Source: Shewanella frigidimarina (lineage in GTDB: Bacteria; Pseudomonadota; Gammaproteobacteria; Enterobacterales; Shewanellaceae). From it: 64,000 nt of DNA. Below the pieces are notes generated by a model. It did not search any database. It saw only the letters and a program-made list of their open reading frames with translations, and was not told the origin of the DNA. Positions 1 to 64,000 of this stretch are shown here, one piece after another. The position numbers and the translations under genes are program-made. The DNA is taken from NCBI RefSeq assembly GCF_003797125.1, contig NZ_RKKE01000003.1, positions 248,001 to 312,000 on the forward strand. The letters are read 5' to 3'. How positions within the stretch are numbered: the stretch's first letter is position 1; each line of letters starts with the position of its first letter.

Positions 1-2724
1 CAGGTACCACGACCCTCCGAGATAATTTTGATGTCTCCTGCGTAAAACGAAATGGTTTTCTTCACTAGTGCCAAACCCATACCACTACCTTCAATTTCGT
101 CTCTGGATTTTAACGTTTGAAACATCTCAAGTGCTTTGCCTTGGTACGCTACCGGAATACCTGGGCCATCATCACAAATAGAAATAATGTGGTAAGTGTC
201 TGTTACTTTATATTTTAAATGAATAACGCCTGTGCTTTTGTCATGATGTTTAATCGCGTTATTGACTAGGTTTCGTAATACTAATTCTAGCGGAATTCTC
301 GGTAATCGACAGACAACGTTGCCTGTTTCACACACCAAAGAAAAACCATTATCCAAACAATTGAGCTCAAAAACATGTTGTGTTAACTGATCTAAATTGA
401 CGTTTTCCCATTGATATTCTTGGCGGCCAATGCGTGAGTAAGCTAATAAATCGGCCAACAAATTTTCCATTCGTTTAATTCGTTGTTGTAACAACTGTAG
501 GTGTTTTTGAGAGGCTTCAGGTAATAAATCTGCACAGTCTGCTTGGATCCATGATGATATTTGCCCAATAGCTTGTAGCGGTGATTTTAGATCATGGGAT
601 GCTACATAAGCATACTGATCTAGCTCTTGATTAGATTTTGACAGCTCGTCAACATAATGCTGCAATTCAATCGCTTTATCGTCTGCCTGTTTGAGTGCAT
701 TGGTGAGTGATATTTTGGCATTTTTACGATCTGTTATATCGCGCACAACACCAGTGAACATACGTTGGTCGTTGAGAACCATCTCACTAATGGCTAAATC
801 GACAGGAAACTCAGTGCCATCTTTGCGTTTGCCTGTCACTTCGCGTCCTATGACTCTCTGTTCCGAATTTGCAATGTTTAAAAAAGGTTCTACGTTAGCT
901 GCGGAATTTTTATCAAATTCAGGCATTAATTGAGTCACATTTTTATCCAACACTTCATCAGCTGTATAACCAAACATTTTTACCGCAGCTGGATTAAATG
1001 TTTTTATAGTGCCTGAAACATCAATGGTAATAATGCCATCAACAACTGTTTCGAGAATAATTCTAACTTTGGTTTCGTTTTCTACTATCTTTTGCTGCGC
1101 CTTTTGGGTTTCAGCTAGTGAGATACTCAATGCTCGCGTTTTTTCGGTTACCAAATTTTCAACAATTACTTTTCGGTTAATTAGCGATAAAAGAAATAAT
1201 CCCATCAGAGTACTAATAATAAAACCTGCAACAATCACAAGCCATACTTCTTGCCCTTCAGTCATGAGCACACTTTCTAATGTTGGAGAGAGTTGGATTA
1301 ACCATGTGCGCTCAGCAAACTGAAGTTCACCCTGCCAGTGGATATTAGACTCACCTAAATTATTTTCGAAAAACTGCATGGGTGTGGAGCTATCAGTAAC
1401 ATCCAAAATTTTAATGCTGACACTGTCTAAATTGTCATTTAACGCTGATCCAAGCAGCTCTTTTGCGCGATAAACGGCAGATATTAAGCCTAGGTTTCGT
1501 TCATCATGAGTCACGATGGGTGTCAGTAATAAAAAAGCGAATTGTTTTTCTGTTTCTTGTACCAAAGTAATAGGTTCTGTAGCGACTGAACGCCCAAGTT
1601 CAAGCGCATGATTGATGGCACTTCTACGCCCAGGGTGCGACCCTATGTCGAATCCTAAGGCCGCTTTATTGGATGCTAATGGGGCAATATAATAAACCGG
1701 ATAATAGCGGTCTCTTGTTGTGGCAGTAATCAAATCACCTGATGAATCACGTTGTGTAAAGTGATAATCTTTTTCCTGTTGAATGCTCATACGTTGCTCA
1801 TAAACATTTCGTTCAGAGTTATTCACCTCAGGTATCCAAGAAAGAGCATGAGTACCTGGAATATAATCATAAATACTTACCGTATATTCTTGAAATTGAT
1901 CAAAACTAATTGAATCAAATAAGCTAAAGATACTTACCATGGTTTGTGAGGCGTGAAGAATATTCTCAGTTTGTTTATGAATAGCGGTCAGCATTCCTTG
2001 GGCTTTTGCGTCAAAGATAGCCTGTTGTTTTACGAGTTGATCTGTGCGAGTTAATGAAAAAAGGGTAATAACAACCGCAATCAATAATAAGTACGGCACA
2101 AAAAAGGAGAATAATTTAGTCTTACGTTGTGGCAATAAATTCAAGGAAATGATGACAGGACAAAAAATAAAAACGCCAATCGTATCTGCAAACCACCAAT
2201 TTAACCAATATGACGACAAAAAGCTTGTCTTCTAACTGACCTGCAATCTGCAGCGCAACCACACTAATTGACGCGGAAATAATACTGGCAACGGGTGCGG
2301 ATGTTAATACGAACAAGCTAATAGCCTTAAACGAAAATAAATCTTGTAGTGGTAAAACAAATCTACGCACAAGCCAGATAGCTATAGCAGCTTGAAAAAC
2401 AGCCCCAGATGCAATGATGAAAGGGATCCACCATACAGTGCTAGGCTCTAACCAAGCATAATTAAGAAAATTCATAGTGACAGTGAACGCGCCAAAGAAA
2501 ATGCCAAGCAACGTCCAGTACCCAAAACGTAAACCAACGAGTAACGCAAAACCAGCGGCAGGCCAAATTGGACTGGTAAAGCCAGACTCAATAACAAAAT
2601 AACTTGCTAAGACTCCAAAAAACCAATAACCAATGGCTGAAAAAAAGACCCTGATAGCAGATATATAGTTTGAAGGAGTGGTAGATGGGGATAACCAAGA
2701 ATATACTTTACTGAGCTGCGGCAT
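1..2724 (-). pseudogene. MASE1-CHASE-PAS sensor histidine kinase, frameshifted and cut by window edge
   Basis: This is a membrane sensor kinase read leftwards and running off base 1. The first frame (to about 2215) encodes a MASE1-type multi-helix membrane domain, starting best at the ATG of 2724 behind an AGGGAAA ribosome site (an upstream ATG at 2766 has none). Near 2215-2224 the frame breaks. The next frame, without a stop to base 1, continues with MASE1 residues (LNWWFADTIGVFIFCP), a CHASE-type extracellular part, a transmembrane helix, a PAS domain (NPAAVKMFGYTADE), the HisKA H-box HDLKSP near 590, and the ATPase N-box (NLVNNAIKHH) and G-boxes (DDGPGIP, GSGMGLAL). A run of five T where four would restore the frame marks the likely lesion, so this is either a true pseudogene or a homopolymer error. 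The ligand is unknown. What lies beyond the ATPase domain is outside the window. Confidence 0.85.
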
Positions 2725-3060
2725 AATTTTCCCTATGAGTAGCGTAAAAGTTGGTCCTAATGACATCCATTTGTTGTTATTAAATCTACTTTAAAATCGA
2801 TTAAGGCGATGCATTAACAATCAATCAACACTTTTACAATTTTATTTTAGCTTAAAAATCACGCTAAAACATCATTATTTAACCAGCTTGAATTGATATA
2901 ACCGCGAAGTAGAATGTGAATAATAAATTCACTGGCAGACCCTAGTCATTTATCGTTGTAACAAACATCCTCCTCGACTGATACACAGAAAACCTTGCCA
3001 AAATTGCTCATAAAATGGCAATTATTTAAATTCATTGATGGATAATAGTCATTTGATAGC

Positions 3061-3094
3061 GTTTATTATCTTGAACAGCAATCAGATAATAAAC
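3061..3094. repeat. Perfect 11-bp inverted repeat
   Basis: GTTTATTATCT (3061-3071) is mirrored exactly by AGATAATAAAC (3084-3094) across a 12-base loop. The stem is AT-rich and has no T-run typical of intrinsic terminators. It could act as a transcription-end hairpin for the leftward 3191-5908 gene or as an operator for the kinase further left. Confidence 0.6.
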
Positions 3095-3112
3095 TGAAAT
3101 TGATAATAAAAT

Positions 3113-3143
3113 GCAGGGGTTAAGTTAAATCGGACAACCCTGC
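3113..3143 (-). terminator. Possible terminator of the GGDEF/EAL gene
   Basis: GCAGGG (3113-3118) pairs with CCCTGC (3138-3143). Read leftwards, it lies about 50 bases past the stop of the gene ending at 3191 and is followed by a T-rich stretch (GCATTTTATT). The stem is short and the loop long, so support is modest. Confidence 0.4.
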
Positions 3144-3190
3144 TCAGAAGCGGTTAACAATTGCATTATGTTAATGCGCACCATTATCCA

Positions 3191-5908
3191 TTAGTTAGTG
3201 ATTACAGCGTATTTATGATAAGCATCATCAGCATTCATCGGTTTAGAAAAATAATACCCTTGTGCAACATCGCAATGATGTTCAATCAAAAAGTCTAATT
3301 GGTCTTGTAATTCAACTCCCTCAGCCGTGACACATTTACCTAATGAATGCGCCATGTTTATCACCGCTTTTACCACGGCTTGATCTTCAGCTGAATGAAT
3401 TAGATTTTGGATAAATGACTGATCAATTTTTAACATTGTTGCTGGCAACGACTTGAGATAAGCAAGTGATGAATAGCCCGTGCCAAAGTCGTCGATAGCC
3501 ACATGAATATCAGCTTGAATAAGCTTTTGTAAAATCTCAATTGATTGCTCAGGAATGGCCATCAATGCGGTTTCGGTGATTTCAAACTTAAACCACTTTG
3601 GTTGCGCGCCAGTCGCTGTAATAATAGCCAATAAATCGTCAGCTAGGTTTATGTTCATCAATTCTAGCGCAGACAAATTAACCGATACTCTTTTGAAATC
3701 GAAATGTTGTTCATGCCATCTAACAAGTTGTTGGGATACAGTTTGGAGCATCCAACGGCTTAACTCGAAAATTAAACCGGTATTTTCAGCAATTGGAATA
3801 AATTCAGCCGGAGAGATCATCCCAAATACGGGGTGTTGCCAGCGCATCAACGCTTCAAATCCAGCTAATTCCTGATTGGGTAAATGAATTAAGGGCTGAT
3901 ACACTGCAAATAATTGATATTGTTCAACAACATTTTCAGCTAACGCTTTGCGTAATCCTTGTTCAATAACGAGACGACGCTTATTGTGTAGTGCTTGTTG
4001 TTTGTTACAAAATGCCACGCCGTTCGGTCTTTTCTTGGCTTCATATAACGCTGAATCTGCTTGACTTAATATCGCTTCAGCATCTTGGCCATCTTCAGGA
4101 AAAAGACTAATACCCACGCGGCATCCTAAAATAATCGTTTGTTCTAAAAATTCAAAATGATGTTGAAATACATCGACTAATTCTGTCGCAATAACATTAG
4201 CATCATCAGCTGATGTATTGGGCAACGCAATACAAAATTTATCTCCGCCAAAACGCGACACTGTGAAGGTTCCTTTCAGCGTAGTACTAATGCGTGTAGC
4301 CGCCTGCTGGAGAATATAGTCACCAGCACTATGGCCAAAGTTATCGTTAATAATTTTAAAACGAGTGAGATCTAAAAAAAGTAATGCCAAGGTCTGTTGA
4401 TTTTGCAAACATGTTTGAATATTTTCGTCGAGTAATATTTTAAAAAAGTAACGGTTAATTAAGCCTGTTAAGTCATCATAGTGCGATAACTGATACAACA
4501 TATCTTGTTGCTGTTTACGCGATGTCACATCGTGGGCAATACCTTCACAACCAATACATTCACCATTATCATCATACATAGGGCGTTCAAGCACCTCAAA
4601 GGTATGAATAATGCCATTAGCCGCAAATATTTCCATTTCAAATGGAGCTAATTTTTCGCCGTTAATAATGCGCTGAATATATCCTGAGATAAGTTTGTTT
4701 TTCGGATTATCCGTTAAATACTTATAGTAATACTCACCAAAACCAGAAATAGTAAGCCCCAAAATATGAGTAACCGATGGGCTAACGTATTGTATAAACC
4801 CTTCGATATCGTGTTGATAAAAAATATATTCATCTTCTAACGACTCAACCAAACCACGGTATCTATTTTCGCTAATGGTAAGCTGAAGCGTCCGTTCCAA
4901 GACGTTTTGTTCAAGATTATTTTTTAATTCGTTTAATGCCATATTGGCATTTGCAGTATTAATATTAGCAATGGTTAAGGCTTGATTATTCCGTCTAGCT
5001 TGCAAAATCCACACACTAAGCAACAAAATTAATACACCTGCCACCGCCGCAAACTCAATCAAATCTTGGTAATCTTTCGGCAGTGTAATGTTTGCCCCCC
5101 AGGCTTCATTAATGGCAATTTTTTCAGCAGAGCTCAACGAGCTCAACCCTTTCTGCATAATACTGGCTAATATAGGAAAATCATTTCTGACTGCGATTGA
5201 TTCATTAGCATTGTTTTTTTCATAAAAAGCGACAAATTTTAAATCGGAAAATGAATACTTTAACTGGTAATAATTAGCAGCAGCAAAAAAGGTAATAGCC
5301 GCATCAGCTTGATTTGCCTGAACGGCTTCCATTGCTTCACGCATATTATCAACAAGAAATGGGGTCACACTGGGAAATTCATCGATAATTTTATCGGTAT
5401 ATTGATAACCTTTTACTAAGGCTATGGTTTTATGTGCAATATCACTGCGGTTATGAATATGATGCTTGTTTTTTTTGCCGATAATGACCAACGATTTATA
5501 CACTATTGGGCTAGTGAATAAGAATTTTTTTTCGCGGTTAGGTGTGTTAACCATGGTCAACACAATATCAATGTCCTTTTTCTGCAGGTTTTTTACAATA
5601 TTTGGCCAGCGAGTTTCATCACTTAATTCAAATTGAATATTTAATTTTTTACCCATTAGAAATAAGGTATCAATTGCCATACCAACAATTTGACCGTTTT
5701 CATTGATATAGCTGTAAGGAGGGAAATATCCATCAACGCCAACACGAATGGGTTGGTGCTCGCTCAACCACTGTAATTCGTTTTCATCAAGTGTTATAGG
5801 CTCAATAACGCCCTTCTCGACTGTATCTGCGCGGGTAATACTTGTAAATAACAACAATAACAATATACAAAGAAAGACATTTGCATACGCATTTGGTTTA
5901 TTTGACAT
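3191..5908 (-). CDS. Periplasmic-binding-domain / PAS / GGDEF / EAL c-di-GMP protein
   Basis: A 905-residue membrane signalling protein that is likely a ligand-controlled cyclic-di-GMP phosphodiesterase. Order: signal peptide (1-27), a family-3 solute-binding domain of the amino-acid/BvgS type (about 50-275), one transmembrane helix (284-303), a coiled coil (305-350), PAS (350-465), GGDEF (475-630) and EAL (650-895). The cyclase signature reads GGDKF (554-558) instead of GG(D/E)EF, so cyclase activity is doubtful. The EAL domain keeps EAL (685-687), EITE, DDFGTGYSS, KIDQSF, AEGVE and QGYYFSKP, the residues expected for metal and c-di-GMP binding, so hydrolysis is probable. The gene stands alone. 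The sensed ligand cannot be read from sequence; polar amino acids are the usual ligands of the family. Confidence 0.9.
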   Translation of the reverse strand: MSNKPNAYANVFLCILLLLLFTSITRADTVEKGVIEPITLDENELQWLSEHQPIRVGVDGYFPPYSYINENGQIVGMAIDTLFLMGKKLNIQFELSDETRWPNIVKNLQKKDIDIVLTMVNTPNREKKFLFTSPIVYKSLVIIGKKNKHHIHNRSDIAHKTIALVKGYQYTDKIIDEFPSVTPFLVDNMREAMEAVQANQADAAITFFAAANYYQLKYSFSDLKFVAFYEKNNANESIAVRNDFPILASIMQKGLSSLSSAEKIAINEAWGANITLPKDYQDLIEFAAVAGVLILLLSVWILQARRNNQALTIANINTANANMALNELKNNLEQNVLERTLQLTISENRYRGLVESLEDEYIFYQHDIEGFIQYVSPSVTHILGLTISGFGEYYYKYLTDNPKNKLISGYIQRIINGEKLAPFEMEIFAANGIIHTFEVLERPMYDDNGECIGCEGIAHDVTSRKQQQDMLYQLSHYDDLTGLINRYFFKILLDENIQTCLQNQQTLALLFLDLTRFKIINDNFGHSAGDYILQQAATRISTTLKGTFTVSRFGGDKFCIALPNTSADDANVIATELVDVFQHHFEFLEQTIILGCRVGISLFPEDGQDAEAILSQADSALYEAKKRPNGVAFCNKQQALHNKRRLVIEQGLRKALAENVVEQYQLFAVYQPLIHLPNQELAGFEALMRWQHPVFGMISPAEFIPIAENTGLIFELSRWMLQTVSQQLVRWHEQHFDFKRVSVNLSALELMNINLADDLLAIITATGAQPKWFKFEITETALMAIPEQSIEILQKLIQADIHVAIDDFGTGYSSLAYLKSLPATMLKIDQSFIQNLIHSAEDQAVVKAVINMAHSLGKCVTAEGVELQDQLDFLIEHHCDVAQGYYFSKPMNADDAYHKYAVITN

Positions 5909-6405
5909 TATTAGTTGTTCCTGGTGTTTGTATAGCCAATGCTAAAACTAACACCGGTAAAATGTAATCAATTTGTTAATATCGAATTAAATAGTACCAC
6001 ATTTAAAACAATAGCTTACGCCTTTAAATATTAACTAAAACTTTTCAACTGCTTAGTCGTGTACATTTAAATGACTTTGATAATTTATTTATACTAAAAA
6101 AGACCACTGAGATACAAATTTTAATGAATATTTTTGCCAGTAACCTTTTGTGAACTGCATTTTTGTGATCAAGCGCTCAACCATACGGTTTATGTCGAGC
6201 TAGGGGGTGAACGGTAAGCCAAGCAATATTAGTACTGCCATCGGTGTATTATTATCTTGTAATAGACAAGCTGCATCCATGCAGTCGTCGGTAACTGCTC
6301 CTGCGTTACTCTAGCTCCTGCATCCATGCAGTCGTCATTTAAGTCTACTATCAGGATTTTGGTTGAGGTTTATCCGTTATCGCTAAGTAATAACAGCACA
6401 GTCGA
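5909..6405. other. Intergenic region with a dispersed-repeat copy
   Basis: About 500 bases between two leftward genes. Apart from the direct repeat at 6271-6336 I see no coding signal. The part next to 5908 is AT-rich and presumably carries the promoter of the GGDEF/EAL gene. Confidence 0.6.
6271..6336. repeat. Shewanella-type short dispersed repeat
   Basis: The 19-mer CTGCATCCATGCAGTCGTC occurs at 6271-6289 and again at 6318-6336. Each copy contains the imperfect palindrome CTGCAT-CC-ATGCAG, and the two are separated by TAACTGCTCCTGCGTTAC-like sequence. The arrangement resembles a repeat I recall as dispersed between Shewanella genes; that family assignment is from memory and not tested here. 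Confidence 0.6.
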
Positions 6406-7182
6406 TTATTGACTGAAGCTTAACTCACTAAACGACAACGACATCTTGCCTAATCCTTGATATTCAATTTGCAGAGGTTTATCCATGTCGACTTTAAGTA
6501 CACCGCAATAAGAACCGGTAATTATCGCTTGGCCGGCTGTAATCTCAATGCCTCGAGCGGTTAAAAAATTCACTAACCAGTACAAAGGTGATGCAGGTAA
6601 ATCACACGGATGACAACCGTCATAGGTATTGGTAGTTTGTTGTTGAGTGACCGTTATTTGGAATTTGCTAGCCATCAATGCCTTAGCTTTGTCAATTTCT
6701 GGGCCTAAGTACAACCCCTGATTACTGAGTCCGTCTGCCAACTTTTCAACAAATGTGGCTGAATAATCTCGGCTAAATCGTTGTTGAATTAACTCCAATG
6801 CCATGTGAGTAGCGCTAATTTGTTGATCGATTTCGGTATCAGAGTAATGACAATGAGCCTCAAAGGTTTGACCAACAACAAAAGCGATTTCAGGCTCAAT
6901 TAGGGCACGCTTTGCAGATGATAAAATGGCACATTCTTGTTGATTGACAATGGCATCAGCCAAAATAGGTGCAACAATCAAATCGCCATTGTCTCGGGGC
7001 GTTAAACATTTCCAGCCAGTAACACGATGCTGATTCAAGGCAATCATCGCGACTTGGATTTCAAGTGCCGTTTCAATACTGTCTATATGCTGTTCAGGTA
7101 GTAAATTTGACACAGGACTAACACAATGCATTTGTGAAAAGAGATGTTTGGCAATGTCGTTTATATTCGTTTGTTGAACCAT
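6406..7182 (-). CDS. 2-keto-4-pentenoate hydratase-like protein (FAH superfamily)
   Basis: A 258-residue cytoplasmic enzyme of the fumarylacetoacetase / 2-oxopent-4-enoate hydratase family, the size usual for MhpD/DmpE/DmpH proteins. Visible hallmarks are GWKC near residue 57, the metal-binding EPEIAFVVG segment near 96, the helix HMALELIQQRF and the C-terminal GQAIITGSYCG turn. In known pathways such enzymes hydrate 2-oxo-4-enoates or decarboxylate 4-oxalocrotonate during aromatic-ring breakdown. No ring-cleavage genes lie nearby, so its substrate here is open. The start ATG at 7182 has only a weak ribosome site (GGTTTCCT is on the opposite strand). A 15-bp repeat array lies 100-180 bases upstream. 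Confidence 0.85.
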   Translation of the reverse strand: MVQQTNINDIAKHLFSQMHCVSPVSNLLPEQHIDSIETALEIQVAMIALNQHRVTGWKCLTPRDNGDLIVAPILADAIVNQQECAILSSAKRALIEPEIAFVVGQTFEAHCHYSDTEIDQQISATHMALELIQQRFSRDYSATFVEKLADGLSNQGLYLGPEIDKAKALMASKFQITVTQQQTTNTYDGCHPCDLPASPLYWLVNFLTARGIEITAGQAIITGSYCGVLKVDMDKPLQIEYQGLGKMSLSFSELSFSQ

Positions 7183-7284
7183 TACGGTTTCCTATGGCGA
7201 TAGTGAAATACTTTAACAAGCGAAGCATTATTCGCGAGTAAGTGATTATTATAAATAAATATTCGGTTAGTACTAACGCCACAC

Positions 7285-7359
7285 ATTAGTCACTGCAGTA
7301 TCGATGTTAGTGACGTTAATACTAGTAGCGTTAAAGTTAGTCGCGTTAGTGTTGATGAC
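7285..7359. repeat. Degenerate 15-bp tandem array
   Basis: Consecutive 15-mers ATCGATGTTAGTGAC, GTTAATACTAGTAGC, GTTAAAGTTAGTCGC and GTTAGTGTTGATGAC run from 7300 to 7359, with a poorer copy at 7285-7299. The copies share a GTTA...GT.G/AC pattern but differ from each other by several bases. The array lies in the gap upstream of the leftward hydratase-like gene. Confidence 0.65.
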
Positions 7360-7409
7360 ACCTCACAAACACCCACAGTATTAAAGCTAGCATGAAGTTA
7401 ACTATCAGG

Positions 7410-8573
7410 TTATCCGGCTTTGCGTTGTTTTAACTGTGCTTTAGTTTGCTCAAACCACTGATAAACAATCTCGCGTGTTTGCTCCGATGGCATTGCATTA
7501 GACGCGCCTCTAATCTGGTCGATTTCGCACATCAACGGCTGGGTTTTAGTGATTTTGATACCAATAGTCATTCGTTCAGGCTTAGCCATTTTAAACGCAC
7601 AATAATGTCCGTTGGCAATGCTTTGATGATAAATAGCGATACAGTGACCTTGTTCCAGGCCTTCTGCAACGAGTTCATCATAACGGCTAATAGCCATAAT
7701 TTGACCATTGGCTTTAAGTAATTGCGGATAGGCGATATCAGCATTTTGTGGGCGGGCATTAACTACCGATATTTCATTGCGCTCAAGCACCCAGCGATCA
7801 TGTAACTGGCGTAAATCTTCAATCGACGGTAATTGACTAACCCGTTGTAGCGGATCGAAAACCCCTAGCGCGACGCCTAAATGCAAAGTGTCATTCAAGT
7901 ACGCCATTAATTTACTTCGTCCTTGTTGCTGATTAAACGCCAAATCGAGCCCAAGCGGAGTGCCAGTAAAAAATGGGTACATGTGATCAACACTCAGAGC
8001 ATTTAAGTTAATCTGTGGATAATGCTTAAAACGACTAAAGTGTTAAAATCGCACATCTAATTGACGTTTAACATGCAGTAAATCGGCTTCTCGTTCATAG
8101 GTTAACGTTAACTTATCAATAAACTTAAGCGCTGCTTTACTGCTGTGATAGCCCAGCGCCGTTAAAATCTGCCGCTGACCAAGTAAACAAAATTCAAGCG
8201 CTTGTTGATTATCGACACTGCATTGCTCGCAAATCAGTAATAACAACACCGGTCTGCTGAGTAATATCTGTAATGCGGGTTCACAATTAGCTGCCAGCCA
8301 CAACATTTGGTATTGATGCTCTGCAAAAGGCTGAGTGATCTTCAACAAATGTTGCGGAATAGTCGCCAACCAGGCTCGACCAGCTTCGCTTTGAGTCACT
8401 AAATCAAGTCCTAGCCCTAACCCGCCTTCAAGTTGCTCATTAGATTGATGATTAAAGGTTCTAAATCCAGCTAAGCCATTATCCCAGCAGTGTAATTGAA
8501 CATCATAATCAAAACCCAATTCGCGCATAGGGATGAATAACGCACCAGTCATGTCGACTCCTAAAACAACCAA
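7410..8573 (-). pseudogene. PcfJ-like protein interrupted by an in-frame stop
   Basis: Two leftward reading frames (8043-8573, 176 aa; 7410-7982, 190 aa) are in the same frame and separated only by TAA at 8043-8045 plus 20 stop-free codons (reading HFSRFKHYPQINL...). They therefore look like one gene of about 387 codons with a single nonsense change. The C-terminal half has a pattern like PcfJ-family proteins: GHCIAIYHQSIANGHYCAF followed by an IDQIRGASNAMPS segment. The N-terminal half is leucine-rich and helical without a motif that I know. PcfJ proteins are poorly understood. If the downstream ATG (7980-7982) is used, a shorter protein could still be made, but no good ribosome site precedes it. 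Confidence 0.65.
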
Positions 8574-8697
8574 ATCAATAATGTAGCTGATATTGAAACT
8601 TATTCGGCATCAGATTCTATAACAATCGATTCAACCGCGCAGATATCAGCCAATTTACACGGTTCGATACTTCCCTAACACAAGGTTAACGCCATTG

Positions 8698-8749
8698 TCT
8701 GCTATATAAGCAGATTATAAATCGACAACTTAGCACTAACCTGTATAAT
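8698..8749 (+). promoter_or_regulatory. Promoter of ybiT with upstream palindrome
   Basis: TCGACA (8722-8727) and a perfect TATAAT (8744-8749) are separated by 16 bases, matching sigma-70 elements. Just upstream, TCTGCT-ATATA-AGCAGA (8698-8714) is an exact inverted repeat that could be an operator. The transcript would begin near 8756, about 100 bases before the ATPase start. Confidence 0.65.
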
Positions 8750-8855
8750 CCGCGGCCTATTTACTTACATATACTTATGTCTGTCTTATTCACACGTGGC
8801 TGTTGTCTTGCCGTTTGTTGATAAATATTCAGTAGTACACAGTTGGAACATTGCT

Positions 8856-10457
8856 TTGATTTCTACCGCTAATATCACCATGCAGTTTGGCCCTGAGCCA
8901 TTATTTGAAAACATCTCGGCTCAATTTGGTCACGGTAACCGTTACGGTTTAATCGGCGCAAATGGCTGTGGTAAATCCACGTTTATGAAAATTTTGAGTG
9001 GTGCTTTGGCTCCAACATCAGGAAACGTGTCGATTACGCCAGGCTTTAAAGTCGGTACGCTTAGTCAAGATCAGTTCGCGTTTGAACAATATAGTGTTGT
9101 CGACGCTGTGATCATGGGTGATGTCGGACTGTGGAAAGTAAAACAAGAACGTGACAGCATTTATGCAAAAGCAGAAATGACCGACGAAGACGGCATGCGA
9201 GTAGGCGACCTAGAAAGTCAGTTCGCGGAAATGGACGGCTACACAGCTGAAAGTCGCGCTGGTGAAATTCTGTTAGAAGCCGGTATTGAAGAGTCATTTC
9301 ACTTTGGTTTAATGCAACAGGTTGCTCCAGGTTGGAAATTGCGCGTGCTATTAGCACAAGCTTTATTCGCTAACCCAGACATTTTGTTACTCGACGAACC
9401 TACCAACAACTTGGATATTCATACCATTAGTTGGTTGGCAACAGAGCTAAACAAACGTAAATGCACCATGATCATCATTTCGCACGACAGACACTTCTTA
9501 AACTCTGTTTGCACCCACATGGCTGACATCGATTACGGCGAATTACGTGTTTACCCAGGTAATTACGAATATTTCTTAGCTCAATCTGGGCTAATTCGTG
9601 AGCAACTGTTAGCAGGCAACGCCAAGAAAAGCGCTGAAATTGACGAGCTGCAAGACTTCGTTAACCGTTTTGGTGCTAACGCATCTAAAGCAAAGCAAGC
9701 TAGCTCACGCGCTAAAAAAATGGACAAAATTAAGTTAGATGATGTTAAGTCATCTAGCCGTATTACCCCATCAATTCGTTTTGCAGAAAGCAAAAAACTG
9801 CATCGCCAAGCACTCGTACTTGAAGAGTTGTCACACGGTTTCGACGAAGTGTTATTCGAACACGGCGACCTTATTCTTGAAGCGGGTTCTAAACTGGCGA
9901 TTATTGGCGAGAATGGCGTAGGTAAAACTACCCTTTTACGCTGCTTAGTAAATGAACTGCAACACAATCATGGCCGTATTAAATGGTCTGAAAATGCTGC
10001 GATTGGTTACTGCCCGCAAGACAGCACCGCTGACTTTGATAATGACATGACTTTATTTGATTGGATGTCATTATGGCGCACACCAAAGCACAATGATTTG
10101 ATGGTTCGCGGCATGTTAGGTCGTCTGTTATTTTCTGATGACGATGCCAATAAAAAAGTTCGTAACTGTTCTGGTGGTGAGAAAAACCGCCTATTATTCG
10201 GTAAGTTAATGATGATGGATATTAACGTACTGGTAATGGACGAGCCAACCAACCACATGGACATGGAAGCGATTGAAGCGCTAAACCAAGCCTTGAAATT
10301 ATTTGAAGGCACATTAATATTTGTCAGCCATGACCGCGAATTTGTGTCATCTTTGGCAACGCGTATTATTGATGTAAAAGGCAAAAAATTGATAAACTTC
10401 CAAGGTACATTTGATGAATACCTTGCAAGCCAAGCTGAAGCAGAAGCCCGAGGTTAA
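8856..10457 (+). CDS. ybiT: ABC-F family ATPase, YbiT type
   Basis: A soluble ABC-F protein with two nucleotide-binding domains and no membrane helices; family members act on the ribosome and are often translation factors. Walker A motifs are GANGCGKST and GENGVGKTT; Walker B/Q regions read [11 protein letters not shown] and [11 protein letters not shown]; the second signature is NCSGGEKNR, while the first signature position reads VAPGWKLR, as in YbiT. The frame is open from GTG/ATG-like codons at 8796, but homology to YbiT begins at [12 protein letters not shown], so I place the start at TTG 8856 (533 aa, close to the 530 of E. coli YbiT), with a weak GGA eight bases upstream. A strong promoter precedes the gene and a strong terminator follows it, so it is monocistronic. 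Confidence 0.93.
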
Positions 10458-10512
10458 CCTCTTTTTGGGCATGCGATACTCAATGTCCATTAACGGATAA
10501 CATCGTTAAAGT

Positions 10513-10557
10513 AAGGTCTTCATGTTGCATAATATTGCAAAGATGAAGACCTTTTTT
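10513..10557 (+). terminator. Intrinsic terminator after ybiT
   Basis: AAGGTCTTCAT (10513-10523) pairs perfectly with ATGAAGACCTT (10543-10553), followed by a T-run. The loop itself contains a small nested stem (TTGCA...TGCAA). It lies 55 bases past the ybiT stop. Confidence 0.9.
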
Positions 10558-10840
10558 GTTTAATTCATTATAGAGATAATGATTAAGCAGAAATCGCGAT
10601 TGCAGATGTATGTATAAAGATCAGAAGTGTAGACATGAACGACTGTCAAACTTGTCATTTACTTTACTAACCAGTGCGAATTAACGCCGTTAGCAAAGCA
10701 AAGGCTGTTTGGGAGGCGTTGGTTATCACGAACTGAGGTTATTTATATTCATAAAGCCTAATCAATAGTAATCCGTTGCAGATACACGTAAAATCTACGC
10801 CTAAAATTAATAACTAACGACATAAAATAGCGAAAATATC
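10558..10840. other. Intergenic region before the U32 gene
   Basis: No coding signal. The segment just upstream of 10841 (TTGCAG near 10776 and TAAAAT about 15 bases on) may be the U32 gene promoter but is not a close match to consensus. Nothing else stands out. Confidence 0.4.
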
Positions 10841-13081
10841 ATGAATAGAAAAATCGAATTATTGGCACCCGGTGGAGATGTCGATGCGATCAAAGCTGCG
10901 ATAATAGCCGGTGCAAACGCCGTTTATTGTGGCTTAGATACCTTCAACGCCCGTAACCGTGCAGCAAACCTATCATTCGATGACTTAATTGGTGTTATCG
11001 CGCTTGCACACCAATATCAGTGTGAAGTGTTTCTTACTATGAACATCGTTATTTTAGAAAACGAAGTTCCGACATTGGTTAAATTGCTCAATCAGCTTGT
11101 GAATACGGGTATCGACGGCATTATCGTCCAGGATTTAGGCCTGTTTAATCTAGTGACTAAACATTTTCCAAGCCTAGCAATTCATGCCTCAACCCAGCTG
11201 ACAACTCATAACGAAGGTCAAATTGGCTTTTTAGCCAAAATCGGCGCCACTCGTGTCAATTTATCTCGTGAGCTAAACCTTGGCGAAATAAAAAGCCTCA
11301 CCACCCTCGCCCACGATCACGAAGTGCTTACCGAAGTTTTTGTTCACGGCGCATTATGTATCGCCTTCTCTGGTCAATGTTATTCAAGCTCAGTGAGTGT
11401 TGGTAATTCTGGCAACCGTGGTCGCTGTAGCCAGGCATGTCGTGACGAATATGAAGTCACAGCAGCGGGTAATAAGTTTCCGCTGAATCTAAAAGACAAC
11501 TCAGCTTACTTTGATTTACCAGAATTGGTTGATGCCGGTGTTGACTCACTCAAAATTGAAGGCCGCATTAAAGGTGCACAATATGTGCATACCGTGGTGG
11601 ATAGCTGGCGTAAACAGATCGACAAATTTATCGAAACTGGCAAGCTGTTAGCCGATGACTCGAACTTACATAAAGTATTCAACCGTGATTTTACCAACTC
11701 GTTTTTAAAGGGTAACCTCACCAAAGACATGTTTATCGACAATCCACGCGATAACAGCTTTAAACATGCTAACGATAAAAGTAACGCGATATCAGTGGTT
11801 CAAATTCAAGAAGCGCAACAAACACTGTCGTCAGAAAAAGACGCCATTGTGCAACTGGTTGCCGAAAAAATTAATCACCTGAGCATTGCCAAGCCAACGT
11901 TAGCACTGGCATTTTCAGGTCAAGTCAATCAACCATTGTCGATCACGGTGACCACGCCAGACCAACACTTTGTGATTGAATCATCTATCTCTCTAACCCA
12001 AGCGACAGAATCGCGGGTTGATGAAGCGGCCATTGAGAAACGCTTTAAAAGCTTAAAAGGCAGTGGTTACTTGTTACAAGCGTTTAATTATGACGGCTTG
12101 CAGGCTGATTTAAGCCTACCATTTAGTCAGTTAACTCAGCTTAAAAACCAACTGTTATTACAGCTAACACAAAGAGAATACATAGGTGCAGTAACCTTAC
12201 CCAAGTTACCTAAGCATCCTAAAGTAACAGAAACACCGACATTATCTTTGCTTATTAGTGATGAAAAAGACGTCAACTTATGTGATGTTACCGATGCCGA
12301 CATCTACTTTAAGCTGCCTGAAAGCTTTAAGAAAAACGACAACAAGTATATTGATATCTTTTTACGCAACCCAAGATTAATCCCTTGGTTTCCGGCTGTG
12401 CTTATTGGCAAAGATTATATCGAAGCAGTAAGAGTGTTAGAAGTGGTTAAGCCTAAGCGAATTGTTACTAACAATACCGGCGTCGCGTTTAAAGCCTATG
12501 AAATGGACATTGAGTGGATCGCAGGCCCGTTTTTAAACACCACTAACTCTTATGCCTTGTTAACATTACAAGAGCAATTAAATTGTGCTGGTGCGTTTAT
12601 TTCTAACGAGATTAATCGTAATCAAATTAAAAACATCGCCAGGCCGGAAAACTTCAAACTGCTTTACAGCATCTATCACCCAATTTTGATGATGACCAGC
12701 AGACAATGCTTTTTCCAACAAACGGTAGGCTGTAATAAGCCCAGCATTGAAGACGGTTGCATGCTCAAGTGTGAAAAAGCCACTACCATCACTAATGTGA
12801 AAGGTATTTCGTTTGCAGTAGACAAACAAAAAGGCGGTTACCCGAGCATCTATAACCACGAGCAGTTTTTAAACATCGAAGCCGTTGAAGATTTATCGCA
12901 CTTATTTGATGAGTTCTTTATCGACCTCACCAACATAGGATCTGGCTCAAAAGCTGAAATCGATAAAACTCAGCTCGTCGCCCACTTCGAAAACGTCCTT
13001 AAAGGCGTCACCGAATCTAAAGTAGAGCTAAATCAACTTGTGACAATTTCGACTAATGCCCAGTATCAGCAAGGTTTGTAA
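10841..13081 (+). CDS. Peptidase U32 family protein, RlhA-like
   Basis: A 746-residue cytoplasmic protein. The N-terminal 330 residues form the U32 TIM-barrel: it opens with IELLAPGGDVDAIKAAI, and the conserved segment SGQCYSSSVSVGNSGNRGRC has cysteines continuing to SQACRDEY; a C-terminal cluster adds CFFQQTVGC and GCMLKCEKAT. In characterised relatives (RlhA of 23S rRNA, TrhP/TrhO-pathway proteins of tRNA) such enzymes make 5-hydroxycytidine or 5-hydroxyuridine, and the cysteines probably hold an iron-sulfur cluster; protease activity is known for few members. The long C-terminal extension suits the RlhA/YdcP branch (about 650 aa) but is longer. The gene is alone, between two terminators. 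I infer rRNA modification from family only. Confidence 0.85.
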   Translation: MNRKIELLAPGGDVDAIKAAIIAGANAVYCGLDTFNARNRAANLSFDDLIGVIALAHQYQCEVFLTMNIVILENEVPTLVKLLNQLVNTGIDGIIVQDLGLFNLVTKHFPSLAIHASTQLTTHNEGQIGFLAKIGATRVNLSRELNLGEIKSLTTLAHDHEVLTEVFVHGALCIAFSGQCYSSSVSVGNSGNRGRCSQACRDEYEVTAAGNKFPLNLKDNSAYFDLPELVDAGVDSLKIEGRIKGAQYVHTVVDSWRKQIDKFIETGKLLADDSNLHKVFNRDFTNSFLKGNLTKDMFIDNPRDNSFKHANDKSNAISVVQIQEAQQTLSSEKDAIVQLVAEKINHLSIAKPTLALAFSGQVNQPLSITVTTPDQHFVIESSISLTQATESRVDEAAIEKRFKSLKGSGYLLQAFNYDGLQADLSLPFSQLTQLKNQLLLQLTQREYIGAVTLPKLPKHPKVTETPTLSLLISDEKDVNLCDVTDADIYFKLPESFKKNDNKYIDIFLRNPRLIPWFPAVLIGKDYIEAVRVLEVVKPKRIVTNNTGVAFKAYEMDIEWIAGPFLNTTNSYALLTLQEQLNCAGAFISNEINRNQIKNIARPENFKLLYSIYHPILMMTSRQCFFQQTVGCNKPSIEDGCMLKCEKATTITNVKGISFAVDKQKGGYPSIYNHEQFLNIEAVEDLSHLFDEFFIDLTNIGSGSKAEIDKTQLVAHFENVLKGVTESKVELNQLVTISTNAQYQQGL

Positions 13082-13188
13082 TTGCCTAGGACAGCTAGCC
13101 GCGCCACAGAGTGTATAGGGTTAAATGACTTACTGAGTAAATTAGTCTGTTGTTAATCAGTTATTAATTGTCCCATCCAAGATAAACA

Positions 13189-13222
13189 CAAACAAGGGTC
13201 ACATTCGTGTGACCCTTGTTTG
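13189..13222 (+). terminator. Intrinsic terminator after the U32 gene
   Basis: CAAACAAGGGTCACA (13189-13203) pairs perfectly with TGTGACCCTTGTTTG (13208-13222) around a TTCG tetraloop. T-rich sequence follows. A very stable hairpin, about 110 bases after the stop. Confidence 0.85.
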
Positions 13223-13712
13223 TTTATTGACGTTATATGATTTCAATGCCGCATTATAACATTCTGTAGCAACGTTAATGTTAAGTTATCAAGCCAAACA
13301 CCTCCCATATATCATCAACAGTTCGATTTTATCTCTCGTGTAACACCAATGCATGATTGTTAAACAGAATATTATCGCAGATTTCAATACCCATGAGTGT
13401 ATGAAGAACACCAACTGATTTGCCTTACTGGTACAGCCATCGCTCATTCTATTATTGATTTTATTTATATTATTTGTGTTATTTGTTTTATTTAACAATG
13501 GCTCAGGGCCATTGGCTCTCTCGAGTCATGTATGTTGGCAACGGTTGTTTCAAACCACACTCAAATTAAGTCACCATTTTATTGTCATCACTAATGGTCA
13601 ACACTCTCTTGTTACGTTGAAACAACCGGCGTTTTTCAAGACCGTTGTCGAAATTTGTTGTCAAATCCTCACTTATGTCGCGATAGGTCAAACACACCAG
13701 AATGCTTTATCG
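13223..13712. other. Intergenic region with a 12-bp inverted repeat
   Basis: Between the convergent U32 gene and histidine kinase. Short open frames exist on both strands but have low-complexity or unfamiliar composition, so I do not call them genes. CGGTTGTTTCAA (about 13540-13551) and TTGAAACAACCG (about 13618-13629) are exact inverted copies about 66 bases apart; their role is unknown. Confidence 0.45.
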
Positions 13713-16463
13713 TTAAACAGATAAGGGTAATCTAACAAAAAACCGAGCGCCACAGCCTGGTTCAGAGCTATAGTCAATGCTTCCGTTCATTGCTTCAATC
13801 AGATTCTTACAAAGGGCTAAACCTAAACCCGTCCCTCCTTTCACTTTAGAGCTACTTGCATCAGCTTGTGAAAATTTACCAAATATTTTGCTCTTAAAAT
13901 CTTCAGGGATTCCGGTTCCTTGGTCTTGTACAGCAATTTCAATTTCATCAGCAGTGAGAGTCGCAGACAACATTACACTCCCAGATTCGGGAGAGAATTT
14001 AACCGCATTGGATAGAAAATTAGTCAGAATTTGTAATAGACGATGCTCATCTACATATACAAACAATTCATCTATTTGCTTATCTACATGTAACGTTAAA
14101 GTGATTTTATGCAGGTCTGCAAATGGTTGATGATCATTGATAGCTCTTTGCAAAAGAGGAACTACATTTAATCGTTTCATTTCAAACAACATTTTACCAG
14201 CAGCAAGCTTTTCAATATCTAATAAGTCATTGATCAAACGACTAAGTTGTTTGCAGTTACTGCTCGCAACCTCAACCAATTTCTCCGCTTTTGCAGGCAA
14301 TGTGGCTATTTTACCAGACTGCAATAAACTTAATGCACCATAAATTGATGTTAACGGAGTACGGAGCTCATGACTCACGGTTGAGATGAATTCATCTTTA
14401 ATTTTCTGTAATGTCATCCTCTCAGTAATATCTTGCACAGAACCTATCATTATCTTATCCGGGTTCAGCTCTTTGTTAACCAGTTGTCCTAATTCATGCA
14501 CCCAACGAACTTCGCCATTAGGTCGGATGATTCGGTAAACTTCGTTAACAATGCCTGTCGAACGAGTCTGCTGCTCACTTTTAAGCACTTTATCGATATC
14601 GTCAGGATGAACAGAATTTTTAAACAGTGAAGAACTCGGCACGACATCTTCAGCGTTAAACCCAAAAATTTGATAAATAATAGGTGACCACCAAAATGTT
14701 CCATGCTCAAACGATGCATGCCAATAACCAATTTTGGCTTGCTCACTCGCTAAATCAAGACTTTGCTGAGTAACATTCAGCTGAAGATTGAGATCCTCAA
14801 GTTGAAGATAGTATTCTTTAGTTTGGGTAATATCATGAATATAGCCATGCCATAACGTACTACCATCAGGCATCCTTTCCGGTGTTGCTCTGCCTGATAA
14901 CCATATTATCGATTTGTCATTCCTATAAACACGATATTCCTGTTCCCATATAGTGAGTTGTTGGCTAGATAATTCAATACTTTGAGAAACTGCAGGAACA
15001 TCTTCAGGATAAATTGTAGAAAATGCATTGGAAGCATCCGTAACAACATCTTCGGGTTTTACACCATAAATATCTTCGATTCCAGAGCTAGCATATGGGA
15101 ATGCGCTACGTCCGTCTGGCCACAACTGATACTGGTAAACCACACCAGGAAGTTGTTGTGTCAGTTTTAATAATTGATCCTGTAGTTTTTTTTGCTTGCT
15201 CACATCCTGTATAAAACCATTAAGGAATTGCACGTTACCTGCACTATCATATTCAGCGGAGCCCCGCTCCTCTACCCATTTAACCGAACCATTTTTATGC
15301 ACTATACGGTAATTAAATACCCAGCTAGTTTGATTAAGCAGAGACTCTTGTACGATTTTATCAAGCAAAGCACGGTCTTCAGGATGGATAATATTAACGT
15401 AACTGCGAGAATAATTATCGGTGAACTCACTGGCTGGATATCCTGAAAGCGAATAAATATAGTCACTCATAAAGAGCATAGTCCATTTTTTATCAGGATT
15501 GCATCTGTAGGTAACGCCTGGAATATTAGCAACCAAAGTCTTAAACTGGTCACGACTCTGCAGTAAATCTAACTCGTTATTTTTTTGTTTTGTTATGTCG
15601 GCACGAGTGCCATACATCATCAATGGCTTACCATTGCTGGTCTTTGAAATCACTCTACCTTTATCATGTATCCAAACATAATGACCATCTTTGTGTTTCA
15701 TTCGGCATTTAAAGTCATAAAATGGATTTTCATCATTAAAATGCTCTTGCAATGATGTACTAGATTTTATGTTGTCATCGGGATGTATTCTAGCAGCCCA
15801 TGTTTCGTTAGAAATGGGTTCAAGTTCAGCAAGGGTATAACCAATAATCTCGGCCCAGCGTTCGTTTAATACGATATCACCCGTTTGAACATTCCACTGC
15901 CAAGTGCCGACTCGAGTGCCTTCCAACACCGACCGATACATCAGTTCACTTGCGGTTAATTGTTCATGTGCTTGCTCTTGTAATCTATCAATAATTTCTT
16001 GTTCAATACTTTTAGCAAAACCGTATGCGATATCTCGTTCTTTATCAGTGAATTGGCGAGGTTTGCTATCAATAAAGCAGAGTGTGCCAATATTTTCACC
16101 ATTACACACTAAAGGCACACCGGCATAAAATCGAATAAACGGTGCAGATACAACTAATGGATTGTCTGCAAACCGACTATCAAGCAGAGCATCAGCAACT
16201 TCAAAAATACTATCGCCTAAAATGGTATGGCCACAAAATGAAATGTCTCTGCTTGTCTCACATGCATCTAAACCTTGTTTCGACTTAAACCACTGACGAT
16301 TGGAGTCGACTAATGAAATAAGCACAATTTCCGTGCCTAAACAAAGTTGAGCCAAATGCGTTAAACGATCAAAACGTTCCTCTGGCCCCGTATCTAACAG
16401 GCCAGTATTATTTAGCGCGGTAAGTCTTTCTGTCTCGGAAAGTGGAAATACAGGAGTTTGCAT
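13713..16463 (-). CDS. GAF-PAS(4) sensor histidine kinase
   Basis: A 916-residue soluble kinase without signal peptide or membrane helix. Order: GAF domain (about 20-160), four PAS/PAC repeats (about 175-295, 305-425, 435-550 and 570-690, each ending in a GxxxDIT/QDV-type PAC), HisKA with SHELRTPLTSIYGAL around 700, and HATPase_c with NFLSNAVKFSP, DQGTGIP and GGTGLGLAL. All catalytic boxes are intact. It has no receiver of its own. The receiver gene lies three bases upstream on the same strand and an HPt protein is divergent, so the three likely form one phosphorelay. GAF and PAS domains of this kind sense small molecules, redox state or light; which one cannot be told. No terminator is evident after the stop. 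Confidence 0.92.
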   Translation of the reverse strand: MQTPVFPLSETERLTALNNTGLLDTGPEERFDRLTHLAQLCLGTEIVLISLVDSNRQWFKSKQGLDACETSRDISFCGHTILGDSIFEVADALLDSRFADNPLVVSAPFIRFYAGVPLVCNGENIGTLCFIDSKPRQFTDKERDIAYGFAKSIEQEIIDRLQEQAHEQLTASELMYRSVLEGTRVGTWQWNVQTGDIVLNERWAEIIGYTLAELEPISNETWAARIHPDDNIKSSTSLQEHFNDENPFYDFKCRMKHKDGHYVWIHDKGRVISKTSNGKPLMMYGTRADITKQKNNELDLLQSRDQFKTLVANIPGVTYRCNPDKKWTMLFMSDYIYSLSGYPASEFTDNYSRSYVNIIHPEDRALLDKIVQESLLNQTSWVFNYRIVHKNGSVKWVEERGSAEYDSAGNVQFLNGFIQDVSKQKKLQDQLLKLTQQLPGVVYQYQLWPDGRSAFPYASSGIEDIYGVKPEDVVTDASNAFSTIYPEDVPAVSQSIELSSQQLTIWEQEYRVYRNDKSIIWLSGRATPERMPDGSTLWHGYIHDITQTKEYYLQLEDLNLQLNVTQQSLDLASEQAKIGYWHASFEHGTFWWSPIIYQIFGFNAEDVVPSSSLFKNSVHPDDIDKVLKSEQQTRSTGIVNEVYRIIRPNGEVRWVHELGQLVNKELNPDKIMIGSVQDITERMTLQKIKDEFISTVSHELRTPLTSIYGALSLLQSGKIATLPAKAEKLVEVASSNCKQLSRLINDLLDIEKLAAGKMLFEMKRLNVVPLLQRAINDHQPFADLHKITLTLHVDKQIDELFVYVDEHRLLQILTNFLSNAVKFSPESGSVMLSATLTADEIEIAVQDQGTGIPEDFKSKIFGKFSQADASSSKVKGGTGLGLALCKNLIEAMNGSIDYSSEPGCGARFFVRLPLSV

Positions 16464-16466
16464 AAG

Positions 16467-16874
16467 TTACTCTTGATTGTGGATTTCTTGAGAGATTAAG
16501 CTAGCTTGATAAATAGATTCTAACCTATCACCAAGACTCATAGCATCGAAGGGCTTTTCAATCACAGCAACGGCACCAACAGCCAAATATTCCTGCTTTT
16601 CAGAATCCTGAATCCTGGCTGTCATAAAAACAACAGGAATGTTTAGACAATTTGGTTTTTTACGAATTTCATTTAGCGTTTGTATACCATCCATACCCGG
16701 CATCATGGCGTCTAACAATATTAAATCTGGGGTAAAACCCTCAACTTGGCTAATAGCCTCTTGGCCGCCATCACAAGCCAACAAGGTAAATCCACATATA
16801 TCAACGAGAGCCATTTCAACAATGATCCGAATCGACTCATCATCCTCTACGTGTAAAATTTTATCTAATTGCAT
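16467..16874 (-). CDS. Single-domain response regulator (CheY-like)
   Basis: A 135-residue stand-alone receiver domain. The acidic pocket HVEDDES (about 8-14), the phospho-acceptor aspartate in LILLDAMMPG (about 55), the threonine of FMTA and the lysine of IEKPF are all present, so it should be phosphorylatable. There is no output domain, so it must act through protein contacts or pass the phosphate on. It is the first gene of a leftward operon with the GAF-PAS kinase (three-base gap) and faces an HPt gene across about 220 bases, suggesting a kinase - receiver - HPt relay. ATG at 16874. Confidence 0.93.
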   Translation of the reverse strand: MQLDKILHVEDDESIRIIVEMALVDICGFTLLACDGGQEAISQVEGFTPDLILLDAMMPGMDGIQTLNEIRKKPNCLNIPVVFMTARIQDSEKQEYLAVGAVAVIEKPFDAMSLGDRLESIYQASLISQEIHNQE

Positions 16875-17095
16875 GCCGACTCCAGTTTGATTGGTGTAAA
16901 CCCCAAATATGCCAAATTTGATGGACTAATATTGCATTATAATGATTGTTGAAGCAAACTAAGCTATTGATTAACAATAAATCCTATCTTTTTGTATGTC
17001 GATAGGACATCCATTAGCACCCAATAATGCAGTAAATTGCTGTTATCTTTTCTATAGTGTACTTAGAAAGTCATCATGGTCCGAGAGTGATAGAT

Positions 17096-17776
17096 ATGAA
17101 ATCTACTAAAATTACTGTTAATCAGCAGCCCCTTGATGAAATTAATCAACAGAACGTTAATAAGATTAGCTCAGAATCTGATAATAAGGATCTAGAAAAT
17201 TTACTTAAGCCTTTTGGTGGTAACGAAAAGTTTTATCGACGTTTACTAAAAGTTTTTGAAACAAATCTAGATCAGCAACTGACTAATCTGGAACAAATGA
17301 TATTGCAAAACAACACCAAGGAGTTGTTGGTCATTGTACATACCCTTAAAGGGACTTCTGGGACCGCTGGCTTAACATCAATCTATCAAGCCTTATGTGC
17401 CTGGGAGATAAAACTCAAGGACGCGAATAGTACACATGCTTTTGAGATACTTTGTGTCGAACTGGCACCCCAGTTACGGTCAGTCACACAAGCTGAACTG
17501 TCAAAAATCCATGCTTTATTAGCAGAAAAAGAAGTTGAAACACAACACCTAACAGTTGATTATTCAATCCCAGAGCTCATCGCTATGCTCGCAGAACTTA
17601 AACAACACCTAGAAAATAACAATTTAGAAGCGGTGAATATCATCCTAAGCCTGCAAAATATGTTGGCTAATAATTTATGGGTTAAGCATGAATTAGCAGT
17701 GCTATATGATGCAGTAGAAATATTAGATTTCGACAATGCGCTTGTTGCATTATCTTCATTATCAAACAAGTTGTAA
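17096..17776 (+). CDS. HPt domain phosphotransfer protein
   Basis: About 226 residues. The middle carries the histidine-phosphotransfer signature HTLKGTSGTAGL (His near residue 95), inside a four-helix-bundle-like stretch (NEKFYRRLL...). The C-terminal third is helical with no known motif. An in-frame GTG at 17057 lengthens the frame, but there is no ribosome site before it, while the ATG at 17096 has GAGAG about nine bases upstream, so I choose the ATG. It is transcribed away from the receiver/kinase pair and is their likely partner. Whether it feeds a downstream regulator cannot be seen here. Confidence 0.85.
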   Translation: MKSTKITVNQQPLDEINQQNVNKISSESDNKDLENLLKPFGGNEKFYRRLLKVFETNLDQQLTNLEQMILQNNTKELLVIVHTLKGTSGTAGLTSIYQALCAWEIKLKDANSTHAFEILCVELAPQLRSVTQAELSKIHALLAEKEVETQHLTVDYSIPELIAMLAELKQHLENNNLEAVNIILSLQNMLANNLWVKHELAVLYDAVEILDFDNALVALSSLSNKL

Positions 17777-17990
17777 TAGCCATTTAACCGTTACCGGATT
17801 ATAAAAGCAGATTTATCATTGATGCCACTAGGCAAATAATAAACAAAAAGTGTCATTCCACTAACATACCATCCTGCACAAAGGGTCCATTGCTTCTAAA
17901 TAAGTTGCGGCCAAATAAACAGTGTGGCAACTTTTAGTCAGCCCACTATCACCGTATAATGTCCGCGAACTCTTTAAACGTTAGGTATTA

Positions 17991-18344
17991 ATGAAAAACA
18001 ACATAGAGATAGTTGACCTGCTGCGCGAGCGTATTCCTTCATTTAAATGCAAGCCAGGTTGTCACGATTGCTGCGGCCCCGTCACTACATCATCGGCTGA
18101 AATGGCCCGTCTACCGGTAAAAACAGATGCCGAACATGAAGCAGCATTAAAAGAATGGAATTGTGTGTACTTAGGCCCTAATGGCTGTGAAGTATATGAA
18201 GAACGTCCATTAATTTGCAGGTTATTTGGTACAACACCGCGTATGCCTTGCCCTGAAGATCGCCGTCCAGATGAAATGATTGATACTAGAACCGAGGCTC
18301 AAATCCATCACTACATTGCCAACACCCGCCAAGTGTTAGTGTAG
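17991..18344 (+). CDS. YkgJ family cysteine-cluster protein
   Basis: A 117-residue cytoplasmic protein with the YkgJ/Fli­B-type zinc/iron-binding cysteine cluster: CKPGCHDCCG near residues 18-27, then CVYLGPNGCEVYEERPLICR and a late MPC. The start is ATG 17991 after GTTAGGTATTA. Family members bind a metal through the CxxxC..CC...C...C pattern, but no reaction is established. The gene is alone between the HPt gene and a convergent lipoprotein gene. Confidence 0.9.
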   Translation: MKNNIEIVDLLRERIPSFKCKPGCHDCCGPVTTSSAEMARLPVKTDAEHEAALKEWNCVYLGPNGCEVYEERPLICRLFGTTPRMPCPEDRRPDEMIDTRTEAQIHHYIANTRQVLV

Positions 18345-18474
18345 CCATAGAATTGCTATTAAATATAGCGGTGTAGAGTGTTGAGGTATCTAGCTCGACA
18401 TTACAGATATTCGTTATCTCACTCGGTGAGCAAGATACCACTGCAACATACAAAATATGGCTAAACTAAGTAAA

Positions 18475-18500
18475 GGCATTTTCGTGTTCACGAAAATGCC
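18475..18500. terminator. Hairpin between convergent ykgJ-type and lipoprotein genes
   Basis: GGCATTTTCGTG (18475-18486) pairs perfectly with CACGAAAATGCC (18489-18500) over a two-base loop. It lies ten bases past the stop of the leftward DUF4382 gene and can serve as its terminator; the T-run on that side is short (TTTA). Confidence 0.75.
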
Positions 18501-18509
18501 AACATAAGA

Positions 18510-19532
18510 CTAAATAGTAGATGAACTAACAAACTCACCCTTCGCGACAGTACCATTTGTCACTTCAACATCTTGTAAGTCCGCATGTAAAAAGAAAGGA
18601 CTTTCTACATCATCAGGCGTATTTGTTACATCAGGATCATCGTTCTGTGCAACACAGGTGTAACCCAGACTATAATTACCCGCGACCACAAAACCAAATT
18701 CATAGCCCTGGCCTATCACTTGACCATTTTGATCTAAAATAGCGTTAACTCTTGCAGAAGCAATAGGCTCAACGTCTGGGGCAACCACTGCATCAATGTT
18801 AAAATCAGTCATATTTTCTAAGGCAGCAGTATCTTGATATAAATACACCGCATGGCTAAATTCACTTCCGCCAGCAGCAACTTCACATTGAGTCATAACG
18901 TCGGCAGGAATACTTCCCTCAATCGCACCAACTTCAGAAATGTTATGTAACTGCACCGACGTAGGTTTTAAAGTCCAGTAATCTTTATTACCATGAGGGT
19001 CTTGTAATCCACTAGACAGATCAAATTCAGCAACAAAACTATTTGTGCCAGCTGCAATCGTAAATGTCTTATTAAAAAATAGTCGACCAGTATCGGTATC
19101 TGTAGCACCAACGCCACCACATGAACCATTACTGTTGGTCGTTAAACCAAATAAATTATCGTCATTGGTTATGACATATGAACTGTCCGCATTCGGGGTT
19201 TCACTTCTTTGCATATAAATACACATTTGGTATTCACCAACAGGAATGCTTTGCCCACTCACAAGAGTGTCAACTGCTTGCCCTTGAAATTCAAGTAAAT
19301 TAACTTGTTTCAAAGCACCATCATCTGACACATCAAACGAAATACTCCCCGAGTTATTTTTTAACACAACTTGTTTAAAAGCGATCGTCACGTCTTTGGC
19401 ATCACTAGGGTTATCTGATACACCTAAACTAAATACGCCCATTTGAGGAGAGTCTATTTTATCGTCACTACCCCCACAAGCTACTAGTAAAGTCGATATC
19501 GAGACGGCAAGTAACGTATTAAGCTTTTTCAT
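18510..19532 (-). CDS. DUF4382 domain lipoprotein
   Basis: A 340-residue exported protein. The signal peptide ends with the lipobox LLVACGG, so the mature protein should be lipid-anchored at Cys19, and the +2 residue Gly suggests the outer membrane. A DUF4382 beta-sandwich begins at MGVFSLGVSDNPSDAKDV and includes the typical PVGEYQMCIYM strand. Such proteins are common in marine bacteria and have no known activity. The gene is monocistronic, with a long AT-rich upstream region and a hairpin after the stop. Confidence 0.9.
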   Translation of the reverse strand: MKKLNTLLAVSISTLLVACGGSDDKIDSPQMGVFSLGVSDNPSDAKDVTIAFKQVVLKNNSGSISFDVSDDGALKQVNLLEFQGQAVDTLVSGQSIPVGEYQMCIYMQRSETPNADSSYVITNDDNLFGLTTNSNGSCGGVGATDTDTGRLFFNKTFTIAAGTNSFVAEFDLSSGLQDPHGNKDYWTLKPTSVQLHNISEVGAIEGSIPADVMTQCEVAAGGSEFSHAVYLYQDTAALENMTDFNIDAVVAPDVEPIASARVNAILDQNGQVIGQGYEFGFVVAGNYSLGYTCVAQNDDPDVTNTPDDVESPFFLHADLQDVEVTNGTVAKGEFVSSSTI

Positions 19533-19932
19533 AATAAACCTAATTAATGGTGCATTTTTTATTGTTTGTTTTACAACTGTATAAAGTATTGATCACCTAA
19601 CAACTCATGACCGATTTTTATACAATCAATACTTAAGAACCTAGTAAGGACTCCTTGCTGTTATCGTGTTGTTCGCTGATCATTACAATATAGCGCTGTT
19701 TATAAAAAGCGCTGTAAACAATAAAGTGTATTGTCTGCATAGACATAAGCATTAAAAAAACTTGGCTACATAGACAACAAAATTAACAAATCATTAAACG
19801 CCTATTTCACTTCAAAAAATATGATATTAAACGATATTTAATCAATCTCACGTTCAACCCACTGTTCCATCTAGCCAGCCTGAGCAATCCGCGGTATTGT
19901 TACCCCAAATGAACGTACACGATGGATTTTGA
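19533..19932. other. Divergent intergenic region with inverted repeats
   Basis: Upstream of both the leftward lipoprotein and the rightward M15-like gene. AAGTATTGAT (19584-19593) is mirrored by ATCAATACTT (19625-19634). Further on, AGCGCTGTTTAT is followed closely by the near copy AGCGCTGTAAAC (about 19693-19720). These may be regulator sites; no gene is visible. Confidence 0.5.
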
Positions 19933-20523
19933 TTGTTTACCTATAATATCAACGGTAAAGCCAGCCGCTTTTTCACTTACGCAGATCTCATTAATTGTGG
20001 TGCAACTGCGCTCGAACATAATATTGAAAACCTGCCATTACAACCTGACACCTGGCGCGCCCTGAGTTTACTCGCCACTCAAATACTGGACCCAATCGTC
20101 GATCAATTTGGCCCTATCTCGCTCACCTATGGTTTTTGTTCACCCGAGCTTGTTAGAAAAATTGCTAAAAATCGTAATCCGCATATTGCCCCAAAGCTTG
20201 ATCAACATTGCTCGCACGAACTCAATCAAAATCAAAAAATCATCTGCGACCGCCTAGGTGCCGCCTGTGACTTTACCCTAGTGAGCAGCAACGATGACCA
20301 ACCGATTGATATGCAGCAAGTTGCATTATGGATGTGTGAAAACCTGAAATTTGATCGCCTCTACTACTACGGTAAAAACCGACCAATACACATCAGCATT
20401 GGCCCGCAAATGAATCAGTTCATACAAACCATGAAAACCAATGCCGACACAGGCCATCGCGTTCCATCTAAAAAAGGCCGTGATGAAACGGCAATCGCGG
20501 TGATAAACCAGGTAGATTATTAA
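19933..20523 (+). CDS. Hypothetical protein with peptidase M15-like metal motif
   Basis: A 196-residue protein beginning with TTG at 19933 (an in-frame TGA sits directly before it; GATGGA seven bases upstream can serve as ribosome site). The layout fits the M15 D-Ala-D-Ala carboxypeptidase fold: a GFCSPEL strand, DQHCSHE and DRLGAACDF where M15 enzymes carry S-x-H and G-x-A-x-D, and a late PIHISIG carrying the third ligand. No signal peptide is present, so a cell-wall role is unlikely; an intracellular partner of the neighbouring nuclease and helicase genes is possible. Family placement is by pattern only and could be wrong. Confidence 0.65.
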   Translation: MFTYNINGKASRFFTYADLINCGATALEHNIENLPLQPDTWRALSLLATQILDPIVDQFGPISLTYGFCSPELVRKIAKNRNPHIAPKLDQHCSHELNQNQKIICDRLGAACDFTLVSSNDDQPIDMQQVALWMCENLKFDRLYYYGKNRPIHISIGPQMNQFIQTMKTNADTGHRVPSKKGRDETAIAVINQVDY

Positions 20524-20704
20524 CCGATCTTAAATATTAGTATGTCTTAAAAACTCTTGGTTACAATCGCCTCAATATAATTAAAAAAAGCAATATTTCA
20601 TGTAGAATATTGTTAAAAAACATATACATTTTCAATATTAATGAGTATAAACTTGTTTATTGATTCTGTTATTTAACAGCATTTTTAATAAAGGAATATT
20701 TATA

Positions 20705-21673
20705 ATGTTTGGCTCATTAAAAAAAGTCCCACTTCGTAATATGTGGCCACATGAAGCGCTAGATTTTACACCGTGGCTTGCTGAAAATATTGATTCATTA
20801 GGCCTAGCATTAGGTCTTGAATTAGAGCTTATAAAAGAAGAAGCATGTGTCGGTGATTTCTCACTGGATTTACTAGCAAAAGATCTAAGTACATCCAAAG
20901 TTGCAATTATTGAAAACCAACTAACACAAACAGATCATGACCATTTAGGGAAATTATTAACATATGCAGCAGGATTTGATGCCTCATTTGTTATTTGGGT
21001 AGCTGAAAGTATAAGAGAAGAACATCGTCAAGCCTTGGAATGGCTAAATAACAGAACTGATACGGAAACACAGTTCTTTGCTGTGGTGGTTGAGGTTTTA
21101 AAAATTGATGATTCTAAGCCTGCTTATAATTTTAAACCGATTGTTTTCCCAAATGAATGGCATAAAAGTAAAACAAAGCACACGGCCTCTAATCAAGCTA
21201 GCCCAAAAGGCGAAAAGTATCGTAATTATTTCCAATACTTAATTGATGAATTGCGTGAAAAATATCATTTCACTTCAGCTCGAGCTGGCCAACCACAAAA
21301 TTGGTATACATTTTCTTCAGGTATAAGCGGTTCATCATTTGGTGCAAATTTCTGCCAGGGAAGTAAAGTTAGGACTGAATTATATATTGATAGAGGTGAT
21401 GCTGATGAGAATATGCAATTGCTTCAATATCTAGAGCAACACAAAACAACTATTGAAGCTGAATTTGGTTGCGCGCTTTCCTGGGAAAGTATCGACGGTA
21501 AAAGAGCAACAAGAGTGGCTATTTATAAAGATGGGTCAATTGAAAAGAGTTCTGCTGCTGAATTGGAACTAATCACCGAATGGCATATTAAAAATCTATT
21601 AAAATTCAAGTCTGTCTTTACCAAACATTTGAAGTCATTTAATCATGTAAGTATAAATACGTTGGTGGACTAA
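20705..21673 (+). CDS. DUF4268 domain protein, PD-(D/E)XK nuclease-like
   Basis: About 322 residues, starting at ATG 20705 behind AAAGGA (an upstream in-frame start at 20660 lacks a ribosome site). The N-terminal third resembles a restriction-endonuclease fold: GDFSLDLLAKD, then KVAIIENQL and the helix HLGKLLTYAAGF, the order expected for the PD-(D/E)xK core with ENQ in the third position. The C-terminal half is DUF4268 (SARAGQPQNWYTFSSG..., ALSWESIDGKRATRV). Such proteins are often found in defence islands as predicted nucleases. The gene is more AT-rich by eye than its neighbours. It precedes a methyltransferase and a PLD-helicase. Confidence 0.85.
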   Translation: MFGSLKKVPLRNMWPHEALDFTPWLAENIDSLGLALGLELELIKEEACVGDFSLDLLAKDLSTSKVAIIENQLTQTDHDHLGKLLTYAAGFDASFVIWVAESIREEHRQALEWLNNRTDTETQFFAVVVEVLKIDDSKPAYNFKPIVFPNEWHKSKTKHTASNQASPKGEKYRNYFQYLIDELREKYHFTSARAGQPQNWYTFSSGISGSSFGANFCQGSKVRTELYIDRGDADENMQLLQYLEQHKTTIEAEFGCALSWESIDGKRATRVAIYKDGSIEKSSAAELELITEWHIKNLLKFKSVFTKHLKSFNHVSINTLVD

Positions 21674-21753
21674 TTACCTTTTTAAGTCATCTTAACAACT
21701 TGAGTCATTGATGTGAATTGAGTGACTTAATACAACAAATCATAGAGTTAGTT

Positions 21754-22344
21754 ATGCCTACTATCGAGTTCTACGACACAAATTCACAAGATTTTTTTGA
21801 CTCAACTGTGAATGCTGATGTGAGTGAATTATATCAACCATTTGTCACCCAATTGCCCGCAAAAGCACGTGTTTTAGATGCGGGGTGTGGGTCTGGTCGT
21901 GACAGCAAAGCTTTCATTAATATGGACTATAAAGTCACCGCCATTGATGCCAGTGTTGAATTAGCCAAAGCGGCAACAACGTATTTAGGTAAAAAGGTAC
22001 ATGTTTGTACGTTTGAGCATATTGATTCGCTTGAACAGCAATTTGACGGCATTTGGGCTTGTGCGTCATTGCTGCATGTTGATACTTCGAATTTACCTAA
22101 AACCTTTACTAAATTAGCCGACACACTAGTCGATAACGGTGTGCTTTATTGCTCATTCAAATATGGCGACCAAGAACGCAATCATAATGGCCGATTTTTT
22201 ACCGATGCCAACGAAGCACGATTACAGCAATGGCTTAGCCAAACCCCTTTAGACATTAAACGTACTTGGATAACAACTGATGTTCGTCCTGGCCGTGACA
22301 GTGAACAATGGCTCAACGCAATTTTAATCAAAAACACCAACTAG
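21754..22344 (+). CDS. Class I SAM-dependent methyltransferase
   Basis: About 196 residues, Rossmann-fold methyltransferase. Motif I is VLDAGCGSGRDSKAF, followed by VTAIDAS (acidic loop) and IWACASLLHV (motif IV region). There is no DNA target-recognition domain and no NPPY or PC motif, so it is a small-molecule or protein methyltransferase rather than a typical DNA methylase. I place the start at ATG 21754 (MPTIEFYD) behind a GAG ribosome site; a TTG at 21718 is in frame but less likely. The helicase gene follows after ten bases, so the two are surely co-transcribed. Confidence 0.88.
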   Translation: MPTIEFYDTNSQDFFDSTVNADVSELYQPFVTQLPAKARVLDAGCGSGRDSKAFINMDYKVTAIDASVELAKAATTYLGKKVHVCTFEHIDSLEQQFDGIWACASLLHVDTSNLPKTFTKLADTLVDNGVLYCSFKYGDQERNHNGRFFTDANEARLQQWLSQTPLDIKRTWITTDVRPGRDSEQWLNAILIKNTN

Positions 22345-22354
22345 AGATGTAAAA

Positions 22355-24988
22355 ATGAAGCTAGCAGAAGGACCTGTATTAACCAGCGGTGGTTTGGATG
22401 ACCCCTTTTTACCAAAGTTAATGCAAGCCATTAACCGTGCCACCAGCATTGAAATATCAGTTTCGTTTATTCAACAATCTGGACTTAATTTAATATTTGA
22501 TGCTTTATCCGATGCATTAGAACGCGATGTAAACATTTCAATCGTCACCTCAGACTATCTTTTTATTACCGATCCAGTCGCATTGCGCCACTTAATGATT
22601 TTGCAATCTCGCGGCGCAAAAACCAAGATATTTACCTGTAAAAGCAATCAAAGCTTTCATATGAAAAGCTATATTTTCGTCCAACAACAAACTGGACTAA
22701 CAGATATTGGTAGCGCTTTCATTGGATCAAATAACATCAGTAAAGCGGCATTCACACACGCATTTGAATGGTGCTTACGCCATGATTTATTGCCGAATCA
22801 AGATCCTAAAGAATTTACTTTTATACGCGAACAATTTATGCAGATTTTTAATCATTCGCAGGCAATCGATCTCAGTGATGTATTTATCAACGACTACGCC
22901 CAAAAGCGTAAATTGTGTAAACCGCCTTTAGCTATCGTGCATGAAGTAGAGCCTGAAGAACCAGTACCTAATTCTGCCCAAGTACAAGCCTTAATTGCGT
23001 TAGCTGAAACACGTTTAGCCATGCAATCAAAAGGGCTAGTTGTATTAGCTACAGGCATGGGTAAAACATGGTTAGCTGCATTTGATGTACTGCAATTCAA
23101 TGCAAAAAAAGTGTTATTTGTTGCTCATAGAGAAGAGATATTAACTCAAGCAGAACGGACATTTAGAACCTTATTACCTCAAAGTACAACGGGTCACTTT
23201 AATGCCAAAACTAAGGTCATTGATGCTGACATTGTATTTGCATCGATTCAAACATTAGGCAAACCAGAATACCTTAATAAACTTGATCAGACTCACTTCG
23301 ACTACGTCATTATTGATGAGTTTCATCATGCTGGCGCGGCGAGTTATCAATTATTATTGAACCATTTTACCCCACAATTTTTACTCGGTTTAACTGCAAC
23401 GCCAGAACGCACCGACCAAGCAGATATTTTGTCTTTATGTGATAACAATTTAGTATTTGAACGAAACATAATTGACGGGATTGAGTCCGGCATTTTGGTG
23501 CCGTTTCAGTATCAAGGTATCAATGATGAAACGGTTGATTACCGTGAGTTACCTTGGCGCAATGGAAAGTTTGATCCTAAAGCTCTTGAAAACCAATTTG
23601 CCACGGTCAAGCGAGCCAAACATGTGTTTGGTCATTGGCAAACACACAAACAACATCGCACCTTGGCTTTTTGTGTGTCTAAAGCCCATGCCGACTTTAT
23701 GGCTAACTGGTTCTCTGCACATGGCATAAATGCGGTTTCGGTTCACAGTGACTCTGAAGTCAGGCGTGGAGAAGCGCTTAGCCAATTAAACTCTGGTCAA
23801 ATTGAGGTAATATTTTCAGTTGATTTATTTAATGAAGGCACCGATTTACCCTCAATAGACACGATCTTAATTTTACGGCCTACTGAGTCTAAAATTCTCT
23901 TTTTACAACAGTTAGGCCGTGGATTACGTACATCTCCTGAAACTCATAAAACCTTTGTCTCTGTTATTGATTTTATCGGTAATCACATCAGCTTTTTAAA
24001 TCGTCCAATGGCGTTATTACAAACAACGAATGCCAAAGATACGTTGAAACAACTTAATGCTCCAACGTTACATCCTGATTGTGTTATCAATATTGATCCA
24101 GAACTCATCAATTTTTGGCAGCAATTAAAGCTCGATTACACAAAAGCCAATAGCCATTTTCAACGTTTAAAAGATGAACTCGGCCATAGGCCAACGGCTA
24201 CCGAGTTTTATCATAGTGGTTTTAATTGGAGCAAACTCAGCAAGCAACATGAAAGTTGGTTCGACTTGGTCATTGACCAAGAAGTTGATGACCCACGACT
24301 ATATGCGTTAGCACCCTATTTGCAATTTCTGAGTCGAGGCGTTGAAAAAGCCACTATGAGTAAATGCTTTAAAGCCATTTTACTTGAGGCTTTCATCGAA
24401 CTAGACGGCTTAAGCACACCGCCTAGTATTGACTCTCTATGTGTCAAAAGTTGGCAGGTATTTAAACGTTATCCAAAATTGTGGACCCAAGATGTTAAAG
24501 CCGGCTTGCAGCAAGTTACTGCTCAGTCTCCTCAGTGGCGTAAGTATTGGTTAGACAATCCAATTACGTTTTTATGTAAACAGGATAAGTCTGATATTCA
24601 ATCTTGGTTTGTGGTTCAAAATGATTGTTTACACGCTAATGTTGATATTGCTGTTGAAGATATTGAAACCGTCACACGTAGTATGAGTGAGTTGAGCCAA
24701 TTACTGCTCGCACGTTATAGCCAGCGCTTAACCAAGACCAAAATGAATACCATAGAATCGACTAATAACCGTCAGGATAATGTAGTTGCTATTACCAAAG
24801 ATGTTACACAAGACGCATTAACATCACTGAGTTTTTATCCGGATTTAAAAATTGCTTGTGGCCACTTCAAAACCGCAACAGATGACTACTTTGAAACTCG
24901 ACAATTGAACGATAACTTTAGCAGATTAGATCCATCCATCCATCTACTTTATCGCGCCAGCCAGTGGCAACACTATGAATGGCGGTAA
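22355..24988 (+). CDS. HKD/PLD-nuclease - SF2 DEAD/DEAH helicase fusion, C-terminus cut by frameshift
   Basis: An 877-residue protein. Residues 1-185 form an HKD/phospholipase-D-like nuclease domain (FHMKSYIF, residues 101-108, then GSNNIS from 125). Next comes an SF2 helicase: Walker A ATGMGKT (232-238), DEFH (321-324), LTATPER (about 346-352) and motif VI QQLGRGLR (518-525). A helical C-terminal region follows. Just before the stop the sequence reads LYRASQWQHYEWR; dropping one C near 24955-24965 gives RASSGNTMNGGK and joins the frame to an S24-like domain at 24975-25253. The intact ancestor was therefore probably a PLD-helicase-S24 protein of about 970 residues. Comparable proteins are restriction-like or DNA-repair factors; exact function unknown. 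It is encoded in one operon with the methyltransferase. Confidence 0.88.
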   Translation: MKLAEGPVLTSGGLDDPFLPKLMQAINRATSIEISVSFIQQSGLNLIFDALSDALERDVNISIVTSDYLFITDPVALRHLMILQSRGAKTKIFTCKSNQSFHMKSYIFVQQQTGLTDIGSAFIGSNNISKAAFTHAFEWCLRHDLLPNQDPKEFTFIREQFMQIFNHSQAIDLSDVFINDYAQKRKLCKPPLAIVHEVEPEEPVPNSAQVQALIALAETRLAMQSKGLVVLATGMGKTWLAAFDVLQFNAKKVLFVAHREEILTQAERTFRTLLPQSTTGHFNAKTKVIDADIVFASIQTLGKPEYLNKLDQTHFDYVIIDEFHHAGAASYQLLLNHFTPQFLLGLTATPERTDQADILSLCDNNLVFERNIIDGIESGILVPFQYQGINDETVDYRELPWRNGKFDPKALENQFATVKRAKHVFGHWQTHKQHRTLAFCVSKAHADFMANWFSAHGINAVSVHSDSEVRRGEALSQLNSGQIEVIFSVDLFNEGTDLPSIDTILILRPTESKILFLQQLGRGLRTSPETHKTFVSVIDFIGNHISFLNRPMALLQTTNAKDTLKQLNAPTLHPDCVINIDPELINFWQQLKLDYTKANSHFQRLKDELGHRPTATEFYHSGFNWSKLSKQHESWFDLVIDQEVDDPRLYALAPYLQFLSRGVEKATMSKCFKAILLEAFIELDGLSTPPSIDSLCVKSWQVFKRYPKLWTQDVKAGLQQVTAQSPQWRKYWLDNPITFLCKQDKSDIQSWFVVQNDCLHANVDIAVEDIETVTRSMSELSQLLLARYSQRLTKTKMNTIESTNNRQDNVVAITKDVTQDALTSLSFYPDLKIACGHFKTATDDYFETRQLNDNFSRLDPSIHLLYRASQWQHYEWR

Positions 24989-25253
24989 GAATCGAATTAA
25001 TGATGGTGATTTACTGTTATTAGAACGAGTTACCCCAATCAATGCAGGTTCGATTACCGGAAAAATCATGGCAATTGAAATCCAAGATGATGTAGGTAAT
25101 AACCAATACTTATTGCGTAAAGTGAGTAAACTCACTAATGGTCAGTATCAACTTAATGCCCATAATCCTGAGTACACACCAATACTCGCAAATGACTCAA
25201 TGAACACCTTTGCACGCTTAAAGCAGGTATTAAATGGCTCTGATTTTGTGTAA
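24975..25253 (+). pseudogene. S24/LexA-peptidase-like C-terminal fragment of the helicase
   Basis: 92 residues opening MNGGKNRINDGDLLLLERV, which matches the start of an S24 (LexA/UmuD-like) domain, followed by QYLLRKV and NAHNPEYTPI. It overlaps the helicase stop by 14 bases in the +1 frame and is most simply the detached tail of that protein. Frame correction would place GNTM where S24 proteins usually have G(D/N)SM, so the nucleophile serine would be threonine. An ATG at 24975 could in principle be translated by coupling, but no proper ribosome site precedes it. Confidence 0.75.
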
Positions 25254-25284
25254 ATCATAAACACCTACCATTTAGCACTTCTCT

Positions 25285-25312
25285 AAAAAGCCACTCGCGA
25301 GTGGCTTTTTTT
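25285..25312 (+). terminator. Intrinsic terminator closing the helicase operon
   Basis: AAAAAGCCACTCG (25285-25297) is the exact complement of CGAGTGGCTTTTT (25298-25310), with further T residues. It lies 32 bases after the end of the S24-like fragment. Confidence 0.92.
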
Positions 25313-25336
25313 ATGCGTTTTTTAATCGGTCTCTCT

Positions 25337-25363
25337 ATTACGCTCTTTCTATTACGCTCTTTC
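25337..25363. repeat. 14-bp tandem duplication
   Basis: ATTACGCTCTTTCT at 25337-25350 is repeated at once as ATTACGCTCTTTC (25351-25363). The unit closely resembles the 13-bp unit of the larger array at 28501-28617. Confidence 0.7.
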
Positions 25364-25582
25364 CGCAAAACTGGCTTCAATTACTGTCTGCTAATACAAA
25401 TTGATACACAAAATGATTACGGTTAAATTTAACACGTTGTTAATATAAATTATCAGTTTTAGCCTTTAACTCTCACACACTTTCCACCTTATTAAACTGC
25501 TAAATAATTGATTGTGCCTAGTACGATACAAAGTAAACAATGTCCGCGTCTAACAATAACAACACAGGATTTTAAAATAGCC

Positions 25583-26864
25583 ATGCCTTTAAAGAACAGT
25601 AAGATTAATGCGATTTCATTCGCCCTTAGCCTAATTTTAGGTACCACTTTTATCACCCCAGCGATTGCCCAAGACACGCTGATTTTAGCAGATGCGTATA
25701 TCGACGTAGCCAAAGGTAAAAGCATTAATGATGCTGCGATTATCGTATCAAACAATCAAATCATTAAAGTTACCACCGCGGCAAACATCAACAATAAAGC
25801 CGATTACAGTTTGATTGATCTTAAGGGTAAAACGCTGGTGCCTGGTGTGATGGATATGCATGTGCATTTATCCTTTGATGCCGAAGATAACTTTTTAGAG
25901 TCGATGAATTATTCAGTGCCAAGACAGACGGTTAAAGCGGTTAAAAATGCTCAGAAAACCTTGCTAGCGGGTTTTACCACAGTGCGAGACTTAGGCGCAT
26001 CGGGTTATTCCGTCATTGCCACTCGTGATGGAATTGATGCTGGCGATATTCCTGGGCCCCGTATTTGGGCTGTGGGCCATGCAATTGGTATCACTGGCGG
26101 GCATTGCGATGATAACTTCCCAGCACCAGAAGCCCATGCAAAAGCTCAAGGTGTTGCCGACGGCCCTTGGGAAGTACGCACTAAAGTACGTGAAAACATT
26201 AAATACGGTGCCAATGCGATTAAAGTCTGTGCCACTGGTGGGGTATTTTCTAAAGGTACTCAAGTTGGTGCGCAACAAATGACCTACGAAGAACTAAAAT
26301 CTGCTGCAGATGAAGCGCATATGCGCGGCCTTGTTATCGCCGCCCATGCTCATGGTACCAGCGGCATTAAAGATGCGATACGCGCGGGTATAGATAGCAT
26401 TGAACATTGTAGTTTTATGGATGATGAAGCCATTAAGATGGCAATAAAAGCAGGCACGTATTTGTCTTGCGACATTTACAACACCGAATACACCCTCGCC
26501 TATGGCGCGGCTAACGGCGTACCAGAAGCCAAAGCAAGTGTCGCAAGCCCAGCGCGACAGCTTTAGAAAAGCCGTTAAGGCTGGCGCTAAAATGGTGTTT
26601 GGTTCCGATGCCGCTATTTATCCTCATGGCGATAACGGTAAGCAGTTCTCGCGCATGGTGACATTTGGCATGACGCCTATTCAAGCGCTGCAGGCCGCTA
26701 CCATTAATAGTGCAGCCTTGATAAAACAAGATAACCTAGGCCAGATTAAAGCAGGATTTATGGCAGATATTATCGCTGTCGATGGTAATCCGCTGGATAA
26801 CATTAGCTTGATGGAAAACGTCATCTTTGTGATGAAAGACGGTGTGGTATACAAACAGCTTTAG
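25583..26864 (+). pseudogene. Secreted amidohydrolase (imidazolonepropionase-like), frameshifted
   Basis: Two overlapping frames (through 26566 and from about 26502) make one metal-dependent amidohydrolase of about 425 residues. The start at ATG 25583 gives a signal peptide ending AIAQD, so the product would be periplasmic. The metal site is complete across both frames: HVH (about residue 95), the lysine of AIKVCATGG, HAHG, IEHCS and FGSDAAIYPHG, and the C-terminal LGQIKAGFMADIIAVD strand is present. The break lies near 26500-26545, where the first frame ends ASVASPARQL and the second continues VSQAQRDSFRKAV. Homologues hydrolyse Xaa-Pro/Xaa-Arg dipeptides or related amides. Either a recent pseudogene or a base-calling error. 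Confidence 0.85.
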
Positions 26865-27212
26865 AGCATAAGCTAAAGGCTATCGCTATCTAAAATATGT
26901 TTCTAAATGAGTTTCTAACATTAGTATCTTAAGGCTGCTATTAGCTTGGATATACTTAGCAGTTTAGTCCTGATGACTTATCTCAGGACTAGCAACAACA
27001 TACCAAGGCCTCGCTTAATCGCTTGGCCTTTTTTAATTATTTTATAATCTAAGTGAGCTGATATGACTTGTAGGGATTTAATAACAAGACCTTGTGACTA
27101 AGGGCTGTTTACCTTGTGATGGACTGCTTTTTCACGCTAGCTTTTTATTAACTCAAGATGATTATTCGCCCAAAGGCTATTACTGGCTCAAGGCTGTACA
27201 TTAATATCTAAG
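26865..27212. other. Convergent intergenic region with terminators
   Basis: Between the amidohydrolase and the leftward LPD1 gene. It contains the inverted repeat TAGTCCTGA/TCAGGACTA (26965-26973, 26983-26991) and a T-tailed hairpin listed separately. No coding signal. Confidence 0.55.
27005..27034 (+). terminator. Probable intrinsic terminator after the amidohydrolase
   Basis: AAGGCC (27005-27010) pairs with GGCCTT (27025-27030), followed by a T-run to 27034. The stem is short but GC-rich. Confidence 0.65.
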
Positions 27213-28133
27213 TTACTTTTGTCCATTCTGCTTATCAAACGCTAGCCCTAAAGGTTCAAAATATTCCATCATGGCTTGATATATTTCACGGCAGTGTTCT
27301 GCATCAGGATAGCCACCATTCCTAGACAGTGGCGAGTCGATAGTACTGTTAACCAAGTATGGATTAGAAATTTCGGCATAACCCTGTGAATATAATTCAA
27401 TGCAGGATTCAAAGGCGCGCGCCATCATTTCGGTCGGTTTGGCAAAGTAATGGCAGCGTTGCTGCTTATCGAGCGCGATAGAGCGACGCACATAATCGTG
27501 TGGCTCTTGGCCGTTGGCACTCAGCAAGGTCACTTTAAATAAGCTAGAGAGTTTTTTATTCAGCGGGTGAGCGATTATGGATTTATCGGCCAGCCAATTG
27601 TCGCTGGCGCAAGTAAATAAATTGGCGCGACTGAAGTTAGTCCGACTTGTATTGGTAGTTTGCTCTGATAATACAAGCGACGACAAATACGGGTCTAATA
27701 TACTGTCGTCGATAAACATTTTATCAGCAATATAGTGATCGAATGCATGCCAAAACTCATGAGCCAACGCCCCTGCTCCGGCATTTTTGGCTAAGGCCAG
27801 TTCCCTGTATGCTGGTGCATAATGAGCTTGCACACCTTTTTGGCCGCCATGGCCAAAGGCAAAGCGTAAGCTACCGCGTAAACCAATCAACTCTGGCGGT
27901 ACTGCTAATATGTTGGCTAAGTCTGCTAGTGAGTCAAATATCAAATTAGCCGCAAGTGCCGATTCCTCACGGTTAACCCATTTTCCAACACGGATATGCT
28001 GCAAACCAAAAGTGTGTTTAATGTCGAGAAAACTGACCGAATCGCCATTTCGATAGTCGGGCCCGATACGTTCAAAATGACGTTGATGATTTAATAATGA
28101 ATGATGTGAAGCCAAACATACCTCTGTTGTCAC
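27213..28133 (-). CDS. CLCA_X family protein with LPD1-like domain and HExxH motif
   Basis: A 306-residue soluble protein. The central part (about 40-140) follows the LPD1 pattern, a domain known from large polyvalent proteins of phages and conjugative elements: FGLQHIRVGKWVN, a DSLADLANIL helix, LRGSLRFAFGHGG and AHYAPAYRELAL. It ends in GALAHEFWHAFDHY, whose HEFWH matches a zinc-peptidase HExxH. It is probably a metal-dependent hydrolase, but no activity is proven for the family. Here it stands alone on the chromosome, not in a visible mobile element. Start ATG 28133. A long repeat-rich gap lies upstream. Confidence 0.8.
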   Translation of the reverse strand: MTTEVCLASHHSLLNHQRHFERIGPDYRNGDSVSFLDIKHTFGLQHIRVGKWVNREESALAANLIFDSLADLANILAVPPELIGLRGSLRFAFGHGGQKGVQAHYAPAYRELALAKNAGAGALAHEFWHAFDHYIADKMFIDDSILDPYLSSLVLSEQTTNTSRTNFSRANLFTCASDNWLADKSIIAHPLNKKLSSLFKVTLLSANGQEPHDYVRRSIALDKQQRCHYFAKPTEMMARAFESCIELYSQGYAEISNPYLVNSTIDSPLSRNGGYPDAEHCREIYQAMMEYFEPLGLAFDKQNGQK

Positions 28134-28727
28134 TAAAGCGATTACTAAAAACGTTTACACAAAAACGAATGCTGAACGTAGTGGTTAATTATGCCATGTT
28201 TAACGCCATACACAGTCCTATAAAAACAAACTGATAGTAAAAAACACCGCTAACGTAGGCTAATGCCACCAGCACACCACTAGAATAACTATTCGTGATT
28301 ATGCAAAAATAAAAGTATTACCCTCGGTAAATTTTTAACCTTCATTCATTTTAATGCATATTTACTCAAAATAAGTCTGCGCAGGTTACATAAAATCGAC
28401 CTATAAAACACCGAGCGTATTTTACTCTGCCATTAAGTTGTCTATTACAATACTCACTAAGTGACCTATTACGTCCACCAGCATTTTATGGATCGTCTAG
28501 ATTACGATTCTGTATTATGAATCTACATTACGGCTATTTATTACGGCTCTTCATCACGACCCTTTATTGCTTCTCTTCAATACGACTCATCATTACTTCC
28601 CTTTATTACAAGATGCGCCTAAAGCGTAAACAACAGTATTGGGGGTCAGTTAAGTATCACTAATTGGATTCCTATTTAAGCTTGTTAGCAGTACGATGGT
28701 TTACGATTGATTTTTCATGGAGGATTT
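28134..28727. other. Long intergenic region with a 13-bp repeat array
   Basis: Divergent gap between the LPD1 gene and ybjQ. The main content is the 13-bp degenerate array at 28501-28617. The rest is AT-rich, with no gene seen. The ybjQ ribosome site GGAGGATTT lies at the right end. Confidence 0.6.
28501..28617. repeat. 13-bp degenerate tandem array (about 9 copies)
   Basis: Nine 13-base units follow each other without gaps: ATTACGATTCTGT, ATTATGAATCTAC, ATTACGGCTATTT, ATTACGGCTCTTC, ATCACGACCCTTT, ATTGCTTCTCTTC, AATACGACTCATC, ATTACTTCCCTTT and ATTACAAGATGCG. The first base is always A and the fourth nearly always A; consensus is roughly ATTACGNCTCTTY. The units are diverged and none is identical to another. 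The array lies 110 bases upstream of ybjQ. Confidence 0.8.
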
Positions 28728-29051
28728 ATGATTTATACCACAACTGAAACCATTCCTGGTCGGGACATTATCGAGATTGTCGGTGTTGTAACCGGTAATG
28801 TGGTTCAATCTAAACATATTGGTCGAGACATTATGGCCGGCTTAAAAAGCATTGTGGGTGGCGAAATCCGCGGTTACACCGAAATGTTATCTGATGCCAG
28901 AGATGTCGCAGTTGAGCGTTTAGTTGCCAGTGCGGCACAAAAAGGGGCTGATGCGATTGTGGGGATCCGCTTTACGACAAGTGCCATTATGGATGGCTCG
29001 TCTGAAATTATGGCTTTTGGTACTGCGGTTAAATTAGGGCCAAGCAGATAA
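28728..29051 (+). CDS. YbjQ family protein (UPF0145)
   Basis: A 107-residue soluble protein, starting at ATG 28728 behind a strong GGAGGATTT ribosome site; a longer frame from 28707 is not supported. It has the full YbjQ/DUF74 pattern: TTETIPGRDIIEIVGVVTG, the GGEIRGYTEML turn and GADAIVGIRF. Members form pentameric rings and have no assigned reaction. Monocistronic. Confidence 0.93.
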   Translation: MIYTTTETIPGRDIIEIVGVVTGNVVQSKHIGRDIMAGLKSIVGGEIRGYTEMLSDARDVAVERLVASAAQKGADAIVGIRFTTSAIMDGSSEIMAFGTAVKLGPSR

Positions 29052-29157
29052 ATACGCCTGAAACTAAACGGGTATTAATAGTATTTGCGTACAACAAATA
29101 CTTAAGTCGATTTTTATATCCTTGATGTTAGCCGAGTTTATTGCCGAAATGCTTCTA

Positions 29158-29214
29158 TTGATCAAACATAACTAATATGACCAAGCATAACGAGTATGAC
29201 CAAACATAACGAAT
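29158..29214. repeat. Three 19-bp tandem units upstream of the DUF302 gene
   Basis: TTGATCAAACATAACTAAT, ATGACCAAGCATAACGAGT and ATGACCAAACATAACGAAT occupy 29158-29176, 29177-29195 and 29196-29214. The last ends ten bases before the start codon at 29225, so the array covers the leader and ribosome-site region. Confidence 0.8.
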
Positions 29215-29224
29215 AGGTGATTTT

Positions 29225-29677
29225 ATGATTAAAAATATTTCTTTAGCTGTTGCCGTGTTATTCGCCTCTACTCATGCATATGCGGTAGAAAGCCTTATCA
29301 ATGTTGAAAGCCATTACTCGGCCAAAGAAACGGCAGATAGGTTTGAGTCGATCATAAAAGACAAAGGTTTTACGGTTTTTTCCAGGATTGATCATCAAAA
29401 AAATGCCGCCGGTGTGAACTTAACTCTGAGACCAACTGAAGTGATTATTTTCGGTAACCCTAACATCGGTACTCAATTAATGCAGTGTAACCAACTTGTC
29501 GCGATTGACTTGCCACAAAAGGTATTGATTAGCGAGGATGCTGATAACAAGGTTTGGCTGTCGTATAACAATCCGCAGTACACTAAACAGCGTCATAGTA
29601 TTGCAGGCTGCGATAAGGTTATTAATAAAATCTCTGGTGTCCTCAATACATTAAGCCTTGCTGCAACGTCTAAGTAG
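29225..29677 (+). CDS. DUF302 domain protein, secreted
   Basis: A 150-residue protein with a signal peptide (cleavage after HAYA, residue about 20) and a DUF302 domain: SAKETADRFESIIKDKGFTVF, RPTEVIIFGNPNIGTQLMQ and the LPQKVLISED strand. Periplasmic DUF302 proteins are widespread; the fold is known but not the function. The start ATG is preceded by AGGTGATTTT and by a 19-bp tandem array. Confidence 0.92.
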   Translation: MIKNISLAVAVLFASTHAYAVESLINVESHYSAKETADRFESIIKDKGFTVFSRIDHQKNAAGVNLTLRPTEVIIFGNPNIGTQLMQCNQLVAIDLPQKVLISEDADNKVWLSYNNPQYTKQRHSIAGCDKVINKISGVLNTLSLAATSK

Positions 29678-29848
29678 TTATTGAGCGGCCTCCAGCGTGT
29701 GATTGAAAACGATTATCTGAGGAACAAGAAAAGCATGATTATGATTGCTCAGGCATGGTGTTTTATCGAATGACGATTCCTACCGCAACACAGAGTAAAT
29801 ATATCGAATCACATCCACAGCAACACAAATACAAGATGATATTTATCA

Positions 29849-29874
29849 ATACTTTACATCTATACTTTACATCT
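29849..29874. repeat. Perfect 13-bp tandem duplication
   Basis: ATACTTTACATCT is repeated exactly at 29849-29861 and 29862-29874, about 75 bases upstream of the SDR start. Confidence 0.85.
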
Positions 29875-29947
29875 ATATTTTTCAAAATGATTTATCAGAA
29901 GAACTTATCAGAAAAGTTTGATAAAACAATCGATTTAGAGGTTTTTA

Positions 29948-30655
29948 ATGAATAGTGAAGTGGTATTAATCACTGGTGCGAATAGAGGCATTGGTTTAGC
30001 GTTAACAGAGCAATATCTTGTCAACGGTTGCAGCGTCATAGCGACCTGTAGAGATATCGCTACAACGACTGAGCTTTTGTCGTTGAAGGCTCAGTTTACT
30101 GACAAATTATTGATTGAGTCACTTGATATCACGAGCTCTGAATCAATCAAATGCTTAGCGAATAATCTTAGCCAGCAAAATATTAGTCTCGATTTAATCG
30201 TTAATAATGCGGGCTTTTTGGATCGAGATAACCACAGTATTCATGCTATCGATTATGCTGACGCTGAAATGTGTTTTAAAGTGAATGCGCTCGGGCCATT
30301 TTTTTTAACCCATTGTTTAATAAACCTGCTGAATAAAAATCGTTTATGCAAAATAGCGATTATCTCTTCTTCTAAGGGATCACTATCACAAGCACAAGGT
30401 GTCGACTGGTATGGTTACCGAATGTCTAAAGCCGCAGCCAATATGTTAACTGTGAATTTATCGACTGAACTGGTTAATGATAACGTCGCGGTGGTATCGG
30501 TTCATCCTGGTTGGGTGCAAACGGATATGGGCGGCAGCTCTGCAAAGGTTAGCGTTAACGATTCCGCCATTGGGATTATCAAAGTGATCAACAATTTATC
30601 TATTCACAATACCGGTCAGTTTTATGATGTTAGCGGTGAGCAACTGCCGTTCTAA
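29948..30655 (+). CDS. SDR family NAD(P)-dependent oxidoreductase
   Basis: A 235-residue short-chain dehydrogenase. The cofactor loop is TGANRGIGLAL (residues 8-18), followed by NNAGF, the catalytic serine region ISSSKGS and YGYRMSKAA carrying the YxxxK pair, and then HPGWVQTDMGG. This closing pattern is typical of the C-factor/CsgA-like SDRs. Substrate unknown. Start ATG 29948 after AGAGGTTTTTA. Confidence 0.92.
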   Translation: MNSEVVLITGANRGIGLALTEQYLVNGCSVIATCRDIATTTELLSLKAQFTDKLLIESLDITSSESIKCLANNLSQQNISLDLIVNNAGFLDRDNHSIHAIDYADAEMCFKVNALGPFFLTHCLINLLNKNRLCKIAIISSSKGSLSQAQGVDWYGYRMSKAAANMLTVNLSTELVNDNVAVVSVHPGWVQTDMGGSSAKVSVNDSAIGIIKVINNLSIHNTGQFYDVSGEQLPF

Positions 30656-31159
30656 TCAGCGCGTTAATTCGGACAGCAAACAACTAACCGTTATGTTGGT
30701 TATAGGGTTATACCTTGGGTTGAATTGAAGCTATATTTTCAGTACGCAAGATGGTAATTATGATGATTTTTATTAAGCCAATAGACAACAAATTGACCGA
30801 TAAACTATTAAATATTAGATAAAGTGTATTGATGTATGTGCGTGGCTTGCCTTAAAAATTGAAATGGGTAAGATGTTGTTTTACTGTGTTTATCGTTGAT
30901 ATTATTTTGATGTTTGAGTGTTAACCCACAGAGTTTGGCAACAGAGATGAAGTCGATAGTTAATCAAATTAAAATTGACACAATTAAGATGTGTTTTATC
31001 TTTTCCCTGCCGCATAGCGGCTTAGTTAAACAAACACTTAATGTTAATTTGCAACACGCTGCATTGTACAAGTAATGACTTTAGTGATTACGAGGTAAGG
31101 CAGAGTTTAAGGTTGCGTTGCAGCATTAAGTGAGTGTTATATTGATTGAGGTTGCTACA
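30656..31159. other. Intergenic region
   Basis: About 500 bases between the SDR and EAL genes. I see no gene, strong hairpin or repeat. GAGG at 31147-31150 is the ribosome site of the EAL gene. Confidence 0.5.
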
Positions 31160-31942
31160 ATGGAAACAAAGCCAATAATTTATGACAGATTTTCTTGTAA
31201 TAAATGTGTTGATAAAAGCAGCCTTGATTTTGATTTCACCATGGCTTTTCAGCCAATTATTAACTGTAAGACCAATACCATATTTGGCTATGAGGCATTG
31301 GTACGTGGTTTACAGAATGAATCGGCCTTTTCGATCATTTCTCAAGTCAATGATGATAATCGTTACCTCTTTGATCAGCTTTGCCGCGTCAAAGCCATCG
31401 CACTGGCGGCGAAACTAAAGCTAGACTCAATGCTTAGCATTAACTTTCTTCCAAATGCCATTTATAAACCTGAGCGCTGTATTCGAACAACCTTAGAAGC
31501 CGCTAAAGAGTATGGCTTTCCGACCAACAGAATCATGTTTGAATTTACGGAAAATGAGAACATTAGCGATACTGCATTTGTTAAGAGTATCGTTGAGTAT
31601 TATAAGCAATCAGGATTTATCACCGCACTAGACGATTTTGGTTCTGGCTATGCAGGCTTGGGATTGTTGGCTGATTTTCAAACCAATATTATCAAGTTTG
31701 ATATGAATCTTATTCGTAATATCAACCAAGATAAAACTCGACAAGCGATTATTAAAAACTGCTTAAACTTGTTCGATGAACTTAACATTATCTCTTTGGC
31801 CGAAGGCGTAGAGACAAGAGAAGAAATGCTATGGCTGCGCGATTGCGGCATTGAGTTGATGCAGGGTTATTTATTTGCCAAGCCCGGCTTTGAATGCCTA
31901 CCACAAGTTGATTTTGACGACATCTACCGCAGTAAAAGTTAA
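31160..31942 (+). CDS. EAL domain phosphodiesterase-like protein
   Basis: About 260 residues, essentially one stand-alone EAL domain. Start at ATG 31160 behind GAGGTTGC; the frame is open further up but has no better start. Catalytic signatures: GYEALVRG, SINFLPNAI, MFEFTENE, LDDFGSGYAGL, IKFDMNL, LAEGVET and MQGYLFAKP, consistent with active c-di-GMP hydrolysis. A short N-terminal lead contains SCNKC, a possible metal-binding pair. It most resembles the EAL halves of BLUF-type photoreceptors, but no BLUF domain is present. Cytosolic and monocistronic. Confidence 0.9.
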   Translation: METKPIIYDRFSCNKCVDKSSLDFDFTMAFQPIINCKTNTIFGYEALVRGLQNESAFSIISQVNDDNRYLFDQLCRVKAIALAAKLKLDSMLSINFLPNAIYKPERCIRTTLEAAKEYGFPTNRIMFEFTENENISDTAFVKSIVEYYKQSGFITALDDFGSGYAGLGLLADFQTNIIKFDMNLIRNINQDKTRQAIIKNCLNLFDELNIISLAEGVETREEMLWLRDCGIELMQGYLFAKPGFECLPQVDFDDIYRSKS

Positions 31943-32149
31943 TTTTTTGAACCATCAATTAATAACATTAAATTATTAAAAGGATAATTTTTAATAATTT
32001 AATGTTTAAGCATACTCGCTGTATATTACTCTTATCGAACATAATTCATCATTAATACGCACACTTCACCCGGTAATGTAGCCAATTGTTTATCCAAGAG
32101 CTTGCACATTTAATGATGCGATTCAAAGATATTGCCAAAAGAGAAATAG

Positions 32150-32536
32150 ATGAAATTTTTACACACCATGTTGAGAGTTGTTGACCTAGCGAAATCAATC
32201 GAGTTTTACACCAATGTGCTGGGCATGAAAGTGTTAGAAACAGCCGAAAACAAAGAGTATCGCTACACCTTAGTCTTTGTCGGTTATGGCACTCAAGCAG
32301 ACAGCACCACAATTGAATTAACCTATAACTGGGATACCAATGAGTATGATCAAGGTAATGCTTTTGGTCATATTGCGCTGGGTGTAGAGGATATTTATAG
32401 AGCCTGTAATGACATTAAAGCACGCGGAGGCAACGTCACCCGTGAACCAGGACCGGTAAAAGGTGGTACAACCCACATCGCCTTTATTGTCGATCCTGAT
32501 GGATACCAAATTGAACTCATCCAAATTAGTCAGTAA
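32150..32536 (+). CDS. gloA: Lactoylglutathione lyase (glyoxalase I)
   Basis: A 128-residue glyoxalase I that isomerises the methylglyoxal-glutathione adduct to S-lactoylglutathione in the cytoplasm. Metal ligands expected for the nickel-type enzyme are visible: His in FLHTML, Glu in TTIELTYNW, His in FGHIAL and Glu in YQIELI. Length and sequence match the bacterial short form. The flavin reductase gene follows after 13 bases, so the two are co-transcribed, as they are (in another order) in the E. coli nemRA-gloA locus. Confidence 0.95.
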
Positions 32537-32549
32537 AGAGGAATACACA

Positions 32550-33650
32550 ATGAAAGATTCACTATTTCAACCGATACAACTCGGTAAACTTTCTTTAAAA
32601 AATCGTATTGTTATGCCTCCAATGACGCGATCGCGCGCCTCTCAGCCAGGTAATGTTGCCAACGATATGATGGCTGAATATTATGCTCAACGCGCTTCAG
32701 CGGGTCTTATTGTGAGTGAAGGTACCCAGATTTCAGCCATGGGCCAAGGTTATGCTTGGACGCCAGGTATTTATTCTCCAGAACAAATAGCCGGATGGCA
32801 AAAAGTCACCAACGCTGTGCATGCAAAAGGCGGCACTATCTTCGCCCAACTTTGGCATGTTGGCCGCGTGACTCATCCAGATAATATCAATGGCAAGCAA
32901 CCTATTTCGTCTTCTGCACTAAAAGCACTAAATGTAAAAGTGTTTGTAGATAATGGTACTGACGAACCTGGTTTTGTTGACGTGGTTGTGGCGCGTGAAA
33001 TGTCTAAAGCTGACATTGAACATGTTATTGGTGAATATCGCCAAGCGGCGTTAAATGCGATTGAAGCAGGTTTTGATGGCATCGAATTGCATGCTGCAAA
33101 CGGTTATTTAATTAACCAGTTTATCGATTCTGAAGCGAATAATCGTATTGACGAATATGGTGGTAGTATCGAAAACCGCCTGCGTTTCTTAGGTGAAGTG
33201 GTTGGTGCAATGACAGATGCCATCGGTGCTGATCGTGTTGGTGTTCGTCTTGCGCCATTTACATCTTTAAATGGTACTGTTGATGCAACCCCCATTGAAA
33301 CCTACACCGCAGCGGCAGTATTACTGAACAGCTTAAATGTGGTTTACATTCATTTTGCTGAAGTCGATTGGGATGATGCCCCGGAGACTCCTGCAGCGTT
33401 TAAAGATGCAGTTCGAGCGGCCTATAAAGGGATACTCATTTATGCTGGTCGTTACGACGGTGAAAAAGGCACACAGGCAATTAACGATGGCCTAGCTGAT
33501 ATGATTGGTTTTGGTCGACCATTTGTATCTAATCCTGATTTGCCAAACCGCATTAAGCATGGTTATCCATTAGCGGTGCACACACCAGAGACATTATTTG
33601 GCGGCTCTGAAAAAGGCTTAACTGATTACCCACAATACAGCCCAAGTTAA
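32550..33650 (+). CDS. nemA: Alkene reductase / Old Yellow Enzyme family (NemA-like)
   Basis: A 366-residue FMN oxidoreductase that reduces activated C=C bonds and nitro compounds such as N-ethylmaleimide with NAD(P)H. Family signatures: FQPIQLGKLSLKNRIVMPPMTR at the start (residues 4-24), ALNAIEAGFDGIELHAANGYLI with the active-site H/N pair, DEYGGSIENR, and GFGRPFVSNPDL at the end. I choose ATG 32550 behind AGAGGAATA, because the earlier frame start lies inside gloA. Together with gloA it forms an electrophile-detoxification operon; no nemR repressor is visible. Confidence 0.93.
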   Translation: MKDSLFQPIQLGKLSLKNRIVMPPMTRSRASQPGNVANDMMAEYYAQRASAGLIVSEGTQISAMGQGYAWTPGIYSPEQIAGWQKVTNAVHAKGGTIFAQLWHVGRVTHPDNINGKQPISSSALKALNVKVFVDNGTDEPGFVDVVVAREMSKADIEHVIGEYRQAALNAIEAGFDGIELHAANGYLINQFIDSEANNRIDEYGGSIENRLRFLGEVVGAMTDAIGADRVGVRLAPFTSLNGTVDATPIETYTAAAVLLNSLNVVYIHFAEVDWDDAPETPAAFKDAVRAAYKGILIYAGRYDGEKGTQAINDGLADMIGFGRPFVSNPDLPNRIKHGYPLAVHTPETLFGGSEKGLTDYPQYSPS

Positions 33651-33657
33651 TAGCAAT

Positions 33658-33687
33658 CGTGCTATTTAACTACGTGCTATTTAACTA
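33658..33687. repeat. Perfect 15-bp tandem duplication
   Basis: CGTGCTATTTAACTA occurs at 33658-33672 and again immediately at 33673-33687, directly after the nemA stop. Confidence 0.85.
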
Positions 33688-33699
33688 AGTGAATATTTG

Positions 33700-33728
33700 A
33701 GCGATTCTGACGTAACGTTAGGATCGCT
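33700..33728 (+). terminator. Possible terminator of the gloA-nemA operon
   Basis: AGCGATTCT (33700-33708) pairs with AGGATCGCT (33720-33728) with one G-T wobble over an 11-base loop, 50 bases past nemA. The following T-run is short. Confidence 0.45.
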
Positions 33729-33855
33729 TTGTGCGTATAGACCACTTATCAATCTTCATCTGTCTTTATGTGATGCTGTATCATTCAGCGTTGCCAAAAC
33801 CTTACTCCCTTAGCCCTGCCATAAGCTGAAAAAACGTTGAATGAAAAACCAATGA

Positions 33856-33975
33856 GTTGCGCGGCAAACTATTCTTATACTGGCCACTATGCTTGGTGCT
33901 GTGGGTTGGATAGCCTCCAAACTTGTTATTTAGAGATGCACGGTGAAGTGTTTATTGATGCTAAAACTAAGTGAA
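33856..33975 (+). pseudogene. Possible remnant of an EamA/DMT transporter start
   Basis: A 25-codon stretch reads RQTILILATMLGAVGWIASK with LVI and then TAG at 33931; shifting one base, the neighbouring frame continues EMHGEVFIDAKTK before a stop. The order resembles the first transmembrane helix and loop of EamA-type drug/metabolite transporters (..GAVGWIASKLVI-MEMPGEVF..). No further transporter sequence follows. It is probably the eroded beginning of a lost gene; the match is from memory of the family. Confidence 0.35.
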
Positions 33976-34005
33976 GCTATTGATGTTAAAGCGGAGTGGC
34001 GATTT

Positions 34006-34036
34006 GATTAATCTCAGCATTAAACTGAGATTAATC
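34006..34036 (-). terminator. Hairpin after mscS gene
   Basis: GATTAATCTCAG (34006-34017) pairs perfectly with CTGAGATTAATC (34025-34036) over a seven-base loop, nine bases beyond the leftward stop at 34046. There is no long T-run, but position and stem suggest transcript end. Confidence 0.6.
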
Positions 34037-34045
34037 ATAATTGAA

Positions 34046-34882
34046 TTAACTAAAGTTTTCGTGGTAAGCAATCATAAAGTCTTCTCTTATTAACTGCTCT
34101 AAATGTATGGCGCGTTCTGTGGGGCAAAAAATCATGATATGCACATTTTGCTCGCCGTTAATGCCGCTAGTGATATGAATATGCGGTTCGCTGCCAGGTA
34201 AATCGACACCAGCATGTTTTTCTATTACGCCGTTGTAACGTTTAGCCACTTCAATAAAGTCTTCACAGTGCTGTTCTATTTGACGGGTTAACGCCGGAAA
34301 CAATGTATAGAGATTAACAAACTGGACTACGGTAATCGTTATGTTGTGGTAAACATAACGTTTCATAAAGTTGAGGTTTTTAACCGCATAGGTAAAAAAC
34401 ATACTGTTAGGTAACGTCGCGGTTTTTCCTGTGTAATGGTATTGACCTTGATCGAGGTCGATCTCTTGGATCACTGTGGCCATTAAGTTATGTTCAATCA
34501 CTTCGCCATATATTTTTCCCACTTCAATCCAATCACCAATCACAAATGAACGTGAACTCGCGCGTTGTATTGAGCCGGTAAAGCAAAGAATGATTTCTTT
34601 TGATGCTATCACTATGGCAATGGCAATGGCGGTAACTGACAGGGCAAATTTGCTAACTTCGGATTGCCAAAGTATGAACAAAATAACCAGTATTAAAATG
34701 AAGGTGCCATTTTTAGTGCGTGACATCCATTTCCGTTGCACATCAGAAAGAAAAGCGACGTCGCCACGAATACTTGAAATGATAAAACGTTTTATCACTG
34801 AGATAAGCATTATTATTAACACCGTTAATAATAATTTGTGTTCAAGAAAGAAATCGACGATCAAAGTTATATTATCTATCAA
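34046..34882 (-). CDS. MscS family mechanosensitive ion channel
   Basis: A 278-residue inner-membrane channel. Three transmembrane stretches are visible (about 15-32, 58-75 and 78-100); the third leads into the pore-helix-like segment SKEIILCFTGSI, followed by the MscS beta-domain with FVIGDWIEVGKIYGEVIEH and TGKTATLPNSMFFTYAVKN. The C-terminal part is a mixed domain. It should release osmolytes under hypo-osmotic stress. It is similar in length to E. coli MscS (286 aa) but the pore lacks the usual Ala/Gly-rich run. Monocistronic. Confidence 0.9.
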   Translation of the reverse strand: MIDNITLIVDFFLEHKLLLTVLIIMLISVIKRFIISSIRGDVAFLSDVQRKWMSRTKNGTFILILVILFILWQSEVSKFALSVTAIAIAIVIASKEIILCFTGSIQRASSRSFVIGDWIEVGKIYGEVIEHNLMATVIQEIDLDQGQYHYTGKTATLPNSMFFTYAVKNLNFMKRYVYHNITITVVQFVNLYTLFPALTRQIEQHCEDFIEVAKRYNGVIEKHAGVDLPGSEPHIHITSGINGEQNVHIMIFCPTERAIHLEQLIREDFMIAYHENFS

Positions 34883-35152
34883 ACCTGTTACCTACGTTGT
34901 TTGTGTTTTCACACTGATGGTGCTGAATTACGGACATTCCGGCCGTCACTCTATTGGCAATAGCAGCAGAAGACAAGGTAATTAGGCCATAACAGTATGA
35001 AGTCTAACCTGGTGCAGCATAAAACACTTAACCAACTTCAGTAAACTTGCCCCTTAATAAACACGATAAAAACATTAATGTGACTGACATTAATGGCTTT
35101 ATGCGTATCAACATTCGAAATAAAGAAATGAATATGTTAGCTGGTGATCATT
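34883..35152. other. Intergenic region
   Basis: The inverted repeat TTAATGT...ACATTAA (about 35077-35095) is the only structure noticed. No coding signal. Confidence 0.35.
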
Positions 35153-35986
35153 TTAGTTAGATTGGTAGTAAATAACCGTTGGTGTTATTGCTATAACATC
35201 ATCATATGGATACCCCAAAGCATTTGGCTGCCCTTTTACTGGCTTAACATCTGAGTTGTCGCTTAACTTAACTCCCCAATGATTATTACTAATACCTTCG
35301 AAAATAATATTAATTACCCCGTCACTTTCTTTAACCATCGCGGCAACGTGGTACTTGGCCATAATGTCCCTTACCCTAGCTGAGCGTGTTGAGCACATAT
35401 TACACGCTTCTATATTGGTGACATTTTTAAAAAAAGTGGCATCGCCTGAAGGTACAAACCCAGCTACCGCTGACGGTTGATATTGAATAATACCTGCGGG
35501 GGTGAAAAATGCGTTATTGACTCTAAATACATTATCATCTGACTGCTGCACGATAGTGATATCGACATTGTCCTTAAAAAAAACACGGATTACGTCTTGC
35601 TGTATCAGCAATTTGTTGATGGCCTTAACCCTTTGGTTTCGACATGATTTTTCATTGCACAGTACTCGATTGGGCAAACTGGTGACAAAGTTGGGGTCGG
35701 CTTTAAATATCGCGTTACTCATTACACCTAAGTTGAAATTAGCAAAATCATTTTTATCCTCGGCTGAGGTAAATTTTGTAGGGTGCACATCAAGCAAACC
35801 ATACGGTGAGGCTAATCCGGGTAATATTTCTGCAATGCCATTTTTGGGTAATAAACCCCGTAAATGATTTATTGTTGCACGGTACTCTTTATCAGAATCT
35901 GCGGTGAGGAAATTTGGTAAGTTGTTAGCGCAGACAACTATAGGCACTAGCAATGAGCATAACAAAAATAGATAAGTGGCTCTCAT
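35153..35986 (-). CDS. Hypothetical secreted protein
   Basis: About 277 residues. I place the start at ATG 35986 (MRATYLFLLCSLL), preceded by AAAGGA, rather than the upstream ATG at 36025; a clear signal peptide then ends at VVCAN. The mature part has four cysteines in two pairs (LCNEKSCR; EACNMC) that could form disulfides or bind metal, and no domain that I recognise. Probably periplasmic or outer surface. Monocistronic, between the MscS and Qnr genes. Confidence 0.75.
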   Translation of the reverse strand: MRATYLFLLCSLLVPIVVCANNLPNFLTADSDKEYRATINHLRGLLPKNGIAEILPGLASPYGLLDVHPTKFTSAEDKNDFANFNLGVMSNAIFKADPNFVTSLPNRVLCNEKSCRNQRVKAINKLLIQQDVIRVFFKDNVDITIVQQSDDNVFRVNNAFFTPAGIIQYQPSAVAGFVPSGDATFFKNVTNIEACNMCSTRSARVRDIMAKYHVAAMVKESDGVINIIFEGISNNHWGVKLSDNSDVKPVKGQPNALGYPYDDVIAITPTVIYYQSN

Positions 35987-36266
35987 AGGTGAGTAACATC
36001 CTTTTAATGTCATCGTTAACGTCATTGTTGCTTAAGCAAAACACAATTTTGTTGTCATGATGTTATAAAAACAAGCAAAGTGAAAGCTGTACGTTGTCAT
36101 TATTAGTACTCTTTAATCAAAGATGTCGACTCAGTTAGAGTGTAGACATCACAATAAACCGAGCACTTTGCACATGTATATTACCTAGCGCTAAACATGT
36201 GAACAATTAATGATGACAAGTTAATTCAGAATAAGCAGAGCCAGTATCGTTATGCCTCATTTAGAG

Positions 36267-36920
36267 TTAACTAGGTAACACGATAACGCCGAGTTGCTCT
36301 AATAATTGCTCTTGTTGCCAGTCGCAGATTTTGACCCCCGTTAAGTTAACTCGACGAGGATCCAAACCGGTTAATTCACAATGTGATAAATCACAATATT
36401 GCATATCAAATTGTTGCCAGCTATTGGATGAAAATTCACCGCGACTTAAATCTGAACCTTTAAAAGAGGCCTTTTGTAAATTGGCGCCCGTCCAACGGTT
36501 TTCGAACAAGTCACATTTTTCAATGCATTGCTTTTCAAAGTCGGTATAAGACAAATTACAGCCGGTAATATACACCAAGCAAAAATAACTTTTGTGTGAA
36601 ATCTGGTTTACAAAGCTGGTTTTTAAAAAACTGGCTCCTTGTAAATCACATTCTCTAAACTCGGCTCCAAAACCATTAGCACCTTGAAAGTTGGCCATGC
36701 CTAGCTTGCAATGTTTGAAACTGGCATCACGCAAATCGGCGTACTTAAATTGGCAACCTATACTGTCTCCTGCTTCAATAAACTTACAGTTGATGAATGT
36801 TGCATCCCTTAAGTCTGCACGACTGAAGTCGCAATGATAGAAATGACAATTTTCAAATGTGGTTTCAGGTAAAAGTTGTTGTGAGAAATCATGTTCACGA
36901 AAAGTTTGGTTGTTACTCAT
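36267..36920 (-). CDS. qnr: Qnr family pentapeptide-repeat protein
   Basis: A 217-residue right-handed beta-helix protein of A(D/N)LXX pentapeptide repeats, the length of QnrA (218 aa). Qnr proteins bind DNA gyrase and topoisomerase IV and protect them from quinolones. Diagnostic features: repeats such as ADLRDATF, CNLSY and SDLSRGEF, cysteines in the repeats, the segment NQISHKSYFC, and the C-terminal end DPRRVNLTGVKICDWQQEQL, very close to QnrA/QnrS. I choose ATG 36920 (MSNNQTF) with GGAGG six bases upstream; the longer frame opens with TTG. Chromosomal qnr genes in Shewanella are thought to be the source of plasmid qnrA. No mobile element flanks it. Resistance level is not predictable from sequence. 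Confidence 0.93.
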   Translation of the reverse strand: MSNNQTFREHDFSQQLLPETTFENCHFYHCDFSRADLRDATFINCKFIEAGDSIGCQFKYADLRDASFKHCKLGMANFQGANGFGAEFRECDLQGASFLKTSFVNQISHKSYFCLVYITGCNLSYTDFEKQCIEKCDLFENRWTGANLQKASFKGSDLSRGEFSSNSWQQFDMQYCDLSHCELTGLDPRRVNLTGVKICDWQQEQLLEQLGVIVLPS

Positions 36921-37607
36921 CAGGGCCTCCAAATTGACTATTGGCCAAGGTTAACATTGTAAAACAGCAAAAAACCAATTTATTAACACCATTAAAATCA
37001 ACATATTACAAACCCCTCAAATAGCGATTTTAAGGGGCAAAAGAGACGTTTTGAGAGACTTTATATAGCATCACCCTAGTCGCTTCCCTCGGAAAAACTT
37101 TTAACCACTTCACCAGCGACTGAATTAAATGTGCTTTTGGCTGAAAATCACTCAGTTTGATAACACATTTTGTCTGTTTTCTGAGTAAGTGTATAAATTC
37201 ATTTAAACCGAAATGTTGATATTAGCTTCAGTATTTTGGCCTAATTTGACAGCGAAAAACCATTAATGCTTAGGGGATAAGTTTCACGCGATAGCATTTC
37301 TGTTAACAAGCAATTTATTTAAAACCTGATTCTTACGCTTAATGGTCGATTGAGGGTTGGCAAGTCTCCTTTGATAAAAAGCAAAGAAAGGGAGCGCATA
37401 ATCTCAATACTGCTTATCTATATTTATCTGTTCTCGCAAATAAGTTGTGTAGTATTTATTGTTGCCAATATTGGGTACAGCCGATATTGCAATGGCTGTT
37501 AAAAACAACAACATCATGTTTCTACAAAATCCCCAAGTGAAGTGCTTGATCACCTTCTCTATGAATTAGTGATCTGCGACAATTTGTCCAATTTCATTTT
37601 TGTTAAC

Positions 37608-37621
37608 TTGATCAACATCAT
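37608..37621 (+). promoter_or_regulatory. Second FNR/EtrA-like box upstream of hyaA
   Basis: TTGAT-CAAC-ATCAT matches the FNR consensus TTGAT-N4-ATCAA in nine of ten positions. Its centre is 61 bases upstream of the better box at 37669-37682, so the two lie on nearly the same helix face. Confidence 0.5.
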
Positions 37622-37668
37622 AAATACTGCGATATAGCCCTACATATGTTATGGGAATATCTCACAAA

Positions 37669-37709
37669 TTGATTTATATCAAAGACGATTTTTAGCCAAG
37701 TTCTAAAAT
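37669..37709 (+). promoter_or_regulatory. FNR/EtrA box and -10 element of the hya promoter
   Basis: TTGAT-TTAT-ATCAA (37669-37682) is a perfect FNR-type site. TAAAAT (37704-37709) fits a -10 element; a transcript starting near 37716-37717 would place the box at about -41, the classic class II activator position. This predicts anaerobic activation of the hydrogenase operon by the FNR homologue (EtrA in Shewanella). Confidence 0.75.
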
Positions 37710-37771
37710 TGATACCGATGGATTGCAACTAATTATTAGCCACTGAGCTAACTTAAGCAGAAGGTATCAAC

Positions 37772-38908
37772 ATGGACACACATGCAGCCCTTTATAAACA
37801 GGGTCAAGATCGCCTTGATTATTTACGCCAATTTACCCAACGTCAGCCCGTATCACTACAACAAAAAATGGCCAACATTGGGATATCTCGTCGAGACTTC
37901 ATTAAGTGGACCGCATCGGTCTCCGCAATGTTCGCCTTGCCCCTACCCTTTAGTAATCTGGTTGCCGAAGCGGCTGAATTAGCCGACCGAGTACCGTTAA
38001 TTTGGTTACATTTAGCCGAATGTACCGGGTGCTCTGAGTCATTAATTCGTACCGATTCGCCCAATTTAGACACATTGATTTTTGATCATATCTCGCTTGA
38101 ATATCATGAAACCTTAATGGCAGCCTCTGGTTGGCAAGCCGAAGAGAACCTAGAGCATGCACTAGAAACTTACAAAGGTCGGTATTTACTGGCCGTTGAA
38201 GGTGCCGTCCCTACCGCCAATAACGGCACCTTTTTAACCGTAGGCTGTAAAGGTCACACAGGTTTACACATTGTTAAAGAAGCGGCTGAAAATGCTGCTG
38301 CAATTATCTCTGTCGGGACTTGCGCTGCCTTTGGTGGTGTACAAGCCGCTGCACCCAATCCTACTGGTGCAAAAGGCGTTTACGAAGTGGTCAATAAGCC
38401 GGTGATTAACTTAGGCGGTTGTCCTCCGAGTGAAAAAAACATTGTTGGCACGTTAATGTATTTCATTATGTTCGGTAAGTTACCTGCGCTGGACATGTTT
38501 AATCGTCCTAAATGGGCATACGGTGCACGGGTACATGATAACTGTGAACGCCGTGGTCGCTTTGATGCTGGTGAGTTTGTTGAAGAATTTGGCGATGAAG
38601 GTGCTAAAGAAGGTTACTGCCTTTATAAGGTCGGCTGTAAAGGCCCTTATACCTACAACAACTGCCCAACTGAGCGCTTTAACCACCACACCAGTTGGCC
38701 GGTGTTAGCAGGTCATGGCTGTATGGGTTGCTCTGAACCGAATTTTTGGGATGACATGGCGGACTTTGAAAAACCGCTAGGACGCCAACTTTTACATGGC
38801 ATTGATGCCACCGCTGACACCATTGGTGCGGTCATTTTAGGCGCTACCGTTGTTGGTATTGGCGCCCATGCAGTTGCTAGCGTATTTGCTAAGCCTTTGG
38901 AGGAATAA
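37772..38908 (+). CDS. hyaA: [NiFe] hydrogenase small subunit
   Basis: A 378-residue electron-transfer subunit of a membrane-bound uptake hydrogenase. A twin-arginine signal (SRRDFIKWTASVSAMF, about residues 40-55) directs export; the iron-sulfur ligands lie in LAECTGCSES, SVGTCAAF, GGCPPS, HDNCERR, GYCLYKVGCKG, NNCPTERF and HGCMGCSEPNFW. The C-terminus has a hydrophobic anchor helix (about 345-370). The positions where oxygen-tolerant enzymes carry two extra cysteines (CTCC, WGCVQ) read CTGC and FGGVQ, so a standard proximal [4Fe-4S] cluster and oxygen sensitivity are expected. First gene of the operon; the large subunit follows after two bases. Confidence 0.96.
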   Translation: MDTHAALYKQGQDRLDYLRQFTQRQPVSLQQKMANIGISRRDFIKWTASVSAMFALPLPFSNLVAEAAELADRVPLIWLHLAECTGCSESLIRTDSPNLDTLIFDHISLEYHETLMAASGWQAEENLEHALETYKGRYLLAVEGAVPTANNGTFLTVGCKGHTGLHIVKEAAENAAAIISVGTCAAFGGVQAAAPNPTGAKGVYEVVNKPVINLGGCPPSEKNIVGTLMYFIMFGKLPALDMFNRPKWAYGARVHDNCERRGRFDAGEFVEEFGDEGAKEGYCLYKVGCKGPYTYNNCPTERFNHHTSWPVLAGHGCMGCSEPNFWDDMADFEKPLGRQLLHGIDATADTIGAVILGATVVGIGAHAVASVFAKPLEE

Positions 38909-38910
38909 TC

Positions 38911-40614
38911 ATGAGTAAACGTGTCGTTATCGACCCTATCACCCGTATCGAAGGCCATTTACGTGTCGAAGTTGAAGTTGATGACAATAATGTCATTACC
39001 AAGGCTTGGTCTTCGTCGACCTTATGGCGGGGCATTGAGGTTATTTTAAAAGGCCGAACTCCAATGGATGTGGGCTTAATTGTGCAGCGTATTTGTGGCG
39101 TATGTACCTATTCGCACTATCGTTGTGGTACTGAGGCCGTTGAGAATGCCCTCGGAGTTAAGATCCCTCTTAATGCAAAATACTTACGCAGCTTAATGCA
39201 GTCGTCACTCTACATGCATGATCATATTGTTCATTTTTATCATTTACATGGTCTTGATTGGGTAGATGTTGTATCGGCATTAAGTGCCGACCCAGCCTTA
39301 GCCGCTAAAGTGGCAATGAATTACTCTGATGCACCGATTGCTGCCGGTGAAGGTGAATTAAAAGCGGTACAGGCACGCGTAAAAGGCTTGGTCGAAACCG
39401 GAAAACTAGGACCGTTTGCCAATGCCTATTGGGGTAATGGTACTTATCGTTTTACCCCTGAGCAAAACCTCATTGCGTTATCGCATTATTTAAAAGCACT
39501 TGAAGTACAACGTGTTGCGGCTGAAATGTTGGCTATTTTTGGTGGTAAATCGCCACACCCACAGTCTATTGTTGTGGGCGGCGTAACCTCAGTGCGAGAC
39601 ATGTTAAGCCCTGCCCGTTTACAAGAATGGAAACAAAAGCACGCCATCGTGCAAGACTTTATTGAGCGAGCTTACCAAGCCGATATTGTGATGGCAGCAG
39701 AAGCATTTGGCTCTGAAGCCAGTGTACTTGGCGGTGTAAATGTTAACAGCTTCTTGTGCGGTGAAGATTTTATCACAGCCAATGGCGAGTATTTATTTAA
39801 CCAAGGAGTCATTTTAAACGGTGATTTAGCCAATGTATTGGATATTGATCCGAGCTTGATTAAAGAAGACGTGACTCACGCTTGGTATAAAGCCGATGGT
39901 CCGCAACATCCATATCAAGGCACCACCATTCCTGATTACACCGGGTTTATTGAGCGCGACACTGTGTATGGCAAATTGCCGACCATTAATGGCGATGGTA
40001 AATACTCGTGGGTTAAGTCTCCGCGTTACCAGGATGAACCGATTGAAGTGGGTCCACTAGCCTGTTTATTAGTTAACTATGCTCGCGGAAACCAAGTTGT
40101 GGTCAATGCGGTTGATGGTTTGTTAGCTCGCACTGGCTTGCCTCTTGAGGCGTTGTTTACCACTTTAGGCCGTACTGCTGCACGTATGTTGCAAACCGTA
40201 TTGGTTGGCCAAGCCAGTTTGCAAACCTTTGATGCTTTACTGATAAACATACAGTCGGATCAGTCTACTTACGTTAAACCTGAGATAGACCCAGACCGCG
40301 TTTACGAAGGTTATTCGATGATTGAAGCTCCTCGCGGCATGTTAAGTCATTGGATCCGGATTAAAGATGCCAAAGTCGAAAACTACCAAGCTGTGGTTCC
40401 TACTACCTGGAACGCAGGCCCTGTGGATGCTAACGGTAAAATGGGCCCATACGAAGCTTCGTTGATTGGTTTGAAACTTGAAGACCCAACTAAGCCGTTA
40501 GAAGTCATTCGCATTATTCATTCCTTTGATCCTTGTATGGCCTGTTCCGTTCACGTGATGGATTACAAGAAACATACCCTAGGTCAATTTAAAATTGATC
40601 CAAATGGGTTTTAA
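38911..40614 (+). CDS. hyaB: [NiFe] hydrogenase large subunit
   Basis: A 567-residue catalytic subunit carrying the Ni-Fe(CN)2CO centre, which oxidises H2 in the periplasm after co-export with HyaA. The four nickel-binding cysteines are in RICGVCTYSH near the N-terminus (about residue 60) and in DPCMACSVH near the C-terminus; the maturation protease is expected to cut after that histidine, removing a short peptide beginning VMDYKKH. Length equals that of E. coli HybC. Other family blocks (GPLACLLVNYARG, ESPRG-like EAPRGMLSHW) are present. It belongs to the same operon as hyaA, hyaC and hyaD. Confidence 0.96.
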   Translation: MSKRVVIDPITRIEGHLRVEVEVDDNNVITKAWSSSTLWRGIEVILKGRTPMDVGLIVQRICGVCTYSHYRCGTEAVENALGVKIPLNAKYLRSLMQSSLYMHDHIVHFYHLHGLDWVDVVSALSADPALAAKVAMNYSDAPIAAGEGELKAVQARVKGLVETGKLGPFANAYWGNGTYRFTPEQNLIALSHYLKALEVQRVAAEMLAIFGGKSPHPQSIVVGGVTSVRDMLSPARLQEWKQKHAIVQDFIERAYQADIVMAAEAFGSEASVLGGVNVNSFLCGEDFITANGEYLFNQGVILNGDLANVLDIDPSLIKEDVTHAWYKADGPQHPYQGTTIPDYTGFIERDTVYGKLPTINGDGKYSWVKSPRYQDEPIEVGPLACLLVNYARGNQVVVNAVDGLLARTGLPLEALFTTLGRTAARMLQTVLVGQASLQTFDALLINIQSDQSTYVKPEIDPDRVYEGYSMIEAPRGMLSHWIRIKDAKVENYQAVVPTTWNAGPVDANGKMGPYEASLIGLKLEDPTKPLEVIRIIHSFDPCMACSVHVMDYKKHTLGQFKIDPNGF

Positions 40615-40644
40615 TCAGAGGTAATGGAGTAGGAGGATAAAAGT

Positions 40645-41313
40645 ATGGAACATATTGCAACCCATAATCGGCAGCTAATATTTACTCCAGCGATTCGAAT
40701 ATTTCACTGGTTACGCGCTCTGGCCATTTTGGTATTAGTGATCACCGGATTTTATATCTCGTGGCCATTTTTAGTGGCGCCTGCCAGCACTGATGTATTG
40801 GTACAAGGTTGGATCCGGTTTGCACATATCATTTTTGGATTTGTGCTCACCAGTATCACTTTGGTGCGTTTTTATTTGTTTTTCTTCAGTCGCAACAACA
40901 TTGAAAGACGTTCGTTTAAAGATGTGCTGAGTGTGAAAAGCTGGATAACACAATTAAAATCCTATTTATGGATGGGTAATTTGCATAAAGCTGGGGTTTA
41001 CGGACCGTTACAGTTTATGACTTATGTGGCAATTTCGTTTGTTGCCTTGATTGTGTGTATCACGGGTTTAGTACTGTACGCCAATGTGTACCACTTAGGT
41101 TTAGGCGGGTTACTAGGCGATGTATCTGCATGGTTAACCGCACTTTGTGGCGGCTTAGCACCACTTAGAACCTTTCACCATTATTTAACTTGGGCCTTCA
41201 TTATTTTTGTGGTGATCCATGTGTATATGGCGGTGTGGTCGGGTATTCGCTTTAAACATAATTCAGTCGACTCAATTGTGTCTGGCTATGACTATCACAA
41301 AGATCATAAATAA
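40645..41313 (+). CDS. hyaC: Ni/Fe-hydrogenase b-type cytochrome subunit
   Basis: A 222-residue inner-membrane dihaem cytochrome b that anchors the hydrogenase and passes electrons to quinone. Four hydrophobic helices are visible (about 20-40, 55-75, 125-150 and 180-205), with haem-ligand histidines in IRIFHWLRAL, RFAHIIFG and the paired FHHYLTW / VIHVYMAVW. A strong AGGAGG precedes the ATG. Position after hyaB is the usual one. Confidence 0.95.
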   Translation: MEHIATHNRQLIFTPAIRIFHWLRALAILVLVITGFYISWPFLVAPASTDVLVQGWIRFAHIIFGFVLTSITLVRFYLFFFSRNNIERRSFKDVLSVKSWITQLKSYLWMGNLHKAGVYGPLQFMTYVAISFVALIVCITGLVLYANVYHLGLGGLLGDVSAWLTALCGGLAPLRTFHHYLTWAFIIFVVIHVYMAVWSGIRFKHNSVDSIVSGYDYHKDHK

Positions 41314-41328
41314 GGTGAATCTATTATT

Positions 41329-41883
41329 GTGAAAAAAATATTGCTGTTAGGTATAGGCAATGTATTGTACGCCGATGAAGGAGTCGGCGTGCATTTTGTC
41401 AATTATATCAAAGAGAAATACCAATTTAGCCACCAAACTGACAGCATAGATATTGTCGACGGTGGCACCTTAGCTCAAGGCCTTATTCCGATGATAAGCC
41501 AGTACGACCATTTAATTGTGGTCGATACGGTGAACAGTGTTGGCGTGGAGCCTGGTGAAGTGTACTTTTTCGATTTTGATCACGCCCCTGCTGAAATCGA
41601 TTGGCAAGGTAGTGCTCATGAAGTGGAAATGCTGCAAACACTCAACATGATGGACATTGTGGGTGATAGGCCACACACGTTTGTATTAGGTGTTACCCCT
41701 ACGGTGATTGAGCCAATGACTTTGGGGCTTACGCCACATTTACATGCCGCCATTCCGCTAATGGAACACGCCCTGTTAACCCATTTAACCGACTTAGGGT
41801 TTAGCCAGCAGATTGTGAATGAAATAACGGTTGATCAGGTGATTCCTGACGCTTATAAGCGAGGTTGCTATGTCGATGCATAA
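41329..41883 (+). CDS. hyaD: Hydrogenase maturation protease
   Basis: A 184-residue endopeptidase that removes the C-terminal tail of HyaB after nickel insertion. The metal-sensing residues of the HyaD/HybD family are in place: Glu in LYADEGVGV (about 17), Asp in VVDTVN (about 62) and His in SAHEVEM (about 93). Start is GTG 41329 after AAGGTGAA. It ends 14 bases into the next gene, showing tight coupling. Confidence 0.95.
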   Translation: MKKILLLGIGNVLYADEGVGVHFVNYIKEKYQFSHQTDSIDIVDGGTLAQGLIPMISQYDHLIVVDTVNSVGVEPGEVYFFDFDHAPAEIDWQGSAHEVEMLQTLNMMDIVGDRPHTFVLGVTPTVIEPMTLGLTPHLHAAIPLMEHALLTHLTDLGFSQQIVNEITVDQVIPDAYKRGCYVDA

Positions 41884-43885
41884 CATTCGATTTGATTTTG
41901 TATGCCAACGCCATGTGCCGTTATATGAGCACTTGTGCAATCAATACCTTGAACGCAGCGAATTTAATATCAGTATTGGTGCTGAATCCGAGCCTCAAAC
42001 CAGTAAAATACGTTACTTTATTGAGGCCTTTGCTCCTCAAGCGCAGCTTGAATCGTTAGCCGATGAGATCGCCAGTGATTTCTTGTTATCTGTTTGGTTG
42101 CTTGACACCCACATTCAGCGTATAGAGCAGCACAGCGGGCAGCGAAAACCATTTAACATTAAGCCGCTTCACTCTGGTTTACCGCTGAATTTTTGCCAAC
42201 ATTGCCAGCCAAAATTTGGCGATAATCAACATCCCTCTTTTGGTAATATTAATCTACAATGTCATCATTGTATGGGGCATGAAAAACTCAGTCGTGATGA
42301 AAAATCGTTAACTCAGACCGATATCGCCGCAATGGAAAACCGCTTACTCAGCCATAAGTCTCTGCCCTTACCTATTCTTGGGATCACGTTATGGTTAACC
42401 CCACCAGCGGCCATATTCTCCTCAACCATACAACCCTCAACCATATCGCAAAATGCAGATGAACAACTGACAAACTCATCACAGACCAATGCGTCAATGA
42501 CCAAAACAATAAAATATCAACGGCCTCGAATATTAGTCTGTAATCCCAATTCTTTAAACAGTCATTTTATTGTCAATGACAGCCAAGTGTTGGCATTATC
42601 TAGCATCGAAAAACCCTTGCTAAGAGTACGACCAAGTAGCGAGCATCCCAGCTTATTAGCGCCGCTGTATGATATTCAATTTGCTGAAAATCGTTTATTA
42701 GTGATACTCACTGAAGTACTGCGCCAAAAAGGCATTAATTGGTTGCATGTCACTAGTGATATTGAACCACATACTAGCCAAGAAGCCCTGCTCAATAAGC
42801 CGTTGCGTTTAGCCAGTATTAATCAACATTGGTTACCGATCACCACCCTAAGCGATGGCAGCATACCGTTACCGACTAATGTGACCTGTTTGCATGATGA
42901 GCATCATTACCAAGATGACCAACATACGTTCAAAGTTCAAAGCACTAAAACTGATATTAATTGGCAAGTGAGTGACAACGGTGCTAAATCGTCTACTTCA
43001 GCGTCAGCTTCACCGATAACTTTGCCACCTGTTTTAGCCAGCTCTTGTGCAGAAGACTCAAGCACAATAACTGACAATATTACTACCAGCTTATGTGCAT
43101 TGAATGCTGCGGTATTACGTTGTGATCCCAATAAAAATCATCATAAAGCGCAATTTGTGAAACATGCTGCGGTATTGTATTTCAGCCAACAAAATGCTTG
43201 CCAAATTGTCACACTCGACAGCCAAAGTAACCCTGAATTATTTTTCCAATTACCGACGTTGCCGACATCAGGTTATGAGATTTGTCATAGTTTGTCTGAG
43301 TCGCCGCAAAAAAGTCTGTTAGATAAGTTTAAACAGTTATTTCCAGCCGAATATAATCAATTATTGGATCTTCACATTCAAGCCGACGATGGTGCATTGT
43401 CTCAGCTAATGGCTGTTGCAACCCTAATTATTGGCGCTTATCCGGTAGAAACTGCTCAACGAGTGACCGTAACCGAACTTGCCGATAAATTTATTGCTTT
43501 GGCGATGTCTCATCATGGCAATAATGCACCACGCATTGATTTTCCTCTCACCAAAGGCGCCGCGCATCGTAGCCTCAATTGGTGTAAAACCTTGGGCACA
43601 TTAATGAGTTTCAAGTTGGCAGGCGAGACTAACTTAGCAAAACTTGCTTTTGCATTTCATGACTCGTTTGCCGACTACTTAAGCCATTGGGTAGAACATT
43701 TAGATCAAAATATTGGCGTAAAACAATTAGTGATTGCTGGAAGCGAATTTGCTAATCCAGTGCTAACTGAACGGGTGCAATTACGTATTGGTAAAAACTT
43801 TCCACTGGTGGTCAATCCATTATTGGATTTAGATGGCGTTAATATCGCAATTGGTGGGCTATATCTCAAACAAAGACGTAGATAA
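41870..43885 (+). CDS. HypF-like hydrogenase accessory protein (degenerate HypF paralogue)
   Basis: A 671-residue protein between hyaD and hypF. I do not know a named family for it, but its layout mirrors HypF in reduced form. Residues about 1-90 replace the acylphosphatase domain; a zinc-finger pair follows (FCQHCQPKFG, LQCHHCMGHEK); a low-complexity, Ser/Thr-rich middle comes next; and the last 170 residues resemble the Kae1-like end of HypF: LAFAFHDSFADYL, then LVIAGSEFANPVLTERV and LDLDGVNIAIGGLYL, compared with VFCGGVFQNKTLL and INDGGIALGQLWY in HypF. The HxxxH metal motif and VQGVGFRPF loop of HypF are absent, so it is unlikely to be a carbamoyltransferase. It starts inside hyaD (ATG 41870, GAGG before). 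Probable assembly partner. Confidence 0.75.
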   Translation: MSMHNIRFDFVCQRHVPLYEHLCNQYLERSEFNISIGAESEPQTSKIRYFIEAFAPQAQLESLADEIASDFLLSVWLLDTHIQRIEQHSGQRKPFNIKPLHSGLPLNFCQHCQPKFGDNQHPSFGNINLQCHHCMGHEKLSRDEKSLTQTDIAAMENRLLSHKSLPLPILGITLWLTPPAAIFSSTIQPSTISQNADEQLTNSSQTNASMTKTIKYQRPRILVCNPNSLNSHFIVNDSQVLALSSIEKPLLRVRPSSEHPSLLAPLYDIQFAENRLLVILTEVLRQKGINWLHVTSDIEPHTSQEALLNKPLRLASINQHWLPITTLSDGSIPLPTNVTCLHDEHHYQDDQHTFKVQSTKTDINWQVSDNGAKSSTSASASPITLPPVLASSCAEDSSTITDNITTSLCALNAAVLRCDPNKNHHKAQFVKHAAVLYFSQQNACQIVTLDSQSNPELFFQLPTLPTSGYEICHSLSESPQKSLLDKFKQLFPAEYNQLLDLHIQADDGALSQLMAVATLIIGAYPVETAQRVTVTELADKFIALAMSHHGNNAPRIDFPLTKGAAHRSLNWCKTLGTLMSFKLAGETNLAKLAFAFHDSFADYLSHWVEHLDQNIGVKQLVIAGSEFANPVLTERVQLRIGKNFPLVVNPLLDLDGVNIAIGGLYLKQRRR

Positions 43886-43940
43886 AAGGTATCTTAAAGT
43901 ATATCAGTTATCGCTTATCCTTGTATGAGATTGAGTCCTT

Positions 43941-46352
43941 ATGAAACCATTACAGCAAGTTACCATTATTGTTAAAGGTATTGTGCAAGGGGTTGGTTTT
44001 CGCCCCTTTGTTTTTCGTTTGGCACATCAGTTAAATTTAGTCGGTAGCGTGCTAAATAATCACCTTGGGGTGACGATTGTTTTACAAGGTAATAGCGAAC
44101 TGATTGAACAGTTTATCGATAAATTAGCTAAATCTCCGCCGCCATTAGCGCGCATTGATGCCATTGAGGTTACTCATCAAGCTCAATTAAGTTTATTTGA
44201 CCAATTTAGTATTATTGATAGCCATGCCGCTACTGACGAACATGCAAATGTGGCTATTTCGGCCGACATGAGTATTTGCCGAGATTGTCTTAACGACATT
44301 AATGACCCTCAAAATCGCCACTATCAATATCCATTTACCAATTGCACCAATTGCGGTCCGCGCTACACCATTATCAACGCCCTGCCTTATGACCGATGCA
44401 ACACTGCCATGGCTGATTTTGAAATGTGCGATGATTGCCACGCCGCTTATATCAATCCAATGAATCGACGCTACCATGCACAACCAGTGAGTTGCCCACA
44501 TTGTGGTCCACAATTAACCTTTAGCGTTATCAATGCTCGTGCTGAATGTCTTTATGATTCATCGATGTTGATGGCATTAGAGCAAGCCGTCGAAATGATA
44601 AACCGTGGTGGCATAGTGGCCATTAAAGGTTTAGGCGGTTTTCATTTGGTGTGTGATGCCACCAATAACGAAGCGGTTGCAGCCCTGCGTCAACGTAAAC
44701 AACGCCTCGCCAAGCCATTAGCGATAATGGTGACTAACTTGGCCCAGGCGAAATTATGTGTCAGCGGTACTGAAACGGAATGGCAAGTATTAACCAGCCC
44801 TGAGAAGCCGATTACCTTGATGACCAAACGTGTTGCTAGTGTTGATGGTAAAGATAATGGTAGAGATAATTGCGGAAATATTCACCCTATCGCACTGAGT
44901 CCATTGCTAGCGCCGGGTATTGATCGCCTTGGAGTATTTTTACCCTACACACCATTACATCATTTATTGATGCAGCGATTACACAAACCCATTGTGGCTA
45001 CCAGTGCCAATCGCAGCGGAGAACCAATTATTGGTAATCAAGCTGAGATTGAGCAGCATTTAAGCCATGTAGTCGATGGGATCCTCGACCATAATCGGCC
45101 GATTATTAATGCCTGTGATGACAGCGTGGTACAAGTGATTGACGGGCAGCTGCAAGTCATTCGATTAGCTCGCGGTTATGCGCCGTTAACCATTAATTTG
45201 CACTCACCGATGCTATCAAACAGTAAAAACAGCGTATTGGCTGTTGGCGCACAACAGAAAAATACGGTCGCATTCGGTTTTGCCGATAATCTGATCGTAT
45301 CGCCGCACATTGGGGATTTATTCACTCTAGAAACAGAGCAGTATTTTAGCCGAAGCTTAGCAACATTTAAGCGTTTGTATGACTTTATTCCGAGTCATAT
45401 AGTGCACGATAATCACCCGCAATATGCGCCGACACAATGGGCAGTAAACTACCAATCTGAACATCGCCTTTTGCCATCTCATTGCATTGGCATACAACAC
45501 CACTACGCCCATGTTTTGTCTGTTATGGCGATGCACCAACGCACTGAGCAAGTATTAGGATTCAGTTTTGATGGCACAGGCCTAGGTGATGACGGCACAT
45601 TATGGGGCAGCGAGGTAATGCTGGCTGATGTGCACGGTTTTACCACGGTGGCCCACTTTAGTTCGTTTAAGTTAATTGGCGGTGAGCAAGCGATTAAACA
45701 CCCAGTTAGAATTCTGCTGGCATTATTGTTTGAACAAATGTCGCTTGAACAAGTACTTTCACTCCCCATTGCCGCTATCGCCGACTTAGGCAGCAAAACT
45801 GTCACTAATTTATATCAGCTGTGGCGTAACAATAGCCATTGTATTGAATGTCGATCTGTTGGGCGTTTATTTGATGCTCTTGCTGTAGCGTTAGGTTTTA
45901 TTGGTAGCTCGCAGTACGAAGGTCAAGCGGGCATGATGATTGAAACAGCAGCCAATGCCTATTATACCGAATCAAATATTGAGCCTTTATCTGTAACGCT
46001 CAACACCTTAAGCGACCAAGAGTCGTTACCTATTCAATGGCACAGTAGCGACTTTATTACTCAATTGGTTAACTGCGCGGTGGAATACTCACATAACCCT
46101 TTAATTAAAAAACAAATATGTTGGCATTTTATCAATATGATTAGTCAGCAATTGGATAGAGTTGGTCAACAATATCCCCAATTACCACAGGTATTTTGTG
46201 GTGGTGTATTTCAAAACAAAACCTTACTCAGCCAGTGTATTGATGATTGTAAACGTGGCCAACGGCAAATTTTACCCAGTGGCCATATTCCCATTAATGA
46301 CGGTGGTATTGCATTAGGCCAATTGTGGTATGGCATACATCACATGGCGTAA
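43941..46352 (+). CDS. hypF: Carbamoyltransferase HypF
   Basis: An 803-residue enzyme that makes the carbamoyl group later turned into the cyanide ligands of the Ni-Fe site, passing it to HypE. All domains are complete: acylphosphatase (VQGVGFRPFVFR, about 15-26), two zinc fingers (CRDCLND...TNCTNCGPRYT; CDDCHAA...SCPHCGP), a YrdC-like domain (KGLGGFHLVCDATN, KRLAKPLAI-like segment) and a Kae1-like domain with HHYAHVLSVM and GGVFQN...INDGGIALGQ. Length is near the usual 750-800. A 55-base gap separates it from the HypF-like gene, so it is still in the hya operon. Confidence 0.96.
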   Translation: MKPLQQVTIIVKGIVQGVGFRPFVFRLAHQLNLVGSVLNNHLGVTIVLQGNSELIEQFIDKLAKSPPPLARIDAIEVTHQAQLSLFDQFSIIDSHAATDEHANVAISADMSICRDCLNDINDPQNRHYQYPFTNCTNCGPRYTIINALPYDRCNTAMADFEMCDDCHAAYINPMNRRYHAQPVSCPHCGPQLTFSVINARAECLYDSSMLMALEQAVEMINRGGIVAIKGLGGFHLVCDATNNEAVAALRQRKQRLAKPLAIMVTNLAQAKLCVSGTETEWQVLTSPEKPITLMTKRVASVDGKDNGRDNCGNIHPIALSPLLAPGIDRLGVFLPYTPLHHLLMQRLHKPIVATSANRSGEPIIGNQAEIEQHLSHVVDGILDHNRPIINACDDSVVQVIDGQLQVIRLARGYAPLTINLHSPMLSNSKNSVLAVGAQQKNTVAFGFADNLIVSPHIGDLFTLETEQYFSRSLATFKRLYDFIPSHIVHDNHPQYAPTQWAVNYQSEHRLLPSHCIGIQHHYAHVLSVMAMHQRTEQVLGFSFDGTGLGDDGTLWGSEVMLADVHGFTTVAHFSSFKLIGGEQAIKHPVRILLALLFEQMSLEQVLSLPIAAIADLGSKTVTNLYQLWRNNSHCIECRSVGRLFDALAVALGFIGSSQYEGQAGMMIETAANAYYTESNIEPLSVTLNTLSDQESLPIQWHSSDFITQLVNCAVEYSHNPLIKKQICWHFINMISQQLDRVGQQYPQLPQVFCGGVFQNKTLLSQCIDDCKRGQRQILPSGHIPINDGGIALGQLWYGIHHMA

Positions 46353-46489
46353 GTGTATCGAGTCCTAATAATATCTTAACCAATGTAAGTCACTTAAGTA
46401 ACTTTTATATATGCATTTTTATCGTAATTGGGTTAACAACCAGAATCGCTAAAGCTGTCATGCAGCATCAAAATTGACCTTCAGATAAT

Positions 46490-46505
46490 TGTGGCATCTG
46501 TCACA
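46490..46505 (+). promoter_or_regulatory. CRP-like site upstream of hypB
   Basis: TGTGG-CATCTG-TCACA matches the CRP consensus TGTGA-N6-TCACA in nine of ten positions. CRP is a main anaerobic-respiration regulator in Shewanella. Confidence 0.6.
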
Positions 46506-46550
46506 TAATTAACGCAATAACACTGTTGTTCACAGTGTTTATTGCAAAAA

Positions 46551-46564
46551 CTGATGTGTATCAA
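46551..46564 (+). promoter_or_regulatory. FNR/EtrA-like site upstream of hypB
   Basis: CTGAT-GTGT-ATCAA matches the FNR consensus in nine of ten positions, 66 bases before the hypB start. Its centre is 60 bases from the CRP-like box, echoing the 61-base pair of boxes before hyaA. Confidence 0.6.
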
Positions 46565-46629
46565 AGAATCCTTTATCCACTTAACCGACACTAGTTAATA
46601 AGAATAACAACAAGGTTAAGGAACATAAC

Positions 46630-47349
46630 ATGTGTAAAGATTGCGGCTGTTCAATTACCCATGATCATGACCATACTCTTCATAGTAATCCTCAGCTTAA
46701 CGATAAAAAGACCTTAGCGGTTATCCATAAAATATTGGATAAAAATGATGTCGAAGCACAGCATAATCGTGATCATTTTGCGGCTCATCAGGTCAGCGCC
46801 TTTAATCTAATGAGTAGCCCTGGCAGCGGTAAAACCAGTCTTTTAGAATGTTTACATGAATACCTTGATGCTCGCTATGCCGTGATCGAAGGCGACCTTG
46901 AAACCTCACGCGATGCCGACCGTTTAATTGCCAAGGGTATCAACGCCTATCAAATTCAAACTGGCTCTGCCTGTCACCTTGATGCATTTATGGTTCACGG
47001 CGCCCTGCATCACATTAATTTAGATAATGTTGATATTTGCTTCGTTGAGAACGTGGGAAATCTTGTGTGTCCTGCCAGTTATGATGTTGGCACCCATAAA
47101 AATATTGTGTTGTTATCTGTGCCTGAAGGTGACGATAAAATTGAGAAGTATCCGGTGATGTTCCGCCGAGCTGACTTAGTGGTTATCACTAAATCTGACC
47201 TACTTCCTTACTTTGACTTTAGTATTGACGAAGCCAAAGCACAGTTAAGTAAATTGAATCCAGATGTCGAATTGCTCGTCGTGTCAGTGAAAAATCCTGA
47301 TTCAATGAAAGTATTGGCAACATGGTTTGATGAACATAAGGAATATTAA
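46630..47349 (+). CDS. hypB: Hydrogenase nickel incorporation GTPase HypB
   Basis: A 239-residue GTPase that delivers nickel to the large subunit together with HypA. The N-terminus has the metal motif CKDCGC followed by a His-rich stretch (THDHDHTLH). The P-loop is SSPGSGKTSLLE (about 58-69); switch regions and the G-domain metal site SACHLD are present, as are FVENVGNLVCPA and ITKSDLL. Ribosome site AAGGAA. First gene of hypBCDEA; hypC follows after two bases. Confidence 0.97.
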   Translation: MCKDCGCSITHDHDHTLHSNPQLNDKKTLAVIHKILDKNDVEAQHNRDHFAAHQVSAFNLMSSPGSGKTSLLECLHEYLDARYAVIEGDLETSRDADRLIAKGINAYQIQTGSACHLDAFMVHGALHHINLDNVDICFVENVGNLVCPASYDVGTHKNIVLLSVPEGDDKIEKYPVMFRRADLVVITKSDLLPYFDFSIDEAKAQLSKLNPDVELLVVSVKNPDSMKVLATWFDEHKEY

Positions 47350-47351
47350 CT

Positions 47352-47594
47352 ATGTGCTTATCAGTACCATCAAAAGTAGTTGAAATTCATGACGATGAAA
47401 CAGTCACTGTTGATACGCTTGGTGTTAAACGTCGTGTGAGTTGTCATTTGATATGCGATCCGTTGGCGTTAGGCGACTTCGTATTGATTCACATCGGTTT
47501 TGTGATGAATAAAATTGACCACAATGATGCGCAAGAAAGCCTCGATTTATATCAACAAATTGTCGCTGAGATGGAATTGGAGTCTGAGCAATGA
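47352..47594 (+). CDS. hypC: Hydrogenase assembly chaperone HypC
   Basis: An 80-residue chaperone with the essential MCLSVPSKV start, in which Cys2 binds the Fe(CN)2CO unit with HypD. The OB-like fold residues (VDTLGVKRRVS, GDFVLIHIGFVMNKID) are typical. It overlaps hypD by four bases. Confidence 0.96.
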   Translation: MCLSVPSKVVEIHDDETVTVDTLGVKRRVSCHLICDPLALGDFVLIHIGFVMNKIDHNDAQESLDLYQQIVAEMELESEQ

Positions 47595-48718
47595 TTAGCC
47601 TCAATGACTTTTATCAAGGGTTTCGAGATCCTCAGACTATTCGTCATTTAGCGCAATTGATAGCTCAACAAGCGGCTAAAACGACTGAGCAAATTAACAT
47701 TATGGAAGTGTGTGGTGGCCATACCCATACCATTATGAAGTACGGTTTATTACAGCTATTACCCGACAATATTCACTTTATTCATGGCCCAGGCTGTCCA
47801 GTGTGCGTTATGCCTAAAGAACGAATTGACCATGCAGCCACCCTTGCCTCACAAGCCGATACCATTTTAGTCACCCTAGGCGACATGATTAGAGTGCCGG
47901 GTTCAATGGGGAGCTTGGCGCAGTTTCGGGCTAATGGCTGCGATATTAGGCCAATATATGACCCATTAGATACCTTAAAAATTGCCCAGGATAATCCTGA
48001 CAAAACAGTGATTTTTTTCGCTATTGGTTTTGAAACCTCTACGCCCATGACTGCCGCTTTACTGGCGCAGGCTGAAGCGCTGAAAATAGATAATATCTTG
48101 TTTCATATAAACCATGTGCTGGTTCCACCCGCCATTGATGCTGTGATGTCTGATAGTCGCAGTAAAGTAAACGCTTTTATCGGTCCGGCACACGTAAGCG
48201 TGATTAGTGGTGCTCAAATCTACCAATCTACAGTCGACCAATACAAAACACCTGTTGTGGTGTCTGGGTTTGAACCGGTAGATGTAATGGAATCAATTTT
48301 ACGTATTACACGTCAAAAAGTGGCAGGCAAAGCAGAGCTAGATAACCAATACAGTCGCTCAGTGAGTTACGAGGGCAACATTGCCGCTCAACAGCTGGTC
48401 GACAAATATTTTATGGTCCGCGACAGCTTTCGCTGGCGCGGACTAGGCCCTATTGCCAAGTCAGCTCTAACATTACGGCCTGAATATCATCATCGCGATG
48501 CTGAACGCATTTATGCAAAAGTATTACCGACAACCGAAATTGACGACCATAAAGCCTGTATGTGTGGCGATATTTTGCGAGGCTTAGCCAATCCTAAAGA
48601 CTGCAAAGTGTTTGGCAGAGGTTGCTCACCACAAACACCGCTAGGCAGCTGCATGGTTAGCTCAGAAGGCGCGTGTAATGCTTATTACCGCTATGGAGAA
48701 GTTAATCATGACATCTAA
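47591..48718 (+). CDS. hypD: Hydrogenase formation protein HypD
   Basis: A 375-residue iron-sulfur scaffold on which the Fe(CN)2CO group is built. Conserved blocks: MEVCGGHTHTIMKYG, HGPGCPVCVMP, and the C-terminal [4Fe-4S] region with cysteines in KACMCGDILRGL, DCKVFGRGCSP, GSCMVSSEGAC. Complete and the usual length. Overlaps hypC at its start and hypE at its end. Confidence 0.97.
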   Translation: MISLNDFYQGFRDPQTIRHLAQLIAQQAAKTTEQINIMEVCGGHTHTIMKYGLLQLLPDNIHFIHGPGCPVCVMPKERIDHAATLASQADTILVTLGDMIRVPGSMGSLAQFRANGCDIRPIYDPLDTLKIAQDNPDKTVIFFAIGFETSTPMTAALLAQAEALKIDNILFHINHVLVPPAIDAVMSDSRSKVNAFIGPAHVSVISGAQIYQSTVDQYKTPVVVSGFEPVDVMESILRITRQKVAGKAELDNQYSRSVSYEGNIAAQQLVDKYFMVRDSFRWRGLGPIAKSALTLRPEYHHRDAERIYAKVLPTTEIDDHKACMCGDILRGLANPKDCKVFGRGCSPQTPLGSCMVSSEGACNAYYRYGEVNHDI

Positions 48719-49715
48719 AAAGACGATTCAACTTAGCCACGGTGGTGGCGGTAAAGAAATGGATCAATTGATCCACGATTTGTTTTTTAAAGCCTTTGAT
48801 AATCCTATTTTAACTTCGCAAGAAGACGCGGCCAAATTGAATATGTGTGGCCATATTGCTTTTACCACCGACTCTTTTACCGTCTCACCGTTATTTTTCG
48901 CTGGTGGCGATATCGGTAAACTCGCGATTGCAGGCACAGTAAACGATTTAGCCATGATGGCTGCACAACCCGAATATTTAAGCTGTAGTTTTATTATTGA
49001 AGAAGGTTTTCCATTGGATGACTTAACCACTATTGTGAATAGCATGGCAGCTGAATTACACAAATCAGGCGCGCGGATAGTTTGCGGCGACACTAAAGTG
49101 GTGCCCAAAGGCTGTGCTGATGGGCTATTTATTAATACCTCTGGTGTAGGGCGTATTTTGCATCCTGATATTTCAGTTCGTAATTTACAAGTGGGTGATG
49201 CCATTATTGTCTCTCGTGACATTGGTTGTCATGGGGCGGCAATTTTAATGGCCCGTGATGGCTTAACGCTGGAATCTGAGTTACGCAGTGACTGCGATAC
49301 GCTATGGCCGATTATTGAACAACTGCTGGTGGCAAATATCGATATTCATGCCATGCGAGATGCGACCCGCGGTGGCTTATCTGCAGTACTCAATGAGTGG
49401 GCGAAAGCATCGAACATTGGCATTGATGTCGAAGAAGCCAGCATTCCAATTTGTGATGAAGTAAAAGGCTTATGTGAGTTATTTGGCTTTGAACCTTTTG
49501 ATTTAGCCAATGAAGGCACCTTTATTATGGCATTGCCTATGGATTTAGCCGAAGGTGCAATTGAGGTGATGCAGCGCTATGGACATTGTGAACACGCAGC
49601 AATTATTGGCCACGTTACCGAGCGTCACCCTGGCAAAGTGGTGCTACAAACACCTTGGGGCAGCAGTCGCTATTTAGATTTACCACAAGGTGAATTACTA
49701 CCAAGGATTTGTTAA
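48708..49715 (+). CDS. hypE: Carbamoyl-dehydratase HypE
   Basis: A 335-residue PurM-fold enzyme that dehydrates the carbamoyl group on its C-terminal cysteine to thiocyanate. It begins at ATG 48708 (MTSKKTIQLSHGGGGKEM) with GGAGAAG upstream; a longer frame from 48678 lies inside hypD. DATRGGLSAVLNEWA and NEGTFIMAL are typical, and the protein ends in the required PRIC. TAATG overlap with hypA. Confidence 0.97.
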   Translation: MTSKKTIQLSHGGGGKEMDQLIHDLFFKAFDNPILTSQEDAAKLNMCGHIAFTTDSFTVSPLFFAGGDIGKLAIAGTVNDLAMMAAQPEYLSCSFIIEEGFPLDDLTTIVNSMAAELHKSGARIVCGDTKVVPKGCADGLFINTSGVGRILHPDISVRNLQVGDAIIVSRDIGCHGAAILMARDGLTLESELRSDCDTLWPIIEQLLVANIDIHAMRDATRGGLSAVLNEWAKASNIGIDVEEASIPICDEVKGLCELFGFEPFDLANEGTFIMALPMDLAEGAIEVMQRYGHCEHAAIIGHVTERHPGKVVLQTPWGSSRYLDLPQGELLPRIC

Positions 49716-50059
49716 TGCACGAATACTCGATTGTAATGTCATTAATGGAACAATGTGAAGCACTTGCACAGCAGCATAAAGCCACACGAATTGAGCAAGT
49801 TGAACTGAAAATTGGGGTGTTAAGTGGCGTTGAGCCTGCCCTACTGTCGAAAGCGTTTGAAACCTTTAAATTAGACAGTGTTTGTCATGAGGCAAGATTA
49901 GTTATTAATGTGCAGCCATTAGTGTTGCAGTGCAATCACTGCGAACAACAATCGCAAGTAGATGAACGAACCATTGTTTGCCCTATTTGCCAGTCTAATA
50001 AAACCACCGTGATTGACGGTGAAGACATGATGTTAATGCAGCTTGTGATGGATACGTAG
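49715..50059 (+). CDS. hypA: Hydrogenase nickel chaperone HypA
   Basis: A 114-residue nickel chaperone. The start must be ATG 49715, giving MHEYSIVMSLM with the nickel-binding His2; the longer frame would hide it. The zinc site is CNHCEQQ...CPICQSN. The start overlaps the hypE stop by one base. Works with HypB. Confidence 0.96.
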   Translation: MHEYSIVMSLMEQCEALAQQHKATRIEQVELKIGVLSGVEPALLSKAFETFKLDSVCHEARLVINVQPLVLQCNHCEQQSQVDERTIVCPICQSNKTTVIDGEDMMLMQLVMDT

Positions 50060-50138
50060 CACGAGTTTTTATCAAAGCGTTATATTGAAATACCCTAACC
50101 TAATAACCAGAGTAACCTTAAAATAGAAGGACAACACC

Positions 50139-50303
50139 ATGAAATACTTATCAATTGCCTTTATCCTTGCCACTATTCCATCTATTGCTATGGCACATGA
50201 GGGCCATGGTGGTGTTGGACTGTTTCACCATTTTATTCAATTAACACCCGCCATTGCTCTTGTGGCCATTGTGGCGTTTATCTATTGGAAGCGCACTAAG
50301 TAA
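50139..50303 (+). CDS. Small His-rich single-helix membrane protein
   Basis: A 54-residue frame from ATG 50139 with a good ribosome site (AGAAGG, eight bases upstream). It has a signal peptide (MKYLSIAFILATIPSIAMA), then HEGHGGVGLFHHF, rich in histidine and glycine, and a single membrane helix (about 36-50) ending WKRTK. The first processed residues recall the His-rich start of HupE/UreJ nickel transporters (AHPGHG), but the remaining helices of those proteins are missing. Directly downstream of hypA and before the terminator, so in the hyp transcript. It may bind metal ions at the periplasmic face; function is inferred from position only. Confidence 0.7.
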   Translation: MKYLSIAFILATIPSIAMAHEGHGGVGLFHHFIQLTPAIALVAIVAFIYWKRTK

Positions 50304-50423
50304 TTGCCTAACCTGTAGTCAACACGTACTGTGGAGCAAAGCTAAAATGGTTTGCTAGATCAACGCGATTAAACATTGGTTAACACATTGCTTTAAACGT
50401 TGAGAATATGATGCTCCCAAACA

Positions 50424-50450
50424 AATAAGCCTTCCATCGGAAGGCTTATT
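50424..50450. terminator. Bidirectional terminator between hyp and acyl-CoA dehydrogenase
   Basis: AATAAGCCTTCC (50424-50435) pairs exactly with GGAAGGCTTATT (50439-50450) over a three-base loop. It lies between the convergent small membrane-protein gene and the leftward dehydrogenase ending at 50474, and can serve both. Confidence 0.85.
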
Positions 50451-50473
50451 ATCTTGTTGCATTACAAACAGGC

Positions 50474-52231
50474 TTAGAACATTTCAGCAGGCATTGCCAT
50501 TATCGATTTATCACCTTGATTAACTTGTGATAAATGATACTGAGATTTTGATAACAGCTTATCCATATAGAAGTCAGCCACAAACTGCTTTTGGGCAGCA
50601 AAGGTTTTATCTTCATGGCTTGACGCTTTGTCGGCCATCAATAGCCAGAAGTAACCGTATAGGGCATAACCAAAGGCATCTAAGAAGTCGACCGCACAAG
50701 AATTGACTAATGCTGGTTGAGTTTTCTTGTTGTCATTGACGTAGTTAGCTGTCGTGAGCAACTCAGCAAACACTTGGCTTACCATGGCTTTATGTTCAGC
50801 ATTAGCTTGAGTTAATTGTGCAAGACTTGCATTCACTTCAGCAACAAATTCAGTCAAAGTGACCACATTGTCGTAAGTAATTTTACGGCCTAAAAAGTCG
50901 ATTGCTTGAATACCGTTAGTGCCTTCGTATATTTGTGCAATACGGGTATCACGAACAAATTGCTCGATTCCGGTTTCACGAATATAACCATGACCGCCAA
51001 ACACTTGTTGGCCCATAACTGTGGCATCTAAACCGCGGTCGGTTAAAAATGCTTTTGAAACAGGTGTGAGCAAACCAACGTACCTAGCCGCTTTAGCTTG
51101 CACATCGCCGCTGGCATATTTTGCTAAATCTAGCTGCTTACCGGTATAAACCGATAATGCACGGCCTGCTTCTGTCATCGCACGGATAGTTAATAACATG
51201 CGACGTACATCGCCATGCACAATAATCGGATCAGACGTTGCACCCGTTGCAGAACCTGCTGCAGCAACACCCTGTAGGCGTTCTTTAGCATAATCACTGG
51301 CCATTTGATAAGCCGCTTGTGCGTTACCTAAACCTTGTAAACCAATGGCTAAACGTTCGTAGTTCATCATAGTGAACATACACACTAAACCGCGGTCAGG
51401 CTCACCAACTAAAAAGCCTTTGGCATTATCGTAGTTCATCACACAGGTAGCAGACGCTTTAAGACCCATTTTGTGTTCAATAGAACCCACCGTAACACCA
51501 TTAGATTCGCCTAAGCTACCATCGGCATTGACGCTGATTTTAGGTACGATAAACAATGATATGCCTTTCGAACCGGGCAGTTTTGCTAATACTAAATGAA
51601 TCACGTTTTCAGTTAAGTCATGATCGCCGCCAGTAATAAAAATCTTGTTACCGGTAATAGAATAACTGCCATCATCAAGTGGTTCAGCTTTAGTACGAAT
51701 ACCTTTTAAGTCAGAACCTGCATGTGGCTCGGTCATGTCCATTGCGCCAGCCCATTGGCCAGAATATAAATTAGGTAAATAAGTTTGTTTTAATTGATCA
51801 TTTGCATGTGCGTTGATACATAATGCTGCACCGGCTGTTAGGGAGTTGTATAACGTAAATGAATTACACGAGCTATAATTCATTTCATCAACTAACACGC
51901 CAAGCATTTTCGGCATCCCCATGCCACCAAAATCTGACTCGCCGCAAAGCCCTACCCAGCCACCTTCAGAAAACTGTTGATACACTTCTTTAAAGCCATC
52001 TGGAGTAATAATGTCATTACCTTTATGAACCACACCTTGCTCATCACCACTGCGATTTAAAGGGTGAAGCAGATCACGGCTGATCTTATTCGCTTCATCT
52101 AGAATGGCTAATGCGGTATCCATGTCGACAACATCTGCCATAGCAGGAAGTTGTTCCCACGTAGCTTGGGCATCAAATACCTGTTCCAACAAGAATTGCA
52201 TGTCCTTCAACGGGGCTTGGTATGGGTTCAT
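50474..52231 (-). CDS. Acyl-CoA dehydrogenase (DmdC/FadE5-type)
   Basis: A 585-residue flavoprotein that puts a trans double bond into acyl-CoA. The larger size and C-terminal extension match the 3-methylmercaptopropionyl-CoA dehydrogenase (DmdC)-like branch. Visible: FAD/substrate segments MDMTEPHAGSDLKGIRTKA and ITGNKIFITGGDHD, MGLKASATCVMNYDNA, the GQQVFGGHGYIRETG motif and RIAQIYEGTNGIQAIDFLGRK-like active-site loop with the expected catalytic Glu. Whether the substrate is a fatty acyl-CoA or methylthio-propionyl-CoA cannot be decided. It has a palindromic operator 20 bases before the start, and a dienoyl-CoA-reductase-like gene lies nearby on the same strand. Confidence 0.93.
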   Translation of the reverse strand: MNPYQAPLKDMQFLLEQVFDAQATWEQLPAMADVVDMDTALAILDEANKISRDLLHPLNRSGDEQGVVHKGNDIITPDGFKEVYQQFSEGGWVGLCGESDFGGMGMPKMLGVLVDEMNYSSCNSFTLYNSLTAGAALCINAHANDQLKQTYLPNLYSGQWAGAMDMTEPHAGSDLKGIRTKAEPLDDGSYSITGNKIFITGGDHDLTENVIHLVLAKLPGSKGISLFIVPKISVNADGSLGESNGVTVGSIEHKMGLKASATCVMNYDNAKGFLVGEPDRGLVCMFTMMNYERLAIGLQGLGNAQAAYQMASDYAKERLQGVAAAGSATGATSDPIIVHGDVRRMLLTIRAMTEAGRALSVYTGKQLDLAKYASGDVQAKAARYVGLLTPVSKAFLTDRGLDATVMGQQVFGGHGYIRETGIEQFVRDTRIAQIYEGTNGIQAIDFLGRKITYDNVVTLTEFVAEVNASLAQLTQANAEHKAMVSQVFAELLTTANYVNDNKKTQPALVNSCAVDFLDAFGYALYGYFWLLMADKASSHEDKTFAAQKQFVADFYMDKLLSKSQYHLSQVNQGDKSIMAMPAEMF

Positions 52232-52250
52232 AAGAGTCTCTTAAACAAAT

Positions 52251-52272
52251 AATTAAAACAGTTGTTTTAATT
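52251..52272 (-). promoter_or_regulatory. Perfect 10-2-10 palindrome upstream of acyl-CoA dehydrogenase
   Basis: AATTAAAACA (52251-52260), GT, TGTTTTAATT (52263-52272): an exact palindrome 20 bases before the start codon, so within the leader or promoter. Its AAACA..TGTTT core resembles operators of TetR-family fatty-acid regulators such as PsrA in Shewanella; the regulator is inferred. Confidence 0.7.
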
Positions 52273-52482
52273 TATACTAAAGCGTCACAAAAAGAAAAGC
52301 TTTTTAGCAATTATCTAACCATAATTTGACGAATGTCGACTCATACCAGCCTTTATCTCGATAGTTTATGTTTCTCAGCCCAATAGGGTTCCAATGAGTT
52401 ACAATTACCCGTACGATCCTTGAGTTAGCAGCTTATTTGATTGAGATCTGTGGTTTTTTTGAACTTTATTTTATGACCCAAT

Positions 52483-52560
52483 AGTTCCAAACCCAAGTAT
52501 TAAGCCACAGTATTAAACCTTAGTATTAAGCCCGAGTATTAAACTCTAGTAATAAACCAT
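52483..52560. repeat. 13-bp tandem array (six copies)
   Basis: Six consecutive 13-mers: AGTTCCAAACCCA, AGTATTAAGCCAC, AGTATTAAACCTT, AGTATTAAGCCCG, AGTATTAAACTCT and AGTAATAAACCAT. The consensus is AGTATTAARCCNN. The last unit ends 16 bases before the start codon of the following gene. It is AT-rich, and several copies contain TATTAA. Confidence 0.85.
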
Positions 52561-52576
52561 AGCGAACGGCACTTAT

Positions 52577-53512
52577 ATGCATACACGTACTGAGCAGATC
52601 CCTTCATCATCTTCCCTATCTGGGCACTATCAGCAGATCACCGTCATTGGCAATGCACATGGCGATTGGCAACCTGCCGACATTGGACATACTTTCATTT
52701 TTAATGGGACTGAACATGATGCCGATAACGTTATTAACATTTGTAATGGCCCTTATGCCGGTTCGCATCAAGCCTTCGTTGTCAGTAATAGTCTAGATGA
52801 CAATCAGTTAGTTTCATTACTAACCGAAGTGGGTGAAAAACTCGAAGGACAACTTAACTGCTGGCCATCTTCGGGATTGGCGACCATTCTATTGATGTCG
52901 TTGATGGCAACACAGGTCAATGTACAACGTATGTCTTTATTACCGTCTTTAGCTAGACCCAACGATATGCCCGCTTCAGAACATTTGCCTTGCATGGTGC
53001 ATAATTGGTTAGGTGAGCGCCGTATTGCATTAGGTTTGCAACTCACCAATAATAATATTCAGTGGCCCGAATTGTTTGTAGATGATGCATCTACCCTATT
53101 GCTACACGATGTTGAACCTGTTGATATTAATCCGTTTGAAGTACTGTTGAGCGATGCGGTTCGTCGACGCCAAAATGATATATTGACCCCAGACAACGCT
53201 GATCCGCAATTTAAAATCGCCCAGCGTTTAGCCTTGCAAGTAACGACCGAACAACCTGATAATCTTGAAGTACAATATGCGTTGTTAGCCGCCTTGAGTA
53301 ACTTACCAAGCGTGCAATGGTTAACCTATGCTAACCAAAGCGACCTAATTATGGCCGAGTCGTTGTTTTACAATCAGTATCCACAAACAGCCAGTTATTG
53401 GTACCTTATTGATAATCAAGCATCACAATACTTAGACACAATCCGCCATCACCTTGCTTATTGTCAGCAAGTCATTGCGTTAACGGCAAAACAGGCTAAT
53501 GCAGACTCGTAA
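52577..53512 (+). CDS. Hypothetical protein downstream of the 13-bp array
   Basis: A 311-residue soluble protein without signal peptide. I do not recognise its family. Visible features: an N-terminal beta-rich part (HYQQITVIGNAHGDWQP), CWPSSGLATILLMSLMA in the middle, and a helical C-terminal third with several Gln/Leu-rich helices (PQFKIAQRLALQVTTEQ). No ribosome site of note before ATG 52577 (ACGGCACTTAT). A strong terminator follows, so it is a single-gene unit. Its expression may depend on the tandem array just upstream. Confidence 0.75.
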   Translation: MHTRTEQIPSSSSLSGHYQQITVIGNAHGDWQPADIGHTFIFNGTEHDADNVINICNGPYAGSHQAFVVSNSLDDNQLVSLLTEVGEKLEGQLNCWPSSGLATILLMSLMATQVNVQRMSLLPSLARPNDMPASEHLPCMVHNWLGERRIALGLQLTNNNIQWPELFVDDASTLLLHDVEPVDINPFEVLLSDAVRRRQNDILTPDNADPQFKIAQRLALQVTTEQPDNLEVQYALLAALSNLPSVQWLTYANQSDLIMAESLFYNQYPQTASYWYLIDNQASQYLDTIRHHLAYCQQVIALTAKQANADS

Positions 53513-53532
53513 AATATTGATTAACACCAAAC

Positions 53533-53561
53533 AAAAACGCCTCTATTTAGAGGCGTTTTTT
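53533..53561. terminator. Bidirectional terminator
   Basis: AAAAACGCCTCT (53533-53544) pairs with AGAGGCGTTTTT (53549-53560) over a four-base loop. A/T tracts on both sides allow use by the rightward hypothetical gene and the leftward DUF2058 gene. Confidence 0.93.
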
Positions 53562-53589
53562 GTTAATGATTAACGGTTAATGGTAACAC

Positions 53590-54141
53590 TTACCACATTA
53601 AATCATCTGGAATTGCATAATCTGCATATGGGTCATCGGCTCCGCTCACTTGCGCAACAGAATCTTTAGCGGCTTTATCCCACAAGTAACCACACCATTG
53701 TGGAACAAGTAACTTCACTCGCTCTGCGAGCTTATGCGGTACGATGTAGGTTTTATCTTCATAACGGACGATGCCTAAACTGCCATTGAGTAAATCAGCT
53801 TGGATTTTATCGGTAATATAAACCGAATAAATCTTGTTTTCTAACGTGAAGTTAAACTTAAGTTCAGCATCACGCGCTACGGTAATAGCAAACTTAGAAA
53901 ACTCGCTGATTAAACCACGCACTTGACCTTTTTCAGCTGCTGCAGCAAAGCGCTTTTCATTCAATGCTTTATCTTTTTTCGCTTGCAATAATTTTTGCTC
54001 AGCAATTTGTTGCTTAAGCTCTGAGCTGCCGTCGTCAACTTTGGCTTTTTTGTCACGACGCTTTTGTGTTTTTGCGTCACGTACTTTTTGTTTACTGGCA
54101 AGACCTGCTTTAAGCAGTTGGTCTTGTAATGCATTAGCCAT
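53590..54141 (-). CDS. DUF2058 family protein (YaiL-like)
   Basis: A 183-residue protein with a very charged N-terminal half (KQKVRDAKTQKRRDKKAK, then QIAEQKLLQAKKDKALNEKR, likely a basic coiled coil) and a compact C-terminal half with IYSVYITDKIQADLLNG and YIVPHKLAERVKLLVPQ. This is the YaiL/DUF2058 architecture; family members have been linked to nucleoid or nucleic-acid association but no activity is certain. A good AGGTAAATT site precedes ATG 54141. Probably co-transcribed with the SDR upstream (27 bases). Confidence 0.93.
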   Translation of the reverse strand: MANALQDQLLKAGLASKQKVRDAKTQKRRDKKAKVDDGSSELKQQIAEQKLLQAKKDKALNEKRFAAAAEKGQVRGLISEFSKFAITVARDAELKFNFTLENKIYSVYITDKIQADLLNGSLGIVRYEDKTYIVPHKLAERVKLLVPQWCGYLWDKAAKDSVAQVSGADDPYADYAIPDDLMW

Positions 54142-54168
54142 GGAATTTACCTTTAAATTTATCGATTT

Positions 54169-55017
54169 TTATAAACCGTGCTTGGCGGCTATGTCGCCTA
54201 ATTCTGTCATCGCAATACTGGCACCACCCAATGACCAACCACCATCTACAGGTAATACAACACCCGTAATGTATGACGCCATATCGGATGCAAGAAACAA
54301 AGCTGCATTGGCAATATCTTGACCTTTACCATTGCGTTTTAGCGGCACACTATTGGCCACTCGCTGTTGCAGTTCATCACTGGGGGCTAAGCGGTTAAAG
54401 CCTTCGGTATCTGCAATTGGACCTGGGACAATAGAGTTAATTCGTATCCCCTCAACACCCCACTCTAGTGCTAATGTACGAGTTAACATATCGACGCCGG
54501 CTTTAGCGGCGCAAACATGCACTTGTAATGGCATCGCGATATACGCTTGTGGTGCTGAAATTTGAATAATGCTGGCATTCGGACGTGATAATAATGGGTA
54601 AGCTTGTTTTAATACTTGAAAACTGCCAATTAAATCAATATCAATAACCGATTTAAAACCATTGTTCGAAAGCTTTGCCGCACTGGCCGGAAAGTTACCC
54701 GCAGCCCCACTCACTAACACATCGATATGACCGTAGAGATCTGCAATTTTTGCAAAACCAACCGTTAATGCATCATTGTCACGTACATCAAAACTGACGC
54801 CTAAATGCTTGGCGTTTGGGTTAGCTTGGTTCAGTAATTCTACCGCGGCATTAACCTTATCAATACTGCGACTCGCGACCGCAACATTGGCTCCAGCGCT
54901 AGCAAATTGAATCGCAACTTGAAGGTTTATTCCAGATGTACCGCCAACCACAACAACATTTTTACCGGTGTAATCAAATCCTTTGCCATCAAACCCTTTG
55001 TCATCAAACATAGTCAT
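54169..55017 (-). CDS. SDR oxidoreductase of the 2,4-dienoyl-CoA reductase type
   Basis: A 282-residue short-chain dehydrogenase. Cofactor loop VVVGGTSGINLQVA, AASR-like VASRSIDKV and GAAGNFPA (the NNAG position). The usual YxxxK is replaced by HVCAAKAG: the lysine remains but tyrosine is absent, the pattern seen in 2,4-dienoyl-CoA reductases, where other residues take over. This fits a role in unsaturated fatty-acid breakdown alongside the acyl-CoA dehydrogenase. It ends with the common GVVLPVDGGWSLGG. Followed after 27 bases by the DUF2058 gene. Confidence 0.9.
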   Translation of the reverse strand: MTMFDDKGFDGKGFDYTGKNVVVVGGTSGINLQVAIQFASAGANVAVASRSIDKVNAAVELLNQANPNAKHLGVSFDVRDNDALTVGFAKIADLYGHIDVLVSGAAGNFPASAAKLSNNGFKSVIDIDLIGSFQVLKQAYPLLSRPNASIIQISAPQAYIAMPLQVHVCAAKAGVDMLTRTLALEWGVEGIRINSIVPGPIADTEGFNRLAPSDELQQRVANSVPLKRNGKGQDIANAALFLASDMASYITGVVLPVDGGWSLGGASIAMTELGDIAAKHGL

Positions 55018-55121
55018 CCCTTATTTCTGTGTGATTTGGTTAATGTAGATAAGGTATCTTTACCCACTAGATTGACTAAATACAGTGACGCAGTCAACCT
55101 AACCGTTAGCGATATAACAAA

Positions 55122-55820
55122 TCAAACATGCAGTGATTGATAAATAGCTTTAAGTGCTGCTAATGGGTCGGCAGCTTGAGTAATTGGTCGACCAATCACT
55201 AAATAATCTGATCCTGCCGCAATAGCCTGGGGTGGAGTCATGACACGATGTTGATCACCGGCATCACTTCCTGCGGGTCTAATACCCGGTGTAACTAGGG
55301 TGAAGTCTTGTCCAAATGATGATTTAAGCAATTTAGCTTCTTGAGCCGAACACACAACCCCGTCTAATCCTGCTTGATGAGTCAATTTGGCTAAGCGCAG
55401 CACATGTTCAAACGCAGGCACATTAATACCAAGCAACACTAAATCTTCATCTGACATCGATGTTAATACGGTGACGGCAATCAATAATGGTGCATCGTCA
55501 CCAAAGGGAATCAATGCTTTTTTGGCTGCCTGCATCATGGCTAAGCCGCCACTGGCATGCACGTTAGTCATCCACACACCTAAATCAGCGGCGGCGGCAA
55601 CGGCTTTTGCAACGGTATTGGGGATATCATGAAATTTCAAATCGAGAAATAAATCAAAATCACGACTGTGGATGTCTTTAACCAGATCGGGTCCGAATAA
55701 CGTAAACATCTCTTTGCCGATTTTTAAACGACACATCTCTGGGTCAAGTTTATCAATAAAGGTTAATGCGTCGTTTTTATTGTCATAGTCGAGGGCGACT
55801 ACAATGGATTTATCAGTCAT
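55122..55820 (-). CDS. pyrF: Orotidine 5'-phosphate decarboxylase
   Basis: A 232-residue TIM-barrel enzyme for the last step of UMP synthesis. The catalytic tetrad is in VALDYDNK and [13 protein letters not shown] (K-D-D), with [21 protein letters not shown] and YLVIGRPIT at the phosphate site. Usual length. It lies downstream of lapA-lapB (68-base gap) on the same strand, as in many gammaproteobacteria. Confidence 0.97.
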
Positions 55821-55888
55821 TAGGACTCCAGCGGCAATAGCTTGTGTTAATGCATTTATTATAAGGATTCTATCTTGTGATGGCGACG

Positions 55889-57049
55889 TTATTCACCATC
55901 GAGGCCTTTGATACGCTTGATACTGCCCCACTGTTTACACGATGGACAATGCCAATATAAACCGTGAGATGGAAAACCACAGGCGGTACAGCGATAACTA
56001 GGGCGGAATTTAATTTGTTGTTCAACAAGTTGCTCAAGCATAGACAAACTTTGTTTGGCTTGACCATCTTCAGCTTGTTTAATGTGTAATTTCATTAAAT
56101 GCTGAAAGCCTTTCATGGTCGGATGACGATATAAATTATCGAGCATCATGGTTTCAGCACTTTGATGCTGGCCGAGGCTAATTTTGTGTTCGGCTAATGC
56201 AACAACCACACTGGCACCCGCGCCATCAGCAATCGCTTTGGCAAGCAACTCATGAAAACCGTTTGGATCTTGGGTGTCTCGATAAACTTGCTTTGCAATT
56301 GAAACACCATCGGTAAATAAATTAATATCTGCCACTTTTAGCTCTTGTAGCGCCTGCTTACATAACTCAAATTGGCCAGCATCAAGATACATTTTTGCTA
56401 AGGTTAACCAAGCTCGACCGCATTGGGCGTCTTGTTTAATTGCTTGTTGTAATTTTTTGATTTTATCAGCGTCATTATTGGCTTCATCAGCTAACTGACA
56501 ATAAAAATGGGCCGTGGTGCATTTAAGCACTTGCTGACGTTTACGAGGTAAGCGTTTAGTGATGTCGATGGCATTTTGCCACTCTTTGGTCACTTGGTAG
56601 ATTAGCAGCAGTTGTGTTTCAGCTTCTTCACTGTGGTCATCTTGGCTGACTAAGTTTATAAAGATTTCTTCAGCGCGGTCATAAAAACCTGCAGCCATAT
56701 AATCTTTACCTAACTCCATCATCGCAATGTCACGCTGCTCATTGGTTAAGCTAGGCCTAGCAATCAAATTTTGATGGATGCGAATAGAACGATCCACTTC
56801 ACCACGTTTACGAAATAACGAACCTAACGATAGATGGGTGTCGATAGTTTCGTCATCAACATCGAGCATGCTGATGAATAAATCAACCGCTTTGTCAGAC
56901 TCGTTAGACAGTAAAAAGTTAAGCCCAGTAAAGTAATCTCGGCTTAGTTTTTTAGTCTGCTGGCTATCGCTATGACGAATACTGCGTCGTCCCATGTACC
57001 ATCCATAACCGGCAGCGATAGGCAATAACAAGAACAAGATTTCTAGCAT
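55889..57049 (-). CDS. lapB: Lipopolysaccharide assembly protein B
   Basis: A 386-residue inner-membrane protein (YciM) that helps FtsH degrade LpxC and so balances LPS and phospholipid. One N-terminal anchor helix ([19 protein letters not shown]), about nine TPR-type helical repeats (for example [33 protein letters not shown]), and a C-terminal rubredoxin-like metal knuckle with CTACG and CPSCKQWG. Complete and usual length. One base separates it from lapA. Confidence 0.96.
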
Positions 57050-57050
57050 A

Positions 57051-57359
57051 CTAGGCGGCTTGATCCTTAGGCGTTACAACAACACTGATTGCATCCGCAG
57101 CGGCGAACTTTTTAAGCGCTTTGTTACTTTTACGTAACGCGAGTTTTAACTTCACGATGTGGTAACTTGCAAATATCCAACTGATGATAAAGCCGCTGAA
57201 AAATACCACAGCAAGCACCATAGGCAATCGATATTGCCCTTCAGCAATAAAGTAACTTAAGGTTACGACTTGTTCATTTTTAGCGCCAAATAATAATGCT
57301 AGAACAAACATCAATCCAACCAGTACAACGATAATAAATGATCTCACGCTATTCTCCAT
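57051..57359 (-). CDS. lapA: Lipopolysaccharide assembly protein A
   Basis: A 102-residue membrane protein (YciS, DUF1049) with two transmembrane helices (about 7-25 and 42-65, FSGFIISWIFASYHIV) and a charged cytoplasmic tail (KLKLALRKSNKALKKF). Operon with lapB. A terminator lies between it and ihfB. Confidence 0.95.
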   Translation of the reverse strand: MENSVRSFIIVVLVGLMFVLALLFGAKNEQVVTLSYFIAEGQYRLPMVLAVVFFSGFIISWIFASYHIVKLKLALRKSNKALKKFAAADAISVVVTPKDQAA

Positions 57360-57430
57360 GAAGGTGCATCAATATAATGATTATCCAAGAAATTTACTGG
57401 GCTGACCAGCATTGACTGCCATTAGATACA

Positions 57431-57456
57431 AAAAAGCCTCCAATAGGAGGCTTTTT
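57431..57456 (-). terminator. Intrinsic terminator after ihfB
   Basis: AAAAAGCCTCC (57431-57441) pairs with GGAGGCTTTTT (57446-57456) over AATA. It lies 14 bases after the leftward ihfB stop, with a T-run on that side. Confidence 0.93.
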
Positions 57457-57469
57457 ATTCAAGCGTTAA

Positions 57470-57757
57470 TCAAGGATTAACAGCATCGACACGTTCGCGC
57501 AGCTCTTTTCCCGGCTTAAAGTGCGGTACATACTTGCCTTCCAAGTCAACAGAGGTTCCTGTTTTTGGATTACGACCCGTACGAGGCGCACGATAGTGAA
57601 GTGAAAAACTACCAAATCCACGGATTTCTATACGATCACCGGTTTCTAATGTTGTTGCCATTTGCTCCAACATTTCTTTGATTGCACTTTCCACTTCTTT
57701 CGCCGACAGTTGCGACTGCCTAGTGGCGAGTTTTTCGATAAGTTCAGATTTTGTCAT
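57470..57757 (-). CDS. ihfB: Integration host factor beta subunit
   Basis: A 95-residue DNA-bending protein that pairs with IhfA. The HU/IHF signature is [20 protein letters not shown], with the intercalating proline in the beta-arm (RNPKTG). [14 protein letters not shown] is the classic start. Downstream of rpsA with a 77-base gap, the normal gammaproteobacterial order. Confidence 0.97.
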
Positions 57758-57834
57758 CTTAGCTATCCCATATTATCAAGCCAAACACAGTCGCCTAATG
57801 GGGACAAGGTCCCCATACAACAGACGATTTTCGA

Positions 57835-59502
57835 TTACTTACGAGCTGCTTTGAAGGCTTCAGCCATTGCGCTGCTCATTACAACATCGTCTTGCTTGTT
57901 CAAAGTAGCGATCGCTTCTTTCTGTTCAGCTTCATCTTTCGCTTTGATAGATAAGCTGATAGAACGGTTCTTACGATCTACACCCATGAACTTAGCTTCG
58001 ATTGCATCACCAACTGAGTATACAGTAGATGCGTCTTCGATGCGGTCTGCAGAGATGTCAGCTACACGAATGTAACCTTCAACTGTTTCTGCTAATTCAA
58101 CTGTAACACCTTTTGCGTCAACAGCAGAAACAGTACCGTGAACTACGGTGCCTTTCTTCTTGTCAGCTAAGTATGCGTTGAATGGATCATCTTCAGTTTG
58201 CTTAACACCTAGGCTGATGCGCTCACGCTCTGGGTCTACTGAAAGAACTACAGCGTGGATCTCATCGCCTTTCTTGTATTCAGAAACTGCGTCTTCGCCA
58301 GTACCGTTCCAAGAAATGTCAGATAAGTGAACAAGACCATCGATTCCACCGTCAAGACCGATAAAGATACCGAAGTCAGTGATTGACTTGATCTTACCAG
58401 ATACTTTGTCGCCTTTGTTGTAACGAGTTGCGAAGTCATCCCATGGGTTAACTTTACACTGTTTAAGGCCTAGAGAAATACGACGACGTTCTTCATCGAT
58501 GTCTAATACTAACACTTCAACTTCATCACCTAAGTTAACAACTTTAGATGGGTGAATGTTCTTGTTAGTCCAATCCATTTCAGAAACGTGTACTAAACCT
58601 TCAACGCCTTCTTCGATTTCGACGAAGCAACCGTAGTCAGTTAAGTTAGTTACGCGACCAGTAAGCTTAGTGCTTTCTGGGTAGCGCTTGCTGATTTCTA
58701 ACCATGGATCTTCGCCAAGTTGCTTAAGACCTAGTGATACGCGAGTACGCTCACGGTCATACTTAAGAACTTTAACGTTGATTTCGTCACCAACATTAAC
58801 GATTTCAGATGGGTGCTTAACACGTTTCCAAGCCATATCAGTGATATGTAAAAGACCGTCAACACCACCTAAGTCTACGAATGCACCGTAGTCAGTAAGG
58901 TTTTTAACGATACCTTTAACAGCTTGACCTTCTTGTAGATTCTCAAGAAGAGTATCACGTTCAGCACTGCTTTCAGATTCGATAACTGCACGACGAGAAA
59001 CAACAACGTTGTTGCGCTTCTGGTCAAGCTTGATAACTTTGAATTCTAATTCTTTGTACTCTAAGTGAGCTGTGTCGCGAACTGGGCGCACGTCAACTAG
59101 AGAACCTGGTAAGAAGGCACGGATACCGTTTAATTCAACAGTGAAACCACCTTTAACTTTACCATTGATGATACCGATTACAGTTTCAGCATCTTCGTAC
59201 GCTTTTTCTAGAACGATCCAAGCTTCATGACGCTTAGCTTTTTCGCGAGACAATTGAGTCTCACCGAAACCATCTTCAACAGAGTCAAGGGCTACGTCAA
59301 CTTCATCACCTACTTGGATTTCTAAAACGCCTTGTGCGTTTTTGAATTCGTCAGCATTGATTGGGCTTTCAGACTTAAGACCAGCGTCAACAAGTACCAT
59401 ACCGTTTTCGATGGCAACAACTGTACCACGGACGATAGAACCTGGACGGAACTCTAGGGTTTGAAGGGATTGTTCAAATAGATCAGCAAAAGATTCAGTC
59501 AT
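57835..59502 (-). CDS. rpsA: 30S ribosomal protein S1
   Basis: A 555-residue protein of six S1/OB repeats, essential for mRNA binding on the small subunit. Repeats begin near residues 20, 105, 190, 275, 362 and 450; typical strings are [20 protein letters not shown] and [15 protein letters not shown]. Length fits E. coli S1 (557). Codon use is visibly more biased than that of the neighbours, as expected for a highly expressed gene. The structured leader (59503-59616) suggests autogenous control. Confidence 0.98.
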
Positions 59503-59540
59503 GTTTTAGGTTACTTTCATTAAATAAACCACCATCCATC

Positions 59541-59589
59541 CTAGATGTGGAGTCTAGTAATATTATTCGTGTCATCCTTAACACGAATA
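59541..59589 (-). promoter_or_regulatory. rpsA leader hairpins (likely S1 autoregulation)
   Basis: In the short gap before rpsA, TATTCGTGT (59564-59572) pairs with ACACGAATA (59581-59589); on the transcribed strand the loop is TAAGGATG, presenting a GGA. A second stem, CTAGA/TCTAG (59541-59545, 59553-59557), follows. E. coli rpsA has a comparable row of hairpins with GGA loops for S1 self-regulation and lacks a strong Shine-Dalgarno site; here too none is seen before ATG 59502. Confidence 0.6.
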
Positions 59590-59616
59590 CCTACTGCACA
59601 ATAATCGACCATTCGA

Positions 59617-60306
59617 TTATGTAACAGTAATTTTTTGTCCAACATATTCAAGCACTTGCTTCAATACATCTTCAATGCCTATGCCGCTTGTATCAATAAC
59701 AAGTGCATCATCAGCTGGGACTAGTGGCGAAGCGGCGCGATTGGTATCACGGTCGTCTCGTTCAATAATTTCAGCTAAAAGGCGATCGATTTTAACATCG
59801 AAGCCCTTGTCCTGCAACTGATTATAGCGTCTTTGCGCACGTTCTTCAGCAGACGCAGTTAAAAATATTTTTACTGGTGCTTTAGAAAAAACCACTGTGC
59901 CCATGTCGCGTCCATCGGCAACAAGTCCTGGAGCGGCGCTAAATGCACGTTGACGACGTAATAATGCCTCACGTACGCGTGGTAATGCCGCCACTTTTGA
60001 GGCAGCATTTGAGCATTCTTGTGTGCGAATGGTGGTGGTAACATCTTCACCTTCGAGAATCACTTTAATGGCATCGGCCTCGGTGCCCGTTAAAAATTGA
60101 ACATCAAGGTGTGCAGCCAATAAGGTCAGTGCTTCTTCGTTTTCTAGCTCAACATCATGATGAATAGCGGCTAAGGCTAAAACACGATAAATCGCACCAC
60201 TGTCTAACAAATGCCACCCTAAATGTTGTGCCAACAATTGGCATATAGTCCCTTTCCCTGCACCGCTTGGGCCATCTACTGTGATCACTGGAGATCGTTC
60301 AGACAT
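59617..60306 (-). CDS. cmk: Cytidylate kinase
   Basis: A 229-residue nucleoside monophosphate kinase for CMP and dCMP. P-loop [16 protein letters not shown] (residues 11-26), [10 protein letters not shown] at the CMP site, and the lid [12 protein letters not shown]. Usual length. Ribosome site CGGAGGAAAT before ATG 60306. Upstream of rpsA as usual. Confidence 0.97.
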
Positions 60307-60430
60307 AATTTCCTCCGAAAATAATCTATCTTCCTTGAAAAGATAAAGGGTTCATCAAAATAAGCGCGCGCATTGTATAACAAAAAAATGTTAATTACTG
60401 ATGAATTTTCGGTTATTAAAACCAAGATCG

Positions 60431-60461
60431 CCCTTTAGTGCATACCTGATGCACTAAAGGG
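60431..60461 (-). terminator. Hairpin downstream of aroA
   Basis: CCCTTTAGTGCAT (60431-60443) and ATGCACTAAAGGG (60449-60461) pair perfectly over five bases. It lies 26 bases past the aroA stop on the leftward strand; the T-run appears only a few bases later, so it may be partial. Confidence 0.75.
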
Positions 60462-60486
60462 TTCGTTTTAATTTCACGATATAAGA

Positions 60487-61767
60487 TTATTTTGCCAATT
60501 GTGTAAATTGTGCAAAGTAATCTGGAAAGGTCTTAGATGTGCAGTCTGGATCGTTAATGGTGATCCCACAATCAGCAAAGGCCATCATTGAAAAACACAT
60601 TGCCATACGATGATCATTATAGGTATCAATTGCTGCAGTATTGAGTTCTGCAGGTGGTGTGATCGTAATATAGTCATGACCTTCTTCAACTATTGCGCCC
60701 ACTTTACGTAACTCGGTGGCCATTGCGGCTAAGCGGTCTGTTTCTTTAATGCGCCAGTTGTAGATGTTAGTCAGTTTTGTGGTGCCTGTTGCAAATAAAG
60801 CAGCTGTAGCAATGGTCATTGCAGCATCGGGAATATGATTCATGTCCATTTCGATGGCTGTTAACGTAGACTTTCTGGCAATAATGTAATCATCGCCCCA
60901 CTCTATGTTTGCGCCCATTTGGGCTAATGCATCAGCAAATTTTACATCGCCTTGAATACTTAAGCGGCCAACACCAGTGACTTTAACTTCACCACCTTTA
61001 ATGGCACCCGCGGCTAAAAAGTACGATGCAGATGAAGCGTCACCTTCAACTAAAACTTTACCCGGAGAGACATAGTGCTGACCGGCTTTAATTTCGAAAC
61101 GTTGATATTGGTGGTTAATCACCTCAACGCCGAATTGCTTCATCAGTGCGATGGTAATATCGATATAAGGTTTTGAAACTAACTCACCTTTAATTTTAAT
61201 ATTAACGCTGTCTTTAGTCAGCGGCGCGACCATTAGCAGTGCCGTCAAAAACTGGCTTGATAAATCACCGGCAATTTCAACATCGCCGCCGTTTAGCCCT
61301 GTGGCATTTATCGTTAACGGTGGAAAACCATCGTTTTTAAGGTAAGTGACATCTGCACCGAGCTGACGCAGCGCATCAACTAAATCACCAATTGGTCGCT
61401 CTTCCATTCGTGGCTCACCCGTTAAGGTAAACTCGCCTTGGCCTAATGTTAATGCTGCGCATAAAGGACGCATTGCCGTACCAGCATTACCTAAAAAGAG
61501 GCTTTGAGCGCTAGCGGATGAAATTGGACCTTCGTTTCCTTCAACAACGCATTCGGTTTTGTCTTCACTTAATGTGTATTGAATACCCAATTGTTTAAGC
61601 GATGCCAGCATATAGCGAATATCGTCAGAATCTAACAAGTTTGTAAGTGTAGTGCAGCCTCTGGCAAGCGTGGCTAAAAGTAATACACGGTTTGAAATAC
61701 TTTTAGACCCTGGAATATTAATTTCGCCGTTGATGCAATTAATAGGATTAAGACGCAGTTGCTTCAT
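60487..61767 (-). CDS. aroA: 3-phosphoshikimate 1-carboxyvinyltransferase (EPSP synthase)
   Basis: A 426-residue enzyme of the shikimate pathway. The N-terminal [18 protein letters not shown] (about 20-37), [13 protein letters not shown] (PEP site, 90s), [17 protein letters not shown] and the late NDHRMAM-type [12 protein letters not shown] are all present; these are class I features. Complete. Leftward toward cmk, the normal order. Serves aromatic amino-acid synthesis together with the aminotransferase encoded divergently. Confidence 0.97.
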
Positions 61768-62205
61768 TCGCTTTCTTCTTTTTTGCTAAAGATTAAGTTC
61801 AAGTTAATCTTGATGGAAAACATCACTCATTTATTGCCAGACAGCGTAAATCAAGTGGAACAAATTCATTACAGAATGAAAGAGTTTATCGTCACTAAAC
61901 AAAAACCATTACAAGCTGATAAAATACGGATTACAGCGCTAATATCAACAACTCACGACCATTATTTGGCCTTTAAATACGGCAACAGTCTTACGAGATT
62001 GCCAACAATAATACTTAACACTGTAATGGAGGTCCATTACATCAGATAATCTTACGATATGACAGTATTATTTGCTTGTTACGTTAACTTTCCAAATGAA
62101 AAAATCTCAATAAGATATTAATTGAGATTGGGAGCAATTATGGCTTTAACTCTTAGTTTAAAGCGCGTTATGCTTAGTGCAAATAGCTAATATAAGGTTC
62201 TATTC
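61768..62205. other. Divergent region between aroA and tyrB
   Basis: 440 bases containing a 9-2-9 palindrome (62022-62041) and the inverted repeat AATCTCAAT / ATTGAGATT (62103-62111, 62121-62129) about 80-100 bases before the aminotransferase start. A 78-97-codon open frame on the plus strand has no ribosome site and its end overlaps the palindrome, so I do not call it. Confidence 0.55.
62022..62041 (+). promoter_or_regulatory. Perfect 9-2-9 palindrome (TyrR-like candidate)
   Basis: TGTAATGGA-GG-TCCATTACA is an exact inverted repeat. Its ends, TGTAA...TTACA, recall TyrR boxes (TGTAAA-N6-TTTACA) although the spacing is two longer. Its location before an aromatic aminotransferase and divergent from aroA makes an aromatic-amino-acid regulator plausible. 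Confidence 0.55.
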
Positions 62206-63396
62206 ATGTTCGATACCCTAAAAGCCTTACCAGCAGATCCTATTTTAGGCCTGCTAACTCAATACCGCGAAGACAGCCACGCAAATAAAGTTGACTTAGG
62301 TGTGGGCGTTTATAAAGACCCTGTAGGTCATACGCCAATTTTAGATTGTGTTAAAGCCGCCGAAAAAATTCGTTTAGACACCGAAACAACCAAGGTGTAC
62401 ATCGGCCCGACTGGCTCAGCGTCATTTAACCAACTTATGGGTGAATTAGCTTTTGGTGCTAGCCACAGTGCATTACTGGCTAACCGAGTTCGTACAGTGT
62501 CAACCCCTGGCGGAACTGGCGCCCTGCGCGTGGCGGCAGACTTTATTAAACGTTGTAATCCTAATGCGGTGCTATGGGTAAGTGACCCAACATGGGCAAA
62601 CCACACAGGGTTATTTGAAGCTGCAGGTATTACGGTTAAAACCTATCCGTATTATGACTATGACAGCAAAACACTTAAGTTTGACCAAATGCTGGCAACC
62701 TTAAATACCATTGGTAAAGATGACGTAGTGCTTTTACATGCTTGTTGTCATAACCCAAGCGGTATGGATTTAACCACTGAGCAATGGGATGAAGTGGTTA
62801 AGGTTACGGTGAAGCAAGGCTTTACACCATTAATTGATATGGCTTACCAAGGTTTTGGTGACGGCGTAGATGAAGATGCTTATGGCGTTCGTCAGATGGC
62901 TGCAGCAGTTGAAAGCATGATTTTATGCAGCTCTTGCTCGAAAAACTTTGGTTTATACCGCGAACGTATTGGCGCTTGCTCAATTGTTGCTAAAGATAGC
63001 GCAACTGTTGATGTTGCCCAATCGGTATTGTTATATGTAGTGCGCTGCATTTATTCTATGCCGCCAGCACACGGTGCTGCGATTGTTGAGACCATTTTAG
63101 GTACCCCAGCCCTCAAACAACAATGGTTAGACGAGCTTAAAGTGATGCGTGACCGAATTAATGGTAACCGGGCAATGTTGGTCAATCAATTAACAGCCAA
63201 TGGTGTTGACCGTGACTTTAGTTTTATCGCCCGTCAAAAAGGGATGTTCTCATTTTTAGGTGTTAACCCAGAACAAGTGGCAATCCTTAAACAGCAATAC
63301 AGTGTGTACATGGTCGGCTCAAGCCGTATCAGTATTGCTGGTATTAGTGAAACTAATGTTGATTATTTAGCTAAATCAATTGCGGCAGTGCTATAA
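62206..63396 (+). CDS. tyrB: Aromatic amino acid / aspartate aminotransferase
   Basis: A 396-residue fold-type-I PLP enzyme (TyrB/AspC family) that transfers amino groups between 2-oxoglutarate and aromatic amino acids or aspartate. Key parts: GVGVYKDPVGHTP, TPGGTGALRVAADF, HACCHNPSGMDL, LIDMAYQGFGDG (Asp for pyridine N), the PLP lysine in CSSCSKNFGLYRER, and the C-terminal carboxylate-binding Arg in GSSRISIAG. Usual length. Followed by a hairpin and a putative amino-acid transporter gene. Confidence 0.93.
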   Translation: MFDTLKALPADPILGLLTQYREDSHANKVDLGVGVYKDPVGHTPILDCVKAAEKIRLDTETTKVYIGPTGSASFNQLMGELAFGASHSALLANRVRTVSTPGGTGALRVAADFIKRCNPNAVLWVSDPTWANHTGLFEAAGITVKTYPYYDYDSKTLKFDQMLATLNTIGKDDVVLLHACCHNPSGMDLTTEQWDEVVKVTVKQGFTPLIDMAYQGFGDGVDEDAYGVRQMAAAVESMILCSSCSKNFGLYRERIGACSIVAKDSATVDVAQSVLLYVVRCIYSMPPAHGAAIVETILGTPALKQQWLDELKVMRDRINGNRAMLVNQLTANGVDRDFSFIARQKGMFSFLGVNPEQVAILKQQYSVYMVGSSRISIAGISETNVDYLAKSIAAVL

Positions 63397-63901
63397 CCGA
63401 TACCATTTTGATTTATGGGTAGCTGGTAATATTACGCTATAAACAAGGTCGCTTAATGCGGCCTTGTTTATGTTAAGTCTAAAAAATTGTCTACTTAGCC
63501 CCCCTCAAAATGACATAATAATCAGTTATCAAAAATAGCCGTTTGTTATTCCATCTTAACGCCCAAATACCACAATTCGAGTTAGGTGAACTTATCTGCC
63601 TTTGCAAATAACAGCGTTAAGTGCAGCCAAATCTAAGCGATGCAATTTATCGAATTGAGCCAATATTGCTAATGCATAATACTGTTATTTCTCGGGTATC
63701 TATTAAAGTAATCGCACTGTTAAATATATAGGTGATGGTTGTATACGAATTGAAGCCGCTTGTAGTTTTTAATTTACGCTCATCGGGATACAGCTCCCAT
63801 AGCATGAACATTATTAACATAATGGCTCTGTAGCTGTTTAAATTTTCATAAAAAGAGATAGCCTGACGCTGAAATTAATATATCAACAAAGTGAATTAGC
63901 C
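63397..63901. other. Intergenic region before the transporter gene
   Basis: Contains the terminator hairpin of tyrB and about 400 AT-rich bases with no gene visible. A regulatory role for the long leader of the transporter gene is possible. Confidence 0.45.
63439..63471 (+). terminator. Terminator hairpin after tyrB
   Basis: ATAAACAAGGTCGC (63439-63452) pairs with GCGGCCTTGTTTAT (63458-63471) with one G-T wobble over TTAAT. Followed by GTTAAG, so a weak T-tract. Confidence 0.75.
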
Positions 63902-64000
63902 ATGCAAAATGAAGCCATAAGTGTACAAGAGGTCCCCGAGTCAATCGTTGTTTCAGCTACTGGCTGGACACGTCAGGATACCACCTGGATGTTGAGCTTG
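63902..64000 (+). CDS. HAAAP family amino-acid transporter, N-terminus only
   Basis: 33 codons from ATG 63902 to the window edge. They read MQNEAISVQEVPESI... and end GWTRQDTTWMLSL, matching the cytoplasmic lead and first-helix start of SdaC/TdcC-type transporters (E. coli SdaC: RKTDTMWMLGLYG). Proteins of this family import serine, threonine or aromatic amino acids with H+ or Na+. It lies next to tyrB, so amino-acid uptake fits the context. Most of the gene is outside the window. Confidence 0.65.
   Translation, partial: MQNEAISVQEVPESIVVSATGWTRQDTTWMLSL

Follow-up and report, generated by a model that had tools for sequence, protein, structure and literature searches.

In Shewanella frigidimarina, the gene between hyaD and hypF (hereafter X) probably encodes the Shewanella HydE of the hydABCDE type. 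This protein would be a HypF-derived, catalytically dead maturation factor of the hyaABC uptake hydrogenase. We analysed a window of 64,000 nucleotides. An earlier note on this DNA had placed a 671-residue gene between hyaD and hypF, and an open reading frame was found exactly there. The cluster order is hyaA-hyaB-hyaC-hyaD-X-hypF-hypB-hypC-hypD-hypE-hypA. The ATG start codon of X sits within the 3′ end of hyaD, so that X overlaps the hyaD stop codon, and hypF begins 55 bp after X ends. Coordinates are collected in Table 1.

Table 1. Gene X, its predicted domains and motifs, and neighbouring genes in the window.
Feature	Position	Strand	Basis or remark
hyaA, hydrogenase small subunit	37772..38908	+	ORF, synteny
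hyaB, hydrogenase large subunit, clade including Campylobacterota HydB	38911..40614	+	PF00374, tree
hyaC, cytochrome b subunit	40645..41313	+	ORF, synteny
hyaD, maturation protease, overlaps X start by 14 bp	41329..41883	+	Pfam HycI, 2e-29
X (probable HydE-type, HypF-derived pseudoenzyme), 671 aa	41870..43885	+	ORF, AlphaFold2 model, HypF fold, Campylobacterota homologues
Acylphosphatase-like fold, residues 3-84, without GxVQGVGFRP P-loop	41876..42121	+	DSSP
Single HypF-type zinc finger, C109xxC112-x18-C131xxC134	42194..42271	+	Four Cys invariant
YrdC-like domain, residues about 149-335	42314..42874	+	Models, hhalign
SSxEKP motif, near-invariant, residues 244-249	42599..42616	+	Counterpart of HypF LTSPEKPI
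Kae1-like domain, residues 341-671; HxxxH not conserved	42890..43882	+	Pfam, AlphaFold2, VIA, hhalign
Pfam HypF_C_2, residues 549-644	43514..43801	+	E 8.8e-6
hypF, intact true HypF	43941..46352	+	TIGR00143, 738 bits; catalytic residues invariant

X is a genuine, conserved gene. Compared with orthologues that are 92% and 87% identical, its dN/dS is 0.11–0.13, equal to that of hypF. A first search placed X directly 3′ of hyaD in 27 of 36 genus members, and a scan of genome contigs found it in the same place at 65 further loci; X follows hyaD at every syntenic locus inspected in these two sets. Across the genus, X is present in 108 of 129 genomes. The [NiFe] large subunit is found in the same 108 and both are missing from the other 21. 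X is intact in 105 of the 108 and frameshifted in three (G023, G485 and G515). In G485 (C1:3117771-3119605) and G515 (C1:1266906-1268826) the broken X lies beside an intact hyaB. These could be sequencing errors, or natural knock-outs in which X is dispensable. Separately, the hydrogenase cluster appears to be decaying in Shewanella marina (L053/L100), G023 (L055), G439 and G475. Here hyaB is interrupted in all four, again with sequencing error possible; S. marina has a split hyaD as well, and G023 a broken X. Three Shewanella loci (L056, L101 and L118) carry two tandem hyaABC sets 5′ of a single hyaD-X-hypF, and one X may serve two hydrogenases there. Among 398 sampled Pseudomonadota genomes, X is confined to the family of the window. 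Searches of the class (369 genomes) and phylum (398) returned weak HypF matches only, or X of this family. A match in genome G724 was discarded, as it falls in a low-complexity frame rich in His, Gly and Arg. A contig of 9975 bp from an 'Aestuariirhabdus' MAG (L090) has a Shewanella-like hyaABCD-X-hypF-hypB-hypC arrangement, consistent with a mis-binned Shewanella contig or horizontal transfer. No X was found in viral contigs.

The predicted structure of X resembles HypF along its whole length. The earlier note had proposed structure prediction and profile comparison against HypF; fold searches with the predicted structure gave HypF as the top match. Briefly, an AlphaFold2 model built from a 53-sequence alignment had a pLDDT of 84.9 and a pTM of 0.86. 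The nine best Foldseek matches to this model are all HypF (best E 2.5e-15), followed by TsaD/Kae1. VIA-align superposed 544 residues on Thermococcus kodakarensis HypF (Z 18.0; model 2-670 against chain 1-762; 10% identity). Together, the model and fold searches identify all four HypF domains in X: acylphosphatase-like, zinc finger, YrdC-like and Kae1-like. The neighbouring HypF was modelled as well, less reliably than X (pLDDT 79.9, pTM 0.75, fingers worst); it shares with X the N-terminal strand-helix order of the acylphosphatase region and the YrdC-like and Kae1-like cores. According to DSSP, the acylphosphatase-like fold of X is beta-alpha-beta-beta-alpha-beta (E3-12, H17-27, E33-40, E47-56, H57-71, E77-84). 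The counterpart in HypF is E5-14, H20-30, E34-40, E43-50, H52-64, E71-80. Pfam HypF_C_2 was detected in all 53 X homologues scanned (best E 3.2e-8), which bears out the Kae1-like C-terminus proposed previously; the window's own copy, at 26.1 bits, falls below the cut-off of 27. A phmmer search of X against the PDB gave no useful match.

What X lacks are the residues for HypF chemistry. The acylphosphatase P-loop GxVQGVGFRP is invariant in HypF and absent from 53 X homologues. The HHxxH metal motif occurs in the neighbouring HypF and not in X. Both losses had been pointed out in the earlier note. The missing acylphosphatase loop does not mean a missing domain, since the fold is kept and a YrdC-like domain is there too. 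The likeness of the zinc finger was partly right: the spacing is that of HypF finger 1 and the four cysteines are invariant, across the 53 homologues as well as the Campylobacterota proteins described below, but X has one finger and not two. In the YrdC region, the helix and ligand loop of HypF (243-260) are replaced by a disordered segment (184-210) and the TSAN (SAN) loop region is missing. Most of the first Kae1 lobe is replaced by disordered residues 373-401. In hhalign comparisons, HypF QHHYAHVLSV aligns to QWKASMMSV of the Sulfurovum protein and to a His-free segment of X. Nothing in X is equivalent to the HypF Asp/Gly nucleotide loop FDGTGLGDDG. Against TIGR00143, the NCBIfam equivalog for the HypF carbamoyltransferase, X scores 13.8 bits; the cut-off is 466.1. 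Invariant polar residues do occur in X (R555, D557, W571, D598, S599, D602, R639 and N643), and C12 and C23 are near-invariant. Because these HypF motifs and loops are lost, X is predicted to be catalytically dead. Judged from motifs and models, it is highly likely to be without HypF catalysis and is very probably a pseudoenzyme. HypF1 of Ralstonia/Cupriavidus is a truncated, functional HypF variant. Both are HypF variants with losses; HypF1 is truncated, whereas X keeps all domains and has lost the catalytic residues. The name HypF1 appears in PMC5350229.

The earlier note explained X by duplication of hypF followed by loss of catalysis. Derivation from HypF and disappearance of the active-site motifs are borne out. 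However, BLASTP of X against the window's HypF gave nothing significant, so a recent local duplication is rejected; X belongs to an old, separate lineage shared with Campylobacterota. Direct hhalign of X with HypF yielded partial, low-probability segments only. Hence, Campylobacterota intermediates were needed. A tblastn search of X against plasmids found a single record, a Sulfurovum mangrovi plasmid. It encodes a 641-aa 'hypothetical protein' directly after the large subunit, cytochrome b and a HyaD-type protease. In Sulfurimonas paralvinellae, where it is likewise plasmid-borne, the X homologue lies between cytochrome b and hypF, with the protease elsewhere. An X profile scores these proteins at 1.3e-29 (Sulfurimonas) and 2.4e-25 (Sulfurovum) versus 1.5e-5 for the best true HypF (hmmsearch). 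Both carry Pfam zf-HYPF twice, above the cut-off. In hhalign, the Campylobacterota homologues match HypF along its full length (617 columns, E 7.7e-27), and their alignment to X spans 537 columns (E 1.4e-18). This chain of sequence similarity, together with the fold, makes X, the Campylobacterota proteins and HypF one homologous set. We hold it very likely that X is homologous to HypF and to the proteins in the HydE position. In S. mangrovi, HypF itself is split into two adjacent frames (L169:11715-13956), one for an acylphosphatase/finger protein and the other for the remaining 595 aa.

Gene order ties X to HydE. HydE of Helicobacter pylori (HP0635), Wolinella, Sulfurimonas and Sulfurovum is encoded after the genes for the small subunit, large subunit, cytochrome b and protease. 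X occupies this place in the 27 same-genus genomes, at the 65 loci, in Paraferrimonas and in G524, a member of another genus of the window's family, as does its Sulfurovum homologue. The order common to Shewanella and Campylobacterota is hydA-hydB-hydC-(hydD)-X, next to or near hypF. X is assigned to HydE because its Campylobacterota homologues occupy the hydE position; the comparison covered the Sulfurovum and Sulfurimonas proteins, through which the probable link to HP0635 and Wolinella HydE runs. The Sulfurimonas and Sulfurovum proteins are homologous to X over their whole length, accompany the same hydrogenase clade and, like X, have no HypF catalytic motifs. They differ in having two zinc fingers, where X has one, and in being only about 18% identical to it. 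The tree places the HyaB proteins of Shewanella, Paraferrimonas and G524 together with the large subunits of Campylobacterota and with Sulfobacillus in a single 100/100 clade that excludes the Hyb and Hup enzymes, consistent with a shared hydrogenase type. The radical-SAM HydE of [FeFe]-hydrogenase is distinct from X and the hydABCDE-type protein. HydE of Sulfurospirillum (PMC4794192) is such an [FeFe] maturase and was rejected as a relative of X.

X follows the structural genes and not the hyp genes. In Paraferrimonas, X comes after hyaABCD, and hypFBCD and hypA are on another contig. In G524, X again follows hyaABCD, and the hypF that comes next is of a different type (35% identical). This suggests that the hyp genes were replaced in G524 and X was retained. 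At the same locus (L163:8364-13896), the finger of X is shortened to CRHC-x7-CSHC, and the genes 3′ of X are the other-type hypF, an unassigned 323-aa ORF and hypA. True HypF, with catalytic residues intact, is encoded once per genome in the genomes checked.

Passages of three papers that cite Benoit 2004 (PMC7695850, PMC5557546 and PMC3120642) report that mutation of hydE in H. pylori abolishes hydrogenase activity and leaves urease in place, and that nickel does not rescue the mutants. Although the requirement dates from 2004, the function of hydE is still described as unknown. Elsewhere, HydD/HydE are said to localise hydrogenase to the membrane (PMC4992972), which differs from a role in active-site assembly. 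In S. oneidensis, SO_2096 is hyaD and SO_2093 is hypB (PMC7784907). By gene order, SO_2095 should be the X orthologue; a literature search for SO_2095 found no paper.

The published H. pylori mutants argue for an essential role in hydrogenase activity, and we consider X likely to be needed for hydrogenase. Its mechanism can be proposed only tentatively. The surface inherited from HypF (acylphosphatase-like domain, zinc knuckle, YrdC shell and Kae1 C-lobe) would be a non-catalytic docking platform. X would hold the HyaA/HyaB precursor, Hyp partners, or both, while the cofactor is inserted and the enzyme assembled, ahead of cleavage by HyaD and export through Tat. Carbamoyl chemistry would be left to the single true HypF. 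Such a docking or assembly role fits better than nickel delivery, given a dead HypF that is reported to be needed for hydrogenase and not for urease, without rescue by nickel. X might instead regulate the step between HypE and HypF, negatively or positively: by imitating HypF it would bind either protein and adjust the transfer of the carbamoyl group. The retained full-length HypF fold and the adjacency of hydE and hypF in Shewanella, G524 and Sulfurimonas agree with this. We nevertheless regard it as unlikely. X stays with hyaABCD both in Paraferrimonas, whose hypF is distant, and in G524, whose hypF belongs to a different type. Nor would hydrogenase activity be expected to depend on a mere tuner, and such dependence is reported for H. 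pylori. Rate covariation points both ways: the partial correlation of X is 0.37 with HypF but 0.02 with HypE, values that, like all those given here, have operon linkage and a divergent subgroup as confounders and provide a lead only.

The strongest covariation is with HyaA (0.56, compared with 0.43 for HyaD), despite two genes between. X could instead be a small-subunit chaperone, standing in for HyaE/HyaF or HybE in FeS assembly, Tat proofreading or membrane attachment. HyaE/HyaF (HoxO/HoxQ) and HybE are, like X, hydrogenase-specific accessory proteins encoded beside the structural genes, and possibly do the same job. The earlier note saw no HyaE/HyaF-type proteins here and was right: none of the seven genomes searched has HyaF, and the window's genome has no match to HyaE. 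X could therefore fill their role, and the membrane localisation attributed to HydD/HydE in PMC4992972 points the same way. However, the covariation with HyaA falls to 0.28 without seven divergent species, tying with hyaD and hypD. Furthermore, the small subunit has an ordinary CTGC motif, and the need of O2-tolerant enzymes for HyaE/HyaF may not apply. We find this reading doubtful. X is not HyaE or HyaF by sequence: neither PF07449 (HyaE) nor PF04809 (HyaF, HupH) matches X or the window's genome, and X, unlike those proteins, has the HypF fold. A new enzymatic activity on the HypF fold, to which the many invariant polar residues and near-invariant C12 and C23 might belong, is most improbable. 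The HypF ligand-binding loops are all missing or disordered, even in the less diverged Campylobacterota proteins, and X evolves fast, with the highest mean divergence of 11 cluster proteins. Finally, low identity to HypF and the three frameshifted copies might indicate a functionless, decaying hypF copy. Purifying selection and distribution refute this in practice: the dN/dS is low, nearly every copy is intact, co-occurrence with hydrogenase is complete and X is conserved over phylum-level distance.

Two proposals are new here: that X is the Shewanella HydE, and that proteins in the HydE position are HypF-derived pseudoenzymes. It is possible, though we would not yet favour it, that HydE is a general class of such pseudoenzymes, having evolved alongside a single hydrogenase clade, the hydABC type, in two phyla. 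Its members would be obligatory non-catalytic platforms on which Fe(CN)2CO is delivered or subunits are assembled, a step outside the textbook HypA-F scheme, with X as the degenerate, single-finger Shewanella form. With the identification of X as HydE, the hydE gene would gain a structural identity, that of a dead relative of HypF. A pseudoenzyme would thus join a maturation pathway usually given as HypA-F and a protease only. As X occurs in every hydrogenase-bearing Shewanella genome sampled, the question of what HydE does could be moved to tractable laboratory species.
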